From Mucilaginibacter rubeus (GTDB taxonomy: Bacteria; Bacteroidota; Bacteroidia; Sphingobacteriales; Sphingobacteriaceae), in NCBI RefSeq assembly GCF_014643835.1, contig NZ_BMKD01000009.1:248001-312000 (forward strand): a stretch of DNA of 64,000 bases, read 5' to 3'. Under the pieces are notes generated by a model. It did not search any database. It was not told where the DNA came from and worked only from the letters and a program-made list of their open reading frames with translations. The translations under genes were made by a program, and so were the position numbers. Below are positions 1-64,000 of the stretch, in pieces; the stretch's first letter is position 1, and every line of letters starts with the position of its first letter.

Positions 1-1
1 T

Positions 2-781
2 GAGATCGGCTTTTGTGATTAGGCCATTACCAAGTTTCATTTCATCAACAATCAAATCCGCAACAGGCCCGTCATAAAAACCGTCACGGCCTTTATCCCG
101 GATCTGTTCAAATGTTTTGGCCAGATCTTCCTGTATCAATAAATCGCCTTCCTTCCATTCCCCTTCCTTTACCAAATAATTTTTACCTGGATTTAATTTT
201 TTAAATTGTTGGGCGGTACGGTTAAGGTCGCTGGCCAAATGTTTGGTTATTTTAAAACCATTGCGGGCAAGTTTAATGGCCGGTTCAATCAAATCGGCCC
301 ATTTCAGTTTGCCGTACTTATGATGAGCCTCAATCATTCCATCAACTGATCCCGGCACGCCCGATGCTTTGTGAGTGTACAAACTCATATTGGGGATTAC
401 ATTACCGGCCGAATCAAGATACATATTAACATTAGCTGCACCCGGGCCCTTTTCCCTAAAATCGAGTGTGCTTGTTTTACCGTTACCTGCACGGTAAACC
501 ATGAAACCGCCACCACCTATGTTCCCGGCTTCGGGCAAAGTGACTGCCAAAGCAAATTGCACCGCTACCGCGGCATCAACTGCATTACCTCCTCGCTTCA
601 ATATATCAAGCCCCACCTGTGCGGCATCGGGATATGCGCAAACTACCATTCCGTTACGGTACTGACCGCTGTTATTGAGCCCGAGCTGCCCCGGTGCACA
701 TCCCGACAAAACAAAAAATATTACAGATAAAAACAGGATCTGGCATTTCGGATTATTTATTTTAAGGCGATTTATAGTCAT
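2..781 (-). CDS. ggt: Gamma-glutamyltranspeptidase, lipoprotein, partial (N-terminal part)
   Basis: The reverse strand is open from an ATG at 781 to the window edge, giving the first 260 residues of a roughly 560-residue family member. The N-terminus is a lipoprotein signal (hydrophobic stretch ending in LSGC at about residues 24-27). It is followed by the family signature of the large subunit: KRGGNAVDAAVA at about residues 62-73, then GNIGGGGFMVY, DFREKGP and ASGVPGSVDGM. The enzyme cleaves gamma-glutamyl bonds of glutathione and transfers or hydrolyses the glutamyl group in the periplasm. The autoprocessing Thr and the small subunit lie outside the window, so activity cannot be judged. It is transcribed away from the next gene. 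Confidence 0.93.
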   Translation of the reverse strand, partial: MTINRLKINNPKCQILFLSVIFFVLSGCAPGQLGLNNSGQYRNGMVVCAYPDAAQVGLDILKRGGNAVDAAVAVQFALAVTLPEAGNIGGGGFMVYRAGNGKTSTLDFREKGPGAANVNMYLDSAGNVIPNMSLYTHKASGVPGSVDGMIEAHHKYGKLKWADLIEPAIKLARNGFKITKHLASDLNRTAQQFKKLNPGKNYLVKEGEWKEGDLLIQEDLAKTFEQIRDKGRDGFYDGPVADLIVDEMKLGNGLITKADL

Positions 782-941
782 TACAGCAATTTAATTTTCA
801 CTAAAATAACTCATTTGGATACTTAATTTAACAATTCGGAGCCATTCTTTTCTATTGAAAACCAATTCAATACCAATCAAAGCACGATGTTTTTTAAGCA
901 CCAATAGCATAAAAAAGCAATTCTGACGTTTATTTGCATGA

Positions 942-965
942 AATAAAAAAGCTCAAAATTGAGCT
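942..965 (-). terminator. Terminator-like hairpin, reverse strand
   Basis: A 7-bp perfect stem (AGCTCAA/TTGAGCT, 950-965) is followed on the reverse strand by a run of six T. No reverse-strand gene ends here. It lies between the divergent ggt and the small outer-membrane gene, so it would only stop antisense transcription running towards ggt, or act in the leader of another transcript. Confidence 0.4.
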
Positions 966-1025
966 AAACAAGCTGGTCACTTTTTTGTTACAGCTACATT
1001 ATTGTCAATCATTAAATTCATCTGC

Positions 1026-1520
1026 ATGAAAAAACTAACGTACCTTTTATTATTTTCCGTATCCTTTTTATTGATCAGCAAAAACTCACAGGCCCAAGAC
1101 TATAAAACAGCAGTAGGTTTAAAATTTGGCGCATACGAGGTTGGCCCCTCTGTTAAATACTTTATGGATAAAGGCACCGCGCTTGAAGGCATCCTGGGTA
1201 TCCGCGATCACGGCGTGGTATTAACCGGCTTGTATGAATTAAACCAGCAAGCTTTTAATGTTGATAAACTGAGCTTTTATTATGGCTTCGGCGGCCACCT
1301 TGGTTCGGTAGGCAATGGCTACTACAAACGTTTTGGCGGCGACGACGAATACTACAACGGCAAACACATCCTGATAGGTGCCGATGCTGTTATCGGTTTG
1401 GAATATGTTATCCCTAATGCGCCAATTGCGATCAGCCTTGACCTTAATCCGCGACTTGAACTGGCAAGAGGACCATTTTTTGATATCGCACCCGGACTGG
1501 GATTGAAGTATACCTTCTAA
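1026..1520 (+). CDS. Small secreted outer-membrane beta-barrel-like protein
   Basis: A 164-residue protein. I chose the ATG at 1026 because it begins a clean Sec signal peptide (MKKLTYLLLF...NSQAQD, cleavage near residue 24). A TTG at 1002 would add eight charged or polar residues in front of it. The mature part is rich in alternating glycine and aromatic residues and ends in Phe (GLGLKYTF), typical of small eight-stranded porin-fold proteins of Bacteroidota. I recognise no specific family. It probably sits in the outer membrane; function unknown. It converges on the subtilase gene, and the two share a terminator. Confidence 0.7.
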   Translation: MKKLTYLLLFSVSFLLISKNSQAQDYKTAVGLKFGAYEVGPSVKYFMDKGTALEGILGIRDHGVVLTGLYELNQQAFNVDKLSFYYGFGGHLGSVGNGYYKRFGGDDEYYNGKHILIGADAVIGLEYVIPNAPIAISLDLNPRLELARGPFFDIAPGLGLKYTF

Positions 1521-1533
1521 AAAATAAAAGAGA

Positions 1534-1564
1534 TTATCATCACCTGCCTAACGGGTGATGATAA
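1534..1564. terminator. Bidirectional terminator between convergent genes
   Basis: An 11-bp perfect inverted repeat (TTATCATCACC / GGTGATGATAA, 8-base loop) is followed by CTTTTT on the plus strand and by a T-rich tract on the minus strand. The stem includes the last codons and stop of the subtilase gene (TAG at 1548-1550), so one structure serves both transcripts. Confidence 0.75.
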
Positions 1565-4500
1565 CTTTTTGCGAATAGACCTTCTGTCCAAGCAATACCC
1601 TAAGCACATATACCCCCGGCGTTTGCCTGCTCACATTCAAAATAGTGCTGTAATTACCCTGATCAATGTTTTGCTGCCCACCCTGGTAAACCGCTTCACC
1701 TAAAGCATTAATGAGGGATAATTTCATGGTGGTGGCTTCTTTGGCCGCAAATACCACGTTTAAATCAGTACTTACCGGTACCGGGAACACGCTCAACCCA
1801 ATTTCATTTTTATTTCCGGCCTTGCCTTCGTGTGCGTAAACATAATTATCTGATTGAGCCAGGCAGCCATTGGCCAGTGTAACCTGCACCTGGTATTTTC
1901 CACTTTGTACAGGGTTGTAAGTTGCAGCGGTGGCCCCGCTTATTACATTGCCATTTAACAGCCACTGGTTACCATCGGTAAAGTTTGAGTTAAGCGTGTT
2001 ATTGGTTTGGCTAATAAGCGGCTTGCTCAACGTTACCGCCTTACGTGCGGCCGATGCGCAGCCCAGGCTTTGCACCTTCATATCGTAAAAATAATAGTAG
2101 TACCCTTTGTAGGCGGTAGTATCGCCATTGGTTGCAGTGGCGCTGTTACCGGTAATGCTAAATATATTACCAATCTTAAACGGATAACCTGTTACCCCTC
2201 CGTTATTACGATATATGGTAGCTTGATCAGCAAAATCAACCGAAATCTGGTAATTGCCGGCACCTGGTAACGACAGGTTTAAATCATATACCTGTCCCTG
2301 ATCGTTAGGGTCATCGGGCTGTGCGCCTGCCAGGGGGGTGGTACGGGTTGCAACAGCATTTATGGTAACCGACGATACAATTTGCCCGTTAGCATTAGAT
2401 ACATTAAATGTTATTTTACCCGAATTACCGATGTAAAGACGCGCGCTCTTAATTAATACCGGCACCTTAGTGTTTACGGTTATATAAGGGGTAAACTGAT
2501 TATAACCACCAGCCGTAAACACACTTTTAGTAGCCGGACCGATTGTTCCGCTAAAATCATTAACGCCTGCATAGTAAGTATTATTAACCGGTGCCTGAGT
2601 TGTTAACGCTTCGCTTCCGGCGGCTATGGGCAATTCATCAGTTGCATTCTGATACCATAGTACAGTACCGTCACCGGTGCCAAATAACTCGTATTGATTG
2701 GTAGTGGTACAATAATAAGCACTCAGATCGCCAATAGTTGCCGGCGAATTAATGGTGATATTGGCTGTAACCGAATTATTGCTACTAACCGGATCGCCGG
2801 TGAGTTTACTGGTAGCGGTAATAGTATAGGATGCCCCTGCAACCGCATTAAACTCCTGGCTAAAGGTAAAGTTATCCTCGGCCAATGCGGGCAATGATGC
2901 CTTGTAGATCTCGTTGTAAGTAGTTGTAACATTATTGGCATTGGTAATGGTAACTGTTACCGGGATATTGTTTATGGCCGCGTTGCCAAAATTTTTAAGC
3001 CTCACCGTAACAGGTGTACTCGCCGAGCACGAACCACTGCTACCAGGGCTAACAATGGAAATAACGCCCGCGTCAATACTGGTTTGCAGAAATTGCACCC
3101 GGTAATCCTGGGTTTCGCCTTTGGTATAGCTGCCGCAAGCTTTAATGCTTGATGCATCGCCGGTTTCAGTAAGCACAACCCGCATCAGGCTATAAGCCCC
3201 GGCAGTTACTGTTCCCGGCACGGTAATGTTGGTATTATAGGTACCGGTTCCATTAATGATCCCGGTTGTTGCTGCCAGTTCATTATCTTCAAACACACCG
3301 TTAGCATTCCAGTCTATAAACACTTTTGCAGCTTTATTAAAATTGTTGCCGCAAGTACCAAGGGTGATGCTCAAAGGATACGTTTTAGCCTGCTCAAGCT
3401 GTACGGTAAGGTTGGTATAGTCCGAATAGCCTGTGCAGCCTGCAGCCGCGGTATTATCAATATTAGCGAGTTTTAAATTATCAACCTTTGAGTCGGCATT
3501 TGAGAGCGGAGCCGAAGCGCAGTAAGCAGTTCCCCCAACCCCGGTAACAATAAGCGAGTATGCCTGCGACCCGGATGACAAGCTTCCTTTATGCGATACC
3601 GTAATAGTATAAGCCCTGCCGGGAACCGAGTTAGGGATATATACCTGTTCAATATTATCCCTGATATTGTCCCCTTTAGTTGCAGCAAATCCAGGCTTAT
3701 TAGGGTCAAGCACCCAGGGGGTAAAAGTTGTTGTACCGTCGCTCACCCTGATATCGAGGTCATTCACCAATTTAGGAGTTCGGCTGTTGATTACGCCTTC
3801 GGTGGTTGGCGTACCTTGCAGATCGGTCCATGATATGGTTGCGGCCAGTAAGCGGTTACCGGATGCTATTACGTTATAGGTTTGTGTTTGTCCCTGTTTA
3901 AGCGTTTTTTCGCTTACTATGCTTTTACCACCATTATTGGTTATGGCTTGTGCAGCCTCGGTCATGTTAAGCAATCCCCAGCCATAAATATAATCAGGCC
4001 CCACATTACCGGCATCAAAGGCAGTATGGCAAACCAACCCTTTCAATGTGGCCGACCGCATAAATGTTCCTCCATTTTGTTTAGCATAGTATTCCTGCAA
4101 CAAATAAAGCGAGCCCGTAACATTAGGGGCAGCCATTGAGGTACCTGATAAAGTAGCGTATGAGGTAGTGTTATCAACCCCTACCGAAAGTACGTTAACA
4201 CCATCGCCCACAATATCGGGTTTGATACGGCCATCATCCGTTGGCCCCCAGCTGCTAAAAGGTGCGATGGCTACATCGCTCCGGTTTTTTGGCCCATACA
4301 ACAGCGGGTAAACTGCACCTACAGTAAGTATGTTTTTGGCATTGCCGCTGGTGCTGATAATATCATAACTATCATTATTGCTGATCCCGGCAGGGCGGGC
4401 GCCTTTGTTCACAAAAGTTTGATCGGTTTTACTTTTGTAACCATAGTAGGTTTCGCCTACCGCGGGGCCGTTACTTGTGCGCTCGTTACCTGCCGATTCA

Positions 4501-5288
4501 ACAATGAGGTAATATGGGGCAGTATAAGCTATCTTATCCCAGTTGGCTGTTTTTGAGTCGTAGAAGCCAAAGTTATAATCTACCGTGTCGCCTGGTAAAC
4601 CATTCCATTCCCAGCGGCCGGCCGAATCATTATAATCCCATCCCGTTACTACCCCGTATGAGTGATTGGAAAGTAGAAGATTGGCAGCAGCGGCACTCAT
4701 GGTGGTTTCATCATTATTAAAATCGTATGACTGAAGCGTAGTTGCTCCAAACGACATGCCCTTAGCCGGTGCATAAATACCTTTGGCAATCATGGTACCT
4801 GCCACGTGTGATGAATGGTCATTTACCGGTTCGGTTGTTTTTAGTGTGATGGTTTTGCCTGCAAATTCCTGGTGGGCTTTGTAAACCGCGCCGCCATCCC
4901 ATATGGCCAGTTTATTGGTTAAAAAGTCTGATGAGCCGGATAAATTTAAGCCCAACGAACCGCCGGGCTGCAGGGTATTAGTACCTGTGGTGGCTGCCGC
5001 GGTTGTATTGTTATGCGTAATAAGATATATAGGGAACCCTAATTTATTAACTCCCTGTAAGGTAACCAGGTTGCCGTTTTTTGTACGGCGGGATAATGTC
5101 CATCCATGCGTGGACGCTAATGACACTGCCTTGTCGTGAGATGCTTTATAGTTTGTGAGCGATTGCTGTGAAATATCGTTAAGCTGAAGCCTGTTCTTTT
5201 CGCTGATCAAAGGCTGTTGGGCCATAGCGTCGCTTACTGCAAACAACAGCAAAAAGCAAAAAGAAATAATTGTGTAAAGTTTGATCAT
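1548..5288 (-). CDS. Secreted S8 subtilase with GEVED domain and T9SS sorting domain
   Basis: A 1246-residue exported protease. A Sec signal peptide covers residues 1-23. The S8 domain has Asp131 (AIWDGG), His158 (DHSSHVAGT), the oxyanion Asn268 (ESAGNER) and Ser384 (SGTSMAAPNV), so the catalytic triad is complete. It is followed by a beta-sandwich region with a GEVED module (DWNANGVFEDNE ... GETQDYRVQF, about 590-735), a CARDB/Ig-like region (about 740-850), further beta domains, and a C-terminal type A sorting domain of about 85 residues ending in KVIITR. Family knowledge says such a tail directs secretion by the type IX system, whose parts (gldKLMN, sprE) lie in this window. The substrate is unknown; extracellular protein degradation is inferred. 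The gene is monocistronic. Confidence 0.92.
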   Translation of the reverse strand: MIKLYTIISFCFLLLFAVSDAMAQQPLISEKNRLQLNDISQQSLTNYKASHDKAVSLASTHGWTLSRRTKNGNLVTLQGVNKLGFPIYLITHNNTTAAATTGTNTLQPGGSLGLNLSGSSDFLTNKLAIWDGGAVYKAHQEFAGKTITLKTTEPVNDHSSHVAGTMIAKGIYAPAKGMSFGATTLQSYDFNNDETTMSAAAANLLLSNHSYGVVTGWDYNDSAGRWEWNGLPGDTVDYNFGFYDSKTANWDKIAYTAPYYLIVESAGNERTSNGPAVGETYYGYKSKTDQTFVNKGARPAGISNNDSYDIISTSGNAKNILTVGAVYPLLYGPKNRSDVAIAPFSSWGPTDDGRIKPDIVGDGVNVLSVGVDNTTSYATLSGTSMAAPNVTGSLYLLQEYYAKQNGGTFMRSATLKGLVCHTAFDAGNVGPDYIYGWGLLNMTEAAQAITNNGGKSIVSEKTLKQGQTQTYNVIASGNRLLAATISWTDLQGTPTTEGVINSRTPKLVNDLDIRVSDGTTTFTPWVLDPNKPGFAATKGDNIRDNIEQVYIPNSVPGRAYTITVSHKGSLSSGSQAYSLIVTGVGGTAYCASAPLSNADSKVDNLKLANIDNTAAAGCTGYSDYTNLTVQLEQAKTYPLSITLGTCGNNFNKAAKVFIDWNANGVFEDNELAATTGIINGTGTYNTNITVPGTVTAGAYSLMRVVLTETGDASSIKACGSYTKGETQDYRVQFLQTSIDAGVISIVSPGSSGSCSASTPVTVRLKNFGNAAINNIPVTVTITNANNVTTTYNEIYKASLPALAEDNFTFSQEFNAVAGASYTITATSKLTGDPVSSNNSVTANITINSPATIGDLSAYYCTTTNQYELFGTGDGTVLWYQNATDELPIAAGSEALTTQAPVNNTYYAGVNDFSGTIGPATKSVFTAGGYNQFTPYITVNTKVPVLIKSARLYIGNSGKITFNVSNANGQIVSSVTINAVATRTTPLAGAQPDDPNDQGQVYDLNLSLPGAGNYQISVDFADQATIYRNNGGVTGYPFKIGNIFSITGNSATATNGDTTAYKGYYYYFYDMKVQSLGCASAARKAVTLSKPLISQTNNTLNSNFTDGNQWLLNGNVISGATAATYNPVQSGKYQVQVTLANGCLAQSDNYVYAHEGKAGNKNEIGLSVFPVPVSTDLNVVFAAKEATTMKLSLINALGEAVYQGGQQNIDQGNYSTILNVSRQTPGVYVLRVLLGQKVYSQKVIITR

Positions 5289-5397
5289 TGGTTTGAAAGA
5301 TAGGCAATTTTAAGAAAAATCAACCTCAACTAAAACAAAACAACCAACGCTTTACAATATTCGTAAACTTGACAATTAAAGAGTGAAATTTTAGCTG

Positions 5398-7047
5398 TTA
5401 CGACAGGTATTTACCCACAATAGGCATCCTGCGGCCCATACCAAATGCTTTTGGTGATACCCTTAAAATAGGTGGTGTTTGATAACGCTTATGCTCGGCC
5501 GAATTAGTAAGTTTGATAACCCGGCGAACGGTTGCCTCGTCATATCCCATCCTGATGATCTCGGCCGATGAGCAGCGATTTTCGATATACTCGGCCAGAA
5601 TCTTGTCAAGCACATCGTATTCGGGCAGCGAATCGGTATCTTTTTGGTCTGGCCTTAACTCGGCCGATGGCGGTTTAACGATGGAATTGATCGGTATGAT
5701 CTTCTTATCGCGATTAATGTATCGGGCAAGCTCAAACACCTGGGTTTTGTAAACATCGCCAATAACAGAGATACCGCCGCACATATCACCATATAAAGTG
5801 CCATAGCCTACAGCGGCCTCGCTCTTGTTACTGGTGTTCAACAAAATGTACCCGAATTTATTGCACATCGCCATTAATAAAACAGCCCTACTGCGCGATT
5901 GGATATTTTCCTCCGCGATATTAAAAGGCAAGCCATCGAACTGCGGATTTAACGCTGTTTCAAACGCTTCTGTAATGTTTTTAATGGGCACTATTTCGTG
6001 CTTGCAACCAAGGTTATCAACCAAATCCTGAGCATCTTTCAATGAATGGTCCGTTGAAAAGCGTGAAGGCAGTAATACAGCCATCACATTTTGAGGCCCC
6101 AGCGCCTCTGCCGCCAAAGCGCATACCACGGCCGAATCAATACCGCCCGACAAACCTAAAATTGCTTGTTTAAAGCCCGATTTATAAAAATAATCGCGGA
6201 TGCCAAGTATAACGGCCTGATGGATCTGCTCAATATCGCCCGGACGCTCGGTTTTTATCGTTGTTGGATGATCAAAGCTTAGCGTGTTATCTTCAGTTAA
6301 GGTATAATAAGCCATGCTTTCCTCAAAATAAGGCATCTCATCAATTAGCTTACCTGTATTATCAAACACCAACGAACCTCCGTCAAATATCAGTTCCGTT
6401 TGGGCGCCAACGTGATTAACATACAACAATGGCAACTTATACCGGCTGGCGTTATCACTCAATATCTCAATACGCTCCTCATCGTGATTATAAGCGAACG
6501 GTGACGCAGCTATATTGATCATTAGGTGCGGGTTTTGATGAATGAGGGTATCCATCGGTCGGGTAACGTATAGCGGGTTTTCGATGGTATTCCACAGATC
6601 CTCGCAAATAGTAAGCGCTATTCGCTTGCCTTTAAACTCAATACAATTAAACTCGGTTGAGGGCTCAAAGTAACGGTATTCGTCAAATACATCGTAATTA
6701 GGCAGCAAGGCTTTGTTTACCACTGCTTTCACCTCGCCATTCTCAATAAAATAAGCAGAATTGCTCAGATCTTTACCCTCTGTTTTATGGTTGGGTGTTG
6801 GTAAGCCTATGATGCAGGCTATATCAACACATACTTCAGCTATCTTTTTAGCAGCTTCATCGCACAGGCCTATAAATTCGTCAAACTCTAAAAAATCGCG
6901 CGAAGGATAACCGCAAACACATAGCTCGGCAAATACAACCAGGTCGGCCCCGTTATTTTTCGCCTTGATAATATGATCAATGATTTTATTGGTATTCGAT
7001 TCAAAATTACCTACGTGATAGTTGAGCTGGGCTAACGCGATTTTCAT
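5398..7047 (-). CDS. nadE: Glutamine-dependent NAD+ synthetase
   Basis: A 549-residue two-domain enzyme that amidates nicotinic acid adenine dinucleotide to NAD+ with ATP and glutamine. The N-terminal nitrilase-like glutaminase domain (about 1-265) shows the Glu-Lys-Cys triad region (FAELCVCGYPSRD, NKALLPNYDVFDEYRYF, ALTICEDLW). The C-terminal synthetase domain (about 270-549) has the ATP-pyrophosphatase loop LSGGIDSAVV and the YGDMCGGISVIGDVYKTQVF region. Length is normal for the glutamine-dependent form. It is divergent from gldB across a short region carrying an inverted-word repeat. The linkage nadE-gldB is common in Bacteroidota. Confidence 0.97.
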   Translation of the reverse strand: MKIALAQLNYHVGNFESNTNKIIDHIIKAKNNGADLVVFAELCVCGYPSRDFLEFDEFIGLCDEAAKKIAEVCVDIACIIGLPTPNHKTEGKDLSNSAYFIENGEVKAVVNKALLPNYDVFDEYRYFEPSTEFNCIEFKGKRIALTICEDLWNTIENPLYVTRPMDTLIHQNPHLMINIAASPFAYNHDEERIEILSDNASRYKLPLLYVNHVGAQTELIFDGGSLVFDNTGKLIDEMPYFEESMAYYTLTEDNTLSFDHPTTIKTERPGDIEQIHQAVILGIRDYFYKSGFKQAILGLSGGIDSAVVCALAAEALGPQNVMAVLLPSRFSTDHSLKDAQDLVDNLGCKHEIVPIKNITEAFETALNPQFDGLPFNIAEENIQSRSRAVLLMAMCNKFGYILLNTSNKSEAAVGYGTLYGDMCGGISVIGDVYKTQVFELARYINRDKKIIPINSIVKPPSAELRPDQKDTDSLPEYDVLDKILAEYIENRCSSAEIIRMGYDEATVRRVIKLTNSAEHKRYQTPPILRVSPKAFGMGRRMPIVGKYLS

Positions 7048-7060
7048 AGTATATGTATAT

Positions 7061-7140
7061 TTTAGTCTTAAGTCGCAAGTCTTTAGTACAAAGTCAAAAA
7101 ATAAGACTTTCGATTTAGGACTACCGACTATTGACTTAAC
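7061..7140. repeat. Iterated-word inverted repeat (AGTC type), nadE-gldB
   Basis: The left half (7061-7098) iterates AGTC about every 8-10 bases (AGTCTTAAGTCGCAAGTC). The right half (7104-7140) carries the complementary GACT words, so the whole can form a long imperfect hairpin. It lies in a divergent promoter region. The same words recur at 43552-43663. Confidence 0.65.
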
Positions 7141-7169
7141 AATAGTAGCAACATTAATGCAAATAAATT

Positions 7170-7177
7170 TACTTTTG
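7170..7177 (+). promoter_or_regulatory. Bacteroidota-type -7 box for gldB
   Basis: TACTTTTG matches the TAnnTTTG -7 consensus of the Bacteroidota primary sigma factor and lies 15 bases before the gldB ATG. A TTG at the usual -33 distance is not evident, so only the -7 element is supported. Confidence 0.45.
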
Positions 7178-7192
7178 CCTTAAAGGATAAAG

Positions 7193-8230
7193 ATGAACCC
7201 TACCCGGCATATAGCAAAGCAAATTTACTTAATTTTTTCCATCGGCCTGATATTAAGCAGCTGTACCCGCAACAAAAAAATTGATGTAAGCAATATCAAC
7301 GTTAATTTCAAAATTGAACGGTTTGACCACGATTTTGATGCCATGCGCAGCAAACCCATGGCCTTACAGGCTGCTTACCTGCAAAAACAATACGGCAGTT
7401 TTTACCCTGATTTTATCGAACGCATTTTACAGGTTGGCAGTACCAAGGATACCACCTATTTTAAACCACTTCGGCAGGTATTCGCGGGCAAAGCCTATAA
7501 CGACCTCAAGCACGACGCCGATGCCGCCTTCCCTAATATGGACCGGCAGAACGCCAGCCTTACCGAGGCTTTTAAATACATTAAATATTATTACCCTCAA
7601 AAACCGCTCCCGCGGGTATATGCTTATATTTCCGGTTTCCAGGCACAAACTACCATTGGCGATGGCTACTTCGGCGTCGGAATAGATTTGTTTCTGGGTA
7701 CGGATTCACGTTTTTATCCTTCGCTTACCAATGCTTTTCCGCATTATCTTTCCAGGTGGTTTACGCCTGATAATATTACGCCCCGCGTTGTTGAAGGTAT
7801 AGCACGTGAGGACATGTTTCCAGAAGATGACAATGACAAAGCACTCTTGAATAAAATGATCTATAACGGCAAGATCATGTACTTTATGGACAAGATACTG
7901 CCCGATGTGGCTGATAGCACCAAGATCCGGTACACTACCGAACAACTAAAATGGTGCCATGAATTTGAAAGTAAAATCTGGGGATACTTTTTAGAACAAA
8001 ACCTGCTGTACGAAACTGATTATCAAAAAATCCAAAAATATCTTACAGAAGCCCCCTTCACTCCCGGCCTTGGCGAAAAGAATGAATCGGCACCGAAACT
8101 TGCTGTGTGGACGGGCTGGCAGATAGTAAGGAAATATATGGATAAGCACCCTGATGTAACGCTACCCCAGCTGATGGCCGATAAAGATGCCCAAAAGCTC
8201 CTGAACGAATCGGGGTATCACCCCAAATAA
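7193..8230 (+). CDS. gldB: Gliding motility lipoprotein GldB
   Basis: A 345-residue lipoprotein. The signal peptide ends with the lipobox LSSC at about residue 24, followed by a short tether and a conserved domain (INVNFKIERFDHDFDAM near residue 40) matching GldB. GldB is required for gliding and normal T9SS function in Flavobacterium; its biochemical role is not established. The C-terminal half has helical, metalloprotease-like segments (GIDLFLG, FPHYLSRWF) as in the family. In flavobacteria gldC usually follows, but here no gldC is seen and a strong terminator closes the transcript. Confidence 0.9.
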   Translation: MNPTRHIAKQIYLIFSIGLILSSCTRNKKIDVSNINVNFKIERFDHDFDAMRSKPMALQAAYLQKQYGSFYPDFIERILQVGSTKDTTYFKPLRQVFAGKAYNDLKHDADAAFPNMDRQNASLTEAFKYIKYYYPQKPLPRVYAYISGFQAQTTIGDGYFGVGIDLFLGTDSRFYPSLTNAFPHYLSRWFTPDNITPRVVEGIAREDMFPEDDNDKALLNKMIYNGKIMYFMDKILPDVADSTKIRYTTEQLKWCHEFESKIWGYFLEQNLLYETDYQKIQKYLTEAPFTPGLGEKNESAPKLAVWTGWQIVRKYMDKHPDVTLPQLMADKDAQKLLNESGYHPK

Positions 8231-8241
8231 AAGGCACAAAA

Positions 8242-8272
8242 AAAGCGTCTTCAAAATGAAGGCGCTTTTTTT
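8242..8272. terminator. Terminator after gldB
   Basis: The stem AAGCGTCTTC / GAAGGCGCTT (one G-T pair, AAAAT loop) is followed by TTTTTT. The reverse strand also ends in a T run, so it can also serve the small convergent gene at 8298. Confidence 0.8.
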
Positions 8273-8297
8273 ATATCATTTCCCTTTTACAGGTTTA

Positions 8298-8495
8298 TTA
8301 CTTCATAATTGCGAAAACGCATTTCAAAGCGATCAGGATACCAATGATCAAAATAATATTTGATATAGAAGTAAACATGAAGCCTGTGTTGGCATCGCCG
8401 GCAAAACGCAGGAACACGCCTACTATACCGATAACAATAGCTACAGTTAATAATTTGTAATGACCTTCTGCGTTAGCATTTTCCATTGATTCCAT
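8298..8495 (-). CDS. Small two-helix membrane protein
   Basis: A 65-residue protein of the inner membrane with two predicted helices (about 15-31 and 40-60) and a short acidic N-terminus. The ATG two codons downstream of the annotated start is an equally possible start. I do not recognise a named family. The well-behaved hydrophobic pattern, its own start and the terminator downstream support it as a real gene. Function unknown. Confidence 0.6.
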   Translation of the reverse strand: MESMENANAEGHYKLLTVAIVIGIVGVFLRFAGDANTGFMFTSISNIILIIGILIALKCVFAIMK

Positions 8496-8556
8496 GGTAC
8501 CTATTTTTAATGTTTGCGCAAAAATAGAAATGTTTACCGAAAAAGCGACAAAGTTT

Positions 8557-8807
8557 TTATGATTTTATGCTGCTGGCAAACCAGGTTGGGTGTTTACGCT
8601 TGTAATAGCGGTACAGCACCCATAAAACTACCGACAGCACGACAAATACCCAAATGTTTGCCAGGCCTAACAGCAATTCAACAAACAAGTGCCAGCCATT
8701 GCTCAAAGCTATCATCAGCCTGTTAAAAAATGGCAACTGATAGGCAGAAGGATCGTCGTTGGCTATCATTTCCTGGTTGATAAAATTGCTTTGGTAAAAG
8801 CCAAGTA
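8557..8807 (-). pseudogene. C-terminal remnant of a DUF4349-like membrane protein
   Basis: From the ATG at 8769 a 70-residue ORF encodes one membrane helix (about residues 33-56) and a basic tail (YRYYKRKH). The frame stays open upstream of that ATG to the edge of the transposase element at 8808, and the extra residues (VLGFYQSNFINQE) resemble the last beta strand that precedes the membrane anchor in DUF4349 proteins. I read this as the 3' end of a longer gene whose 5' part has been lost, with the element now at the break point. It could instead be a genuine small membrane protein starting at 8769; the family call is by pattern only. Confidence 0.5.
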
Positions 8808-8847
8808 CTGGTCGAAGTTTAGCGATAGCGTAACTTCGTCCTAAAAT
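8808..8847. repeat. Left 40-bp inverted end of RAYT element
   Basis: The 40 bases match the reverse complement of 9463-9502 at 39 of 40 positions. Each copy contains its own REP-like palindrome (CGAAGTT...AACTTCG, 7-bp arms). Just inside it is a second hairpin, GTTAAGCT-TTC-AGCTTAAC (8850-8868), which covers the transposase stop codon. Confidence 0.9.
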
Positions 8848-8858
8848 GTGTTAAGCTT

Positions 8859-9446
8859 TCAGCTTAACTTAATAATGGGTAACAATCCATCTTCATCCAA
8901 ATAATAATCCTTTGCACTGCTGTATAAATAGTTTGGCGGATAATCCACAGCACCGGATTCAACCGGGTTACTATGCAGATAATCCAATCTCTGTATAAGC
9001 ATCTGATGTGTTGATAATTCAATAGGATGGTTATTTTGCTGCCAAAACTGATATTGCTCATTGTTGACATTCCGTTTTCCTGCACGCTCAAACATCCATA
9101 ACAGCCATTCACGCCTACTCTCCTGAATATTTTCGGCAATGGCTCTTAAAATTGCTTTAGATGTATGTCTTTTTAAATCACGCAAAATATCTGATAAGTT
9201 ACCTTTTTCTGTACTGATGATCAAATGCACATGACTCGACATAATACACCATGCATACAACTCCAATCCCTTATTTTCTATACAATATTTAAGACTATCA
9301 ATTATAATATCACAATAAATTCGTCTTACAAAAACATCAATCCAATTTACGGTGGCAAAGCTTACAAAATAAAGTTGATCATGTTCGTGAAAGATATATT
9401 TACGGCCCATTGATACGAATATAGATTTTGCGGTTTGGTTTCGCAA
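8859..9446 (-). CDS. REP-associated tyrosine transposase (Y1, IS200-like)
   Basis: 195 residues; a start at residue 13 (9410, MGRKYIFHEHD) is also plausible. The HUH motif is SSHVHLI at about residues 69-75 and the catalytic Tyr lies in DYLHSNPVESG near residue 158, followed by the PPNYLYSSAKDY segment typical of RAYT proteins. It nicks and joins single-stranded DNA at hairpin ends. The gene sits alone between the two 40-bp inverted ends. Reading frame and motifs are intact, so it is probably functional. Confidence 0.9.
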   Translation of the reverse strand: MRNQTAKSIFVSMGRKYIFHEHDQLYFVSFATVNWIDVFVRRIYCDIIIDSLKYCIENKGLELYAWCIMSSHVHLIISTEKGNLSDILRDLKRHTSKAILRAIAENIQESRREWLLWMFERAGKRNVNNEQYQFWQQNNHPIELSTHQMLIQRLDYLHSNPVESGAVDYPPNYLYSSAKDYYLDEDGLLPIIKLS

Positions 9447-9462
9447 GCAGAATGCTTGCTTG

Positions 9463-9502
9463 ATTTTAGGACGAAGTTACGCTGTCGCTAAACTTCGACC
9501 AG
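9463..9502. repeat. Right 40-bp inverted end of RAYT element
   Basis: Reverse-complement partner of 8808-8847 with a single mismatch. The inner hairpin GCAAGCA-GAA-TGCTTGC lies at 9443-9459. Confidence 0.9.
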
Positions 9503-9519
9503 CTTTCGAGACATCCTTT

Positions 9520-9996
9520 CTAAAATGGATTGTACCCCTTAAGCACAATCTTAACACTCGATTCTATATATTCTGAAAGTGTCGAACCAAGCTCGTGAAT
9601 CCAAGGATCTTTATCCAATAAAGCTTGATATACAAATGGATCGCCATCTTCATCCAAATAAACAAATAGAAACTTCTCTCCATAATTATACACATCAATT
9701 ATAAAGAAGGGCCGGGTTATGCTAAGATTTCGATCATCATCGATCAACCAACTACGCGCTTCTTGCTGCATATCTTCTAAAGAATCAAATGCACCGTATT
9801 CCAAAACATAACAGCTTTCACCAGCTATCGATAATAACTCCTTTAATGAAGCTGGAAAATCCCGCCCGTTATTGTATGAACTTTCAAGACTCTTAATTTC
9901 AGCATTCGAAAGAGGTTCGTTTCTCAAGAAGTATTCAGAACCCTGCGCTCTTACAATAGGATTTCTATTCAATAGCTTTAAATATTTTATCCTCAT
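9520..9996 (-). CDS. SMI1/KNR4 (SUKH) family protein
   Basis: A 158-residue cytosolic protein with the SUKH pattern: LPLSNAEIKSLE-type start of the domain (here EPLSNAEIKSLE, about 27-38), FPASLKELLSIAGE, a central acidic beta region (FLFVYLDEDGDPFVYQ) and a helical C-terminus. SUKH proteins are often immunity proteins against contact-dependent or nuclease toxins, or regulators in polyamorphic loci. No toxin gene is adjacent, so this is an orphan. The gene is visibly more AT-rich than its neighbours and borders a mobile element, which suggests transfer. The exact partner is unknown. Confidence 0.75.
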   Translation of the reverse strand: MRIKYLKLLNRNPIVRAQGSEYFLRNEPLSNAEIKSLESSYNNGRDFPASLKELLSIAGESCYVLEYGAFDSLEDMQQEARSWLIDDDRNLSITRPFFIIDVYNYGEKFLFVYLDEDGDPFVYQALLDKDPWIHELGSTLSEYIESSVKIVLKGYNPF

Positions 9997-10064
9997 TTTC
10001 TTTATTCATTTGTGGCCTTAATAAAGGTCAAAATTTAGTAATAAAATAGTAATCCACATCCAAC

Positions 10065-10095
10065 AAAAAAGGCTCTCCTTCCGGAAAGCCTTTTC
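10065..10095 (-). terminator. Terminator of the ATP synthase operon
   Basis: On the reverse strand, AAAAGGCTTTCC and GGAGAGCCTTTTTTG form a stem with a T run, placed 20 bases after the atpG stop. Confidence 0.8.
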
Positions 10096-10115
10096 TATAT
10101 AAAAGTATTTTAAAC

Positions 10116-11003
10116 TTAGTTACCGCCTGAAAGGGCTGCAGCACCACTTACGATCTCGGTAAGCTCGGTAGTGATGGCTGCCTGACGTGCCTGGTTGTAC
10201 GAAAGTTTCAATGATTTCAAAAGCTCACCGGCATTTTCGGTTGCTTTATCCATCGCTGTCATACGGGCACCGTGTTCAGATGCGTTTGAATCCAATACCG
10301 CACGGTAAAGTTGGATTTTGATATTTTTAGGGATCAATTGCTCAACAATTTCCTGTTGTGATGGCTCAAGGATGTAATCAACATTAGCAGCTTTTACTTC
10401 TTCCTTTTTCTCTGCTTTTGGCACCGGCAGCAATTGTTCTGTAACAAGGTACTGAACAGCCGCATTACGGAAGTGGTTGTACACCAGCTCCACGCGGTCA
10501 TAATCGCCGTTAACAAAGCCTTTCATGATAGCTTCGGTAATTTTTGAAGCATTCTCGAAGTTAAGGTCCGAGTACAGGTCATTATTATTACCAATTACGT
10601 TGTACTTACGCCTTTGGTAAAACTCCTGGGCTTTTTTACCGATAGCTACGATAGATACGTTACCGGCAGAAAGCTGTTTAGAATATTTTTCGGCTATAAG
10701 GTTATTGGCTGTTTTAATAACGTTGGCGTTAAAAGCACCAGCCAAACCACGGTTTGATGATACCACAACTACCAATACACGTACCGGCTCACGCTCCTGA
10801 AGATAAGGAGAAGTGTTATCCTCCAAACTTGCAGACAGGTTAGCCAGCAGGTCCTTCAACTTACTTGCGTAAGGGCGCAGCTGAATAATAGCGTTGGTAG
10901 CACGTTTCAACTTAGCAGCCGAAACCATTTTCATAGCCTTGGTGATCTGCTGGGTTGATGATACAGATTTGATCCTGTTTCTTACTTCTTTTAAATTAGC
11001 CAT
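10116..11003 (-). CDS. atpG: ATP synthase F1 subunit gamma
   Basis: 295 residues, the central rotor stalk of F1. The N-terminus (LKEVRNRIKSVSSTQQITKAMKMVSAAKLKRA) and the C-terminus (EHGARMTAMDKATENAGELL...YNQARQAAITTELTEIVSGAAAL) are the two highly conserved coiled-coil helices of the family. Last gene of the operon, separated from atpA by a 146-base spacer holding a long inverted-word repeat. atpD and atpC do not follow, unlike the enterobacterial order. Confidence 0.98.
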   Translation of the reverse strand: MANLKEVRNRIKSVSSTQQITKAMKMVSAAKLKRATNAIIQLRPYASKLKDLLANLSASLEDNTSPYLQEREPVRVLVVVVSSNRGLAGAFNANVIKTANNLIAEKYSKQLSAGNVSIVAIGKKAQEFYQRRKYNVIGNNNDLYSDLNFENASKITEAIMKGFVNGDYDRVELVYNHFRNAAVQYLVTEQLLPVPKAEKKEEVKAANVDYILEPSQQEIVEQLIPKNIKIQLYRAVLDSNASEHGARMTAMDKATENAGELLKSLKLSYNQARQAAITTELTEIVSGAAALSGGN

Positions 11004-11010
11004 TCTTTAT

Positions 11011-11146
11011 TGAGATGTGAGATTTGAGATATGAGATTTGAGATAGCCTCACATCTGCACTTTCAATCTGTTTATCTAATTTATATAAAGATGGCAGATG
11101 TGGAAGAGACCAGTCTCATATCTCACATCTAACATCTCCAATCTAA
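11011..11146. repeat. Iterated-word inverted repeat (GAGAT type), atpA-atpG
   Basis: The left arm iterates GAGATNTGA four times; the right arm iterates TCTCA/ACATCT. The inner part contains a perfect 9-bp pair (CACATCTGC 11050-11058 with GCAGATGTG 11094-11102). It fills the whole gap between two co-transcribed genes, so it should fold in the atp mRNA. Confidence 0.8.
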
Positions 11147-11149
11147 AAA

Positions 11150-12724
11150 TTAATACCTTGCTGAGAGTTCTTTAGCTACTGTTTCCAGTACGCCGGTAAG
11201 CTGGTCGTCAAATTTACCTGCTTTAAGGGCCGCTAAAACTTCAGGGTGACGAACTTCTAACTGATCGGTAAATTCGGTTTCGAACTCCCTTACTTTATTT
11301 ACCGGTACGTTACGCATTAAGTTTTTAGTACCAAGGTAAATGATAGCAACTTGTTTTTCTACAGTTACCGGAGAGTACTGACCTTGTTTCAGTATCTCTA
11401 CGTTACGGATACCTTTATCCAACACGTTTTTGGTTGAAGCATCAAGGTCAGATCCGAATTTTGAGAAAGCCTCAAGCTCACGGAACTGAGCCTGGTCAAG
11501 TTTCAAAGTACCGGCAACTTTCTTCATTGATTTGATCTGCGCGTTACCACCTACACGTGATACAGAGATACCTACGTTGATAGCCGGACGAACACCTGCG
11601 TTGAACAAGTTAGATTCAAGGAAGATCTGACCGTCGGTGATAGAGATTACGTTGGTTGGGATGTATGCAGATACGTCACCAGCTTGTGTTTCAATGATTG
11701 GAAGAGCTGTTAATGAACCACCACCTTTAACGATGCCTTTGATAGACTCAGGAAGGTCGTTCATTTGCTGAGCGATAGAATCATTTGAGTTGATTTTAGC
11801 GGCACGCTCTAATAAACGGCTGTGCAGGTAAAATACGTCACCCGGATAAGCCTCACGGCCCGGTGGACGACGTAACAACAATGAAACCTCACGGTAAGCA
11901 ACAGCTTGTTTTGACAAGTCATCATAGATGATCAAAGCCGGACGGCCTGTATCACGGAAGTACTCGCCGATAGCTGCACCTGCAAACGGAGCAAAGAACT
12001 GCATGGTAGCAGAGTCTGAAGCGTTAGCAGCAACTACGATTGAGTAAGGCATAGCGCCGTTCTCTTCAAGCGTACGAACGATATTAGCAACAGTTGATGC
12101 TTTTTGTCCGCAAGCTACATATATACAGATTACAGGTTTACCTGCATCATAAAATTCTTTTTGGTTGATGATGGTATCTATACAAACCGCAGTTTTACCT
12201 GTTTGACGGTCACCGATAACCAACTCACGCTGGCCACGACCGATAGGGATCATCGCATCGATAGCTTTGATACCGGTTTGTAATGGCTCGGTTACCGGCT
12301 GACGATAGATTACACCTGGCGCTTTACGCTCAAGCGGCATTTCGTAAGTTTCGCCGGTGATTGGGCCTTTACCATCAATAGGAGCACCCAAGGTATCAAC
12401 AACACGGCCAAGCATGCCTTCGCCTACGTTAATTGACGCGATCCTGTTGGTACGTTTAACGGTATCACCTTCCTTGATATCATCAGATTTGCCTAACAAT
12501 ACCACACCTACGTTATCTTCTTCAAGGTTAAGTACGATGCCTTGCAATCCAGTGCCAAATTCAACCAACTCGCCCGACTGTACTTTAGTTAATCCATAAA
12601 CGCGTGCGATACCGTCACCCACCTGGAGTACAGTACCCACTTCTTCTAATTCAGATTCTGACTTGAAGCCGGCCAACTGCTGACGCAAAATTGCTGATAC
12701 TTCGTCTGGTCTTACCTCTACCAT
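11150..12724 (-). CDS. atpA: ATP synthase F1 subunit alpha
   Basis: 524 residues, full length. It forms the non-catalytic nucleotide-binding subunits of the F1 hexamer. The P-loop GDRQTGKT is at about residues 172-179; the sequence [16 protein letters not shown] and the arginine-finger region ([11 protein letters not shown]) are present. The N-terminal helix ([14 protein letters not shown]) binds the delta subunit, whose gene lies just upstream with a 42-base gap. Confidence 0.98.
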
Positions 12725-12766
12725 TGTTTAAAATTTATTTAGAGTTTTACTTTTAATACTTACTTA

Positions 12767-13309
12767 TTATGCCTTTACAGCAAATTCTTTTTTCATTTTC
12801 CTCAGGCTTGCGGCAATACTGGTATCAACCTGCCTGTCACCTATAGTTAACACAAAACCGCCTATCAAAGCCGGGTCAACTTTAGTTTCCAGCACTACTG
12901 TACCGCCAACTGATTGTTGCAATTCGGCAACCAATGTTTTCTTATTAGCTTCAGAAAGCGCAGTAGCTGATGTTACCTTAGCTTTGGTGATATGGTTTTT
13001 AACATTGTACAGGTTAATGTACTCGCCGGCGGTAAAATATAATACTTCGCCGCGGCCTTTGTTAACCATCAGCTTAAAGAAAGCGATAGTAGTTTTGCTA
13101 ACCTTATTTAAAAATATCTCGTCAAGGATCTTGATCTTTTTTGAGTGAGATATAATAGGATTAGCCAATACTGCCACCAGTTCGGGGCTGCCCTTCAGGG
13201 TTTTTAAGAAAAGGTCCATATCGGCTTTGACCTCTGCAACAATTCCTTGTTCCTGTGCAAGATCAATGATCGATTTGGCGTACCTGGTTGCTACCGTGAT
13301 TTCTGACAT
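12767..13309 (-). CDS. atpH: ATP synthase F1 subunit delta
   Basis: 180 residues. It joins F1 alpha to the b-subunit stalk. The family pattern is clear: start with VATRYAKSIIDLAQEQG, a helical N-terminal domain, and the C-terminal signature DPALIGGFVLTIGDRQVDTSIAASLRKM. The spacer before it (towards atpF) holds an inverted-word repeat. Confidence 0.97.
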   Translation of the reverse strand: MSEITVATRYAKSIIDLAQEQGIVAEVKADMDLFLKTLKGSPELVAVLANPIISHSKKIKILDEIFLNKVSKTTIAFFKLMVNKGRGEVLYFTAGEYINLYNVKNHITKAKVTSATALSEANKKTLVAELQQSVGGTVVLETKVDPALIGGFVLTIGDRQVDTSIAASLRKMKKEFAVKA

Positions 13310-13317
13310 GTTTTTTT

Positions 13318-13427
13318 ATTTCGGATTTCGAATTTTCGATTTCGGAATTTTCAATTTGAATTTCGGTTTTTAATTGGTCAGCGAGTACGGGAATAAATCC
13401 GAAATCCCACGTCCCAAATCCGAAATT
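13318..13427. repeat. Iterated-word inverted repeat (TTTCGGAT type), atpF-atpH
   Basis: The left arm (13318-13372) iterates ATTTCGGATTTCG variants; the right arm (13391-13427) carries AATCCGAAATCCC and CAAATCCGAAATTTT. It occupies the gap inside the operon. The same words appear in the spacer at 42269-42357. Confidence 0.8.
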
Positions 13428-13919
13428 TTATAACTTCACTTCTTTCAATAATTGGCTAACCAATTCGTCTTGTTGCTGCTGATCTTCAAATTGCTTGCGA
13501 AGGATCTTCTCAGCAATCTCTAAAGATAAAGTAGCTACCTGGTTTTTTACATCGGCCAAAGCAATAGCTTTTTGGTTGTTGATTTCAACACGGGCAAGCT
13601 CAATCATACGTGCACCTTCTTTATGTGCAGCTTCTTTAGCATCAGATACGATTTGCTCTTTAGCTTTGCGCGCTTCAGACAGGATCAGGTCGCGCTCGGC
13701 ACGGGCTTGTTTAATCAATGATTCGTTTTCATTGGTTAAACGGCTCATTTCCTCTTTGGCAGCTTCTGCTTTCAATAATGCATCTTCAATTGAACGCTCA
13801 CGATCGCCAATGGCGGCCATGATCGGTTTCCAGGCAAATGCCCTCAGTAAAATAAGTAAGAATAAAAAGGTTACGGATGTCCATACAACCAAACCCCAAT
13901 CAGGCATTACTAATTCCAT
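13428..13919 (-). CDS. atpF: ATP synthase F0 subunit b
   Basis: 163 residues. One N-terminal membrane helix (about residues 7-27, VVWTSVTFLFLLILLRAFAW), then a long charged coiled coil (IEDALLKAEAAKEEM ... ARMIELARVEI) that forms the peripheral stalk. Normal length. Co-transcribed between atpE (112-base gap) and atpH. Confidence 0.97.
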   Translation of the reverse strand: MELVMPDWGLVVWTSVTFLFLLILLRAFAWKPIMAAIGDRERSIEDALLKAEAAKEEMSRLTNENESLIKQARAERDLILSEARKAKEQIVSDAKEAAHKEGARMIELARVEINNQKAIALADVKNQVATLSLEIAEKILRKQFEDQQQQDELVSQLLKEVKL

Positions 13920-13975
13920 TTTTTATATATAACTGTGTGACTATAGTTCCAAATTAACTCATTCATTCAATTAAA

Positions 13976-14010
13976 AACCGGTGTGCAACCAACCGTTACA
14001 CGGCCCGGTT
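13976..14010. repeat. Stem-loop between atpE and atpF
   Basis: The nested arms AACCG/CGGTT and GTGT/ACAC enclose a 13-base loop. It may stabilise the atpE part of the mRNA, whose product is needed in about ten copies. That role is inferred. Confidence 0.45.
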
Positions 14011-14031
14011 CTTATTTTTTGCGGGTAATAA

Positions 14032-14268
<237 letters not shown>

Positions 14269-14288
14269 TTATTATTAATTACAAATTA

Positions 14289-15368
14289 TTAATGATGATG
14301 CTCTTCAACAGCGCTGCCAATAAACAACGCGGTAAGCATTGTAAAGATGAAGGCCTGTAAGAAAGCTACCAGCAACTCAAGCACATCGATAAACAAAGCG
14401 AAAGCTATTGATACCGGCGATACCCAAAGTGTCTGGAATATAAAGATTAATGAAATCAATGCCAATACGATAACGTGGCCCGCCATGATGTTTGCGAACA
14501 AACGCACCATTAACGCAAAAGGCTTTGAAATGATACCGGCAAGCTCAACTATCCACATGATAGGGTAAAGCCAAAACGGAACGTCAGGTGCAAAAATGTG
14601 TTTCCAATAGTATTTGTTACCATTAAAATTAACTACGATAAGGGTAATAACAGCAAGCACCATGGTTACCGCTATATTACCGGTAAGGTTTGAACCTCCG
14701 GGAAAAAACGGCACCATACCAATCAGGTTATTGATCAGGATAAAGAAGAACATGGTTAACAGCAACGGCATAAACTTGGCGTATTTGTAACCAATGTTTG
14801 GCAACGCAACCTCATCGCGGATAAACAGGATAAGCGGCTCCAGCAATGACTGTAAACCTTTAGGTGCTTTACCTACACGCTTTTTATATGAAGCGGCAAC
14901 GCTAACAAATATGATGATCAGCAATATTACCGACATCCACATGGAAAACACGTTGCGGGTAATTGACAAATCAAAAATCTTTGCGGTTTCATCAACGGTT
15001 GTACCATCGGCGCCAACAACTTTAATTTTGTCTTTAATTAAAGCATAATTGTGGTATTTACCCTGGTGGGCTTTCTCACCATGCTCGAATTCAGAAGCCG
15101 AAAATACTTCCAGTCCGCCGTCTGTATAAAGTATAACAGGCAAACCAATAGCAACCTTACCACCTATGTGAAAATAGTGCGAATCGGCAATGTGTTCAAG
15201 AATGGCTTCATTAGGGTCAAATTTTTCCTTTTCTTTACTTTCAACAGTTGTTGATGACTCATTTTTTTCTTGTACAGCGTTAGCATTTAACGTTACAAAT
15301 AGCGAAAAAACGCCTAAAATGATGCTTAAGGTAATTTTTTTTGAGTTCAAAATATGGCTAAAATCCAT
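14289..15368 (-). CDS. atpB: ATP synthase F0 subunit a
   Basis: 359 residues, about 90 longer than the Escherichia coli subunit owing to an N-terminal extension with a signal-like helix (ITLSIILGVFSLFVTLNANA) and a soluble segment to about residue 130, a form usual in Bacteroidota. The channel core follows, with the essential Arg in FALMVRLFANIMAGHVI and the last helices LLVAFLQAFIFTMLTALFIGSAVEEHHH. It forms the half-channels for proton entry and exit next to the c-ring. Confidence 0.97.
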   Translation of the reverse strand: MDFSHILNSKKITLSIILGVFSLFVTLNANAVQEKNESSTTVESKEKEKFDPNEAILEHIADSHYFHIGGKVAIGLPVILYTDGGLEVFSASEFEHGEKAHQGKYHNYALIKDKIKVVGADGTTVDETAKIFDLSITRNVFSMWMSVILLIIIFVSVAASYKKRVGKAPKGLQSLLEPLILFIRDEVALPNIGYKYAKFMPLLLTMFFFILINNLIGMVPFFPGGSNLTGNIAVTMVLAVITLIVVNFNGNKYYWKHIFAPDVPFWLYPIMWIVELAGIISKPFALMVRLFANIMAGHVIVLALISLIFIFQTLWVSPVSIAFALFIDVLELLVAFLQAFIFTMLTALFIGSAVEEHHH

Positions 15369-15382
15369 TAGCAGAGAGATTT

Positions 15383-15769
15383 TTACTTTAATTTTTGGTT
15401 GCGCAAGGTACGTAACAAACCGTAAATTTCAAAGGCGAGGTTAAAGAAATATACGTAAAAAAAATTAGCAACAAATATCACCCCATTTACTTTGATTTTA
15501 ACTAAAAAAAACAGGCAAAAAAACATGCAGGTCAAAAGCTTGATCATGGTTGCCCCAAGGAAGGTTTGAGCATATATTTCCTTGTTAATTTTGGTTACCA
15601 TCAATATGGAAACAATGGTGATAAATGTGAGCCCGGTTACAAAAGCATATATCATCCAGAAATGAGGATCGAGCCAGGCGGCATGGGTTGATTTGCTTAA
15701 CAGTAATGGCGGCACAGCCATGATAACCGCAAACAGCAGGAATGATAAAATAACAGTGCGCAGTTTCAA
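15383..15769 (-). CDS. Four-helix membrane protein of the ATP synthase operon
   Basis: 128 residues with about four hydrophobic helices (5-25, 37-59, 69-91, 96-116) and a basic C-terminus. It starts inside the end of the atpZ gene (4-base overlap, so probably translationally coupled) and ends 14 bases before atpB. The position and topology are those of the AtpI/UncI assembly factor, but I see no diagnostic motif. The AtpI-like role is inferred from context. Confidence 0.75.
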   Translation of the reverse strand: MKLRTVILSFLLFAVIMAVPPLLLSKSTHAAWLDPHFWMIYAFVTGLTFITIVSILMVTKINKEIYAQTFLGATMIKLLTCMFFCLFFLVKIKVNGVIFVANFFYVYFFNLAFEIYGLLRTLRNQKLK

Positions 15770-16002
15770 TTTTTAACAGATCTGATAACGATAAACAAAG
15801 CAATGAATACCCCGATAAGGGCAAGTATGGCAGTCGCCCATTTTACATGATGTTTGCCGGCTTCATCAATTTTATAACCGGCAAATGTAAAAATGCCGAT
15901 GATAACCACCATCTGAAAACCGATGCTGCTGTATTTAGCATAAGCGCTTAAAGGCTTGCCTACCTCATCTTCGTTATTTTGTTCATTTTCGGACATGCGC
16001 AA
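15766..16002 (-). CDS. atpZ: AtpZ/AtpI-family small membrane protein
   Basis: A 78-residue protein with an acidic N-terminus and two membrane helices (about 28-46 and 53-74). The segment YAKYSSIGFQMVVIIGIFTFAGYKID matches the AtpZ/AtpI family found at the head of atp operons, which is implicated in c-ring assembly or Mg/Ca handling. It is the first gene of the operon; its start lies 64 bases from the divergent sprE start. An alternative start is the Met at residue 3. Confidence 0.85.
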   Translation of the reverse strand: MRMSENEQNNEDEVGKPLSAYAKYSSIGFQMVVIIGIFTFAGYKIDEAGKHHVKWATAILALIGVFIALFIVIRSVKN

Positions 16003-16066
16003 ATTTATTAAACCTATTGCATAATCTTTAGTATTTTAGCAATGCTTTTTTAACTACCATATAGCA

Positions 16067-19033
16067 TTGAAGCGATTATCATCATCCTATAAACCAAACA
16101 CCAGCATTTTTTTTCTGTTTGCAGTTGTATTGATAGCGGCCGGTTGCTCGCTTGAAAAACAAAGCGGGTTTAACCGCACCGTGCAAAACCTCACTGCCCA
16201 CTACAACATATTATTTAATGCTAACGAAATTTTAAGGCTCAAGCAGGAAAGCTATGCAGCATCCTTTCCCGATGCTTATAGCGAGCTATTAAATGTATAT
16301 CCCGATACCACCGTACAAACAGGTACACCTGATAAGGACCTGGAAGAAGCTATTGTAAAAGCCAACAAGATCATCAGCATTAAAGAGCAGAGCCATTATT
16401 TAGGTGATGCCTATTTGGTGTTGGGAAAAGCAAGATATTTAGAAGCTAATTATTTTGATGCGGTAGAATACTTCAACTACGTAACCCGTTCGTTCGGCAA
16501 GCAAGCTAATTTAAAACAGGAGGCTTTGGTATGGAAAGCCCGCGGGCTTATGTACCTTAACCAGTTACCTTTAGCTAAACTGGTAATTGATTCGGCCATA
16601 CAGGATATCAACCCTAAAAAAAATATTACTGCTGATGTTTACGCCACCAAGCTGCAATATGATATCTTAACCCAAAACTATGCCGAAGCCGAAGAGATGG
16701 CTAAACTGGCCATTAAATACAGTTATGTCAGCAATCTCAAACTCCGCTGGATATTTATCCTGGGCCAATTACAGGAACTCAACCTCAAGCCGGCCGATGC
16801 CTATGAAAGCTATACCCGCATAGTTAAAAGCAACGCCAGTTTTGAAATGGCATTTAATGCTAACCTTAACAGGATCCGCATCCGCGACAATCAAAACGGT
16901 GTTAAAGCCAGTAAGATCGATCTGCTACGTGCCCTGCTTAAGAATGAAGACAATACCGATTTTTACGACCAGATCTATTACCAGATTGGTGAACAACAGT
17001 TCAAAGCCGGCGAAATCGACAACGCCCTGAAAAGTTACAAGAAATCGGTGCGGGTTAGCACCAAAAATCAAAACCAAAAAGGGCTTTCGTATTTACGTAT
17101 TGCCGATATCAACTTTAAAAACAAGGCCGATTACGTAAGTGCCAGGCTTTATTATGACAGTACGCTCAATAACCTGTCGATAAATTACCCGGGATACCGG
17201 ATCATCCGCAAAAAGGCCGATAACCTGCAGATCCTTACCCGCCTGCTTGAAACCATCTCGCGCGAGGATACCCTGCAAATGCTTGCTGCTTTGGATGATA
17301 AAACCCGCGATGCCCGTATAGATGAAATGGTAGCCCGCAAAACACGTCAGCAGCAACAGGCCGCTTTGGAAGCCACCGGTGCCGCTGCCAATGTCAATAA
17401 CGGCACTATGCCAAATACCTTCGACAGGAACAGTAATTCACCTTCCTCCAATAAAAACAGCGGTAGTACATTTTACTTTTACAACAACAGCGCCGTAAGC
17501 CAGGGCTATAACGACTTTAAGCGTTTATGGGGCAACCGAAAGCTTGAAGATAACTGGCGCCGCAGCCGGCGTTCAAATACTGGTATTCCTACAGCCAATA
17601 CCGGCATTGGCTCACAGGTTAATGATCCGGATGCTCCGGTTGGTAGCGTAGCGTACAATAGCACAAATGTATCGGCCGGTACTTTCAGGCAGGACTTGGT
17701 TAAAAACCTGCCTCTCACCCCTGCCCTTTTGCAGCAATCCAATTTCAAGATCTACAACGCTTATTTTGAAATGGCCAATTTTTATCGTGATGTATTGGAA
17801 GATAAAAAGGAAGCCATTGCCACTTACGAAACTTTGCTTAGCCGCTTTCCTCAAAGCAGCGATAAACCTTCTATCTATTATAACCTTTACAGACTTTATG
17901 CCGATATCGATGCGACAAAATCAAACGATTACAAGAACAGGCTGCTTAAAGAGTATCCGGAAAGTGTATTTGCTAAAGTAATTCTCGATCCGGATTATGC
18001 ACGCAAGCTGGCAGATGTAGATGCTGTATTTAACGGCTTTTATAACGAAGTGTACGATCAGTATGCTCAAAAGCAATACGCAAAAGTGATTGAGAAAGCA
18101 AATGATTTGCTTAACAAATATCCTGACAACCGGTATGCAGCGCAGTTATACTATCTGAAAGCTATTGCTGCCGGGCATATGGAAAAGTTGCCGCCATTTC
18201 AGGCCGATCTGCAGTTAATCGCCGCAACATATCCGCAGGATAAGCTCATCGCCCCACTGGTAAACCAACACCTGGCCTATATCGATTCGAACAAGGTCGA
18301 AATAGCTGCGCGTCCGGTGGTATTATTTAATGATGATCCTAACGAGGTCCCTTTTACCCCACCGGTAGCATATCAAAAACAAACAGAATACCGTCCGCCA
18401 TATACCCCATCGGCACAAAATGTAACTCCCCAGGAGCGCCTGCCCGAACGGGACACGCATATAATAGCCGGGGCTAAAACATCGGCACCACAAATTCAGC
18501 AGGCTGCAATTCAACAACCAAAACAACTTGCCGTAGGCCAGATCCCTTTACCGCAACACCAAATGCCGGATACTTCAAGGGATATAGCCACGCAGCCGGC
18601 ACCTAAACAAAAAGATACTGTGGCTACGGTTCACCCGGCCGCCATTAACAATACACCAGCGGTAAACTACATATTCAGCAAGCGCGACAGCAGCAACTAT
18701 TACTTTGTGATAAATGTATCCAGTGGTACAACTAATCTGGCTTCTACACGTTTTGGAGTAGGGCAGTTTAACCGTACACGATACACCCGTAGCGAAGTAA
18801 TCCACCACGTTAAAAGCGTTGGCGAAAATAACCAGCTGATATACGTTGGCCGTTTTTACAGCCTTGCCGATGCTAAAGATTATGCACGTACCATTGTACC
18901 TCTGCTACCCGATATTATGAAGGTTCCAAAGGATAAATACAGCATTTTTATCATTACCAAAGAAAATCTGGATAAATTAGCAACCCAAAGTATATTGGAT
19001 AGTTATTTTGACTACTATCAGAAATTTTATTAG
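16067..19033 (+). CDS. sprE: T9SS lipoprotein SprE/PorW, TPR protein
   Basis: A 988-residue outer-membrane-type lipoprotein. It starts with TTG: no ATG lies upstream in frame, and this start gives a proper lipoprotein signal ending AAGC at about residues 23-26. The N-terminal half is made of helical TPR-like repeats (YLVLGKARYLEANYFDAVEYF, LKSYKKSVR), followed by a Ser/Asn-rich linker (about 440-500), more TPRs (570-740), a Pro/Gln-rich stretch and a C-terminal SPOR-like fold (about 880-985). SprE/PorW links the periplasmic T9SS ring to the outer-membrane translocon and is needed for gliding and secretion. It lies 3 bases before the PBP gene, so the two are probably one operon. Confidence 0.88.
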   Translation: MKRLSSSYKPNTSIFFLFAVVLIAAGCSLEKQSGFNRTVQNLTAHYNILFNANEILRLKQESYAASFPDAYSELLNVYPDTTVQTGTPDKDLEEAIVKANKIISIKEQSHYLGDAYLVLGKARYLEANYFDAVEYFNYVTRSFGKQANLKQEALVWKARGLMYLNQLPLAKLVIDSAIQDINPKKNITADVYATKLQYDILTQNYAEAEEMAKLAIKYSYVSNLKLRWIFILGQLQELNLKPADAYESYTRIVKSNASFEMAFNANLNRIRIRDNQNGVKASKIDLLRALLKNEDNTDFYDQIYYQIGEQQFKAGEIDNALKSYKKSVRVSTKNQNQKGLSYLRIADINFKNKADYVSARLYYDSTLNNLSINYPGYRIIRKKADNLQILTRLLETISREDTLQMLAALDDKTRDARIDEMVARKTRQQQQAALEATGAAANVNNGTMPNTFDRNSNSPSSNKNSGSTFYFYNNSAVSQGYNDFKRLWGNRKLEDNWRRSRRSNTGIPTANTGIGSQVNDPDAPVGSVAYNSTNVSAGTFRQDLVKNLPLTPALLQQSNFKIYNAYFEMANFYRDVLEDKKEAIATYETLLSRFPQSSDKPSIYYNLYRLYADIDATKSNDYKNRLLKEYPESVFAKVILDPDYARKLADVDAVFNGFYNEVYDQYAQKQYAKVIEKANDLLNKYPDNRYAAQLYYLKAIAAGHMEKLPPFQADLQLIAATYPQDKLIAPLVNQHLAYIDSNKVEIAARPVVLFNDDPNEVPFTPPVAYQKQTEYRPPYTPSAQNVTPQERLPERDTHIIAGAKTSAPQIQQAAIQQPKQLAVGQIPLPQHQMPDTSRDIATQPAPKQKDTVATVHPAAINNTPAVNYIFSKRDSSNYYFVINVSSGTTNLASTRFGVGQFNRTRYTRSEVIHHVKSVGENNQLIYVGRFYSLADAKDYARTIVPLLPDIMKVPKDKYSIFIITKENLDKLATQSILDSYFDYYQKFY

Positions 19034-19036
19034 AAA

Positions 19037-21301
19037 ATGAGAACCACTAACACAAGGTTTAACTCGAAAAATCAACTCCAGCCTGCAGATATAAGAAGAT
19101 ACAACTGGTACATATGGCGAATTGTGCTTGGCCTTTTTGCTTTTGTTGTTATGATGATAACACTCACTATTTTTGATGTGTTTGGTCAGCTGCCTTCGTT
19201 CCGCGACCTGGAAAACCCCAAGAGCAACCAGGCTACAGAGATCATTTCGTCCGACAAACAGATATTGGGGACTTACTATATTCAAAACCGTTCCAACGTT
19301 ACTTACCGCGAACTGTCACCAAACGTAATTAACGCTTTGGTTGCTACCGAAGATAAACGATTTTATGACCATTCAGGTATTGATTTTGGCCGAAGCTTTA
19401 CCATTTTCGCGCATTTGCTCATTGGGCAAAAGCAGGGCGGCAGTACCATAACACAACAGCTGGCGCTTAACCTTTTTTCAGAACGATCTGCCAATCCATT
19501 TAAGCGGATTATTCAAAAACTACAGGAGTGGGTTACAGCTGTTAAGCTTGAACGTCATTACACCAAAGAAGAGATCCTCACCATGTACCTCAACACGGTC
19601 GACTTTGGTGCTTATAACACTTATGGCATCAAATCGGCCGCGCGCACTTATTTTAACACTACGCCAGATAAACTAACACCCGATCAGGCTGCCCTGTTAA
19701 TAGGCATGGTTAACGGCCCGGGCATTTATTCGCCTATCCGTCACCCGGATAATGCACTTAAAAGGCGCAACCTGGTACTAAACCGTATGGCCGAACAAAA
19801 TTACCTGAGTGAAGGCCAGGTTGAAGAATATAAACGCAAGCCACTTGGCCTTGATTTTCACCAAAACAATCATTTTGACGGACTGGCTCCATACTTCCGT
19901 TCGGTATTGAAGAAAGAGCTTCAAAAGATCTTTAAAGAACAGAATATTAACCGCCCTGATGGCACCCCTTACGATCTTGACCGCGACGGCTTAAAAATAT
20001 ATACCACCATTGATGCCACCATGCAGCAATATGCGGAGGATGCGCAGCGTGATTATATGAAAGATTTGCAGGCACAGTTCAATGACCACTGGCGCGGCCG
20101 TAACCTTTACAAAAGCATCCACAACTTCAAATTTTTGCTTGACCAGGGCATGCAAAAATCTGACAGGTACAAACAACTGAAACAACAGGAAAAATCTGAC
20201 GAGGAAATTGAAGAAAACTTCAAGACCAAAACCATGCTTAACCTGTTTACCTGGCACGGCAATATCGATACCATGATGCGGCCAATTGACAGTATTATCT
20301 ACTGTAAAATGCTTTTGCGTAATGCTCTCATGAGTATGGATCCCACAACCGGCTATGTTAAGGCATGGGTTGGCGGCACCAACTTTGAACATTTTAAATA
20401 CGACCAGGTAAAGAATGGCACCCGCCAGGTAGGTTCAACAGCCAAACCATTTACTTATGCTGTGGCTATCGACAACGGCTACTCTCCATGTATGAAAATC
20501 AATAACGTGCCTGATACTATCCGTGGTTATGGCGCGCCGTGGTGCCCGCGCTCGTCGCCATCCGAAACTTTGCCGGGCTTTATTACTTTAAGGCAGGCAC
20601 TGGCGCACTCACAAAACTGGGTTACGGCCCACGTTATGGGCGAGGTTAAACCAGAACCTGTTGTTGATCTGATCAAAAAGATGGGTATTACAACCAATGT
20701 TCCGCCTTATCCTTCAATTTGCCTGGGTACGTTTGATGCTTCTGTGTTTGAGATGACCGCCGCTTACTCCGCTTTTGCCAACCACGGCCTGTGGACAGAG
20801 CCTACTTATATTTTACGCATTGAAGATAAAAACGGCAACGTATTGTATACCCATACTCCGCGCGTGGTGCAAGCCATGAACCCGCAAACGGCTTATGTGA
20901 TGACCTATATGCTTAAAGGTGTTATTGAAGATGGTACCGGTTCAAGGTTAACCTATAAATACGGGTTACGCAACCCAATAGGTGGTAAAACCGGTACAAC
21001 CCAAAACAATTCAGACGGTTGGTTTATAGGTATAACTCCACAGTTGGTTACCGGCTTATGGACAGGTTGTGAAGATCGTGACATCGCCTTCCAGAGCACC
21101 CGTTTGGGCGAAGGTGCCAACAGTGCCCTGCCGATATTTGCCATGTATATGAAAAAGGTATACGCCAATGCAGCCTTAGGTATTAAAAAGAATGTTGATT
21201 TTGATGCTCCTGCAAACGGTGTAAGCATCATATTGGATTGCGGAGCCTATAACCAGCAGCAGCAGGGAACTACTGAGGTGGATAAGAAATTGGGATTTTA
21301 A
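19037..21301 (+). CDS. mrcA: Class A penicillin-binding protein (PBP1A)
   Basis: A 754-residue bifunctional peptidoglycan synthase. A short cytoplasmic tail and one membrane helix (about 30-52) precede the GT51 glycosyltransferase domain with the catalytic Glu in ATEDKRFYDHSG and the motif QGGSTITQQLALN. The transpeptidase domain carries SxxK (GSTAKPF), SxN (HSQNW) and KTGT (GGKTGTTQN), all intact. It polymerises and cross-links glycan strands on the periplasmic face. Directly downstream of sprE. Confidence 0.96.
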   Translation: MRTTNTRFNSKNQLQPADIRRYNWYIWRIVLGLFAFVVMMITLTIFDVFGQLPSFRDLENPKSNQATEIISSDKQILGTYYIQNRSNVTYRELSPNVINALVATEDKRFYDHSGIDFGRSFTIFAHLLIGQKQGGSTITQQLALNLFSERSANPFKRIIQKLQEWVTAVKLERHYTKEEILTMYLNTVDFGAYNTYGIKSAARTYFNTTPDKLTPDQAALLIGMVNGPGIYSPIRHPDNALKRRNLVLNRMAEQNYLSEGQVEEYKRKPLGLDFHQNNHFDGLAPYFRSVLKKELQKIFKEQNINRPDGTPYDLDRDGLKIYTTIDATMQQYAEDAQRDYMKDLQAQFNDHWRGRNLYKSIHNFKFLLDQGMQKSDRYKQLKQQEKSDEEIEENFKTKTMLNLFTWHGNIDTMMRPIDSIIYCKMLLRNALMSMDPTTGYVKAWVGGTNFEHFKYDQVKNGTRQVGSTAKPFTYAVAIDNGYSPCMKINNVPDTIRGYGAPWCPRSSPSETLPGFITLRQALAHSQNWVTAHVMGEVKPEPVVDLIKKMGITTNVPPYPSICLGTFDASVFEMTAAYSAFANHGLWTEPTYILRIEDKNGNVLYTHTPRVVQAMNPQTAYVMTYMLKGVIEDGTGSRLTYKYGLRNPIGGKTGTTQNNSDGWFIGITPQLVTGLWTGCEDRDIAFQSTRLGEGANSALPIFAMYMKKVYANAALGIKKNVDFDAPANGVSIILDCGAYNQQQQGTTEVDKKLGF

Positions 21302-21327
21302 TTATTTTTGTTCGGGTAATCCCCATC

Positions 21328-21459
21328 GTCATTGTCAATTTAAAATATGTCATTGCGAGCGATAGCGTGGCAATCGCGAACTAAGCAGGTCGGCCCTGTA
21401 TAGCATGCGATTGCTTCGTCGTTCCTCCTCGCAATGACATATTTTAGATTAGTAATGAC
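21328..21459. repeat. Inverted repeat, GTCATTGCGAG family, copy 1
   Basis: A perfect 18-bp pair (21342-21359 with 21428-21445) lies within outer GTCATT/AATGAC ends, with an inner pair GGCAATCGC/GCGATTGC and a central GCAGGTCGG. It lies between mrcA and uvrC, both on the plus strand. A second copy is at 48034-48160. Confidence 0.85.
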
Positions 21460-21483
21460 ATTTTCATTAAAACCAATAATTCA

Positions 21484-23307
21484 GTGAGTGAGAAATTTGA
21501 TTATAGGGCAGCTTTAAAAAACATTCCTCACAAACCCGGGGTTTACCAATACTGGGATAGTGAGCAGGAACTGATATATATTGGTAAGGCCAAGGACCTG
21601 CGCAATCGGGTTGGGTCGTACTTTAACCAGGATATTCATATCAATGCCAAAACACGGGTACTGGTATCCAAAATCCGTGCTATAACTTTTACTATCGTTG
21701 ACACCGAGGTTGATGCCTGGCTGCTGGAAAACAGCATGATCAAGAAGCATCAGCCTCGCTACAACGTCATGCTTAAGGATGATAAAACCTATCCATGGAT
21801 CATCATTAAAAACGAAAATTACCCACGCATCTTCTGGACCCGCCGTATAATCAAAGACGGCTCCAAATACCTTGGCCCTTATGCATCGATAAGCATGATG
21901 CATAACATTTTAGGGCTTATTAAGGAAACTTATCCTCTACGTACCTGCAACCTGCAGCTTACCCGCGAAAATATTGATAAGGGCAAGTTTAAAGTTTGTT
22001 TGGAATACCAATTGGGTAATTGCAAAGGCCCCTGCCAAAACTATCAAACCGAAGAAGACTATGATAACAGCATCGAAGAAATTAAGGATATTCTGAACGG
22101 GAAGATTGGTGCAGTTCTTCGTCGCTTAAAAAATGAGATGGAAGCGGCTGCTATGGAAATGAATTTTGAGCTGGCCCACCGGCTTAAACGTAAGTTTGAA
22201 CTCCTTGAAAACTACCAAAGCAAATCAACCGTTGTTAACTCATCTATAACCGACGTGGATGTGTTCAGCATTGCGTCAGAGGAAAAACTGGCATTCGTAA
22301 ACTTCCTGAAGGTGATGAATGGTACCATCATCCAAACACAAACCATCGAACTAAAAAAGCGACTGGATGAAAGTGACGAAGAGTTGCTTACACTGGCCAT
22401 ATCCGAGTTCAGGAGCCGTTATAACAGCGACAGCAAGGAAATCATCGTACCGTTTGATATCGATCTTGAGGACCATCCAAACATCAAATTCACGGTACCA
22501 AAACTGGGCGAAAAACGCAAATTGCTTGACCTTTCGCAAAAGAATGTACAGTTCTTTAAGAAGGAAAAGATTGACCAGTACGAGAAACTGAACCCCGAGA
22601 TCCGCACCGAACGGTTGCTCACGCAGATGATGAAAGATCTGCGCATGAACCAGCTGCCACGCCATATTGAATGTTTCGATAACTCTAACTTCCAGGGCAA
22701 ATACCCGGTATCGGCCATTGTAGTGTTCAAGGATGGAAAGCCCTCCAAAAAAGATTACCGGCATTTTAACGTAAAAACCGTTGAAGGTCCTAACGACTTT
22801 GCCACTATGGAAGAAGCTGTACACCGCCGTTACCGCCGCATGCTGGATGAAGGAACAGAATTACCGCAGCTGATCGTGATTGATGGAGGTAAGGGCCAGT
22901 TATCATCGGCCATGCATAGCCTTAAGTTATTGGGTATAGATAAAAAGGTAACCGTGATAGGCATTGCCAAACGCCTGGAGGAGCTTTATTATCCCAACGA
23001 TCAGTACCCCATGTATCTCGACAAAAAATCGGAAACACTTAAAGTGATCCAGCACCTGCGTGATGAGGCACACCGTTTTGGGATCACCTTCCACCGTAAA
23101 AAGCGCGATAAGGGCACATTGGTAACAGAACTTGAGCTGATAGAGGGCATAGGCAAAACCACAGCCGAAAAGCTGCTTAAATACTTTAAATCGGTAAAGA
23201 AGATTCGCGAAGCTAACGAGGAAATGCTACTCGAAGTAGTAAATCTTAAACAGGCCAAAGCCATATTGACGTATTTTAATACAGGAGCAGAAATTAAGCA
23301 AGGATAG
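21484..23307 (+). CDS. uvrC: Excinuclease ABC subunit C
   Basis: 607 residues, starting with GTG (MSEKFDYRAAL). It makes both incisions in nucleotide excision repair. Domains: GIY-YIG nuclease (about 10-95, PGVYQYWDSEQELIYIGKAKDLRNRVGSYF), UVR motif (about 205-240, NFELAHRLKRKFELLE), RNase H-like C-terminal nuclease (ECFDNSNFQGKYPVSAIVVF, LIVIDGGKGQL), and a helix-hairpin-helix pair at the end (LIEGIGKTTAEKLLKYFKSVKKI). Full length. Confidence 0.98.
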   Translation: MSEKFDYRAALKNIPHKPGVYQYWDSEQELIYIGKAKDLRNRVGSYFNQDIHINAKTRVLVSKIRAITFTIVDTEVDAWLLENSMIKKHQPRYNVMLKDDKTYPWIIIKNENYPRIFWTRRIIKDGSKYLGPYASISMMHNILGLIKETYPLRTCNLQLTRENIDKGKFKVCLEYQLGNCKGPCQNYQTEEDYDNSIEEIKDILNGKIGAVLRRLKNEMEAAAMEMNFELAHRLKRKFELLENYQSKSTVVNSSITDVDVFSIASEEKLAFVNFLKVMNGTIIQTQTIELKKRLDESDEELLTLAISEFRSRYNSDSKEIIVPFDIDLEDHPNIKFTVPKLGEKRKLLDLSQKNVQFFKKEKIDQYEKLNPEIRTERLLTQMMKDLRMNQLPRHIECFDNSNFQGKYPVSAIVVFKDGKPSKKDYRHFNVKTVEGPNDFATMEEAVHRRYRRMLDEGTELPQLIVIDGGKGQLSSAMHSLKLLGIDKKVTVIGIAKRLEELYYPNDQYPMYLDKKSETLKVIQHLRDEAHRFGITFHRKKRDKGTLVTELELIEGIGKTTAEKLLKYFKSVKKIREANEEMLLEVVNLKQAKAILTYFNTGAEIKQG

Positions 23308-23334
23308 CTCCCAGATTACTACGCCTAAAATAAC

Positions 23335-23363
23335 AAAGGCCTGGTTCAATCAACCAGGCCTTC
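23335..23363. terminator. Bidirectional terminator after uvrC
   Basis: AAAGGCCTGGTT / AACCAGGCCTT with a 5-base loop, flanked by A and T runs. It lies between convergent uvrC and the gene at 23391. Confidence 0.85.
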
Positions 23364-23390
23364 TTTATATATTGATGTTTGTGATTTTTA

Positions 23391-23786
23391 TTACTGGGCG
23401 ATGTAAAATGATTTTTGATCGCCATCCTGATAAACATGGATTGATTTTTTAACTACCTGTTTGTCGGTAGTGATCTCCATAGTGTATTCACCATCTTCTA
23501 AACCGGTTAACACATAACCTTTGCTTACATCGGTTTTGCTTGGCACAATGTCTTTCAATAAAAGCTCATTTTCTTTATTGTAAACTTTTACTACTGACTT
23601 TCCATTTTCAGTTTTTGCAAAGTTCACTTTCAGACCGCGATCATGATCAAGGGCTTTAAAGCTTACAACTTCTTTGGCTTTAGGGGTAACATCGATTTTG
23701 TCTTCGTCGGCTTTGGCTGCTGTAGTAGCAAATACACCTGCAGTTAATAATACAAATAAGGCTGATAATTTTATTGAGGTTTTCAT
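23391..23786 (-). CDS. Small secreted beta-rich protein
   Basis: 131 residues with a Sec signal peptide (cleavage near AKA at residues 24-26) and a mature part of about 105 residues that reads as one Ig-like beta sandwich (VVKVYNKENELLLKDIV, YVLTGLEDGEYTMEI). This resembles the T9SS-sorting or DUF3244 type of small periplasmic proteins in Bacteroidota, but I cannot assign a family. Function unknown. It has its own long upstream region. Confidence 0.75.
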   Translation of the reverse strand: MKTSIKLSALFVLLTAGVFATTAAKADEDKIDVTPKAKEVVSFKALDHDRGLKVNFAKTENGKSVVKVYNKENELLLKDIVPSKTDVSKGYVLTGLEDGEYTMEITTDKQVVKKSIHVYQDGDQKSFYIAQ

Positions 23787-24142
23787 GATCGTAAGGTTTT
23801 AATGTTTTAAATATGTTGTGTTGTTGTTTTCAATGATCAAATGAACAATATATATTTTGATCGCTAAAAAGTGTTATACCAGCTGTAGATATAAATAGAC
23901 AAAGCCTCAAAAACACTCGGCAAACCCTAAAAAGCCCTTGTTTACTATTATTTCAGGCGTTGGTCGGAATTTTGGGGGAGTTGGTAGAAAGGAGTAAGCG
24001 ATTGGTCATGCGTGGGGTGAAAATCGCATATGAAAAGAGATAAGCAATTGTTATCCTGTTAAATGTTTACCGGCTAAATAAGCACGGCAGCAGGTGCGAT
24101 GAAAAATCTTAGCCGCCTTCCCGATAAAACAGATCTTAAAAC
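23787..24142. other. Intergenic region without recognised gene
   Basis: About 350 bases between the small secreted gene's start and the gldN terminator. It contains no ORF with coding character, no tRNA-like fold and no clear repeat. The part next to 23787 should hold the promoter of the small secreted gene; I could not fix its elements. Confidence 0.5.
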
Positions 24143-24175
24143 AAAACAGGCGATGAAAATTCATCGCCTGTTTTA
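24143..24175 (-). terminator. Terminator of the gldKLMN operon
   Basis: AACAGGCGATGAA / TTCATCGCCTGTT with a short AAT-rich loop, followed on the reverse strand by TTGTTTT, about 22 bases after the gldN stop. Confidence 0.85.
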
Positions 24176-24197
24176 TAATCTTGTTAATCTTAATGTA

Positions 24198-25175
24198 TTA
24201 GTACTGCCAAAGATTAAGCTCCCAGTCAAGAAGGGACTTTTTAACCCTTTCTGATTCGTAAAGCTTATCAATACCCTGAGCATAATCTTTTATACGCTCA
24301 TCTTTGTCGTTACTTTCTTTTACGATATAACTGGTAAAGATGCGTTTTATAAACACGTCGTCAAAGCTTAAGCCGGTGGCATCACTGTTACGGCTAACCA
24401 CTTCTTTGGTTGCAAGTACCGCGCGTGCTTCAGGAAAATAAATCCAAAAAGCGGGCTGAAAATCGATGTCGAGTGTACCTGTACCTTTAGGTTTAACCAA
24501 AGGAGCAATACCTATAATCCGGGGCTCAAATACCGAGCGCTGTTTATCAAAGATCCAATCTTCTTTAATGCGGAATTTAAGCACGCTATCAGGGTTAAAC
24601 TCACCTGCAACAAGCGTAGATGATATAACGTTATTATCCTTATCGCGCTTTTCAACCACGCTGCTGTCAGATGCTAACCGGCCACGGGCCTGTGCACCTG
24701 TTAAAGGAGTAGTAAAACCATCGCCATTGGGGTCATCCTTTTTACCCGGGGTAGGGTCATATGCGGTAAGCTCGCCTTTGGCTATGGCATCAAGCAATAC
24801 ATCAATTAAACGGCCCTTGGGTGAAGCCAGGTACTGGTTCATCTTTTCGCGTACATCAATTTCGCGCCAAACGCGTTTGGCAAATGCCACATCATTTTCA
24901 CGCAAATTAGGATACGGTGTAACCTTGGCGTTTAAAATATTGTTCTTTTTGTAATAGCCATCAAGCGGTCTGTCAAAAGGTTTTGCAGCAATTTTACTCG
25001 CAGTATCAAGGGGCTGCTGGCTGGTAACATTATCCGGCTGAACCTGTACAGGTTTCTGAGTTGTTTGCCTGGCGGTGGTGGTCTTTTTTGCCGGCGGCCT
25101 CTTGGTGCGCTTTTTTTGCGCATAAGCGCTTACACAAGCCAGGCACAGGATAACAACTAAAATTCTCTTTTTCAT
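24198..25175 (-). CDS. gldN: T9SS/gliding motility ring protein GldN
   Basis: 325 residues with a signal peptide (MKKRILVVILCLACVSAYAQ), a Lys/Thr/Gln-rich linker, and the conserved GldN core (NAKVTPYPNLRENDVAFAKRVWREIDVREKMN near residue 80). GldN/PorN binds GldK and forms the periplasmic ring under the outer membrane in the type IX system. Last gene of gldKLMN, 6 bases after gldM. Confidence 0.95.
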   Translation of the reverse strand: MKKRILVVILCLACVSAYAQKKRTKRPPAKKTTTARQTTQKPVQVQPDNVTSQQPLDTASKIAAKPFDRPLDGYYKKNNILNAKVTPYPNLRENDVAFAKRVWREIDVREKMNQYLASPKGRLIDVLLDAIAKGELTAYDPTPGKKDDPNGDGFTTPLTGAQARGRLASDSSVVEKRDKDNNVISSTLVAGEFNPDSVLKFRIKEDWIFDKQRSVFEPRIIGIAPLVKPKGTGTLDIDFQPAFWIYFPEARAVLATKEVVSRNSDATGLSFDDVFIKRIFTSYIVKESNDKDERIKDYAQGIDKLYESERVKKSLLDWELNLWQY

Positions 25176-25181
25176 ACGCGT

Positions 25182-26702
25182 TTAATTTGCGGATAATACA
25201 ATCGGGTCAAGTGACCTCGGTGAATGGTCAGGACCTACCGCAACGATATCCTTAAATATAACAGTAGTTCCTGGTGTAACTGTATTTAAAGCACTACGCA
25301 TAGTGCCGGTTAATTCCCCGCCTGAGCCTGATAAAATAATGGCATCCTGGCGCGGTTTTACAACCAGCATAGTAAAGTGCGTTACGTTAAATTTAGCATC
25401 AAAGTCAAAGTTATCCAGCTGAGCAAAAAGCCTGTCCTGTGCTCTGATATTAGCCGAACTGGTGTTACCTCCACTTTTACCTGCAAACTGTGGCTTAGGG
25501 TCAGGGATCCTTTTGATACGGAACTGTGTTGAACCCAATACCGCTCCTTTTGCACCACTAACAGAAATTGTAGCTTTGCCTATGCTGTTTACAATTGCTG
25601 TGTAATGCCCGCCCGAACCACTAAGAGAACCGGCACCACTAAAATGCACGTTTAAGTCGCTGGCTGCTACGCCAGGCGCAGATACCGAAATAGGATTCGG
25701 TACACCGATATAAAGTACATTCATTTTATCAGGAGAAATAACTGCCGAAGGCCTTGCAACTGTATATTCCTGCTTGAAAGGATAAGAGTCATTTTTACCG
25801 GTTGTATTGTTTTTAACCGTGATAAAACCTTCTACGGTATGTTTTCCTTCGCCGCTCGCGGTAATGGTATAATTACCCTTACCGTCTGTAACAGATACCC
25901 TGCTACCGTTAACAGTGATATCAGGGTTTGATTTTGAATCATATGCTGTCAAAAAGATCTGGGCAGTATATGGCTGTCCTGCTATCACATAGCTGCTTGG
26001 AGCTACCACTACTGCGCTAAACTTATCGAGCGTAACCTGAGCCTGGTCAATTTTACCTAATAATTTCTTAACTACTTCGTTTTCGGCGTTTTTGCTATCA
26101 GCTTCAATTTTGGCTAAAGTAGTGAGGGCCGCGCCTAAAGGTATGCCATCCCCAAAGTTAGCTTCCTGCCATGATTTTCTAACATCCCCATGCGGTTTAG
26201 GCGCTACGGTATTTAGTGAAAACTGTACGCCTACACTGTCCTTACCTAAAGCTACCATTAACCTTTGGCGGGTTTCATCAATTTTAGCTTTCAGTTTCTC
26301 CCCATTTTTTTGATTGATCATGATACGGGGCGATATATCCAGGTTATCCCGTGCGTCAACGTCATCAATCTCCGGGTTAATGCCGCCGCCTTCCTGAATC
26401 AGCTTTGCTTTCAGCTGTTCAACGTAGGTATTTAATTCTGCAGCTATAGCACTTGCCTGTTTAGCCTTATCATAAATTGGTTTCGCCCGTTCAGCCTGTT
26501 CTTTCAATTTTGTAGCCTCAAAAGCGCTGTATGTGTTTTGCAAACCAGTATTAACATTCCTGGTTGATGCATCCAAACTATTCGTAATATTCTTAAACGC
26601 GTCCAACAGGCTATCCGGTACGTTAAGGGCAATGAGGCCCAATAGTACCAGGTATAGTATACCTATCATTCGCTGTCTTGGGGTTTCCTTACCTCCGGCC
26701 AT
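25182..26702 (-). CDS. gldM: T9SS/gliding motor shaft protein GldM
   Basis: 506 residues. A short cytosolic start (MAGGKETPRQRM) precedes a single membrane helix (about 12-34, MIGILYLVLLGLIALNV), then a long helical periplasmic domain and three beta domains (from about 215). With GldL it forms the proton-driven motor that powers gliding and T9SS export; its shaft reaches the GldK/N ring. The conserved N-terminal Arg and the NVPDSLLDAF segment are present. Confidence 0.96.
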   Translation of the reverse strand: MAGGKETPRQRMIGILYLVLLGLIALNVPDSLLDAFKNITNSLDASTRNVNTGLQNTYSAFEATKLKEQAERAKPIYDKAKQASAIAAELNTYVEQLKAKLIQEGGGINPEIDDVDARDNLDISPRIMINQKNGEKLKAKIDETRQRLMVALGKDSVGVQFSLNTVAPKPHGDVRKSWQEANFGDGIPLGAALTTLAKIEADSKNAENEVVKKLLGKIDQAQVTLDKFSAVVVAPSSYVIAGQPYTAQIFLTAYDSKSNPDITVNGSRVSVTDGKGNYTITASGEGKHTVEGFITVKNNTTGKNDSYPFKQEYTVARPSAVISPDKMNVLYIGVPNPISVSAPGVAASDLNVHFSGAGSLSGSGGHYTAIVNSIGKATISVSGAKGAVLGSTQFRIKRIPDPKPQFAGKSGGNTSSANIRAQDRLFAQLDNFDFDAKFNVTHFTMLVVKPRQDAIILSGSGGELTGTMRSALNTVTPGTTVIFKDIVAVGPDHSPRSLDPIVLSAN

Positions 26703-26746
26703 CTATTATAAATCTTTTCTGGTAATCAATCAATTAATTAATTATA

Positions 26747-27547
26747 TTAAACACGCGGCTGGTTCATAGCTGTAAGCATGTTACCATAAATGGCGTTTAA
26801 TGATGCCAGGTTCTTAGCCAATCGACCTACCTCTTCCTTAAACTGTTTTGAATCATCCATTGATTCATTAAAGTTGTTCATGGTAAGCGAAAGGTTCTGG
26901 TAAAATTTATTCATTGATTTTAAGTGCGCGCTTGAATCCTGTAATTCCAGCTCGTAAACCGCATTAAGTGCCGACAGATTTTTAGCTAATTGGGTAACCT
27001 GGTCATGGTAAGCTTTTGAATCAACATTTGAGTTAGCCATTTCAGTTAAATTAGCCGACGCCTTTTCAAAAGAAACACTTAGTTTTTCATAACTTGCGGT
27101 TGCATCTTTAACTTTGCTTGTAAAAGCAATAGTAGCTTCTCCCGCATCGGTAACACGTGATATAGCGGCTACCTTATCGCCAAATGTACGTAAACCATCA
27201 CCAAGACTGCGCACCAGCTCAGGGCCAATTTTTGCATCTTCCATCATTTTATCCAGCGCAGCAGTTGTTGAGGGGCCTGTATTACCGACGCTCCTTACAG
27301 TTGCTTTTGGAAGCTCTCCCTGAAAGTCTTCATTTAATTCAGGATACACACGTGCCCAGTTAATTTCTTTATCTTCTCTCTGAAATCCTAATATAAAAAA
27401 CAGTATAGCCTCAGTTATAAGTCCCCCTGCTATCCAGTAAGTGGCACCAGGCCAATGCAAAATCTTAAACATTAACCCTATAATCACCACAGTAGCACCC
27501 CATGATACGATGTTGCCTATTCCGTAAGGTTTTTTTTTTCCAGCCAT
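26747..27547 (-). CDS. gldL: T9SS/gliding motor protein GldL
   Basis: 266 residues with two N-terminal membrane helices (about 13-31 and 36-56) and a long cytoplasmic helical tail. The charged intramembrane residues expected for the proton path are Lys28 (LMFKILHWPG) and Glu46 (LITEAILFF). GldL forms the stator ring around the GldM helices. It lies between gldK (62-base gap) and gldM (44-base gap). Confidence 0.96.
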   Translation of the reverse strand: MAGKKKPYGIGNIVSWGATVVIIGLMFKILHWPGATYWIAGGLITEAILFFILGFQREDKEINWARVYPELNEDFQGELPKATVRSVGNTGPSTTAALDKMMEDAKIGPELVRSLGDGLRTFGDKVAAISRVTDAGEATIAFTSKVKDATASYEKLSVSFEKASANLTEMANSNVDSKAYHDQVTQLAKNLSALNAVYELELQDSSAHLKSMNKFYQNLSLTMNNFNESMDDSKQFKEEVGRLAKNLASLNAIYGNMLTAMNQPRV

Positions 27548-27609
27548 AATAATTCAGAAGTAAACTTTTATTTTTTAATTTGATTTGCTTGCGTTTAACT
27601 AACTCTTGA

Positions 27610-28926
27610 TTAGCGTTTATCTGTAATGTCGCGCCCTAAGTATTTGGTGACGCAGCGGAAACCGATATACGATTTAGCGGTGTCCTGGTATTCGTAGGTC
27701 CGGGTTGAGTTTTGAAGAAAATATCCAATATCTTTCCATGAGCCCCCGCGTACAACTTTACGCTTCAATATTTCGGGGTCGGTAGACTTAGCTTCGTAAT
27801 TGAATGTTGGTGCAAGATCATGTACAAATGTTGACGCTGATTCGTCAAAAGCAGATAATGTCCATTCGGCTACGTTACCCGCCATATTGTATAAACCATA
27901 ATCATTAGGGAAATATGAACGTACCGGCACAGTATACGCGCCGCCGTCATCGGTATAATTACCACGCCCCGGCTTAAAGTTAGCCAATAAACAACCTTTT
28001 GCATTTTTAATGTAAGGCCCTCCCCATGGATAATCGGTACCTATCCTGCCGCCACGTGCCGCGTACTCAAACTCGGCTTCCGTAGGCAAACTATAAGGTG
28101 CACGGTGCGGTAAATGGCGCTTATCTTTATAAGCGTCATTATAGCGCGTACGCCATACACTGTAAGCTCTGGCCTGCCTCCAGGTTACCCCTACAACAGG
28201 GTAATTACGGAATGCAGGATGTGAAAAATAACTTTCAACCATAGGCTCGTTGGCGGCATATGAAAAATCGCTTAACCAAACAAGCGTATCAGGGTATACC
28301 GCTACGGTATCACGAACAATGAAGTCGGAACGGTGTTTTGTTTTATCGTTATGATGATCTGCAGCATCGCGCAGGGTAAACAAAGCGTAGTTATATTTAA
28401 GTAAGCGCACGTCAACCTCATTACGGTCAAACACACGGTCATCACCCTGGTAGTACATACCCTGCAATTTTTGAGCATTGTTTGCCTGGTTGCCTTTACT
28501 GCTCCAGATAGGGTTTTTCTTTACAAACTCCCAGTTGATGAATTTTTTACCGCCATTATTATTACCGGCGCCAGCTTTGGGCTGAATGAAATACTTATTA
28601 TCGTTGATATAATTGGTAATGGCTATTGAATCGCGCACCCAGTTCACAAACATTTTGTATTGACTGTTGCTGGTTTCGGTTTGATCCATAAAAAACGGAG
28701 AAACAGTAACCTGTTTAGTTTGGGCTATCTGGGCAAAGGTTACATCCTGATCAGTTTGCCCCATAAGGAAACTACCACCCGGAATATAAACCATTCCGTA
28801 AGGCACCTCGGCCCTGAATGATCTTGCAGGAACCCCTACAACTTCCCCCCGGTCACCGCCTCCGCGGCCACAACCACTTAATACACCACCTGCTAAAACA
28901 ATTATTAAAAAGTAGATCTGCTTCAT
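27610..28926 (-). CDS. gldK: T9SS/gliding lipoprotein GldK
   Basis: 438 residues from the ATG at 28926. The longer frame from 28962 puts 12 residues before the signal peptide and is unlikely. The lipobox is LSGC at about residues 15-18, followed by a Gly-rich tether and a formylglycine-generating-enzyme-like (SUMF1) fold (MVYIPGGSFLMGQTDQD ... RLPTEAEFEYAARGG-type motif read here as SLPTEAEFEYAARGG, and VVRGGSWKD). GldK forms the outer-membrane-associated ring with GldN. The fold is used structurally, not as an enzyme, in known members. Confidence 0.94.
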   Translation of the reverse strand: MKQIYFLIIVLAGGVLSGCGRGGGDRGEVVGVPARSFRAEVPYGMVYIPGGSFLMGQTDQDVTFAQIAQTKQVTVSPFFMDQTETSNSQYKMFVNWVRDSIAITNYINDNKYFIQPKAGAGNNNGGKKFINWEFVKKNPIWSSKGNQANNAQKLQGMYYQGDDRVFDRNEVDVRLLKYNYALFTLRDAADHHNDKTKHRSDFIVRDTVAVYPDTLVWLSDFSYAANEPMVESYFSHPAFRNYPVVGVTWRQARAYSVWRTRYNDAYKDKRHLPHRAPYSLPTEAEFEYAARGGRIGTDYPWGGPYIKNAKGCLLANFKPGRGNYTDDGGAYTVPVRSYFPNDYGLYNMAGNVAEWTLSAFDESASTFVHDLAPTFNYEAKSTDPEILKRKVVRGGSWKDIGYFLQNSTRTYEYQDTAKSYIGFRCVTKYLGRDITDKR

Positions 28927-28941
28927 TTTACAATCAAAATC

Positions 28942-28999
28942 AGTTATATAACTATAACACAATGCAACGTCCGAATATATTACATTTTACGCAATGTAA
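28942..28999. promoter_or_regulatory. Two palindromes in the gldK leader
   Basis: A perfect 12-bp palindrome AGTTATATAACT (28942-28953) lies 15 bases before the gldK start, and TTACATT-ttacgc-AATGTAA (28980-28999) lies further upstream. They could be operator or mRNA structure; no regulator is known. Confidence 0.4.
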
Positions 29000-29086
29000 G
29001 CTATAAAAAACGATAATTTGGCTTCTTGAACCGATAAACTGTGTACTTATCTTCCCAATACCGCACAAAACGCTATATAATTAACA

Positions 29087-29127
29087 AACCGCTAACCAAT
29101 TGTTAACATGACAATTAGTTAGCGGTT
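29087..29127. repeat. Long stem-loop between hemD and gldK
   Basis: AACCGCTAAC-C-AATTGT pairs with ACAATT-A-GTTAGCGGTT (17-base arms, one mismatch, 7-base loop). No T run follows on the reverse strand, so it is not a classical terminator of hemD. It may be attenuating or stabilising. Confidence 0.55.
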
Positions 29128-29178
29128 ATACGGGTAAATATGGTAAAAAGTTGCAGTCTGGTTAAATAAATTTCTAAT

Positions 29179-29937
29179 TTATTTATTTACAAGCTTAACA
29201 TACTGCTCAATAGCCATTGTCATTGACGGCGCGCCGGGGGTTGGAGCTGGTATATCCAAAATTAAGCCAGCCTCAAGCACTGCCTTATGAGTAGTCGCCC
29301 CAAAAGCGGCGATGCGTGTATTGTTTTGCTTAAAATCGGGAAAGTTTTTATACAGCGATTGTATACTCGACGGGCTAAAAAATGCTATAACATCGTAAAA
29401 CACATCGGCCAGATCGGAAAGATCACTGCAAACAGTACGGAAAAGCACTGCAGGAGTAAAGTTATAACCGTTTTCCAGCAAAAAACGCTGCGTTTCTTCG
29501 GCAGCAACATCCGAGCATGGGTAAAGGAATTTTTCCGACGAATGCTTTTTCAAAACTTCTGCCAGGTCAGCAGCGGTTTGCTTGCCAAAAAAGATCTTAC
29601 GTTTACGGTACTGAATGTACTTTTGAAGGTAAAGCGCTATGGTTTCCGAAAGGCAAAAGTATTTCATTTCAACAGGCACCTCAAAGCGCATCTCCTCGCA
29701 TATGCGAAAAAAATGATCGGCCGAATTACGACTGGTAAAGATCACAGCGCTAAAATCAGCTAAGTTGATCTTCTCTTTTCTGAAATCCTTTGCGGGCACA
29801 CCCTCAACATGAATAAATGATCTGAAATCAATTTTCAGGTTAAGCTTTTTAGCCAGCTCGGCATAAGGATTTTTATCATTTTCGGGCTTAGGCAAAGTAA
29901 CCAGTATGCTTTTAACCTTTTTCTTTCTATCTTCCAA
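29179..29937 (-). CDS. hemD: Uroporphyrinogen-III synthase
   Basis: 252 residues with the two-lobe HemD pattern. The usual loose motifs are visible: FSAVIFTSRNSADHFF (about 62-77), FLYPCSDVAAEETQRFL and DVIAFFSPSSIQSLYKNF, then IAAFGATTHKAVLEAG. It cyclises hydroxymethylbilane to uroporphyrinogen III in tetrapyrrole synthesis. The family is weakly conserved, but the linkage with DUF4271 and gldK seen here is common in Bacteroidota. The DUF4271 stop is 18 bases upstream. Confidence 0.88.
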   Translation of the reverse strand: MEDRKKKVKSILVTLPKPENDKNPYAELAKKLNLKIDFRSFIHVEGVPAKDFRKEKINLADFSAVIFTSRNSADHFFRICEEMRFEVPVEMKYFCLSETIALYLQKYIQYRKRKIFFGKQTAADLAEVLKKHSSEKFLYPCSDVAAEETQRFLLENGYNFTPAVLFRTVCSDLSDLADVFYDVIAFFSPSSIQSLYKNFPDFKQNNTRIAAFGATTHKAVLEAGLILDIPAPTPGAPSMTMAIEQYVKLVNK

Positions 29938-29955
29938 TTCAGTGCTTTTAATAAC

Positions 29956-30942
29956 CTAAATTTTAATATTCAATGCCTTTATTAAAATCAAAACAGGGCA
30001 AATTTCGAGGGCACAAAGATACGTAAATAAATAAAACTTATGAAATCGAAAGGTAGAAATTATATTTACGCTGCTCCTGATGTATTGCCATATAAAAATT
30101 ATAATGATGATAATGAGCGTAACTGTAAGTAGTACAGGAATGTATTGTGCACCAAGAAGGCTAAAACAAATAACCACCGGCAAAAAAACAAACGCGATAT
30201 TAAAATAGGTAAGATGCAGAATATTAAGGTATTCGCTCACCAGCTTATTAATATCAAACACAAACCCTAAAAACTTGAGTATTAGAAACTTGAGCGAAAA
30301 TAATACAATAATGACTATGGTAAGAAAAGTAAACAGGCCGCTTCCCGCTATTTTATAATAAACGCCTTTGTACGCAGCCAGTTGATATAAAAACAAACCG
30401 AACGTAGCACAAAATAACAAAAACAAACCCAGGAAAGCCCACGAACTAACCGGACTCTCTTCTTTACCGGCTATCGAAAGTACGCGTTTGCTGTAAAAAG
30501 AGGCAAATACATTGCTTACATCTTTGCCCAGGGCAAGGTTAAGAATAGCTGTATACAACAGCATGGCAATAATGAGCACAATAACCCAGGGATCACGCGA
30601 AGGGCGGTTATGCCCCTCCATTACCCTGCTCTTTGACCTGGAATGGAGATCAAGAAAGCCGTAACCATGATATAATTCGTGGGCAAAAACGCTATCGGCA
30701 TATTGGGCACGCATGGCCGCGTCAGGCACCCTGAGGTAACGCATAGCAATAGAGTCTGCAATAAATTTATCTCTGTTTTGCATGGCATAAGCTACCGAAT
30801 CAAGCACCGAATTACCGGGACGAAAAGCGCGTGTTGGTGATTTTAAAGGCGTATCAGCCACTATTGAATCCTGTTGCGCAAAAGCAGCAGTACAATTCAA
30901 TAAAAACAGCAGGCAGCACCAAATAACCAAACAGATCCTCAA
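29956..30942 (-). CDS. DUF4271 membrane protein
   Basis: 328 residues. It has a signal peptide (ending AAFAQ), an exposed N-terminal part to about residue 120, and six or seven membrane helices (from about 120 to 320). The pattern PWVIVLIIAMLLYTAILNLALGKDVSNVFASFYSKRVLS matches DUF4271, a family of unknown function tied to gldKLMN and hemD. It may contribute to the T9SS or envelope assembly, but this is inferred only from neighbourhood. Confidence 0.85.
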   Translation of the reverse strand: MRICLVIWCCLLFLLNCTAAFAQQDSIVADTPLKSPTRAFRPGNSVLDSVAYAMQNRDKFIADSIAMRYLRVPDAAMRAQYADSVFAHELYHGYGFLDLHSRSKSRVMEGHNRPSRDPWVIVLIIAMLLYTAILNLALGKDVSNVFASFYSKRVLSIAGKEESPVSSWAFLGLFLLFCATFGLFLYQLAAYKGVYYKIAGSGLFTFLTIVIIVLFSLKFLILKFLGFVFDINKLVSEYLNILHLTYFNIAFVFLPVVICFSLLGAQYIPVLLTVTLIIIIIIFIWQYIRSSVNIISTFRFHKFYLFTYLCALEICPVLILIKALNIKI

Positions 30943-31316
30943 AGCTTAAAAAGGGCTTATTATTTTTTGCAAAAGTAGGGTAATTATCTGAACCAGAATT
31001 TTATCAATTAATATTTTTTTGAATTTATTTGGACCTTAATCGCTTGCTATTCATTAAAAAGTCGGATTCTTATTAAGAAAAGTCTAATTAATACAATCAG
31101 AGTACAAATTGACAAAATATATTTGTTGTGAGATAAGCTGCGATAACTAACGTCCAAACGGCTGATAGGAAATTTAAGCTAAACTTAAAGATTATTAACA
31201 GCCTAATGGTCAAATAATCAGTGTTGAGATCGAGGCCAATTAAACAGTTAACCTAAATACCCAATATCGAACATTTAAACTGTATAAGCTAAATTTAAAT
31301 GGGAATAGTATAAATT
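30943..31316. other. Intergenic region upstream of GH97 gene
   Basis: 374 AT-rich bases between divergent genes. A TATATTTG box (31118-31125) matches the Bacteroidota -7 consensus on the plus strand and would give a leader of about 185 bases. A -33 partner is not clear. No ORF or RNA gene is seen. Confidence 0.4.
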
Positions 31317-33194
31317 ATGAGAATAAATATTCGGTTATTATTATTGATCCTATGTTTATCCTACAAAGGATATGCCCAACAAAAAACCATTGCTGTTAAT
31401 AGTCCAAATGGGCAAATTAATGTCAACGTATTCATTGCCAAAGGCAAATTATCATACAACGCGGCAGTTAACAATACGATGTTGATAGCACCATCGCGCC
31501 TGGGTTTAACTGTTGATGGTATCGATCTTGGAGTTGAAACCAAATTTGCAGGTGCCCCTTCAAATAAAAAGATAAAAGAAACCTATACTATCAACGGCGC
31601 TCACAAAACGGCACGTAACGAAGCGAATGAAACTACAATTCCTTTGCTAACAGCAGAGAAGAAATTCAACTTAATTGTGCGCGCTTACAATGATGGTATA
31701 GCTGTACGTTACACATTACCTTATAATACAAAACACATCAATGCCGACTCAACCTCCTGGGAATTCTCCGGAAAAGTAACGCAGGTTGCCTGGTCGGATT
31801 ATAATGAAGGTTATGAGGGCCTAAGCCATGTAACTCCATTACCATCAGTTCCACAAAATACACCAATAATGGGGCCCTTAACTTTTAATGTAAACGGGAT
31901 TTTTGCCTCGGTTTCAGAAGCTGATTGCGAAGACTTTTCAGACATGTCTTTTATACACCATGAAAATTCTTTTAAAGCAAATTTCCCCTTTGCCCCTAAC
32001 GGCTGGGATGTACAACCGGATAGCAATGCTGGACATGCTGTACTTAAAGGTGCTTATGAAAACCAAAAAGTATCTCCCTGGCGAACAATTATCATAGCCA
32101 AAAATTTAACTGAATTAGTAAACTCAGACCTGCTCACGAATCTGTGCCCGGCACCACAAAAAGGCAATGACTTTAGTTGGGTAATGCCAGGCCGTTGTTT
32201 ATGGCAATGGTGGAGCGTTGGGGCTCCCCGGTTTGCCGAACAAAGAAGTTGGTATGATGCGGCAGCTAAATTAAAATGGGAATATTATTTAGTAGATGAT
32301 GGATGGCGAAATTGGAGCGAGCCGGGTAAAGATCAGTGGCAGCTTTTGGGAGATGTGATAGCATACGGAAAAAGTATTGGCGTAAAATCAATTGTTTGGG
32401 TTGACTCTAAAGAAATGCGATCGGCAGCAGCCCGTTATTCGTATCTGAAGCGAATCAAAGATCTGGGAGCAGCGGGCATTAAAATAGATTTCATCCCCCC
32501 TGCAACGTCATCTATTATGCAATGGTACATGGGTACCATGCAAGATTGTGCAGACCTCAAACTAATGCTTAATTTTCATGGAAGCGTAAAACCAACGGGA
32601 TTGACAAGAACCTATCCCATGGATATTACGAGGGAGGCAGTTAGGGGGAATGAATATCATATGACCCGGTATAAAAGAGTGGCACCGTTAGACCATGACG
32701 TATCTGTACCGTTTACGCGTTTTACCGCCGGTGCTGCAGATTTTACTCCTGTAATACTGAACCCGGAGCAACTTACATCGCAAAAATTCACCTGGGCCCA
32801 TGAGTTTGCTCAATCCATCGTATATCTTTCTCCTATTACGCATTTCGCGGACGAATATAAATTTTACCTGGAGAGCCCGATGTTTGATTTATTTCAACAG
32901 GTACCTACAACCTGGGACGAGACAAAAGTTTTAAGCTGTACCCAAATGGGTGAAATTGTTGCTTATGCACGCCGAAAAGGAAACACCTGGTGGGTTGGCG
33001 TAATGAATGGTGCCGATGCACGTGAAATTAAAATTCCTTTAAACTTTCTACAGCACGCAACAAAAGGGGTACTGATATATGATGGAGAAGATACCAATGC
33101 ATCTATCCACCGTGAAGAAAGATTAGTCAATCCCAAAGACACGCTTACTATAAAATTATCGCCGGGTGGTGGCTTTGTAGCTATGCTACATTAA
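31317..33194 (+). CDS. Glycoside hydrolase family 97 protein
   Basis: 625 residues with a signal peptide (ends GYAQ, about 21). It follows the GH97 plan: an N-terminal beta domain (SPNGQINVNVFIAKGKLSYNAAVNN...LGLTVDG), a (beta/alpha)8 barrel with YLVDDGWRNWS, and a C-terminal beta domain. Asp391 in GIKIDFI sits where retaining GH97 enzymes (alpha-galactosidase type) have their nucleophile, whereas SusB-type inverting enzymes use glutamates. I therefore favour alpha-galactosidase activity in the periplasm. No susC/susD pair is near. The gene is AT-richer than its neighbours. Confidence 0.88.
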   Translation: MRINIRLLLLILCLSYKGYAQQKTIAVNSPNGQINVNVFIAKGKLSYNAAVNNTMLIAPSRLGLTVDGIDLGVETKFAGAPSNKKIKETYTINGAHKTARNEANETTIPLLTAEKKFNLIVRAYNDGIAVRYTLPYNTKHINADSTSWEFSGKVTQVAWSDYNEGYEGLSHVTPLPSVPQNTPIMGPLTFNVNGIFASVSEADCEDFSDMSFIHHENSFKANFPFAPNGWDVQPDSNAGHAVLKGAYENQKVSPWRTIIIAKNLTELVNSDLLTNLCPAPQKGNDFSWVMPGRCLWQWWSVGAPRFAEQRSWYDAAAKLKWEYYLVDDGWRNWSEPGKDQWQLLGDVIAYGKSIGVKSIVWVDSKEMRSAAARYSYLKRIKDLGAAGIKIDFIPPATSSIMQWYMGTMQDCADLKLMLNFHGSVKPTGLTRTYPMDITREAVRGNEYHMTRYKRVAPLDHDVSVPFTRFTAGAADFTPVILNPEQLTSQKFTWAHEFAQSIVYLSPITHFADEYKFYLESPMFDLFQQVPTTWDETKVLSCTQMGEIVAYARRKGNTWWVGVMNGADAREIKIPLNFLQHATKGVLIYDGEDTNASIHREERLVNPKDTLTIKLSPGGGFVAMLH

Positions 33195-33323
33195 AAGCAA
33201 GGCGTTATATGGCATGTGGCGTGCATAGCGCATGAGCACATGCCAGGCCATGTTAAACGCTTGTTTTGTATAAGAATGCAGAATCGACACAAAACAAAAG
33301 ACATGTTCAATTTAGTAAATACG

Positions 33324-34031
33324 TTATTCCGTAACGCCTGTAGCAGCCCAAAAAACAAGGTATCCGGCTTTATCTTTACTTACAGTAACTTTTTTTAGAA
33401 TGCGCCCGGGATCAGGATGAATATTCAATACATCGATATTATGATGATCATTTTCTGTTATCTTATTTCCCTGCCCCCATTTAGCCAGATCATGTACTAA
33501 GTAGCTCAGGTTTGAGTTACCTTCAGGTATATCATCATAATAATCGGGCAATTTAAAATCTTTAAACTCGCTACCATCGCTATAAGTTAGTGTAATATAT
33601 AGTTGCGAAGGCCCTTCGGAACTGGTAAGGCTCAGATACAAACCAGAATATTTTTTGTGAGGAACATCGAAGCTAAAACTATCAATGCCGGCAACATTTA
33701 GGCTTTGGTTACCGTTGTCACCGTTTTTATAATGAAGCAAGATGGTTGGGTGAAACGAATTAGCGGGGATCAATGGATTATCCGGCAAAGTGTGCGCATC
33801 ATGATTGCCATTAAGTTTTGCTGCATTTGCGGTAAGATAACCATCCTCTTTGCCCCCGCCATCAATACCGGTTACCCAGGTTTGCAACTTACCATCGGTA
33901 ACTGTAGTTACAGGGCGGGCATTTAACAGCTTTTGGATATTTATTTGAATGGTGTTATTGCTGTGCTGGCTATTGGCAGCTCTGCCGGCCAGCAAACACA
34001 CAGATAAGAAAACAAAGTATTTAAAGGTCAT
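33324..34031 (-). CDS. Secreted protein of unknown family
   Basis: 235 residues with a signal peptide (ends AANSQ, about 21). The mature protein is beta-rich: a conserved-looking motif near residue 50-60 (TWVTGIDGGGKEDGYLT), a domain of carbohydrate-binding type (FSFDVPHKKYSGLYLSLTSSEGPSQLYITLTYSDGS), and a C-terminus ILKKVTVSKDKAGYLVFWAATGV. It looks like a jelly-roll protein of the periplasm or surface, but I recognise no family. Divergent from hemW. Confidence 0.65.
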   Translation of the reverse strand: MTFKYFVFLSVCLLAGRAANSQHSNNTIQINIQKLLNARPVTTVTDGKLQTWVTGIDGGGKEDGYLTANAAKLNGNHDAHTLPDNPLIPANSFHPTILLHYKNGDNGNQSLNVAGIDSFSFDVPHKKYSGLYLSLTSSEGPSQLYITLTYSDGSEFKDFKLPDYYDDIPEGNSNLSYLVHDLAKWGQGNKITENDHHNIDVLNIHPDPGRILKKVTVSKDKAGYLVFWAATGVTE

Positions 34032-34103
34032 GGTTGTTATAATTGGGAACTAAAGATAAACAAAGCTTAAATGTCCCTTAACCCTTATTGCACAAATACC
34101 GGC

Positions 34104-34134
34104 TTTAGTCAAAAAAATAATTACATTACCTTTG
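34104..34134 (+). promoter_or_regulatory. Promoter of hemW with near-leaderless start
   Basis: TTTAG (34104-34108) and TACCTTTG (34127-34134) fit the -33/-7 elements of Bacteroidota at a spacing near 19. The ATG begins at 34139, only 4 bases after the -7 box, so the transcript should be leaderless or almost so. Confidence 0.5.
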
Positions 34135-34138
34135 CCGC

Positions 34139-35260
34139 ATGGCAGGCATCTATATACATATTCCCTTTTGCAAGCAGGCTTGCCATTATTGCGACTTCCA
34201 TTTCAGTACATCATTAAAGTACAAAGATGAAATACTGCATGCGTTAATCAGTGAAGTCAAACTGCAAAAAGGCTATCTTAACGGCGAAACCATCGAAACC
34301 ATTTATTTTGGAGGAGGCACTCCTTCTGTTTTAAGCGGCGATGAAATCAGCAAGATCATTAATGCAATTACTGAACTACACACGGTATCATCTACAGCCG
34401 AAATTACTTTGGAGGCTAACCCCGATGATTTGAAACCTGATAAGCTCAAAGCATTGAGGCAAACACCGGTAAATCGCCTCAGTATAGGGATTCAATCGTT
34501 TTTTGACGAGGATTTGGTTTGGATGAACCGCGTACACCGCGGGCAGGAAGCCGAATCATCAGTAAAACGGGCACAGGATGCCGGTTTTGAAAACATTACT
34601 GTCGACCTGATTTACGGCTATCCTATGCTTAGCGATACCAAATGGAAGCAAAATCTCGATAAGGTATTTGAGCTTAATGTTCCGCATGTGTCTACTTATT
34701 CGATGACGGTTGAACCGCAAACTGCACTGGCAGCCTTTATCAGCAAAAAAAAACAGCCCCCCATGAATGAGCAACAAAGCGCAGAGCAATTTATAGTGCT
34801 GATGGATGCCATGCAGGCACATGGGTTTGAACATTACGAAATCTCCAACTTTTGTAAGCCCGGCCAATACTCCCGTCATAATTCGAATTACTGGAAAGGG
34901 GTAAAATATTTAGGAATTGGCCCCTCGGCGCATTCTTACAATGGAGAGACCCGCCAATGGAACATAGCTAACAACGCAAAATATATGCAGGCGCTTGAAA
35001 CCGGAAAACTACAGGCCGAAACCGAGGAGCTAACCGAAGAGAACCGCCTGAACGAATATATCATGACCTCGTTACGCACAATCTGGGGGCTTGATTTAGC
35101 CAGGCTCAACCAGATAGCCAAAGGAGCATCAGCCGAATTACTCAAAGCTGCCGCCGAATATTTCGATAGGGAATGGATCATACAAAAAGATAATGTTATT
35201 TATCTTAGCGCAACAGGTAAACTGTATGCTGATCATATTGCAGCCGGATTATTTTTCTAA
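34139..35260 (+). CDS. hemW: Radical SAM heme chaperone HemW
   Basis: 373 residues. The radical SAM cluster motif is CKQACHYCDF near residue 10-19, followed by ETIYFGGGTPSVL. It lacks the N-terminal extension of true HemN, so the family is HemW (heme chaperone that inserts heme into respiratory proteins), often mis-annotated as oxygen-independent coproporphyrinogen oxidase. The motif VNRLSIGIQSFFDEDL and the C-terminal HemW domain (LNEYIMTSLRTIWGLDLARL) are present. Confidence 0.93.
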   Translation: MAGIYIHIPFCKQACHYCDFHFSTSLKYKDEILHALISEVKLQKGYLNGETIETIYFGGGTPSVLSGDEISKIINAITELHTVSSTAEITLEANPDDLKPDKLKALRQTPVNRLSIGIQSFFDEDLVWMNRVHRGQEAESSVKRAQDAGFENITVDLIYGYPMLSDTKWKQNLDKVFELNVPHVSTYSMTVEPQTALAAFISKKKQPPMNEQQSAEQFIVLMDAMQAHGFEHYEISNFCKPGQYSRHNSNYWKGVKYLGIGPSAHSYNGETRQWNIANNAKYMQALETGKLQAETEELTEENRLNEYIMTSLRTIWGLDLARLNQIAKGASAELLKAAAEYFDREWIIQKDNVIYLSATGKLYADHIAAGLFF

Positions 35261-35360
35261 ACCTTTGAGGTTTTTTACAGTCAGTACTTTGTTACAAAGC
35301 AAAATGGTTTTAAAAACTGTTTATATTTATCAAATCGTATTGTGTTATATACCTGCAATT

Positions 35361-35903
35361 ATGAAAAAAGTACTCATTATCGCTTTATCGTTTATAGCTA
35401 TTATAGCCCCAAAAGCTTTCGCCCAAAAAACTGTGGGCGGGACTGTTATGTCGCCTGCTAAAAATATTGTACAAAACGCATCCGGCTCAAAAGACCATAC
35501 TACGCTCGTAAACGCTATTAAATCTGCCGGCTTGGCGCCTACCCTATCAGCGACCGGTCCGTATACTGTTTTTGCACCTACTAATGAAGCTTTTGCCCAG
35601 CTTCCTGCAGGCACGGTTGACAACCTGATGAAACCTGCAAGCAAGGCCAATCTTATTAAACTGCTTACTTATCATGTGGTGCCCGGCAAATTAACCTCGG
35701 CCGATCTGTTAACCAAAGTAAAAGAGGGCAAAGGCAAGTTGGAGCTTAATACATTGAGCGGCGGTACACTTATAGTGATGTCGCAGGGGGCAAAACTTTA
35801 CCTTGTTGACGAAAAAGGGGGCAAATCATTCATCACCATAGCCGATGTTGCCCAAAGCAACGGTGTTATTCAGGTAGTTAATTCAGTTTTGAAACCTAAT
35901 TAA
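35361..35903 (+). CDS. Secreted fasciclin (FAS1) domain protein
   Basis: 180 residues from the ATG at 35361, which starts a clean signal peptide (MKKVLIIALSF...AFAQ). The longer frame from 35193 overlaps hemW and is not used. A single FAS1 domain fills the mature protein: DHTTLVNAIKSAGLAPTLSATGPYTVFAPTNEAFAQLP (H1 motif) and a C-terminal ADVAQSNGVIQVVNSVLKP (H2 motif). FAS1 proteins mediate adhesion or bind small ligands at the cell surface. Length is that of typical one-domain bacterial members. Confidence 0.92.
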   Translation: MKKVLIIALSFIAIIAPKAFAQKTVGGTVMSPAKNIVQNASGSKDHTTLVNAIKSAGLAPTLSATGPYTVFAPTNEAFAQLPAGTVDNLMKPASKANLIKLLTYHVVPGKLTSADLLTKVKEGKGKLELNTLSGGTLIVMSQGAKLYLVDEKGGKSFITIADVAQSNGVIQVVNSVLKPN

Positions 35904-35904
35904 G

Positions 35905-36090
35905 CCAGTTGCAGTTTGTAATGGCAGAAGCAGTTGGCAGCGGTAGTTGTACAAGCGGTACACTGATTAGAGGAAGATAGGCAAAATATACTCTTTTTAT
36001 TACACTCCATGAAACTGCACCGGCAACTTTATACTGCCTGCAGTTACGTATTGCCACTGCAACTTTATACTGCAACTAAAATACAACTGT
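35905..36090. repeat. Iterated-word inverted repeat (GCAGTT type)
   Basis: The left half (35905-35953) iterates GCAGTT/GGCAG words; the right half (36011-36090) iterates ACTGC/GCAACTTTATACTGC, and can pair with it. It fills most of the space between the fasciclin gene and the first cupin gene. Confidence 0.6.
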
Positions 36091-36142
36091 CAGCACAATT
36101 TCAAAATCGGCTCAAATCGTTTACATATTATTTACAAAGAAT

Positions 36143-36150
36143 TAATTTTG
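36143..36150 (+). promoter_or_regulatory. Bacteroidota-type -7 box for first cupin gene
   Basis: TAATTTTG matches TAnnTTTG, 21 bases before the ATG at 36172. No clear -33 TTG was found. Confidence 0.4.
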
Positions 36151-36171
36151 CTCGTTAATTAATTTGTGAAA

Positions 36172-37050
36172 ATGAGTATAACGCTTACACCTATTGATAG
36201 TGTAGACAATATAAGCAAGGAGGATTTTGTTAACAATTACTTAAATCCGCGTAAACCGCTTATTATCCGCAAAGCCACTGAAAGCTGGCCCGCACTGCAA
36301 AAATGGACTTTTGAATACCTGAAAGAGGTAGTTGGAGATAAAACCGTTCCGCTTTATAACAGCTCAAAGGCCGATCCTTCCAAAGCTATCAATGCATCTG
36401 CAACTGAAATGAAGTTTGGCGATTATATCGATCTTATTCAAAAACAGCCTACTGATTTAAGAATTTTCCTCTTCGACCCAATTAAACATGCCCCAAAACT
36501 GCTGGAAGATTATCGTTCGCCATCTGATTTAATGGGTGGTTTCCTGGATAAATACCCCAATATGTTTTTCGGCGGCGCCGGTTCTGTAACATTTTTACAT
36601 TACGACATCGATCTTGCGCACATTTTCCATACACATTTTAATGGCCGCAAACATGTAATGCTGTTCGATCAGAAATGGACCGAACGTCTGTACTGCATCC
36701 CCTTTGCTACCTACGCCCTGGAAGATTATGATATCGAAAACCCCGATTTTACCAAATTTCCGGCCCTTGACGGCATTGAAGGACAAGAGGCCATTTTAGA
36801 GCATGGCGATACCCTGTTTATGCCAACCGGTTACTGGCACTGGATGAAATACCTCACCGGTTCATTTTCGATATCGTTACGCGCCTGGGATAAATCATGG
36901 GCCATTAAAGCCAAAAGCTTGTATAACTTAACAGTGCAGCGCAAGTTTGACAACCTGATGAAAGCTCGCTTTAAAAAGGATTATATGGACTGGAAGGAGA
37001 GCCTGGCTATCAAACGCGCTAACAACGCCCTTGTATCAGGCAGGCCATAA
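36172..37050 (+). CDS. Cupin-8/JmjC-like Fe(II) oxygenase, copy 1
   Basis: 292 residues from the ATG at 36172; this start aligns with the paralogue, whereas the GTG at 36166 adds two residues. The double-stranded beta-helix iron site is HYD (His143, Asp145, in FLHYDIDLAHIF) with the distal His in TGYWHWMKYL (His223). GRKHVMLF offers the Lys used for 2-oxoglutarate. This is the pattern of JmjC/cupin-8 hydroxylases that modify proteins or small molecules. The substrate is unknown. The next gene is a close tandem paralogue. Confidence 0.88.
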   Translation: MSITLTPIDSVDNISKEDFVNNYLNPRKPLIIRKATESWPALQKWTFEYLKEVVGDKTVPLYNSSKADPSKAINASATEMKFGDYIDLIQKQPTDLRIFLFDPIKHAPKLLEDYRSPSDLMGGFLDKYPNMFFGGAGSVTFLHYDIDLAHIFHTHFNGRKHVMLFDQKWTERLYCIPFATYALEDYDIENPDFTKFPALDGIEGQEAILEHGDTLFMPTGYWHWMKYLTGSFSISLRAWDKSWAIKAKSLYNLTVQRKFDNLMKARFKKDYMDWKESLAIKRANNALVSGRP

Positions 37051-37175
37051 TATTAAGATATATTTATACTACTTTGGGGTTTATTTCGTTATTTTGAATG
37101 CTTTTAAACGAGTAAGAAACAATATTGTAACTTTATTTTAAAATAAGCGTAATCCCCCTAAAGTAATAAACTATT

Positions 37176-38057
37176 ATGTGCTTCATTCTTAACCCGATCG
37201 ATACGGTTGAAAATATTTCTCCCGAAGACTTCAAGAAGAATTATTTAGACCCTCGTCGCCCGCTGGTTATCAAAGGGCTTACCAAAAGCTGGCCTGCCCG
37301 CGAAAAATGGACACCCGAATATTTAAAGCAGGTTGTTGGCAATAAAGTAGTGCCATTGTACGATAATTCAAAGGCCGATCCGTCAAAACCCATCAATTCG
37401 TCGGCAACTGAAATGCCCTTTGATGAATATATCGACCTTATCCGCAGTAAACCAACCGAGTTAAGGATTTTTTTCTTTAACATATTTAAGCAAGCGCCAC
37501 AACTTTTGGATGATATTGTATTACCTAAGGACCTGATGGGGGGCTTTTTGGAAAGCATGCCCGCCATGTTTTTCGGAGGTTCAAACTCGGTTACTTTTTT
37601 ACACTACGATATTGATCTTCCGCATATTTTCCATACCCATTTTGGAGGGCGTAAGCATGTGATCCTATTTGAAAACAAGTGGAAGCGCCGCCTGTACTGT
37701 ATCCCCAATGCCACGTATGCACTGGAGGACTATGATGTACTAAATCCTGATGTCAAAAAATTCCCGGCACTTGACGGTGTAGAAGGTATTGAAGTTTTCC
37801 TTGAACATGGCGATACCCTGTTTATGCCAACCGGCTACTGGCACTGGATGAAATATGTGGATGGTTCATACTCACTCAGCCTTCGCGCATGGGATGCCAG
37901 CATAAGCCGTAAAGCGGCAAGCCTATACAACCTGGCCGTTAAAGGTGGTGTTGATAGCGCTCTAAAAATGATGTTCAAAGGCAAATATGCTAAATACCGC
38001 GAAGGACTGGCCGTTAAATGGGCTAATAGAGAGCTTGCCGCAGGGAAACCTTTTTAA
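37176..38057 (+). CDS. Cupin-8/JmjC-like Fe(II) oxygenase, copy 2
   Basis: 293 residues, alignable without gaps over most of its length to the gene before it: PxxxDxVxNISxEDF, HYDIDLPHIFHTHF with His143 and Asp145, LEHGDTLFMPTGYWHWMKYV with the distal His. Active-site residues are intact in both copies, so both are probably enzymes. The gap between them (125 bases) carries no obvious terminator, which suggests co-transcription. The pair is a tandem duplication, probably specialised for different substrates. Confidence 0.88.
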   Translation: MCFILNPIDTVENISPEDFKKNYLDPRRPLVIKGLTKSWPAREKWTPEYLKQVVGNKVVPLYDNSKADPSKPINSSATEMPFDEYIDLIRSKPTELRIFFFNIFKQAPQLLDDIVLPKDLMGGFLESMPAMFFGGSNSVTFLHYDIDLPHIFHTHFGGRKHVILFENKWKRRLYCIPNATYALEDYDVLNPDVKKFPALDGVEGIEVFLEHGDTLFMPTGYWHWMKYVDGSYSLSLRAWDASISRKAASLYNLAVKGGVDSALKMMFKGKYAKYREGLAVKWANRELAAGKPF

Positions 38058-38101
38058 AGTCGAAAGTCTTACGTTTTTAGTCTTAAGGCATGATATTGAG
38101 T

Positions 38102-38133
38102 AGCGATGGATTTGTCCATCGCTATTTTGTTTT
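38102..38133 (+). terminator. Terminator after the cupin pair
   Basis: AGCGATGGA-TTTG-TCCATCGCT followed by ATTTTGTTTT. Just before it (38058-38095) is half of an AGTC-word repeat. Confidence 0.8.
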
Positions 38134-38205
38134 ATACCCACGACCGTGTCTTCACAACTAGCTTGTTTATCAAATGCTCCCGAAAACGTGTATATGAGAT
38201 ACAAT

Positions 38206-39183
38206 CTACCAACGCTCCAAGCCCAAAAGTTTTTTACCCAGATCGCTAAGCTCAGCTACCGGATTTTGCTTTTCCCGTTCCAGCGGATCGCCCGGAAAAG
38301 CGTAGCCCTGCATGGCTTCGCGGCTTTGCCAACTGTTAATGCGCCATTGTCTTAGCTCTTCATTGTCTTCCTGGGCGGGCATCATGGATATATACTGCGC
38401 TATACGCACTTTATCTGCACTGGTATTAGGTCTTATGCCATGCGGCTGCAAACTGTTAAATATCAGCAGATCACCTGCTTCCAGTTTCACTTTCACAGTC
38501 TCAAAACCGGTGGTATCAGGTTTATAATGATCCCTATCTTCGGGTTGGGTTAATTTCCAGGTATCGTATGTACGATATAGTTCCGGGATACATTGAAAAC
38601 CACCCATGTTTTCATCAGTCTGATCGGCAAGGGCCAGTACGCCCTGCACATTTTGAGGTTTGGTTTCCGGGTCATAATCCCAATGAATAAAACCTTTATA
38701 TTCAAAGCCAGGCCTTAGCGGAAAATTCAGATTGGCCCGGTCAATAGTTACCCATAGCTTTTCGGTACCCCAGATATCTGTAAAAGCCGCATGTACTTTA
38801 GGATATTGCCGGTTATCCCACATAAACTGCTGATTATAAATTTCAACCATGCCCGTATTGTTCAACTCGCTCATTTGCATTTGGGCATTGGGCTTTTTAT
38901 ACCAGGTAGTGATATCATTGGCATCCTTATCTTCATATTGCCACAGATAATCAGCCAGCTTTTTCACCTGCTCTTTAGGTACTGCATTTTTGATGATCAC
39001 ATAACCATTCTCTATCCAAAATTGCCAATCGGCCTCGCTAAGCACTTTCAGCGGTGCATTGTTTTTACGTTCATTCAGGCGGATCTGGCTTGATTTAGCG
39101 GTTGACGGATTACCAGGGATCTCTTTATGTGCATTCGCCGGCGTGGTTGCCATGGTCATGGTTGCGTTTTCGGTCTTCATCAT
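38206..39183 (-). CDS. Phytanoyl-CoA dioxygenase (PhyH) family protein
   Basis: 325 residues. A Fe(II)/2-oxoglutarate oxygenase: the iron site is the HxD in FIHWDYDPETKPQN (about 165) and the distal His in SLQPHGIRPN (about 253), with the Arg of DKVRIAQYI nearby for 2-oxoglutarate. N-terminal residues 45-70 hold the DWQFWIENGYVIIKNAVP start of the PhyH domain. An unusual low-complexity N-terminus (TENATMTMATTPANA) precedes it; a shorter start is possible. Substrate unknown. Divergent from an AraC regulator, which probably controls it. Confidence 0.9.
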   Translation of the reverse strand: MMKTENATMTMATTPANAHKEIPGNPSTAKSSQIRLNERKNNAPLKVLSEADWQFWIENGYVIIKNAVPKEQVKKLADYLWQYEDKDANDITTWYKKPNAQMQMSELNNTGMVEIYNQQFMWDNRQYPKVHAAFTDIWGTEKLWVTIDRANLNFPLRPGFEYKGFIHWDYDPETKPQNVQGVLALADQTDENMGGFQCIPELYRTYDTWKLTQPEDRDHYKPDTTGFETVKVKLEAGDLLIFNSLQPHGIRPNTSADKVRIAQYISMMPAQEDNEELRQWRINSWQSREAMQGYAFPGDPLEREKQNPVAELSDLGKKLLGLERW

Positions 39184-39307
39184 TTTTTTTTGATTTATAA
39201 CTCAAATTTAGGTTGGCATGGAAGATGGATTATCCTGTACAATGACCAAAATTTGCTCTATATTGATCATTTGTTTACCTTTACTAAAACTTAATGCTCA
39301 ATATAGC

Positions 39308-40159
39308 ATGGATAAGATCCAGTTAGAGAAGATTAATTTTGAACCTGGCAAATCGTTCAAACTCTTTTCACCCCGGCTTCGCAACACTTTTCTGTGGCAT
39401 TATCACCCCGAATACGAATTGGTTTATGTTGAGGCAGATGCAGGGATAAGGCACGTAGGTTCACACATTTCCGGCTACACCCAGCATGACCTGGTGCTTA
39501 TTGGCAGTAACCTCCCCCACCTCAACTTTGATTACCGGCTGCGGAGCGAATACCATCAGATAGTGGTGCAGCTAAAAGAAGATTTCATGGGAACGGCAAT
39601 AGGCATCACTCCCGAATTTTCGACCATCGGGCAGCTTTTCAAAAAAGCCGCCAACGGTATTGCTTTTTATGGAGATACCAGGACTACAGCAGTGCGAAAA
39701 CTGAAACTTTTACCGGGGATGGATTCTTTTCAGCAGTTAATGGGGTTAATGGAGATCTTTAACATACTGGCTGGTTCAAAAGAATTTACGATTTTAAACA
39801 ACGACGAGCCGAACCTGCAGTTTTTTTTAAAAGATAAGATCAGGATGGGGGCTATTTATGAATATATCGGCAGTAATTACAATCTTAAACCCGATGTAAA
39901 TGTAGTGGCGGCTAAAGTGAACTTTACTACAGCGGCTTTTTGCCGCTATTTTAAAAAACAAACTAAAATGACCTTCACCGATTTCGTGAACCAATACCGT
40001 GTTGATGTAGCCAAAAACCTGCTCATGCAGGATAAAAACGTTACTGAAACCTGTTACGCCGTGGGATTTGAAAGCTTATCATATTTTAATAAACTCTTTA
40101 ATAAGATAGTTGGAAAGAATCCCTCCGATTTTAAGCGGAACTGGTTTGCTAAGGATTGA
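39308..40159 (+). CDS. AraC-family transcriptional regulator
   Basis: 283 residues. I chose the ATG at 39308 because the upstream 30 residues to 39218 are hydrophobic and not family-like. The N-terminal cupin ligand domain (about 1-130, FLWHYHPEYELVYVEADAGIRHVGSH) precedes two helix-turn-helix units (about 185-280; VNVVAAKVNFTTAAFCRYFKKQTKMTFTDFVNQYRV and ETCYAVGFESLSYFNKLFNKIVGKNPSDF). It should bind the region upstream of itself and of the divergent PhyH gene. Confidence 0.92.
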   Translation: MDKIQLEKINFEPGKSFKLFSPRLRNTFLWHYHPEYELVYVEADAGIRHVGSHISGYTQHDLVLIGSNLPHLNFDYRLRSEYHQIVVQLKEDFMGTAIGITPEFSTIGQLFKKAANGIAFYGDTRTTAVRKLKLLPGMDSFQQLMGLMEIFNILAGSKEFTILNNDEPNLQFFLKDKIRMGAIYEYIGSNYNLKPDVNVVAAKVNFTTAAFCRYFKKQTKMTFTDFVNQYRVDVAKNLLMQDKNVTETCYAVGFESLSYFNKLFNKIVGKNPSDFKRNWFAKD

Positions 40160-40198
40160 TCGGGAATAACGCCTGTAAAATATTGCCGCCAGAATTAT

Positions 40199-40681
40199 TC
40201 AGCCTGATTTTTTATAGTAATCCTTAACCACATCGGGTAAAAGATGCAGGTATAAGTCAGGCTCTTCCCTGATGTTTGCCGCTGGCACCGGTACAATTTT
40301 ACAGGGTTCTTCATAAATAACGCTTTCACAATCCAGGAACCGCCCCATATAAGCGCCATAGGCCTCTGAAGCAAATATCACATCAATAGGCGGCAGCTTC
40401 TTTTTAAGATAGCTGGCCCAAAGTCTCGACATATTTTCTATCGAGTCGCCCGCACCCGGCAGCATAGCTTCATCATAGCTTAATAATACAGGTTTAACCT
40501 TGTCATTACCTGCGTAAGTTTTTTCGAGCCAGTCAAGCCTGATATTTCCATCAATGGGCTCATCATCACTGGCACCAATAACCACTACAAGCTCATCACA
40601 ATGGTCAAGCGCGTAACCAATCAAAGCCATATGCCCAATATGGAGCGGCAAAAACTTCCCAATTACTAAACCTCTTTTCAT
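40199..40681 (-). CDS. NadR-like nucleotidyltransferase
   Basis: 160 residues from the ATG at 40681. The signature GKFLPLHIGHMALIGYAL (HxGH at residues 13-16) and the downstream ISTDREI-type region (here NIREEPDLYLHLLP) fit the NMN adenylyltransferase domain of NadR or a related cytidylyltransferase-fold enzyme. The ribosylnicotinamide kinase domain and HTH of full NadR are absent. It may make NAD+ from NMN in salvage, which would complement nadE at 5.4 kb. This substrate assignment is inferred. Confidence 0.8.
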   Translation of the reverse strand: MKRGLVIGKFLPLHIGHMALIGYALDHCDELVVVIGASDDEPIDGNIRLDWLEKTYAGNDKVKPVLLSYDEAMLPGAGDSIENMSRLWASYLKKKLPPIDVIFASEAYGAYMGRFLDCESVIYEEPCKIVPVPAANIREEPDLYLHLLPDVVKDYYKKSG

Positions 40682-40805
40682 GCAGTAGTATTTTTGCGAT
40701 CCGGTATCTTTATAAATTCCGCTCTTAAGAGAGGAATCGCTAATTCCCACGCTTCCAAATCCCCGTATTTATCCACTTAACCTTTTATCTCCACCCCTAA
40801 TCTCC

Positions 40806-41225
40806 TTACGAGGTGTGGTCACAAACTATCTTCCACTCACCCTTAATTTTCCTAAACCATAGCGTAAAATAGCCGCCTGGTGTATCTTTTTCACGGGTTA
40901 GTTTCCATCCTCCCAAAACAAAAGCATTGGTTGCATCCAATACCTTTAGCTGTATGATCTCAAAGCTAAGCTGCCCCATGGCAGCCTTATCAGGATAAGT
41001 TTGTTTGTAATGTTCAAGTGTTGTTTGCCAGCCATAGGCGGGGGCTGTTTTCCCCACAAAAACCAACGAATCTGATTTCCAGTAGGTCGTCATAAAGCTT
41101 TCAATATCGCCGCGGTTCCAGGCTTCTTCCTGTGTATGCATTACTTTCAGGATGGCCTGCCTGTCCTGTGCAAAGCAATACACGGCCACAAGCATCAACG
41201 CTAAACTCAGTAATATTTTTCTCAT
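40806..41225 (-). CDS. Secreted SnoaL/DUF4440-like protein
   Basis: 139 residues from the ATG at 41225, giving a signal peptide (LALMLVAVYCFAQ). The rest is one NTF2-like cone fold (ILKVMHTQEEAWNRGDIESFMTTYWKSDSLVFVG ... GYFTLWFRKIKGEWKIVCDHTS), matching DUF4440/SnoaL-like proteins. A periplasmic ligand-binding or small enzymatic role is possible; function unknown. Confidence 0.82.
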   Translation of the reverse strand: MRKILLSLALMLVAVYCFAQDRQAILKVMHTQEEAWNRGDIESFMTTYWKSDSLVFVGKTAPAYGWQTTLEHYKQTYPDKAAMGQLSFEIIQLKVLDATNAFVLGGWKLTREKDTPGGYFTLWFRKIKGEWKIVCDHTS

Positions 41226-41248
41226 ATAATAAAGATAGCTTTTTGTTT

Positions 41249-41345
41249 TTGTCTGAACCTGAATTTTAAGAATTGCCCGAATTAACAGAATTAAAAAGAG
41301 AAAATTCAATTAATTCTTCAATTCGATTAATTCCGGTTCAGACAA
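41249..41345. repeat. Inverted repeat with GTCTGAACC ends
   Basis: A perfect 11-bp terminal pair (TTGTCTGAACC 41249-41259 / GGTTCAGACAA 41335-41345) encloses iterated GAATTAA/AATTC words. It sits in the divergent promoter region, directly against the fructokinase -7 box. Confidence 0.85.
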
Positions 41346-41350
41346 TACAG

Positions 41351-41358
41351 TATATTTG
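41351..41358 (+). promoter_or_regulatory. Bacteroidota-type -7 box for fructokinase
   Basis: TATATTTG matches TAnnTTTG, 30 bases before the ATG and 5 bases after the inverted repeat. The region that would hold -33 lies inside the repeat arm. Confidence 0.5.
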
Positions 41359-41388
41359 GATTTCATCGACACTAAAAACAACTTAACT

Positions 41389-42267
41389 ATGGGAAATCAG
41401 GTATTAAGTTTTGGCGAAGTTTTATGGGATGCTTTTGGTGATGGAAAAAAAGCGGGCGGCGCCCCTATGAATGTAGCCAGGCATTTGGTACAACAAGGCG
41501 TAAAAACAGCGTTTGCGAGCTCTGTGGGTATGGATAACTCGGGCGATGCACTGATAGGCTTTTTAAAAAGCAATGACCTGTATTCGGACCTGATTCAGCA
41601 GGACGATGAATTTCCAACCTGTGAAGTTACAGTACAGCTTGATGAAACCAACACCGCTACTTATATTATTCCCCAACCCGTTTCATGGGATAACATACAA
41701 CCATCGGCTGCACTCACTAAAGCAGCCCAGGCAGCCAGGGCCATTGTGTTTGGCAGTTTGGCTTGCCGTACCGCTACTACCCGCGAAACCTTATTAAACC
41801 TGCTTGATGAAACCCCGACGCTAAAAATATTTGATGTAAATCTTCGCCCGCCGCATTACACCCTGTCAACTATTGAAACATTGGTAGCCCGGGCCGACGT
41901 AGTAAAAATGAACGAGGAAGAAGCCAACCTGCTCATCGGTGGAAGTAGTGCTTCCCTGCGCGATCAAATTGGCGAGTTCCGTTCCAAATACCATAGCCAA
42001 ACCATTTGCGTAACCCGCGGCGAGCATGGCGCACTGGTATGGCACGACCATGAATTTTATGACAGTCCCGGGTGTCCGGTAAAAGTTGCAGACACGGTAG
42101 GCGCCGGCGATGCCTTCCTGGCAACATTTGTATCCGGCCTCCTTTCGGGAAAACCCATGCAGCAGGTGGTAGATAAAGCGTGCTCCGTTGGCTCATACGT
42201 AGCCAGCCAGCGAGGCGCCAACCCGGTGTACCCGCCTGAGCTCCTGAATAGCTTGGCTTACATTTAG
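41389..42267 (+). CDS. PfkB-family carbohydrate kinase (fructokinase-like)
   Basis: 292 residues from the ATG at 41389. The substrate Gly motif KAGGAPMNVARHL (about 21-33) and the catalytic DTVGAGDAFLA (about 236-246) with the anion hole and base Asp are intact. The family phosphorylates furanose sugars; the sequence is of the fructokinase/2-keto-sugar type. Exact sugar not determinable. Cytoplasmic. Followed by an intergenic repeat and the VWA gene. Confidence 0.9.
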   Translation: MGNQVLSFGEVLWDAFGDGKKAGGAPMNVARHLVQQGVKTAFASSVGMDNSGDALIGFLKSNDLYSDLIQQDDEFPTCEVTVQLDETNTATYIIPQPVSWDNIQPSAALTKAAQAARAIVFGSLACRTATTRETLLNLLDETPTLKIFDVNLRPPHYTLSTIETLVARADVVKMNEEEANLLIGGSSASLRDQIGEFRSKYHSQTICVTRGEHGALVWHDHEFYDSPGCPVKVADTVGAGDAFLATFVSGLLSGKPMQQVVDKACSVGSYVASQRGANPVYPPELLNSLAYI

Positions 42268-42268
42268 G

Positions 42269-42357
42269 AATTCGGATTTCGAATGTTCGATTTCGGATTT
42301 ATTTTTGGAGATAGAAAATGACTTTTTAATCCGAAATCCCAATTCCGAAATCAAAAA
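42269..42357. repeat. Iterated-word inverted repeat (TTTCGGAT type), copy 2
   Basis: The left arm TTCGGATTTCGAATGTTCGA plus TTTCGGATT and the right arm AATCCGAAATCCCAATTCCG plus AAATC pair imperfectly. The words are the same as in the atpF-atpH spacer (13318-13427). Confidence 0.8.
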
Positions 42358-42455
42358 TCTAATTGTCATACTTAACTAACAATTTATTTTATCACTTCCG
42401 CAGCGAAACTTTTCCTAAAAATATTCCGTTCCTTTATGTACAGAAAGGACAAAAT

Positions 42456-43553
42456 ATGCGTGGTTTTGGATTTTCCAAATTTAAGCCCAACCAAATCCCT
42501 AAAGGCGGATTTGACGAATTGTTAAAATTATTCCTCGAGTTGCTCAACTATACATCGGGCGATGCAGGCGAAGCTTTAGCCTGGCTTAACGAACTCGATA
42601 AACAATATAACCTTACTAACGATGATTATGGCATGGGCGATTTCATCGATGAACTAAAGCAAAAGGGTTATCTCGACGAAAATAATGAGAATGGCGAGTT
42701 CCGGATTACGGCAAAAACTGAGCAAAGCATCAGGCAATCTGCTCTGGAGGAGATCTTCGGCAAGCTAAAAAAATCAGGCAAAGGCAACCACCGCTCGCCG
42801 CAATCAGGCCAGGGCGATGAAAAAAATGCCGAACGCCGCGAGTTTGAGTTTGGCGACAGCCTTGATCAGATAGACATGACCCAGTCTATCCACAACGCCC
42901 AGGTTAATCACGGTATAGGCGATTTCATGATGACCGAACGCGATCTTGAGGTAGAGGAAATGGACTACAAAACCCTTACTTCAACTGTGCTCATGATCGA
43001 TATTTCGCACTCCATGATCCTTTATGGCGAAGACAGGATCACTCCGGCCAAAAAAGTAGCTATGGCCCTTGCCGAACTGATCCGCACCAAATATCCTAAG
43101 GACACGCTGGATATTGTTGTTTTTGGGAACGATGCATGGCCAATAACCTTGCAGGATTTACCTTACTTGCAGGTTGGCCCCTACCATACCAATACCTATG
43201 CAGGTTTGGAGCTGGCTACCGATCTGCTCCGACGCCGTAAAACGCACAATAAGCAGATTTTCATGATTACGGATGGTAAGCCAACCTGCTTAAAGGAAGG
43301 CACCAGGTATTATAAAAACAGCATTGGTTTGGACAGGAAAGTGGTTAACAAAACCCTTAACATGGCTGCCCAATGTAAGCGGTTAAAAATACCTATTACT
43401 ACATTTATGATAGCTAAAGACCCTTATTTGCAGCAGTTTGTTCGTAAATTCACAGAAACAAACGGAGGCAAAGCCTTTTACAGTTCCCTGAACGGTCTTG
43501 GTGAGTACATTTTTGAGGATTATATCAGAAACAGAAGAAGGACTGTGAGGTAA
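42456..43553 (+). CDS. VWA domain protein partnered with MoxR-like ATPase
   Basis: 365 residues from the ATG at 42456, preceded by AAAGGAC as ribosome-binding site. The upstream frame from the TTG at 42363 runs through the repeat and is rejected. The N-terminal 160 residues are charged and helical; a von Willebrand factor A domain follows with the MIDAS motif DISHS (about residue 185-189) and the later TDGKPT. VWA plus AAA pairs act like magnesium chelatase D/I subunits, or as protein- or metal-loading chaperones. The target here is unknown. Confidence 0.88.
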   Translation: MRGFGFSKFKPNQIPKGGFDELLKLFLELLNYTSGDAGEALAWLNELDKQYNLTNDDYGMGDFIDELKQKGYLDENNENGEFRITAKTEQSIRQSALEEIFGKLKKSGKGNHRSPQSGQGDEKNAERREFEFGDSLDQIDMTQSIHNAQVNHGIGDFMMTERDLEVEEMDYKTLTSTVLMIDISHSMILYGEDRITPAKKVAMALAELIRTKYPKDTLDIVVFGNDAWPITLQDLPYLQVGPYHTNTYAGLELATDLLRRRKTHNKQIFMITDGKPTCLKEGTRYYKNSIGLDRKVVNKTLNMAAQCKRLKIPITTFMIAKDPYLQQFVRKFTETNGGKAFYSSLNGLGEYIFEDYIRNRRRTVR

Positions 43554-43663
43554 GTCTTTAGTCGGAAGTCCGACGTCTGGAAGTCTGAAATACGAATAAC
43601 AACTGTCCTTTAAATTAAAAATAAACATTCGGACTTGCGGACTTTCCGACTTCCGGACTACAA
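43552..43663. repeat. Iterated-word inverted repeat (AGTC/GGAAGTCCG type)
   Basis: The left arm (43552-43590) iterates AAGTC and TCGGAAGTCCGACG; the right arm (43627-43663) iterates GGACTT/CCGACTTCCGGACT. It fills the gap between the VWA and AAA genes of one operon and uses the words found at 7061-7140. Confidence 0.8.
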
Positions 43664-43670
43664 AAACAGA

Positions 43671-45176
43671 ATGAGTAAATTATTAGATATAAAAACCCTC
43701 GGCCAGTTAAAGCAAACAGGCTATAAAAGCCGTTCGGTTAAAGACGAATTACGTGCTAACCTTATTGAACAGCTTAAAAAACGCGAAGGCGGCTTTGAGG
43801 GCATCATCGGTTTTGAAGATACTGTGATCCCTGATCTGCAAACTGCTATCCTGTCGCGCCATAACATTTTACTATTGGGTTTACGCGGCCAGGCTAAAAC
43901 CCGTATTGCCCGTTTATTGGTTAACCTGCTTGATGAGTATATCCCATACATCGAGGGATCAGAATTGTTTGATGATCCTTACAACCCCATATCTTGGTAT
44001 GGTCATAGCATCATCACCCAAAAAGGTGACGACACACCTATAGGCTGGATCCACCGCTCTGAGCGTTATACCGAAAAGTTGGCCACCCCTGACGTTACCG
44101 TAGCCGATTTAATTGGTGACGTTGACCCAATCAAGGCCGCTACTTTAAAATTAACCTATTCGGACGAGCGTGTAATCCACTTCGGCTTGATCCCACGTGC
44201 ACACCGCGGCATTTTCGTGATCAATGAGCTGCCCGACCTGCAGGCCCGCATCCAGGTATCCCTTTTTAACATCCTGCAGGAAAAAGATATCCAGATCCGT
44301 GGTTTTAAATTACGCTTACCACTGGATATCCAGTTTGTGTTTACCGCCAACCCCGAAGATTATACCAACCGTGGTTCGATAGTAACACCGCTTAAAGACC
44401 GCATTGAGAGCCAGATTTTAACACATTACCCGCGTTCGGTTGAGATTTCACGCAAGATCACGCAACAGGAAGCGTCCCTTACCGATGATCAGCGTATCGC
44501 TATTGAGGCTGATGGTTTGGTTAAAAACCTGGTGGAACAGATTGCTTTTGAAGCCCGTAACTCTGAGTATATCGACAAAAAATCGGGTGTATCGGCGCGT
44601 TTAACCATTTCGGCCTATGAAAACCTGATCAGTAATGCCGAACGCCGGATGATCATCAACCACGAAAAAACTACCTTTGTACGTATTACCGACTTTTTAG
44701 GTGTGATACCTGCCATCACCGGTAAAATTGAGCTGGTTTATGAGGGTGAACTGGAGGGACCAGGCAAAGTGGCCAATATCCTGATAGGTAAAGCCATCAA
44801 AAGCTTACTGCTATCGTTTTTCCCTGACCCGGAAAAGGCTAAGAAAGCCAAAGCCCCTAACCCATATGCAGCTATCATTAACTGGTTTGGCGATGGCAAC
44901 AATGTAGCTTTCGTTGATGATATGCCCATGCAGGAATACAAAAAATCGCTGGAAGAAGTTGTGGGGTTGAAAGACCTTGTAAAAAAGATCCACCCGCGTT
45001 TGGGCGAAAGCCAGCAATTGCTGCTGATGGAATTTGTACTTCACGGCCTGTCGGAATTTTCACAATTGAACAAAGGTTTCCTGGATAATGGCTTCGCGTT
45101 TTCGGATATGTTTAACAGTTTATTTAACTTGCAGCCCGATGACGATGACCTTGATATTGACGACGACCGGTACTAA
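43671..45176 (+). CDS. MoxR/Mg-chelatase-like AAA+ ATPase
   Basis: 501 residues from the ATG at 43671. Walker A LLGLRGQAKTRIARLL (about 65-80) and a Walker B region GIFVINELPDLQARIQ with Asn in place of the usual Asp before Glu, as is common in this subfamily. The sensor region ANPEDYTNRGSIVTPLKDRIES follows. The C-terminal half is helical and ends in an acidic tail (DDDDLDIDDDRY). It probably remodels a target together with the VWA protein encoded just upstream. Confidence 0.88.
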   Translation: MSKLLDIKTLGQLKQTGYKSRSVKDELRANLIEQLKKREGGFEGIIGFEDTVIPDLQTAILSRHNILLLGLRGQAKTRIARLLVNLLDEYIPYIEGSELFDDPYNPISWYGHSIITQKGDDTPIGWIHRSERYTEKLATPDVTVADLIGDVDPIKAATLKLTYSDERVIHFGLIPRAHRGIFVINELPDLQARIQVSLFNILQEKDIQIRGFKLRLPLDIQFVFTANPEDYTNRGSIVTPLKDRIESQILTHYPRSVEISRKITQQEASLTDDQRIAIEADGLVKNLVEQIAFEARNSEYIDKKSGVSARLTISAYENLISNAERRMIINHEKTTFVRITDFLGVIPAITGKIELVYEGELEGPGKVANILIGKAIKSLLLSFFPDPEKAKKAKAPNPYAAIINWFGDGNNVAFVDDMPMQEYKKSLEEVVGLKDLVKKIHPRLGESQQLLLMEFVLHGLSEFSQLNKGFLDNGFAFSDMFNSLFNLQPDDDDLDIDDDRY

Positions 45177-45191
45177 AATATATGGCGCTCT

Positions 45192-46484
45192 ATGATTTTT
45201 AAGGCGCTAAGCATATTGTTCTGGATCATAATTGAGCTGCTGGCCGACCGGTATGTTTTATACGGTATCCGAGGCGCGTTCAAAAAATGGCGATTGCTTC
45301 AATCAAAAGCATTCGCCATTTTTTATTGGGGCTTTTCGGCCTTGTGTGTGGCCGCGCTTTTAACTGCAGGTTATATTACCATAGCAGGTACGGGTGTACG
45401 CGCAGCCTGTTTACTGGTAACATTTATCCTGCTCATCTGTAAATTTACTTTTATACCATTCATTTTTGCCGATGATATCAGGCAAAAAATTGCGCTGAAA
45501 AGGAAAAAAAATGACACCTCAATTCCTCTCCCTACTGCTCCTGCCTCTACTACTAATATTGATGATGCCATTCCCCGTTCCGAGTTTCTTTTAAAAGCAG
45601 GCTTGCTTGCCGCAACCGTTCCCCTGGCCGCTATAAAAAAGGCCATGCCTAAAGGTTCGTATGATTATCATGTACTGTATCAAACTATGTATCTGCCTAA
45701 TCTGCCAAAGGCCTTTGATGGCTTAAGGATCGGGCAGATCTCAGATATTCATTCAGGCAGCTTTTATAATAAAAAAGCGGTGCTCGGTGGTGTTGAAATG
45801 CTGTTGAATGAAAAACCCGACCTGATATTTTTTACCGGCGATCTGGTTAACGATGAAGCATCGGAAATGACCAGCTACCAGGACATTTTCACTAAAGTAA
45901 AAGCCCCCCTTGGTGTTTTTTCAACCCTGGGTAACCATGATTATGGCGACTATGGCGACTGGAACTCCCCGGCGGATAAAAAGAAAAATCATGATGACCT
46001 GATAACCACCCATAAAAACATGGGCTGGAACCTGCTCAGGAACGAAAATCGCCGTCTAAAAATCAACGGAGAAGAAATAGGGATCTTAGGTATTGAAAAC
46101 TGGAGCGAATACAGCCGCTTCCCCAAATACGGGCGCATGGACCTTGCAGTAAAAAACACCGATGACCTGCCGGTAAAGCTCCTGCTCTCGCATGATCCAT
46201 CGCATTGGCGGGCCGAGGTTTTACCTAAATACCCGCAAATTGATGCCATGTTTGCCGGGCATACCCATGGCATGCAATTTGGCGTACGTACCCCGCATTT
46301 TCAATATAGCCCTATAAAATATGTTTATAATGAATGGGCCGGTCATTACCAGGAAAACAAACAACAATTATATGTAAATGTAGGTTTTGGTTTTGTTGGT
46401 TTAACCGGCAGGGTTGGAATATTGCCGGAGATTACGATATTTACATTAAAAGCAGGCCGCGATCCCTCATTACCAATTTCCTAA
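45192..46484 (+). CDS. Membrane metallophosphoesterase
   Basis: 430 residues. An N-terminal region with three or four membrane helices (about 1-100) precedes a Calcineurin-like domain with all five metal motifs: SDIHSG, GDLVND, GNHDYGD, LSHDPSHW and GHTHGM. It resembles YkuE/DUF-type lipid-linked or UDP-diacylglucosamine-type phosphoesterases on the membrane; the substrate is not clear. It starts 15 bases after the AAA gene and precedes the UbiA-like gene. Confidence 0.88.
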   Translation: MIFKALSILFWIIIELLADRYVLYGIRGAFKKWRLLQSKAFAIFYWGFSALCVAALLTAGYITIAGTGVRAACLLVTFILLICKFTFIPFIFADDIRQKIALKRKKNDTSIPLPTAPASTTNIDDAIPRSEFLLKAGLLAATVPLAAIKKAMPKGSYDYHVLYQTMYLPNLPKAFDGLRIGQISDIHSGSFYNKKAVLGGVEMLLNEKPDLIFFTGDLVNDEASEMTSYQDIFTKVKAPLGVFSTLGNHDYGDYGDWNSPADKKKNHDDLITTHKNMGWNLLRNENRRLKINGEEIGILGIENWSEYSRFPKYGRMDLAVKNTDDLPVKLLLSHDPSHWRAEVLPKYPQIDAMFAGHTHGMQFGVRTPHFQYSPIKYVYNEWAGHYQENKQQLYVNVGFGFVGLTGRVGILPEITIFTLKAGRDPSLPIS

Positions 46485-46517
46485 AAGATCCAGGCAGAAG
46501 CTGCTATCCTTTTACCG

Positions 46518-47408
46518 ATGAAGAAATTACTACAGTCTGTATTAGATTTTCTGCTCTTCAGTAATATTTTCATGTCGCTTTGTGCTGTAGCACAGGCCTT
46601 GTTAACCTTTCACTTAATAGGATCAAAACCAGTGTTCCCTGTTTTGGGCTTGTTATTTACTTCAACACTGGGTATCTATAATTTTTGTATCCTCATCACC
46701 CGTCCAACTAAACCACAACGGTCGCCTTACAAAAGGGTGCGATGGTTTTTTGCACACTATAGGCTGATGGTGACCTTTACTATAGTTTCGCTGCTGTCTC
46801 TGATCCCGCTGTTCTTTATCATCACTACCGAATCAAAGATCCTGCTCATATTTCTGAGCGTTTTATCGTTTGGTTATGGTTTACCATTGTTCAGTGTAGG
46901 CGATCATAAATTTGGTTTAAGAAATATCCCCGGTTTAAAACCGTTTTTAATAACCCTGGTATGGACAATGAGCTGTGTACTGTTCCCGGTATTGGAATCA
47001 ATGCATAATCATCTAACCGATATCAGCATGCGCGATACCACTATACTCATAGCCAAACGCTTTTTATTTATAGGAGCGCTGACAATACCTTTTGATATCC
47101 GGGACCTTTTCGACGACCGTAAAGTAGGCCTTAAGACCATCCCGGTAGTTTGGGGCGAAAAAAATGCTTATCTGTTTTGCCAGGTATTGCTCACCGGCTA
47201 CATTGTACTCATGTTCCTGTTCAGGCAAAATGGCTTTAGCCTTGATTTCTTTGCACTCACATTTACTATGTTCCTTACCGGCTGGCTCATCTTCAGATCG
47301 GCCTGGGAAAAAAACGAGTATTATTACTTTTTTTATATGGATGGGGTACTGATCTTACAGTACGTAATTGTAGTAGTATTCAATGCTGTTAAATATTTTC
47401 TCCATTAA
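46518..47408 (+). CDS. UbiA-like polytopic membrane protein, atypical
   Basis: 296 residues with about eight membrane helices. The second Asp-rich motif of the UbiA prenyltransferase fold is recognisable (PFDIRDLFDDRKVGLKTIPVVWGEK, about 196-220). The first motif (NDxxDxxxD, expected near residue 55-65) is not seen; the corresponding stretch reads YNFCILITRP. Either it is a distant member with different substrate chemistry, or it has lost prenyltransfer. Its stop is 3 bases before the methyltransferase start, so the two are coupled. Confidence 0.72.
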   Translation: MKKLLQSVLDFLLFSNIFMSLCAVAQALLTFHLIGSKPVFPVLGLLFTSTLGIYNFCILITRPTKPQRSPYKRVRWFFAHYRLMVTFTIVSLLSLIPLFFIITTESKILLIFLSVLSFGYGLPLFSVGDHKFGLRNIPGLKPFLITLVWTMSCVLFPVLESMHNHLTDISMRDTTILIAKRFLFIGALTIPFDIRDLFDDRKVGLKTIPVVWGEKNAYLFCQVLLTGYIVLMFLFRQNGFSLDFFALTFTMFLTGWLIFRSAWEKNEYYYFFYMDGVLILQYVIVVVFNAVKYFLH

Positions 47409-47411
47409 AAC

Positions 47412-48035
47412 ATGGCTGCCAATTATAACAACTCGGCATGGTTTTATGATCGGCTTTCAAGAATAGTTTACGGCAAAGCTTTGATAAACGCGCAGGTTTA
47501 TTTATTAGGCTTTATTCCACCAAAAAGTAAAATACTGATAGCAGGCGGCGGCACCGGCTGGATCCTTGAAGAACTTGCCAAAATATACCCGGCAGGGTTA
47601 AACATCACTTACGTTGAAATTTCGGCCAATATGATTGCACTCTCGCAAAAAAGACAAACCGGGCAAAACGAGGTGATCTTTATTAATGATGCAGTTGAAC
47701 ATGTGAAACTCGCCGCCGACTTCGATATCGTAATCACCCCTTTTTTGTTCGATAATTTTGTGGAAGAAACGGTTGACAATGTTTTTAACCATTTGCACAA
47801 CCTGCTCAAACCCGGTGGCCTCTGGCTCAACGCCGATTTTCAGCTTACCGGCCGCTGGTGGCAAAACGTGCTGCTCAAAAGCATGTTTGTTTTTTTCAGG
47901 CTGCTTTGCGGGATAGAAGCCAGCAGGTTGCCAGCCATTGAAAAGCGCTTTAATAATGCTGAATATGGCGTTATTGAGGATAAAACCTTTTTTGGTAATT
48001 TTATTGTAGCAAGGGTATATCGGCAATTATCTTGA
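47412..48035 (+). CDS. Class I SAM-dependent methyltransferase
   Basis: 207 residues. The SAM-binding motif I is KILIAGGGTGWILEEL (about 36-51) with the acidic residue after strand 2 in NITYVEIS. It could methylate a quinone-like or lipid product of the preceding UbiA-like protein; that is inferred from the 3-base spacing only. The last part has a hydrophobic stretch (QNVLLKSMFVFFRLLCGI), suggesting membrane contact. Confidence 0.85.
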   Translation: MAANYNNSAWFYDRLSRIVYGKALINAQVYLLGFIPPKSKILIAGGGTGWILEELAKIYPAGLNITYVEISANMIALSQKRQTGQNEVIFINDAVEHVKLAADFDIVITPFLFDNFVEETVDNVFNHLHNLLKPGGLWLNADFQLTGRWWQNVLLKSMFVFFRLLCGIEASRLPAIEKRFNNAEYGVIEDKTFFGNFIVARVYRQLS

Positions 48036-48160
48036 ATATGTTATTGCGAGGAGCAGCATGGGCTAAAGTGTCAAGGGAGACGCGGCAATCTCGTAGCTAT
48101 GCAGGTCGGACATGCATTAGATACGAGATTGCCGCGCTTCGCTGGCAATGACATATTTTC
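48034..48160. repeat. Inverted repeat, GTCATTGCGAG family, copy 2
   Basis: The outer pair GAATATGTTATTGC / GGCAATGACATATTTTC and a perfect inner 15-bp pair (48081-48095 with 48122-48136) surround the loop GCAGGTCGG, which is identical to that in the copy at 21328-21459. It lies between the convergent methyltransferase and response regulator genes, so it may also act as a terminator. Confidence 0.85.
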
Positions 48161-48215
48161 AAAAAAGCCTATTTACAAAACTGCAAACAGCTTACTTGAA
48201 ACCGCAAACTGAAAA

Positions 48216-48908
48216 CTACTGATTATAAACAAACTTATATCCTATCCCCCTTACAGTTTGCAGGTATTGCGGCGAATCGGCATTGGTTTCTATTTTTTTA
48301 CGCAAGCGAACGATGTGCATATCAAGGGTACGGGTATTTACATCAGCGTTGTAGCCCCAAACTTCCATCATCAGCTCCTCGCGGTTGATAACCTTGTTTT
48401 TGTTTTTGAGAAAATAAAGCAGGATCCTGTTTTCGAGGATAGTTAGCTCTATCTTACGGCCATCCCGGATAAGCAGGTGCGTGTTAGGCAGGTGCTCCAT
48501 GTTGGCAAAACGGTACGATTCGGGCTTTTCGCTGTTAAGAGAAAACTTGATTTTGTTTTCAATCAACGCCACCAATACATCCATATTATAGGGTTTGGTG
48601 ATATAGTCAGATACCCCAAAGTTATAGGCTTCTATCTTGTCAACATCCTGCGCCTTAGCGGTCATCATGATGATGAGTTTATCGAATCCTTTTTCGCGGA
48701 TATTGCCGCAAACTTCCGAGCCCGGTTTGCCGGGGAGCATCCAGTCTAACAATACAATATCAGGCTGCTCGGCCAATATCATGGTTTCAGCTTCATTGCC
48801 ATTACCGGCTTCCAGTACCTTGTACCCCTCTGATTGCAAACGTTCTGAAACCAGGAAACGCAGGTTCTCGTCATCTTCAACCAGCGCAATTTTAATTTCT
48901 TTGTTCAT
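48216..48908 (-). CDS. OmpR-family response regulator
   Basis: 230 residues. The receiver domain has the acidic pocket EDDE (about 11-14), phosphoacceptor Asp55 (IVLLDWMLPG) and Lys105 (DYITKPYN). The winged-helix domain (about 130-228; LIRDGRKIELTILENRILLYFLKNKNKVINREELMMEVWG) ends with the QYLQTVRGIGYKF motif. Partner of the histidine kinase, whose stop lies 3 bases upstream. The combination resembles RprXY of Bacteroides, but homology at that level is not tested. Confidence 0.95.
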   Translation of the reverse strand: MNKEIKIALVEDDENLRFLVSERLQSEGYKVLEAGNGNEAETMILAEQPDIVLLDWMLPGKPGSEVCGNIREKGFDKLIIMMTAKAQDVDKIEAYNFGVSDYITKPYNMDVLVALIENKIKFSLNSEKPESYRFANMEHLPNTHLLIRDGRKIELTILENRILLYFLKNKNKVINREELMMEVWGYNADVNTRTLDMHIVRLRKKIETNADSPQYLQTVRGIGYKFVYNQ

Positions 48909-48911
48909 ATC

Positions 48912-50558
48912 TTAATTTTCGTATGGAAGCGTAACTATAAATTCCGAACCTTCGTTAACCTTACTGTAAACAGTTATATCACCGTTCATAAAATTAACCA
49001 GTTCTTTACAAAATGCCAAACCCAGGCCAACGCTCCCGTTTTGATTGTATTGGTTTTCTATTCTGTAAAACTTCTTAAAAACGTTATTCAGTTCATTTTT
49101 CGGTATCCCTATCCCCTTATCAGCAAACGAAAACACAATATTCCGTTTTTCCTGTGAAATATTGATGAACAGCTCCTTTTGCTGAGGGTGCGAATACTTG
49201 TATGCATTTTCAATAAGGTTTTGAAAAACACTCCCTAATAATACAGGATCAGTATAAAAAGTTTCAACCCTGTTGATTTTAAATTTAATATTAAAATCAG
49301 CGTACTTTATTTTAAAGGTATCAATATACCGGCTAATAAAGTTCTCTATATCAATTTCTTCCTCTTTTAGCGTAATGGATTTATTTTCAATCTGCGTAAA
49401 GGAAAGCAGCTTGTTCATCAACTCATTCAGCTTATCGGCTTCCTCGTCCAGTATCTTACCGTAATGGCGGCGTTGCCTTTCGGTAAGTTCGCCATCGCCA
49501 CGTAAATTTGACCCTGCTATTTTAATTACACTTACCGGTGTTTTAAACTCGTGGGTAAAGTTGTTGATAAAATCATACTGAAGTTTGAACAGTTTCATAT
49601 TCACGTTCAGGTTACGGTATATAAGCCAGCCTATTAGCATTAAAAACAGGGTCATTAATAATACGATAGCTCCGATAGGCATAAAGCGGCGGTTAATTTC
49701 GGCAGTTAAATAACCCTGTGCCGAACTAAAGAAGAGCTTATAATCAGAAAAAGCCACTGGTAATGACACCTCGGTTATCAGTTTATCTCCCTCGCTGTCA
49801 ATAGGGTCATATACTACGGGTTGAATAGATACATTTTCGTACAGCTCGGGATGCGTATTTTTCACCTTGATCAGGTACGGGTCGAGGTAAAAGGTCATCA
49901 TGTTTTGCTTGTATGAAGCCCCTTTGCTGTTACCCAACATTTGCATGTCACGATAGATACGTACATCCTCGCGCCTGAGAACATTGGTATAACTGATCTT
50001 GTCGGGTTTCACATCCCAAAAAGCTTTAAAAAGTTCATCCTGACTTGATACGCGTGATGTATCTGAAAAGGCTATATAATTACTTAATTTAATAGCCATC
50101 TCTCTGAAATCATCTTCATTGACTGTTCTCCGCTGCTCAGCCCCGTACACCTTGTCATTAACGTGCCAATACTGATAAACCGCCTTAGCAGCTATGTTCA
50201 AATTATTTTTGCGTACGGTCATCGTAGTTTTGCCGCCAATGAGGGCATCATAAAAGATAACCCGGCGCACAAAATTATAATCATGAAAAACAGAGGCCGC
50301 ATATTTACCTGCCGATGCCGAATCAAGAAAACCCTGGTAGGAGGTTATTTCAGGGATCTTATTCTGAAAAAACTCATAATACGGCTTAATGGTTTGTTCC
50401 AGTACCTCAACCTTTTTTGAGGAAAACTCATTTTCAACATACTTGGCGGTGAGATTATAAGATATAAACAGGGCTACCACAAAAGTTATGGAAATGAACA
50501 CCAGGAAAATGGTGATCAGCGTAAAGTTTTGCCGGTAAGCGTTTTTCTGTAATGCCAT
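48912..50558 (-). CDS. Sensor histidine kinase with large periplasmic domain
   Basis: 548 residues. Membrane helix 1 is about residues 12-34 and helix 2 about 292-315, leaving a periplasmic sensor of about 255 residues without a recognised PAS/Cache motif. The dimerisation domain has His336 (NNFTHEFKTPVSV). The catalytic domain has N box (NLIENAYKYS), G1 (FADKGIGIP) and G2 (GLGLAFCKELV), all intact. It lies 6 bases after the S9-like lipoprotein gene and 3 bases before the response regulator, so all three form an operon. Confidence 0.94.
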   Translation of the reverse strand: MALQKNAYRQNFTLITIFLVFISITFVVALFISYNLTAKYVENEFSSKKVEVLEQTIKPYYEFFQNKIPEITSYQGFLDSASAGKYAASVFHDYNFVRRVIFYDALIGGKTTMTVRKNNLNIAAKAVYQYWHVNDKVYGAEQRRTVNEDDFREMAIKLSNYIAFSDTSRVSSQDELFKAFWDVKPDKISYTNVLRREDVRIYRDMQMLGNSKGASYKQNMMTFYLDPYLIKVKNTHPELYENVSIQPVVYDPIDSEGDKLITEVSLPVAFSDYKLFFSSAQGYLTAEINRRFMPIGAIVLLMTLFLMLIGWLIYRNLNVNMKLFKLQYDFINNFTHEFKTPVSVIKIAGSNLRGDGELTERQRRHYGKILDEEADKLNELMNKLLSFTQIENKSITLKEEEIDIENFISRYIDTFKIKYADFNIKFKINRVETFYTDPVLLGSVFQNLIENAYKYSHPQQKELFINISQEKRNIVFSFADKGIGIPKNELNNVFKKFYRIENQYNQNGSVGLGLAFCKELVNFMNGDITVYSKVNEGSEFIVTLPYEN

Positions 50559-50564
50559 GTCGGC

Positions 50565-52457
50565 TTATGGTTTAACCCGCATATTCTTATCCAAAAACTT
50601 CTCTATTTCGGCATACATTTCCATACGGTTATGTTCGCTCCTGAAATATGCACGTTCATTGGGTTTTAAAAAATATTTCACATCAACGTTACGTTTACGC
50701 AGCTCGCGTACAAACTGGTTAAGCTCGCTGATATTAGCCCGCTGATCTTTGGCACCCTGGAATATAATTAGAGGAACCTTAATTTTATCGGTATGAAAAA
50801 CCGGCGATATCGCCCTCAACTGATCTGCGTCAGTTTCGGGGTTGCCAACCATTTCGTAAGTCATTTTTAAATAAGGCTTAACAAACGGCGGTGCATCCTT
50901 GATATAGGTAAAAAAGTTAATAAGGCCGTATTGTACCACCGCACAACTATATAACTCGGGATGAAAAGACACACCATAAAGCGCTGAAAAGCCGCCAAAA
51001 CGCCCGCCAAAAATGGCAATCTTTTTAGGGTTTGCAACTTTAGTATCAATAAGCCAGTGTACCCCATCGGTAATATCATCCTGAATTTTGCCGCCTACCT
51101 GTTTATATCCCGCACTTCGGAAGGCCTTGCCATAGCCTGTTGATCCACGGTAATTAACCTGGAACACGGCATACCCACGATTGGCTAAAAACTGCACCTG
51201 GTCATCATATCCCCAGGTATCGCGTCCCCATGGGCCATCGTGCGGCATAACTACTACAGGGTAGTTTTCATTTTTATCGCCCCTTGGCAGGGTTAAATAA
51301 CCATTAATCAGCAAGCCATCGCGCGCATGGTATGATATAGGTTTCATGGCGCATAATTCGGCAGGTACAAGGCTTGAGTTAATATCGCTTAGCTTGGTTA
51401 ACCTGCCATTGTTTTTTTCAAAAAGATAGTATGAACCGGGATTACGGTCGGTGTAAGTGTTGAGGATAAATTTATTCTCAGAGCTGTCGCGGTCAACCAC
51501 CCTGATCTCATTACCCTTAAGCTGTTGCTGAATGGTTTGATACATCTGCTCAACATCAGGTGCCAGAAAATGCTTACGCGGCATTGATTCGTCCCAGCCG
51601 GTAAACTCTATCCGGTGTTTATTTTTTGAATATTCAAAACTGGTGATATCCGCTTTGCTGCAGCTAAAAATTGTCCTTTCTTCCTTGCCATTCTCCGCAT
51701 TGATCTCAACCAGGGCCGTCTTATCGCGGTTTACGTTTGATAGCGCATAGAAATAATTTTTTATACCTGTAAAAGCTATAGGCCTTACTGCATTCTTAAA
51801 ATTATTTTCGATTATAGGCTTAAATGGCTTATCCTCATCGGGGCGGAATAAGATGGTTTCGTTAACCCCGTCTGATGCCCTTTCAAGCCTGATCCTGCCG
51901 TCGGCATCTGCAAACCACTCAGTAATATTACCCGGGTTAAGCAGGTAAGTCTTCATTTCGCCGGTTTTTACGTTGAGGCGGTAAACATCAAAGTTACCCG
52001 GATCACGCTCATTAGTTTTAATAGTGATGATATCTGGCTGCTGCCGGTTACGGTTAACCAGGCCAATCCTCACATTACCGAACGATAATATAATCCGGCT
52101 TTTATTGGTAGCCACATCAAAAGCATACATCTTAACCGAATCGGTAGCGATAAGATCCTGCGAAAAAACAAGCTGGTTATTGTATGTCCAGAAATAATCA
52201 CCTCTGATTGAATAGTCCTCAAATTGAGTAACCATTCGTTCCTTACCATCGGCTAATGACTGTATAAATATGTTTTGCTTATCTTTAAATGGCTTAAGGT
52301 ATGATACATATTTACCATCGGGCGAAATTCGGTAAAAGCTCCTTTCGGGTGTTTTAAAAAAGTCAATAATAGGTATTTGCCTTACTTTACTCCTGTTGCA
52401 GGAAAAGAAGACGACAATGCAACTCACAATAAGAAAAAATCTGACCCGGCTCAACAT
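50565..52457 (-). CDS. S9 (prolyl oligopeptidase)-like lipoprotein lacking catalytic Ser and His
   Basis: 630 residues. Lipobox VFFSC puts the lipidated Cys at residue 20. A beta-propeller-like half (about 30-360) precedes an alpha/beta hydrolase domain (about 370-630: YPVVVMPHDGPWGRDTWGYDDQVQFLANRGYAVFQVNYRGSTG). Where S9 enzymes have GxSxGG this protein reads GGRFGG, so residue 486 is Arg (codon CGT at 51000-51002). Asp571 is kept (FQGAKDQR). The expected GHGF His region reads ERAYFRSEHNR, with Ala603 in the His position. Two of three triad residues are lost with no frameshift, so it is probably a non-enzymatic binding protein. First gene of an operon with a histidine kinase and response regulator. 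Confidence 0.88.
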   Translation of the reverse strand: MLSRVRFFLIVSCIVVFFSCNRSKVRQIPIIDFFKTPERSFYRISPDGKYVSYLKPFKDKQNIFIQSLADGKERMVTQFEDYSIRGDYFWTYNNQLVFSQDLIATDSVKMYAFDVATNKSRIILSFGNVRIGLVNRNRQQPDIITIKTNERDPGNFDVYRLNVKTGEMKTYLLNPGNITEWFADADGRIRLERASDGVNETILFRPDEDKPFKPIIENNFKNAVRPIAFTGIKNYFYALSNVNRDKTALVEINAENGKEERTIFSCSKADITSFEYSKNKHRIEFTGWDESMPRKHFLAPDVEQMYQTIQQQLKGNEIRVVDRDSSENKFILNTYTDRNPGSYYLFEKNNGRLTKLSDINSSLVPAELCAMKPISYHARDGLLINGYLTLPRGDKNENYPVVVMPHDGPWGRDTWGYDDQVQFLANRGYAVFQVNYRGSTGYGKAFRSAGYKQVGGKIQDDITDGVHWLIDTKVANPKKIAIFGGRFGGFSALYGVSFHPELYSCAVVQYGLINFFTYIKDAPPFVKPYLKMTYEMVGNPETDADQLRAISPVFHTDKIKVPLIIFQGAKDQRANISELNQFVRELRKRNVDVKYFLKPNERAYFRSEHNRMEMYAEIEKFLDKNMRVKP

Positions 52458-52540
52458 AGCTACAAATACCCCATTTTATTCACGTACTCAAATTAGATAA
52501 ATAAGTTCGATGTTATCAAGATGTCACTACAATTTTACCC

Positions 52541-52558
52541 TTATATACCGTTATATAA
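52541..52558. promoter_or_regulatory. 18-bp palindrome in divergent promoter region
   Basis: TTATATA-CCGT-TATATAA lies between the S9-like gene (start 52457) and the TPR gene (start 52612). It is a candidate operator for the adjacent response regulator; this is inferred. Confidence 0.4.
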
Positions 52559-52611
52559 ATAATATGGCAAACCGGCTTAAGCAATCCTATTAATTGATTA
52601 TTTTTGAACAG

Positions 52612-54420
52612 ATGAGGGCTTTATATATTGTTATTATTCTTGCTTTTTGCTTTAGCGGCAGGCTGCTTGCACAGAACAATGAACTGCTGCTGGCCAGGCA
52701 ATACAATGCTAACGGCGAACCGCAAAAAGCACTCGAAATTTATCAAAAGTTATACAAGCAAAACAACGAGAATTACTATAGCGTATACGTAAATACACTG
52801 CTCAACCTTAAAAAATTTGATGAAGCCGAAAGCATCACCAAAAAACTGATCCGCCGCCATCCTGATGATCACCAGTATGCTATAATGCTGGGTAACATTT
52901 ACACGCAGGAAGGCAATATGGCCAAAGCTGACGCTATTTATGACGACCTGATCAAAAGCCTCCCGGCCGACCAGGGTGAAATAGCCGCCCTGGCATCCCA
53001 ATTTTACCAAAGCGCTAATATTGATTATGCAATCAAAATTTTTCAGCAAGGACGGAAACTGCTTAAAAATGATAACATGTTTACTTATGAGCTTATTAAC
53101 CTTTACCGTTTTAAACGCGACAAAATATCCCTCACCGACGAATACCTGAACTTTTTACCTCAAAACCCCAATTTTATAAACCAGGCCGAAAATGCTTTTT
53201 CAAATGTATACGAAGGTAGCGCCGATTATGATATGCTTAAAACAGCTTTGCTGAGGCGCATCCAAAAAGATCCGCAGCAAACCATTTATGCTGATCTGCT
53301 TACCTGGCAATACCTGCAGCAAAAAGAATTTGATCTGGCCCTTAACCAGGCACTTGCCTTAAGTCGCCGGCAAAATGACGATGGTAACAGCATCTATGAT
53401 CTCTGCCGTACCTTCATTGCCAATGAGGCTTATGACGAAGCTATCCGGGGATATGAATACATCATCAGCAAAGGGAAAACAACGCCATTGTACATCCCCT
53501 CAAAAATTGAACTGATCAACACCAAAAACCTGAAAGTAACATCGGGCAAATACCTGCCCGAAGATTTGCTTGGACTTGAAAAGGATTATAACGACCTGCT
53601 CACCGAGTTTGGACGTAACAGCAGCACCGCTTTTGCCATGCAAAAACTGGCCAACCTGCAAGCCTTTAAGCTTCACAAACTTAAGGACGCCCAAAAACTG
53701 CTGGAAGAAGCTACCAGGCTAAATGATATCAGGCCAAACCTGTTAGCCGATTGCAAGCTTGATTTAGGCGATATTTACCTGCTTAACAACCAACCCTGGG
53801 AAGCCACGCTGCTTTACAGCCAGGTTGAGAAAGATTTCCCGGCTACTGCCATTGGGCAGGATGCTTTATTCAGAAACGCGAAAATGGCTTATTATACCGG
53901 AGATTTCACCTGGGCAAAGGGACAGTTGGATGTGCTGAAAGTTGCTACATCGCAATTAATAGCAAATGATGCACTTAACCTATTGCTGCTGATCCAAGAT
54001 AATCTTGCTGCCGATAGCAGCGGGTCGGCGCTTAAAGTGTACGCCCGAGCCGATTTGCAGATTTTTGCCCAAAATCCCGAAAAGGCAGTAATGATATTAG
54101 ACAGTATTGGCAAAAAGTTCCCGAATAATGCTTTAGATGATGATATCATGATGTCAAAATCTCGCATTCTGATCCAGCAGAAGGATTATGCCGGAGCGGT
54201 ACCTTTATTAAAGAAAATTGTTGAAGAGCACCCCGCCGATCTTTGGGCCGATGATGCCGTATTTATGTTAGGCGACATTTATGAAAACAGGTTGAACGAT
54301 AAAACCACTGCCAGGAACTACTACCAAAAAATCATAACTGATTATCCCGGCAGCCTCTGGATCAACGAAGCCCGCAAACGTTTCAGAGTATTAAGGGGCG
54401 ATAAACCGGATGCGTCCTGA
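52612..54420 (+). CDS. Secreted tetratricopeptide-repeat protein
   Basis: 602 residues from the ATG at 52612; a TTG at 52594 would add six. A signal peptide (ends RLLAQ, about 21) is followed by TPR-like helical pairs throughout (GEPQKALEIYQKLYKQ, KFDEAESITKKLIRRHPDDHQYAIMLGNIY, GDIYENRLNDKTTARNYYQKIITDYPGSLW). It probably serves as a periplasmic or outer-membrane scaffold; no enzymatic domain is seen. Resembles outer-membrane assembly lipoprotein-like TPR proteins, but no lipobox Cys is present. Divergent from the pseudopeptidase operon. Confidence 0.85.
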   Translation: MRALYIVIILAFCFSGRLLAQNNELLLARQYNANGEPQKALEIYQKLYKQNNENYYSVYVNTLLNLKKFDEAESITKKLIRRHPDDHQYAIMLGNIYTQEGNMAKADAIYDDLIKSLPADQGEIAALASQFYQSANIDYAIKIFQQGRKLLKNDNMFTYELINLYRFKRDKISLTDEYLNFLPQNPNFINQAENAFSNVYEGSADYDMLKTALLRRIQKDPQQTIYADLLTWQYLQQKEFDLALNQALALSRRQNDDGNSIYDLCRTFIANEAYDEAIRGYEYIISKGKTTPLYIPSKIELINTKNLKVTSGKYLPEDLLGLEKDYNDLLTEFGRNSSTAFAMQKLANLQAFKLHKLKDAQKLLEEATRLNDIRPNLLADCKLDLGDIYLLNNQPWEATLLYSQVEKDFPATAIGQDALFRNAKMAYYTGDFTWAKGQLDVLKVATSQLIANDALNLLLLIQDNLAADSSGSALKVYARADLQIFAQNPEKAVMILDSIGKKFPNNALDDDIMMSKSRILIQQKDYAGAVPLLKKIVEEHPADLWADDAVFMLGDIYENRLNDKTTARNYYQKIITDYPGSLWINEARKRFRVLRGDKPDAS

Positions 54421-54519
54421 TAGGTCATTGTTTCATTGCGTCATTAGGTTATTACTTAGCAAACGGACTTTACTTTTATGCCTGACCAATGACATAATGA
54501 CCAAATGACTTAGTGACTA
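54421..54519. repeat. Iterated-word inverted repeat (GTCATT type)
   Basis: The left half (54421-54453: AGGTCATTG...GTCATTAGGTTATT) and the right half (54482-54519: CTGACCAATGACATAATGACC plus AAATGACTTAG) are complementary in words. It lies between two plus-strand genes. Confidence 0.75.
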
Positions 54520-54542
54520 ATCAAAAATGATTATTTTTGAAA

Positions 54543-54845
54543 ATGATTGTATACAACGATACCATAATAATTGACGAAACCATTCATGACGAATGGCTTA
54601 ACTATATCAAAACCATCCATATCCCGGCTATCATGGCTACCGGACATTTCAGCTCGTACCGCATCCTGACTGTTATTGATTCGCCAAACGAAGGGGTTAC
54701 CTACTGTATTCAATACAATGCTGATAGCATTGAGCATTTTCAGCAGTTTTACATGAACCACCTGCATAAATTCCAGGCTACCCACCAGGAAAAATTTAAC
54801 GAAAAATTTGTGATGTTCAATACCCTGATGGAAGAGGTGGAATAA
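54543..54845 (+). CDS. DUF4286 family protein
   Basis: 100 residues from the ATG at 54543 (MIVYNDTIIIDETIHDEWLNYIKTIHIPAIMATGHFSSYRI). The pattern matches DUF4286, a ferredoxin-like-fold family of unknown function in Bacteroidota. It is cytosolic. A TTG at 54537 is possible but not needed. Confidence 0.88.
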   Translation: MIVYNDTIIIDETIHDEWLNYIKTIHIPAIMATGHFSSYRILTVIDSPNEGVTYCIQYNADSIEHFQQFYMNHLHKFQATHQEKFNEKFVMFNTLMEEVE

Positions 54846-54852
54846 ACTAATT

Positions 54853-54963
54853 GTGCCAGCGATGCGTGGCGTTGAGGTCGCGTATCTCTGGCACGCTGAA
54901 AATCTGTTCATTTCATTTTCTACAAACCCTTAGCACCTCTGGTGCTGGCTCGCTGTTCAGAGA
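54853..54963. repeat. Paired hairpins after DUF4286 gene
   Basis: GTGCCAG (54853-) pairs with CTGGCAC about 35 bases later, and AGCACC-TCT-GGTGCT follows. Words GTGCCAGC/GCTGGC are repeated in both orientations, as in the other intergenic repeats. No T run follows. Confidence 0.45.
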
Positions 54964-55023
54964 TTATATATATCCTATGATATAGTTTGATAGTTCATGA
55001 TCTATTAAGAAACTCTCATGCTC

Positions 55024-55473
55024 CTATTCGTCAAGAGCGCCGGGTATCATTAAAAGGATCAAAAATATTACTACCAGTGTAACAACTAAACAAATTAGCC
55101 CGGCAAGCAAAGCACGCCAAATAGTAAAGGTTTTACCTCCAGTGGCAAAATGTTCCTTCATTTGTTCGCCCTGAAACTTTTGTACAAGCAGGAAAGTCCC
55201 CCAGGCATAAGCCAATGGAAATATAAATCTTGGAAACCGCTCTGTATTTGAAGTAATAACAGCCAGGCCAATAATTGCGATCAATGCGACAACGGCAATT
55301 ATCCAGGTTGTGGTTGATTTATCTTTCTGGTTAAACGCTTTGTAGTTCTGAGATACCAAATACCCCGCGGCTAATGGCCCGAATATAAATGTTGCTACCC
55401 TGATTGAGTTAAGGGTATATATTTTAGGTTTCTCTTCTTCGAGTTGCTCTACAGCCTGGCTATATGGAATCAT
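55024..55473 (-). CDS. Four-helix membrane protein of unknown family
   Basis: 149 residues with an acidic N-terminal tail (YSQAVEQLEEEKPKIYTLNSIRV) and four hydrophobic helices (about 26-42, 54-72, 80-99, 120-145). The motif FIFGPLAAGYLVSQNYKAF near residue 30-48 looks conserved among small membrane proteins of Bacteroidota, but I assign no family. Function unknown. Confidence 0.65.
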   Translation of the reverse strand: MIPYSQAVEQLEEEKPKIYTLNSIRVATFIFGPLAAGYLVSQNYKAFNQKDKSTTTWIIAVVALIAIIGLAVITSNTERFPRFIFPLAYAWGTFLLVQKFQGEQMKEHFATGGKTFTIWRALLAGLICLVVTLVVIFLILLMIPGALDE

Positions 55474-55509
55474 GAAAGGTTTAAATTAATTAACGAACTA
55501 AGATAGCAT

Positions 55510-55665
55510 TCAGCAGCAATTTATCTGTAACATTCCTGCATAATTATTATAGGCTATTTCAATACTTTCACCGTTAGCTATTGCAAGCTGTTTAGTTTTG
55601 CGATTGAATACAATTTGCGCCAATTCATTTTTGTTCACGATACTTGAACGCTGCCTATGTTCCAT
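55510..55665 (-). pseudogene. LytTR DNA-binding domain fragment
   Basis: A 51-residue ORF that reads RSSIVNKNELAQIVFNRK ... LAIANGESIEIAYNNYAGML. This matches the C-terminal half of the LytTR DNA-binding domain (pattern hRSxIVNxxxI ... G..IpvsrxY). The rest of the domain and the receiver are absent; a stop codon lies directly before its ATG. It is probably a remnant of a LytTR-type regulator, or less likely a small protein in its own right. Confidence 0.45.
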
Positions 55666-55694
55666 CTAAACAGAATGAATTAACAAAGCAAGAT

Positions 55695-56189
55695 TTACTT
55701 CGCAAACATAACCTTCATCGCCGTTACCTGCTTTATGCAACGCGCAGGTTTCTTTTCATCCTGAACAATGATTCGGAATGGCCCATCGGCCGGGGCCAAG
55801 GGCTGTCCATCAACTTTATCAGCAAGAATGATCATGCGATCGGTAAAAGCTTTATCCAGCTCGGCAAGAGCAAAAAGTACCTGGTAACCGTCACTGGCTT
55901 CAACTAAAAGATATTTAGCCAGGTTTTTACCATGTAAGTCGGCGCCCAGGGTAACACCTGCTTTAGTCAGTATTTCGGATACAATTACGCCCGAATAGAT
56001 GTGGACTTTTCCGTCCCTGTCCTTACGGGTAACTGTGGTTTGCTTGTATTGCTGCAACTCGGCAGGGCCAATGGTTAGTGGATTTGTTACTTCTCCGGTT
56101 ACTTTTACTACTGACTCTTTAGTTTCGGTTTGGGCATGGGTTGCTAAACCGGCAATCAGTAAAAACAATACAAGGGTATATTTTTTCAT
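55695..56189 (-). CDS. Secreted molybdopterin-binding-fold protein
   Basis: 164 residues with a signal peptide (ends THAQ, about 20). The mature protein is a single Oxidored_molyb (SUOX-like) fold: VTGEVTNPLTIGPAELQQYKQTTVT at the start and VEASDGYQVLFALAELD, PLAPADGPFRIIVQDEKKPARCIKQVTAMKV towards the end. The Cys ligand position of true sulfite oxidases is not evident, and the dimerisation domain is absent. A ModE-like regulator is encoded 170 bases upstream on the same strand. Confidence 0.82.
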   Translation of the reverse strand: MKKYTLVLFLLIAGLATHAQTETKESVVKVTGEVTNPLTIGPAELQQYKQTTVTRKDRDGKVHIYSGVIVSEILTKAGVTLGADLHGKNLAKYLLVEASDGYQVLFALAELDKAFTDRMIILADKVDGQPLAPADGPFRIIVQDEKKPARCIKQVTAMKVMFAK

Positions 56190-56359
56190 GGCTGATGTTA
56201 GTTATTTGTTGATTGCTGTAGATCTGCAAAACGCTTATATCATATAGCGATTTCGTTATATTTTAAAAAACACAACGCAAAAATGCAGAATAGGATCGAC
56301 AAATCAATCCACCACGAATACCGTTTTTTAATTTTCAATACGAAACCCAGAAAAAACTT

Positions 56360-56695
56360 TTACTTTTTGCTATTCCTTTCTAAAAATTGAGAGAATTTTT
56401 TCTGCAGATCTTTAAACTCCCCGATAATTTCCAGCCCAAATGGTGTAAGCAAGGCTACTCCACCACCCTTTCCTCCTCTTTTTGAAATTACCAGCGGCTG
56501 CTTAAAACCATCGTTCATGTGGTTCACCAAATCCCAGGCCTGCTTGTATGACATTTTCATTTGTAACGCGGCCTGCCTGATAGAGCCGGATGCATGGATG
56601 CGCTCAAGTAACTCGACCCGGCCATGGCCAAGTACTTTTTCCTCGGCTATTTCTATCCAGATGCGGCCGTTAAGTTTAAATGAAGGGATTTCCAT
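56360..56695 (-). CDS. ModE-type winged-helix transcriptional regulator
   Basis: 111 residues from the Met at 56695 (MEIPSFKLNGRIWIEI). A longer form from 56743, which has a GGGAG site and starts one base after the stop of the upstream gene, adds 16 hydrophobic residues. Motifs: GHGRVELLERIHASGSIRQAALQMKMSYKQAWDLVNHMN and GGKGGGVALLTPFGLEII, diagnostic for the ModE N-terminal DNA-binding domain. The molybdate-binding TOBE domains are absent, as in other short ModE proteins of Bacteroidota. It probably regulates molybdenum or tungsten genes such as its downstream neighbour. Confidence 0.88.
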   Translation of the reverse strand: MEIPSFKLNGRIWIEIAEEKVLGHGRVELLERIHASGSIRQAALQMKMSYKQAWDLVNHMNDGFKQPLVISKRGGKGGGVALLTPFGLEIIGEFKDLQKKFSQFLERNSKK

Positions 56696-56744
56696 TAAAT
56701 AATTGTTAATCACCAAATTTATCAATGTTGGCACATAACTCATG

Positions 56745-57257
56745 TTACTCCCTTGCTTTTTTTTGAGCGCGTAGCATTTGGCCATAATCCATGCGGCGCA
56801 CCATGGCGTTAACGGTTTGTGCTATACGGTTAGCTCGGGTAACTTCCGTTTTAGCGCTCTCAATCCATTTTATAAAATATCCCCGGTGGCTTCCGGCCAG
56901 GCTATTGAAAAACTCGCCGCCTTCAGGTTCATATTCAAAACACTCCAGCAGATCATCCGGAACAATGTATTTAAAATCATCATCGGGTTCAAGGCGTACC
57001 CGGAGCGTGGCCCCGCGATGTTTATGGATAGCTTTACAGATCTCTTTTCGCAAAGCCATGATAAAATTCCCTTCGCCCATAGGCATCAGGGCCATACCGC
57101 GCACCTCAAACTCATCCAGTTTACCTTTTACACGAAATGACTTTTTATTGCCGGGTTTCATTTCCTGCGCTATATCGGCCGGAATCTCAATGTATGTCCA
57201 CCCTGTTTTTTCACCCTGTTCGGCAAACTGTAATATAATAGTATTAAAATCAACCAT
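56745..57257 (-). CDS. YdeI/OmpD-associated family protein with DUF1905
   Basis: 170 residues. The N-terminal DUF1905 barrel (about 1-85; ADIAQEMKPGNKKSFRVKGKLDEFEVRGMALMPMGEGNFIMALRKEI) is joined to a C-terminal YdeI/OmdA helical part (LLECFEYEPEGGEFFNSLAGSHRGYFIKWIESAKTEVTRANRIAQTVNAM). The family is linked to cationic-peptide resistance in a few bacteria but the biochemistry is unknown. Co-transcribed with the ModE gene, which starts one base after its stop. Confidence 0.88.
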   Translation of the reverse strand: MVDFNTIILQFAEQGEKTGWTYIEIPADIAQEMKPGNKKSFRVKGKLDEFEVRGMALMPMGEGNFIMALRKEICKAIHKHRGATLRVRLEPDDDFKYIVPDDLLECFEYEPEGGEFFNSLAGSHRGYFIKWIESAKTEVTRANRIAQTVNAMVRRMDYGQMLRAQKKARE

Positions 57258-57430
57258 AAGTATTATTCAACGGCATATTGTTACCATCATGCCTAAAGAA
57301 TATGCGAAAATGTTAAATGTTTGTTAAATCGTCATATTTAGTTGTATCGGCTGTAACGTAATGCATGGTAGCGATGTCTTATGAGTATAAAAACAATTTA
57401 AAAGTTAAAAACCTAAAAAACAACAACAAT

Positions 57431-57859
57431 ATGAAAACTTTAAAATCAATCATGCTTGGCTTAGCCTTATTAGTAATAGGCACTGCTGCAAAAGCAACAG
57501 ATAAAATAGAAGGCGACAATTTAACCAAAAACTACGCCATCAACACTTATATAGATGCCATGACCCGCGGCAAAATACAGGGCTTTAACGAAGTGGTAGA
57601 TCAATCGGCAAAATTCAGCATGTTACGCGGTACTAAAGTATTAAGTTTTACCAAAACTGAAGTAGTTGACTTGTTAAAAGCCAATAAAAATACCGAGCAG
57701 GATTGCATTACCAGCACTTCAATTGTTGAAAGCAATAATGACCTTGCTGTAGTAAAAGTTGATATGAAATACAGCACTTTTACCCGTAGCAACTATGTAA
57801 CCGTTACCAACACCGGCAGCGGCTGGAAAATCACAAACGTGTACAGCGTTTTTAAATAA
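57431..57859 (+). CDS. Secreted NTF2-like (Lumazine-binding-type) protein
   Basis: 142 residues from the ATG at 57431 with a signal peptide (ends AAKAT). The mature protein has an NTF2-like fold: NYAINTYIDAMTRGKIQGFNEVVDQSAKFSML at the start and VVKVDMKYSTFTRSNYVTVTNTGSGWKITNVYSVFK at the end, the Lumazine_bd_2 pattern. Periplasmic; ligand unknown. A strong terminator follows. Confidence 0.85.
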   Translation: MKTLKSIMLGLALLVIGTAAKATDKIEGDNLTKNYAINTYIDAMTRGKIQGFNEVVDQSAKFSMLRGTKVLSFTKTEVVDLLKANKNTEQDCITSTSIVESNNDLAVVKVDMKYSTFTRSNYVTVTNTGSGWKITNVYSVFK

Positions 57860-57896
57860 GTAAGTTTTAGTTTAGTGTTTAATATGTAAGTAGGTA

Positions 57897-57927
57897 AAGG
57901 CCCCGTTGGTGCGGGGCCTTTTTTATT
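57897..57927 (+). terminator. Terminator between convergent genes
   Basis: AAAGGCCCC-GTTGGTGC-GGGGCCTTTTTT. The reverse strand lacks a long T run, so it mainly serves the plus-strand NTF2-like gene; the SGNH gene's stop lies at its edge. Confidence 0.85.
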
Positions 57928-58587
57928 TTATTTCACCAGCGGATCAAGTACCTTTTGCCATTTATCATAACCTTTGCTATTAAGGTGCAGGTAATCGTTA
58001 TTAAACAAACTTGAATCAGGGGCTGTAGTACCCGGCTTGTAAATAGCCGGAACCAGGTCGACATAATAACTTTTTGGTTTACCTTTCAGATAGCTTTTCA
58101 CCAGCTCATTTGCGGCATAAACCACATCATAATATTTAGCGCGCACCGGGCTCGGTTTAATCGACATGAAATACACTTCGGCATCCGGCAATTTCTGATG
58201 AATTAGTTCCCACAGCTTTGCAAATGAAGCGGCAACCGCCTGGGCCGATTTACCTGCCGCTATATCGTTTTCGCCGGCATAAACAAAAATTTTGCGTGGC
58301 TTGTATGGGAACAGGATGTAAGGCGTGTAATAATCTGCTATCTGCCATAATTCGCAACCGCCTACTCCCCTCCTTATAATAGGCATACCGGCATACCGCT
58401 GCTCAAGATCTGTCCACTTACGGATAGATGAACTGCCGATAAATAAAATACCACTTGGTTTTGGAAAGCTCAGGCTATCCTGATGTTTAAATGCCCTGAT
58501 CTCATTATCAAACGGGAAACCCTGTTGGGCCAATACATCAATGCTAAATGCAAGACCTATGAAGAGAAAAAAAAACTTCAGTTTCAT
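57928..58587 (-). CDS. Secreted SGNH/GDSL hydrolase
   Basis: 219 residues with a signal peptide (ends VLAQQ, about 22). The four SGNH blocks are present: the nucleophile Ser in FIGSSSIRKW, Gly in RRGVGGCELW, Asn in YAGENDIAAG, and the Asp-x-x-His block in NNDYLHLNSKGY. It cleaves ester bonds, probably acetyl or lipid esters in the periplasm. It begins inside the stop codon of cdd (TAATG overlap), so translation is coupled. Confidence 0.92.
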   Translation of the reverse strand: MKLKFFFLFIGLAFSIDVLAQQGFPFDNEIRAFKHQDSLSFPKPSGILFIGSSSIRKWTDLEQRYAGMPIIRRGVGGCELWQIADYYTPYILFPYKPRKIFVYAGENDIAAGKSAQAVAASFAKLWELIHQKLPDAEVYFMSIKPSPVRAKYYDVVYAANELVKSYLKGKPKSYYVDLVPAIYKPGTTAPDSSLFNNDYLHLNSKGYDKWQKVLDPLVK

Positions 58588-59078
58588 TATGGAGTAGCTA
58601 TGCGTTCTTCAAAAAATAAAAACGGCAATTGGTTTTCAATGCCTTTGATGATCCAAACCGGTCCATCTTCGGCATGCAATATAATTTTTATTGATTGATT
58701 TTGCTGCTTTTCGCATTCGGCCAATACCTGTAAACATGATCCGCATGAGGTAATTGGTTTTACAATAGGAAAATCATCTGAGTGTGCAGTTACCGCCATA
58801 GCCTCGATAGGATCATCAGGGTGATTGGCTCCCCAGTTAAACAATGCCACCCGCTCGGCACATAAACCCGATGGATAGGCTACATTTTCCTGGTTACTGC
58901 CATAAATAATTTTACCGCTTTGCAAACGAAGTGCAGCCCCAACACGGAATTTGGAATATGGAGAATGTGAGTTTTTTAATGCTTTCTGTGCTTCAAGGCA
59001 CAGCTGCCTGTCGGCTTTATCAAGATCGGCCAGCGACTCATATTCGTCAAAGGCTATTTTAATTTCGTGACTTATCAT
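58587..59078 (-). CDS. cdd: Cytidine deaminase
   Basis: 163 residues, homotetramer-type. Zinc ligands and catalytic Glu are in GLCAERVALF (about 73-82) and SCGSCLQVLAE (about 113-123). It converts cytidine and deoxycytidine to uridine. The length of 163 is longer than the usual 130-140, with an extra helical N-terminus (SHEIKIAFDEYESLADLDKADR). Confidence 0.95.
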   Translation of the reverse strand: MISHEIKIAFDEYESLADLDKADRQLCLEAQKALKNSHSPYSKFRVGAALRLQSGKIIYGSNQENVAYPSGLCAERVALFNWGANHPDDPIEAMAVTAHSDDFPIVKPITSCGSCLQVLAECEKQQNQSIKIILHAEDGPVWIIKGIENQLPFLFFEERIATP

Positions 59079-59194
59079 ATATTATTAACCCTTGTTAAAA
59101 AATCGGGGGAAACAAGATAAGGAAATTTTAACAGGATTAAAATTTTGAAAAGATTTATTTACATTTATTCCATTATCTAAACTCACTCACGCTC

Positions 59195-59656
59195 ATGCAA
59201 TTTATTAAATCACTTAAATTTCGCTGCTTAATTTTATTTACAACTGTCATTACTTTAAATGGATGCAGCTTTAACAATACTTATATAAACAGGGAAGAGG
59301 ATAAAAAGGACGGTGAAAAAGTAACGAATAAACTTTTTGAGCTTATAAAAGCTAAAAAGTACAACGACACCTTTAAGCTTTACAGTAATCAGTTTTGGGC
59401 GGTTACAACCAAGGATAAATTACTTGAGTTATACACCGCAACAGAAAACAAACTTGGCGACCTTGACTCAACAACGGTAAACAAATGGGAAACACGCAGG
59501 GTTGTGGGGACTAACCCATCTGCAGAATATGTTTTTGCATACAACACCAAACACAGCAAATATAAAGCGGTTGAATCGATCAGGCTTGTAAAAGAAAAAG
59601 ATGGTTCGATTAAAATCCTCGCCTATAATATCAACTCCGACGGCTTCTTTAAATAA
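59195..59656 (+). CDS. DUF4019-like lipoprotein
   Basis: 153 residues with a lipobox at LNGC (about residue 21-24). The soluble part fits DUF4019-like proteins (KVTNKLFELIKAKKYNDTFKLYSNQFWAVTTKDKLLELYTATENKLGDLDS ... SIRLVKEKDGSIKILAYNI). It should be an outer-membrane-anchored periplasmic protein; function unknown. Divergent from cdd. Confidence 0.7.
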   Translation: MQFIKSLKFRCLILFTTVITLNGCSFNNTYINREEDKKDGEKVTNKLFELIKAKKYNDTFKLYSNQFWAVTTKDKLLELYTATENKLGDLDSTTVNKWETRRVVGTNPSAEYVFAYNTKHSKYKAVESIRLVKEKDGSIKILAYNINSDGFFK

Positions 59657-59870
59657 AAGCACATAATCAAAACAAAAAATTAGGGCATTACAAAAATTGA
59701 GCTAGTGGTATATGTTATCACCGCACCACTTTTACGGCTATTTCAATTATTGCAATCGTATCCCACATCGTGCGGTATGGTGAAAACACTGACCACTGGC
59801 TTGAAACAAATTAGGGAATTTTCTTAAGTTACACAACTCAGGAAAATCCCCTAATCAGGCAAATCAAGGT

Positions 59871-61769
59871 TTATACAGCCACTGGCAACTCTTCCTCAGC
59901 TTCAGTTTCTTTAGCTATTGTTGGGTTGATGGTTTCATCATCCTTTTCAACCCGCAGGTTATTAACGATATGCATTTGGCGGGCTGGAGTATTTTTGCCC
60001 ATAAAATATTCAAGAAGTGCCTTTACATTGGCATCTCTTAATATTACAGGGTCAAGCCGCATGTCTTTACCAATAAATAAACCAAATTCTTCGGGCGAAA
60101 TTTCACCTAAACCTTTAAACCGGGTGATCTCGGGTTTGTTGCCCAATTTGGCAATCGCGTTGCGGCGTTCCTCATCGCTGTAGCAATAAATGGTTTCCTT
60201 TTTATTACGCACACGGAATAACGGCGTTTGCAGAATCGAAACGTGACCGGCCTTCACCAGGTCGGGAAAAAACTGCAGGAAAAAGGTCATTAACAACAGG
60301 CGAATGTGCATTCCATCCACATCGGCATCTGTAGCTATCACAATATTATTGTAACGTAAAGCATCAAGGCCGTCTTCGATATTTAAAGCGTGTTGCAGCA
60401 GGTTAAATTCTTCGTTTTCGTACACCACTTTTTTGGTTAAACCAAAACAGTTGAGCGGCTTACCTTTCAGGCTAAACACAGCCTGGGTCATCACATCGCG
60501 CGATTTGGTGATCGATCCACTGGCCGAATCACCCTCGGTAATGAACAAGGTGGTATCCTGTTTACGTTCGTGCGTATCGTCAAAATGTACTTTGCAATCG
60601 CGCAGTTTGCGGTTATGCAATGATGCTTTTTTTGCACGCTCGTTGGCCAGTTTTTTTATCCCTGCAATATCCTTACGCTCCCTTTCTGATTGCAGGATCC
60701 TTTTTAGCAAGCCATCAGCCGCTTCTGTGTTTTTATGCAGATAATTATCAAGTTCCTTTTTAACAAAATCGTTAATAAAGCCGCGCACAGACGGGCCTTC
60801 CGGACCAATATTTTGCGAGCCCAACTTAGTTTTGGTTTGCGATTCAAACACCGGCTCCTGCACCTTTATGGCGATAGCGGCAACAATTGAAGCTCTGATG
60901 TCTGATGCATCAAACTCTTTTTTATAAAACTCGCGCACGGTTTTTACTACCGCCTCGCGGAAGGCGGCCTGGTGCGTACCGCCCTGGGTAGTATTTTGAC
61001 CGTTCACAAATGAGTAATATTCTTCTCCGTATTGCTGGCCGTGGGTCATGGCTATCTCAATGTCTTCGCCTTTAAGATGGATAATCGGATAGCGTAAAGT
61101 TTCAGCATCGGTATTGCGGGTGAGCAGGTCATAAAGGCCGCGCTCCGAAAAATACTTTTGATTGTTAAAGTTGATGGTAAGACCTGCATTCAGGAACACG
61201 TAGTTCCAGATCATACTTTCTACAAACTCCGGGATAAACCGGTAATGCCTGAAAATGGTGTCGTCGGGTATAAAATTGATAGCGGTACCATTACGCTGGG
61301 TAGTATCTTTTTCGCTCTCATCACGAATCAATTCGCCTTTGGCAAACTCGGCCAGTTTAGTACGGCCATCGCGGTATGATTGCACTGTAAATGAGTTGGA
61401 AAGCGCGTTAACCGCTTTGGTACCCACCCCATTTAAACCTACCGATTTTTGAAAGGCCTTGCTATCGTATTTACCGCCTGTATTTATTTTGGATACACAG
61501 TCGATCACTTTACCCAAAGGGATACCGCGGCCATAATCGCGCACCGATACCTTATGGTCGCTCATGTTCACTTCAATGGTACGGCCCGATCCCATTACAA
61601 ACTCGTCTATCGAGTTATCAATGATCTCTTTAAGCAGTACGTATACACCATCGTCATAAGCAGAGCCATCGCCCAGTTTACCAATATACATACCCGGGCG
61701 TAAACGGATGTGCTCCTTCCAATCGAGGGAGCGGATACTATCTTCACTATAATTAACTGGTTCTGCCAT
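59871..61769 (-). CDS. parE: DNA topoisomerase IV subunit B
   Basis: 632 residues of GyrB/ParE type. ATPase domain with DNSIDEF (about 51-57), DYGRGIP, and [14 protein letters not shown]; transducer; TOPRIM domain with [13 protein letters not shown] (about 416-428) and [12 protein letters not shown]. The absence of the proteobacterial GyrB insert and the nearby GyrA/ParC-like subunit gene favour topoisomerase IV, which decatenates chromosomes. The partner gene starts 1.3 kb away on the opposite strand. An acidic tail ends the protein. Confidence 0.9.
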
Positions 61770-61872
61770 GTATATAAAGTAGAAAATTAAACAGCGTAAA
61801 ATACGCCTAACTGCAAAAATAAAACTTCCCGCCTGAATTAACGGAGAGCAAATATCAACTTATTAACATTGC

Positions 61873-62014
61873 GGGATTGGGAACCCTTAGAAAAGGGAGG
61901 GCTGTGCGAATCCCCTCTTGAGAGGGGCGGAGGGGTGTGTTTCTATTTTGATAAACTAATCGAATACACACCCCTGCCATTACTCGTTTCCATCGCGCCC
62001 CTTCTCAAGAGGGG
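61873..62014. repeat. Inverted repeat of CCCCTCTTGAG type
   Basis: The perfect 10-bp pair AGGGGTGTGT (61931-61940) / ACACACCCCT (61966-61975) and the outer pair CCCCTCTTGAGAGGGGCG / CGCCCCTTCTCAAGAGGGG make a long stem. It sits between parE and the following reverse-strand gene. GC-rich in an AT-rich context. Confidence 0.8.
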
Positions 62015-62040
62015 AACTTTGCTTAGTATGACACTGAGGA

Positions 62041-62745
62041 CTACGGCTTAAACTTCAAACAATTACTTGCCCTGTCCACATTTTTAAAAAACTCGGGGCC
62101 TTTATCATTAGTAAAACAAACAGCCATAATGGTGCCGGTATGGTTACGCTGTAATGCGATAAGCAGTGCGTATTTATAATGCTTGGTAGCGGGTAAATCG
62201 AGCAGGTTTAACAAGTATGACTTACCGGCATCAGCTTTATATCTCTTTAAAACGTTAACCGGTATGCTCCGCATAAAGTTATCTCTTTCGCCGGTAAAGG
62301 CTATGGCGTGCGCCCTGCTCATGTTTATATATATCGAATCGGGATTTTCGGTTTCCCGGTCAATATCATATTGCCCCTGCTCATAACTGGTATAATTCTG
62401 TTTCTGGGATTTTACCTGGAACCATACTTCAAAATCCTGCCCCGGCAACTGCAACGCATAATCAAATGAAAAATCCTCATCATTGGGAGCGGGAATCTCT
62501 TTAAACCCCCTGGGTGGGGTATAAATTACATTGGCCTGGGCCAAAAGCTTGGTAAATTCTTTAAACTGATCTGTACCTGCTGTTTTGAGCTTTGAGTAGC
62601 CAGGCTTAACCTTCGCTGTTGTATGTTTCTTGTTATTTTGGGCATATAACGGCCTTGGACTTATCTGAGCTATGCTTTTTGTAAAGCACAACAACGACAA
62701 AGCCATAAGCAATAAGGGCCGGGTTAACTTCAAAATAGTTTTCAT
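62041..62745 (-). CDS. Secreted protein of unknown family
   Basis: 234 residues with a signal peptide (ends SIAQ, about 26). A Lys/Thr-rich linker precedes one domain: YTPPRGFKEIPAPNDEDFSFDYALQLPGQDFEVWFQVKSQ, then YINMSRAHAIAFTGE and a C-terminal KYALLIALQRNHTGTIMAVCFTND. The segment order suggests a periplasmic alpha/beta domain; I recognise no family. Transcribed towards parE but separated from it by a GC-rich inverted repeat. Confidence 0.65.
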   Translation of the reverse strand: MKTILKLTRPLLLMALSLLCFTKSIAQISPRPLYAQNNKKHTTAKVKPGYSKLKTAGTDQFKEFTKLLAQANVIYTPPRGFKEIPAPNDEDFSFDYALQLPGQDFEVWFQVKSQKQNYTSYEQGQYDIDRETENPDSIYINMSRAHAIAFTGERDNFMRSIPVNVLKRYKADAGKSYLLNLLDLPATKHYKYALLIALQRNHTGTIMAVCFTNDKGPEFFKNVDRASNCLKFKP

Positions 62746-63041
62746 TTAAGGGGCAACCAGGAAAAAAACCTAAGTAAAGCACCATAGGTAAATATATAAA
62801 CAAATTAATTAATCAACACCCTCACGCATTCAAATAACCGCTATGCTTTAACGACAATATCAATCAATTATTTGTTACATTAATAATTAATACGGGCGTG
62901 ATTGGTAATTGTTGCAAACCCACCTAAACGTAACAATTTTGTTATAAACCAATATTAACAAGACATTAAAATGTAGTTCACTTCATCTGCACATCAACAC
63001 ATAATCCGTATCTTTACCAATCCAAAAGTTTTTATTGAATA
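62746..63041. other. Promoter region of parC
   Basis: About 295 AT-rich bases between divergent genes. A near-match to the -7 box (TATCTTTA around 63009) lies about 30 bases before the parC ATG. A small palindrome TAACAA-TT-TTGTTA occurs near 62930-62944. No ORF is seen. Confidence 0.35.
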
Positions 63042-64000
63042 ATGAGTGAAGATCTGCATCAAAACGATACACCAAACCCTAATGAAGAAAAACTCCACAC
63101 CGTTGCCTCACTCGATGGGTTATATGAAAATTGGTTTCTTGATTATGCATCCTATGTAATTCTCGACCGGGCTGTTCCGCATATTAACGATGGTTTGAAA
63201 CCCGTACAACGCCGCATCCTGCATTCGTTGAAGGAAATGGACGACGGGCGTTTTAACAAAGCCGCCAATGTTATAGGTAACACTATGAAATATCACCCCC
63301 ATGGTGATGCTTCTATTGGTGATGCCATGGTGCAGATTGGTCAAAAAAACCTGCTGATTGATTGCCAGGGAAACTGGGGCGACCCGGTAACCGGCGACTC
63401 GGCTGCGGCCCCCCGTTATATTGAAGCGCGCTTATCAAAATTTGCGCTTGATGTTGTTTTTAACCCGGATACAACCGTTTGGCAGGCCAGCTATGACGGC
63501 CGTAACAAAGAGCCTATTACTCTGCCGGTAAAGTTCCCCTTGCTGCTTGCACAGGGAGCCGAAGGTATTGCAGTGGGCTTGGCTACCAAAATATTGCCGC
63601 ATAACTTTATAGAATTGATCGATGCGTCTATCGCTGTGTTAAAAGGTGAGCGCCCTAACCTCATGCCTGATTTTCCGACAGGAGGCATGGCCGATACTTC
63701 TTTATACAACGAAGGTCAGCGCGGCGGTAAAGTACGGGTAAGGGCAAAAATTATCGAGCGCGATAAAAAAACACTCGCCATTACCGAAATACCTTTTACC
63801 ACCACTACCGGCAGCCTGATAGATAGTGTGATCTCGGCCAATGACAAGGGTAAGATCAAGATCAAAAAAATTGAGGATAATACCGCTAAGGATGTAGAGA
63901 TCATCATTCATCTGGCACCAGGCATCTCGCCCGATGTAACCATCGACGCCCTTTACGCTTTTACCGATTGCGAGGTATCCATATCGCCAAACACCTGCGT
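63042..64000 (+). CDS. parC: DNA topoisomerase IV subunit A, partial (5' end)
   Basis: The first 319 residues are in the window. The breakage-reunion domain is recognisable: DYASYVILDRAVPHINDGLKPVQRRIL (about 33-59), KYHPHGDASIGDAMV, and the catalytic Tyr in SAAAPRYIEARL (about residue 127). The PITLPVKFPLLLAQGAEGIAVGLATKILPHN stretch is of ParC/GyrA type. The C-terminal beta-pinwheel is beyond the edge. It pairs with the subunit B gene at 59.9-61.8 kb. Confidence 0.92.
   Translation, partial: MSEDLHQNDTPNPNEEKLHTVASLDGLYENWFLDYASYVILDRAVPHINDGLKPVQRRILHSLKEMDDGRFNKAANVIGNTMKYHPHGDASIGDAMVQIGQKNLLIDCQGNWGDPVTGDSAAAPRYIEARLSKFALDVVFNPDTTVWQASYDGRNKEPITLPVKFPLLLAQGAEGIAVGLATKILPHNFIELIDASIAVLKGERPNLMPDFPTGGMADTSLYNEGQRGGKVRVRAKIIERDKKTLAITEIPFTTTTGSLIDSVISANDKGKIKIKKIEDNTAKDVEIIIHLAPGISPDVTIDALYAFTDCEVSISPNTC

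Follow-up and report, generated by a model that had tools for sequence, protein, structure and literature searches.

The locus described here lies in a window of 64,000 nucleotides from Mucilaginibacter rubeus (contig NZ_BMKD01000009.1, positions 248,001 to 312,000). Numbered from the first base of that window, its genes are as follows.

48216..48908, minus strand: OmpR/PhoB-type response regulator (230 aa)
48912..50558, minus strand: sensor histidine kinase (548 aa; HisKA at residues 329 to 392, HATPase_c at 437 to 547, periplasmic part at approximately 38 to 293)
50565..52457, minus strand: S9 (acylaminoacyl-peptidase-like) pseudoenzyme lipoprotein (630 aa)
52594..54420, plus strand: divergent TPR-repeat gene, not claimed as a functional part of the system

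As an earlier note on this DNA had described, the S9 lipoprotein is full length and is encoded 6 nt ahead of the histidine kinase and its regulator. Of the three proteins, the regulator varies least, with a mean distance of 0.28 as opposed to 0.44 (kinase core) and 0.78 (S9 protein). We could not assign the pair to a named two-component system, as the NCBIfam matches listed (the best 25 of 75 for the kinase and the best 25 of 96 for the regulator) fall under their curated cut-offs. The TPR gene is present at 147 of the 180 fetched loci and is followed in the window by a DUF4286 gene (the two span 52594 to 54845). At the opposite end, where a methyltransferase gene and the regulator gene converge, they are separated by an inverted repeat (positions 48074 to 48143) with 26-nt arms that are 85% complementary and spaced by 18 nt; a 26-base piece of it occurs only once in the window.

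The window protein contains a Peptidase_S9 domain and has the propeller and alpha/beta hydrolase fold, which is intact as judged from the structural model. Its best sequence match in the PDB is an acylaminoacyl-type peptidase (PDB code 5l8s; 1.4e-38), the best DPP4-type match being at 1.1e-15, and all four of its NCBIfam matches fall under the curated cut-off. The loss of the catalytic triad reported previously is borne out, with Arg486 at the position of the nucleophilic Ser, Ala603 at that of the His, and Asp571 retained. Additionally, HDGP replaces the HGGP motif at residues 406 to 409 (Asp407). By its residues, the protein is an S9 homolog and not an S9 peptidase. The predicted lipobox also stands, in that Cys20 follows a hydrophobic stretch and a Cys is found here in all 172 family rows of our alignment; the lipobox pattern is seen in 140 of 145 kinase-linked rows, versus 19 of the 27 out-of-family relatives with a readable N terminus. 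The surface export signal described for Bacteroidetes lipoproteins is K-(D/E)2 or Q-A-(D/E)2 (PMC5080379). Because two or more acidic residues directly after the lipid-anchor Cys are rare in comparison (15 of 172 rows), the sequences suggest that the S9 lipoprotein faces the periplasm.

Searches at E ≤ 1e-60 recovered the S9 protein in 190 of the 201 genomes of Sphingobacteriaceae, encompassing 22 of 25 genera. The 11 genomes without a match comprise six of genus g27, one of genus g37 (G107; 2.3 Mb, 100% complete) with no match to the S9 protein, the kinase sensor, or the regulator, one (G192) in which the S9 gene is cut by the contig start, and three of 71 to 76% completeness in which neither the S9 protein nor the sensor was found. 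Among the 180 loci examined, near copies included, the S9 gene lies ahead of the kinase gene on the same strand at all 171 where both are visible, with a gap of at most 25 nt at 161 of these (full range, -155 to 500 nt). The other nine loci are an outsider (L023), three where the sequence piece ends just past the S9 gene (L161, L205, and L208), and five from genus g27, in which the S9 gene is missing. Likewise, the kinase gene lies ahead of the regulator gene, both on one strand, at 173 of 173 loci, again counting near copies. By gene order, the trio is a family-wide operon, and we infer co-expression from that order. In five g27 genomes of about 2 Mb (L219 to L223), the kinase and regulator are kept and the S9 gene is cleanly absent beside the syntenic TPR gene; neither the S9 protein nor the sensor was found in the sixth (83% complete). 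Because these five genomes keep the kinase and regulator without it, the S9 protein is not strictly required by them and would act as a modulator or as one input among several.

We then compared the catalytic columns across the 172 family rows, a set that includes near copies and some strains twice and from which a 503-aa copy (L229), a copy with a broken frame (L230), and the outsider L023 were left out. The nucleophile column holds Gly in 121 rows, Ser in 32, Arg in 18, and Trp in 1, and the His column holds His in 35 rows and many other residues in the rest, with no common substitute. The Arg/Ala pair of the window protein, for which the earlier note had proposed a test of conservation, is consequently no conserved feature of the family. 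Within the window's group, Arg486 is shared by 12 named Mucilaginibacter rows, which encode it by CGT, CGG, or AGG and have Gly rows intermixed; we therefore set it aside as a conserved residue, as a kept Arg and repeated Gly-to-Arg changes are indistinguishable where Gly rows stand between the Arg rows. The Asp is kept in 171 of 172 rows, the sole loss being an Asn in L276 (genome G160), a protein that also has a Gly/Pro/His-rich insertion in place of the His loop.

The full Ser-His pair is missing in 144 of the 172 rows, and in 133 of these both residues are lost. The seven rows that lack the Ser and keep the His all lie outside Mucilaginibacter, whereas the four that keep the Ser and lack the His are all from that genus, and the two of them placed on the tree stand among Gly rows. 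Given this distribution, the Ser was probably lost before the His. The pair is found in none of the 71 named Mucilaginibacter rows and in none of the 5 rows with genus code g1. Beyond the triad, most dead rows have other residues in place of Tyr509 and Tyr525 (retained in 15% and 35%, respectively), and the second residue of the HGGP motif, which is conserved in all 20 outsiders compared, is Asp in 82 of the 144 dead rows and in 0 of the 28 active ones. This last difference, together with the joint loss of Ser and His in 133 rows and the lack of a common substitute for the His, makes it very improbable that the S9 protein still cuts by means of other residues, a proposal with which the near-invariant Asp571 and the intact fold in the model would agree.

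Both Ser and His are kept inside the operon in 28 of the 172 rows, or in 24 of the 128 that remain once rows at least 85% alike are removed. The earlier note had named such homologs in the same gene context as a finding that would tell against its reading; they do occur, and we take them to reflect the ancestral state and not to be a refutation. Searches outside the family recovered 56 S9 matches, of which we fetched 40. In 39 of these 40 the Ser, Asp, and His are all kept, and the triad is likewise kept in the two (L023 and L025) seen among the 16 outside the fetched set. The same holds for nine intact S9 paralogs encoded elsewhere in family genomes (32 to 40% identity; taken from 10 genomes chosen mostly for having more than one S9 match), such that the triad is kept in 48 of the 49 S9 proteins examined outside the kinase linkage. 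As Ser- and His-bearing copies persist in the operon and 39 of 40 outside relatives keep the triad, catalysis is, on the sequence evidence, the ancestral condition, with about 12 losses within the operon lineage. On a 129-row tree computed with the catalytic columns omitted, the state changes 11 times, and the starred branches make at least 10 of these changes necessary; trees of 168 and 177 rows with losses counted as irreversible each give 12 losses in the family. The unlinked S9 proteins show fewer losses per unit of branch length than the linked ones (P = 0.03, or 0.009 without L333), a modest difference with rough P values, since FastTree branch lengths were taken at face value. The operon does not preclude peptidase work, as is indicated by the members that retain both Ser and His.

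The single out-of-family exception (L333:3054-7329; genome G358) is a dead S9 lipoprotein with Phe at the Ser and Arg at the His, encoded head to head with, and 112 nt from, a different kinase and regulator. On our trees it falls inside the kinase-linked family clade beside two Ser- and His-bearing rows (support, 0.94 or lower), and it may be misplaced through long-branch effects or have been transferred. No close relative of it was found among the 80 genomes searched, the best other match being at 33%. The kinase sensor of the family was found at 0 of the 40 fetched out-of-family loci (mostly with 3- to 5-kb flanks, some shortened by contig ends), and two of these loci (L297 and L333) lie near an unrelated kinase and regulator.

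The concentration of catalytic loss in the kinase-linked lineage, and the position of the S9 gene directly ahead of the kinase at 171 of 171 loci, bear on whether the S9 protein might instead be an output driven by the regulator, acting as an envelope scaffold or a chaperone of peptides with no contact with the kinase. Both observations argue against such a role; for it speak the persistence of the kinase and regulator without the S9 protein in five genomes and the fact that co-expression is read from gene order alone. On balance, we consider it unlikely but worth keeping in view.

The contention that the dead enzyme is not a product of random decay is upheld by the rates of substitution of the dead copies. 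Across 84 pairs of dead S9 proteins, which are not independent, dN/dS ranges from 0.017 to 0.095 with a median of 0.050, and across the 3 pairs that keep the triad it ranges from 0.042 to 0.083 with a median of 0.069 (Nei-Gojobori estimates, approximate where dS is above 1). Moreover, of the 13 relatives compared with the window protein, 6 have a value undefined by saturation, and in all 7 with both values defined the constraint on the dead hydrolase domain exceeds that on the propeller. As judged from these values, the dead S9 protein is kept under strong purifying selection. Two copies depart from the full-length form: in the single-contig genome G181 (L230:2991-4939) the frame is split within the hydrolase domain into 486 and 175 residues, which is either real or a sequencing error, and in G162 (L229:3298-4809) the protein of 503 aa is about 125 residues short, with a kinase and regulator of normal length. 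These two copies and the drift of the Ser and His columns in dead rows are what plain decay after the enzyme became unneeded would predict; set against the median dN/dS, the Cys present in 172 of 172 rows, and the constraint on the dead hydrolase domain, we give that explanation hardly any credence.

The periplasmic part of the kinase (residues 38 to 293, approximately) had been noted to lack a recognized sensor motif. This holds at the level of sequence, as no convincing match was recovered and the Pfam families listed for 38 members (the best 25 of 35) include no Cache model. In the structural model, this part resembles the ligand-binding domains of chemoreceptors and kinases, and it may be a divergent double-Cache domain. 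It shares 8 to 9% identity with the sensors of vpHK1S (PDB code 3lid) and KinD (PDB code 4jgo), which we take to be Cache domains. Unlike double-Cache sensor kinases, it has a narrow phyletic spread: nearly every genome searched in the order (120 of 121) has a match to the sensor half, and in the class such a match turned up in 10 of 295 genomes, all 10 from Sphingobacteriaceae, whereas 66 of those 295 contain S9 relatives at E ≤ 1e-50.

The resemblance of this sensor to ligand-binding domains and the absence of the S9 gene from g27 are compatible with a kinase that detects a small ligand by means of its own Cache pocket, with the S9 protein as a loosely linked passenger. The family-wide linkage and a dN/dS of about 0.05 are hard to reconcile with a passenger. 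Furthermore, the S9-less genus has lost 3 of 23 otherwise conserved sensor residues, versus 0 to 1 in each of 13 other genera, a weak point in that its kinase core has also changed more (4 of 81 conserved residues versus 0 to 3 in other genera). We regard the passenger explanation as improbable. The three residues lost in g27 (Tyr74, Lys274, and Glu287) were considered as a map of an S9 interface and rejected, being too few and accompanied by the changes in the kinase core. Correlated evolutionary rates were likewise discarded as evidence of contact: in a mirror-tree analysis of 95 loci, in which the kinase core, the regulator, and the TPR gene served as controls, the partial r of 0.34 between the S9 protein and the sensor is below that between the S9 protein and the regulator (0.46) and barely above those of the TPR-gene controls (0.25 with the S9 protein and 0.30 with the sensor), and is thus not specific.

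The reading that we prefer, and hold to be reasonably probable, is that of a sensing system with three parts, all encoded by the operon, in which the S9 pseudopeptidase is a noncatalytic, lipid-anchored accessory subunit of the kinase. In this scenario, a catalytically active S9 peptidase, either secreted or lipid anchored, would have joined the operon of a double-Cache-like kinase and regulator in the family's ancestor and gained a second, noncatalytic job as a periplasm-facing accessory subunit, presumably by binding the kinase. It would tune the kinase, probably through occupancy of the old substrate cavity. Because the accessory job would need no cutting, the Ser and then the His could be lost about 12 times, while selection would maintain the operon and, in the protein, its lipid anchor, Asp, and fold. 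Living species span three stages, with both Ser and His, without the Ser but with the His, and fully dead. In the window protein the enzyme step would be gone (Arg486, Ala603, and Asp407), such that only the accessory job can remain, and in most species the accessory task alone would be under selection. A more specific version is plausible but tentative, and we think it rather less likely than not to hold in full: an enzyme that trimmed or destroyed an extracellular peptide signal would have been turned, independently about a dozen times, into a pure receptor, with the old cavity binding the peptide and its state being passed to the double-Cache-like kinase of a peptide-sensing three-component system present across the family.

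Pairings of an accessory lipoprotein with a two-component system are exemplified by NlpE-CpxA. Among animal proteins, the S9B pseudopeptidases DPP6 and DPP10 resemble the operon protein in having the S9 fold and a lost nucleophile and, on our reading, in serving as a subunit of a membrane signaling protein, in their case the Kv4 channel. According to the account on which we draw, fly DPP10 is both a channel subunit and a peptidase, and its mammalian relative, in which Gly replaces the Ser, is a subunit only (PMC4873792). That Gly is also the commonest state in the operon S9 proteins, and the operon's Ser- and His-bearing copies may resemble the dual-function fly protein. In contrast to DPP6 and DPP10, the operon protein is bacterial, lipid anchored, and by sequence nearer to acylaminoacyl peptidases than to DPP4; its partner would be a histidine kinase, as read from gene order alone, and there were about 12 losses. 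Closer in gene context is the lipoprotein QseG, which is encoded with a kinase and regulator and is described as activating the kinase QseE directly (PMC12691602). As far as that account goes, QseG is not presented as a relative of an enzyme, whereas the putative accessory part here is a 630-residue pseudopeptidase. The gibberellin receptor GID1, which is not known to have a propeller, offers a third comparison. It has been argued to derive from a hydrolase through loss of the His (PMC3531792), which parallels the path from alpha/beta hydrolase to receptor through loss of a triad residue, and its ligand lies in the old active site; it is, however, as described there, a plant protein that keeps the Ser, and ours is a bacterial S9 protein with a propeller. 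We found no description of an S9 pseudopeptidase paired with a two-component system among the matches listed in the open-licence PMC literature. The accessory lipoprotein of a two-component system is a known kind of component; what would be new is an S9 pseudopeptidase as that component, together with its clear evolutionary series.

The change from enzyme to receptor has often been argued from a few end states, such as DPP10 and GID1. Here, a single operon in one family offers triad-keeping, half-dead, and dead lipoproteins beside the same kinase, so that one can test directly, in soil bacteria, in what order the changes came and whether signaling needs catalysis. It would also supply the first candidate input for a two-component system that is near-universal in the family.
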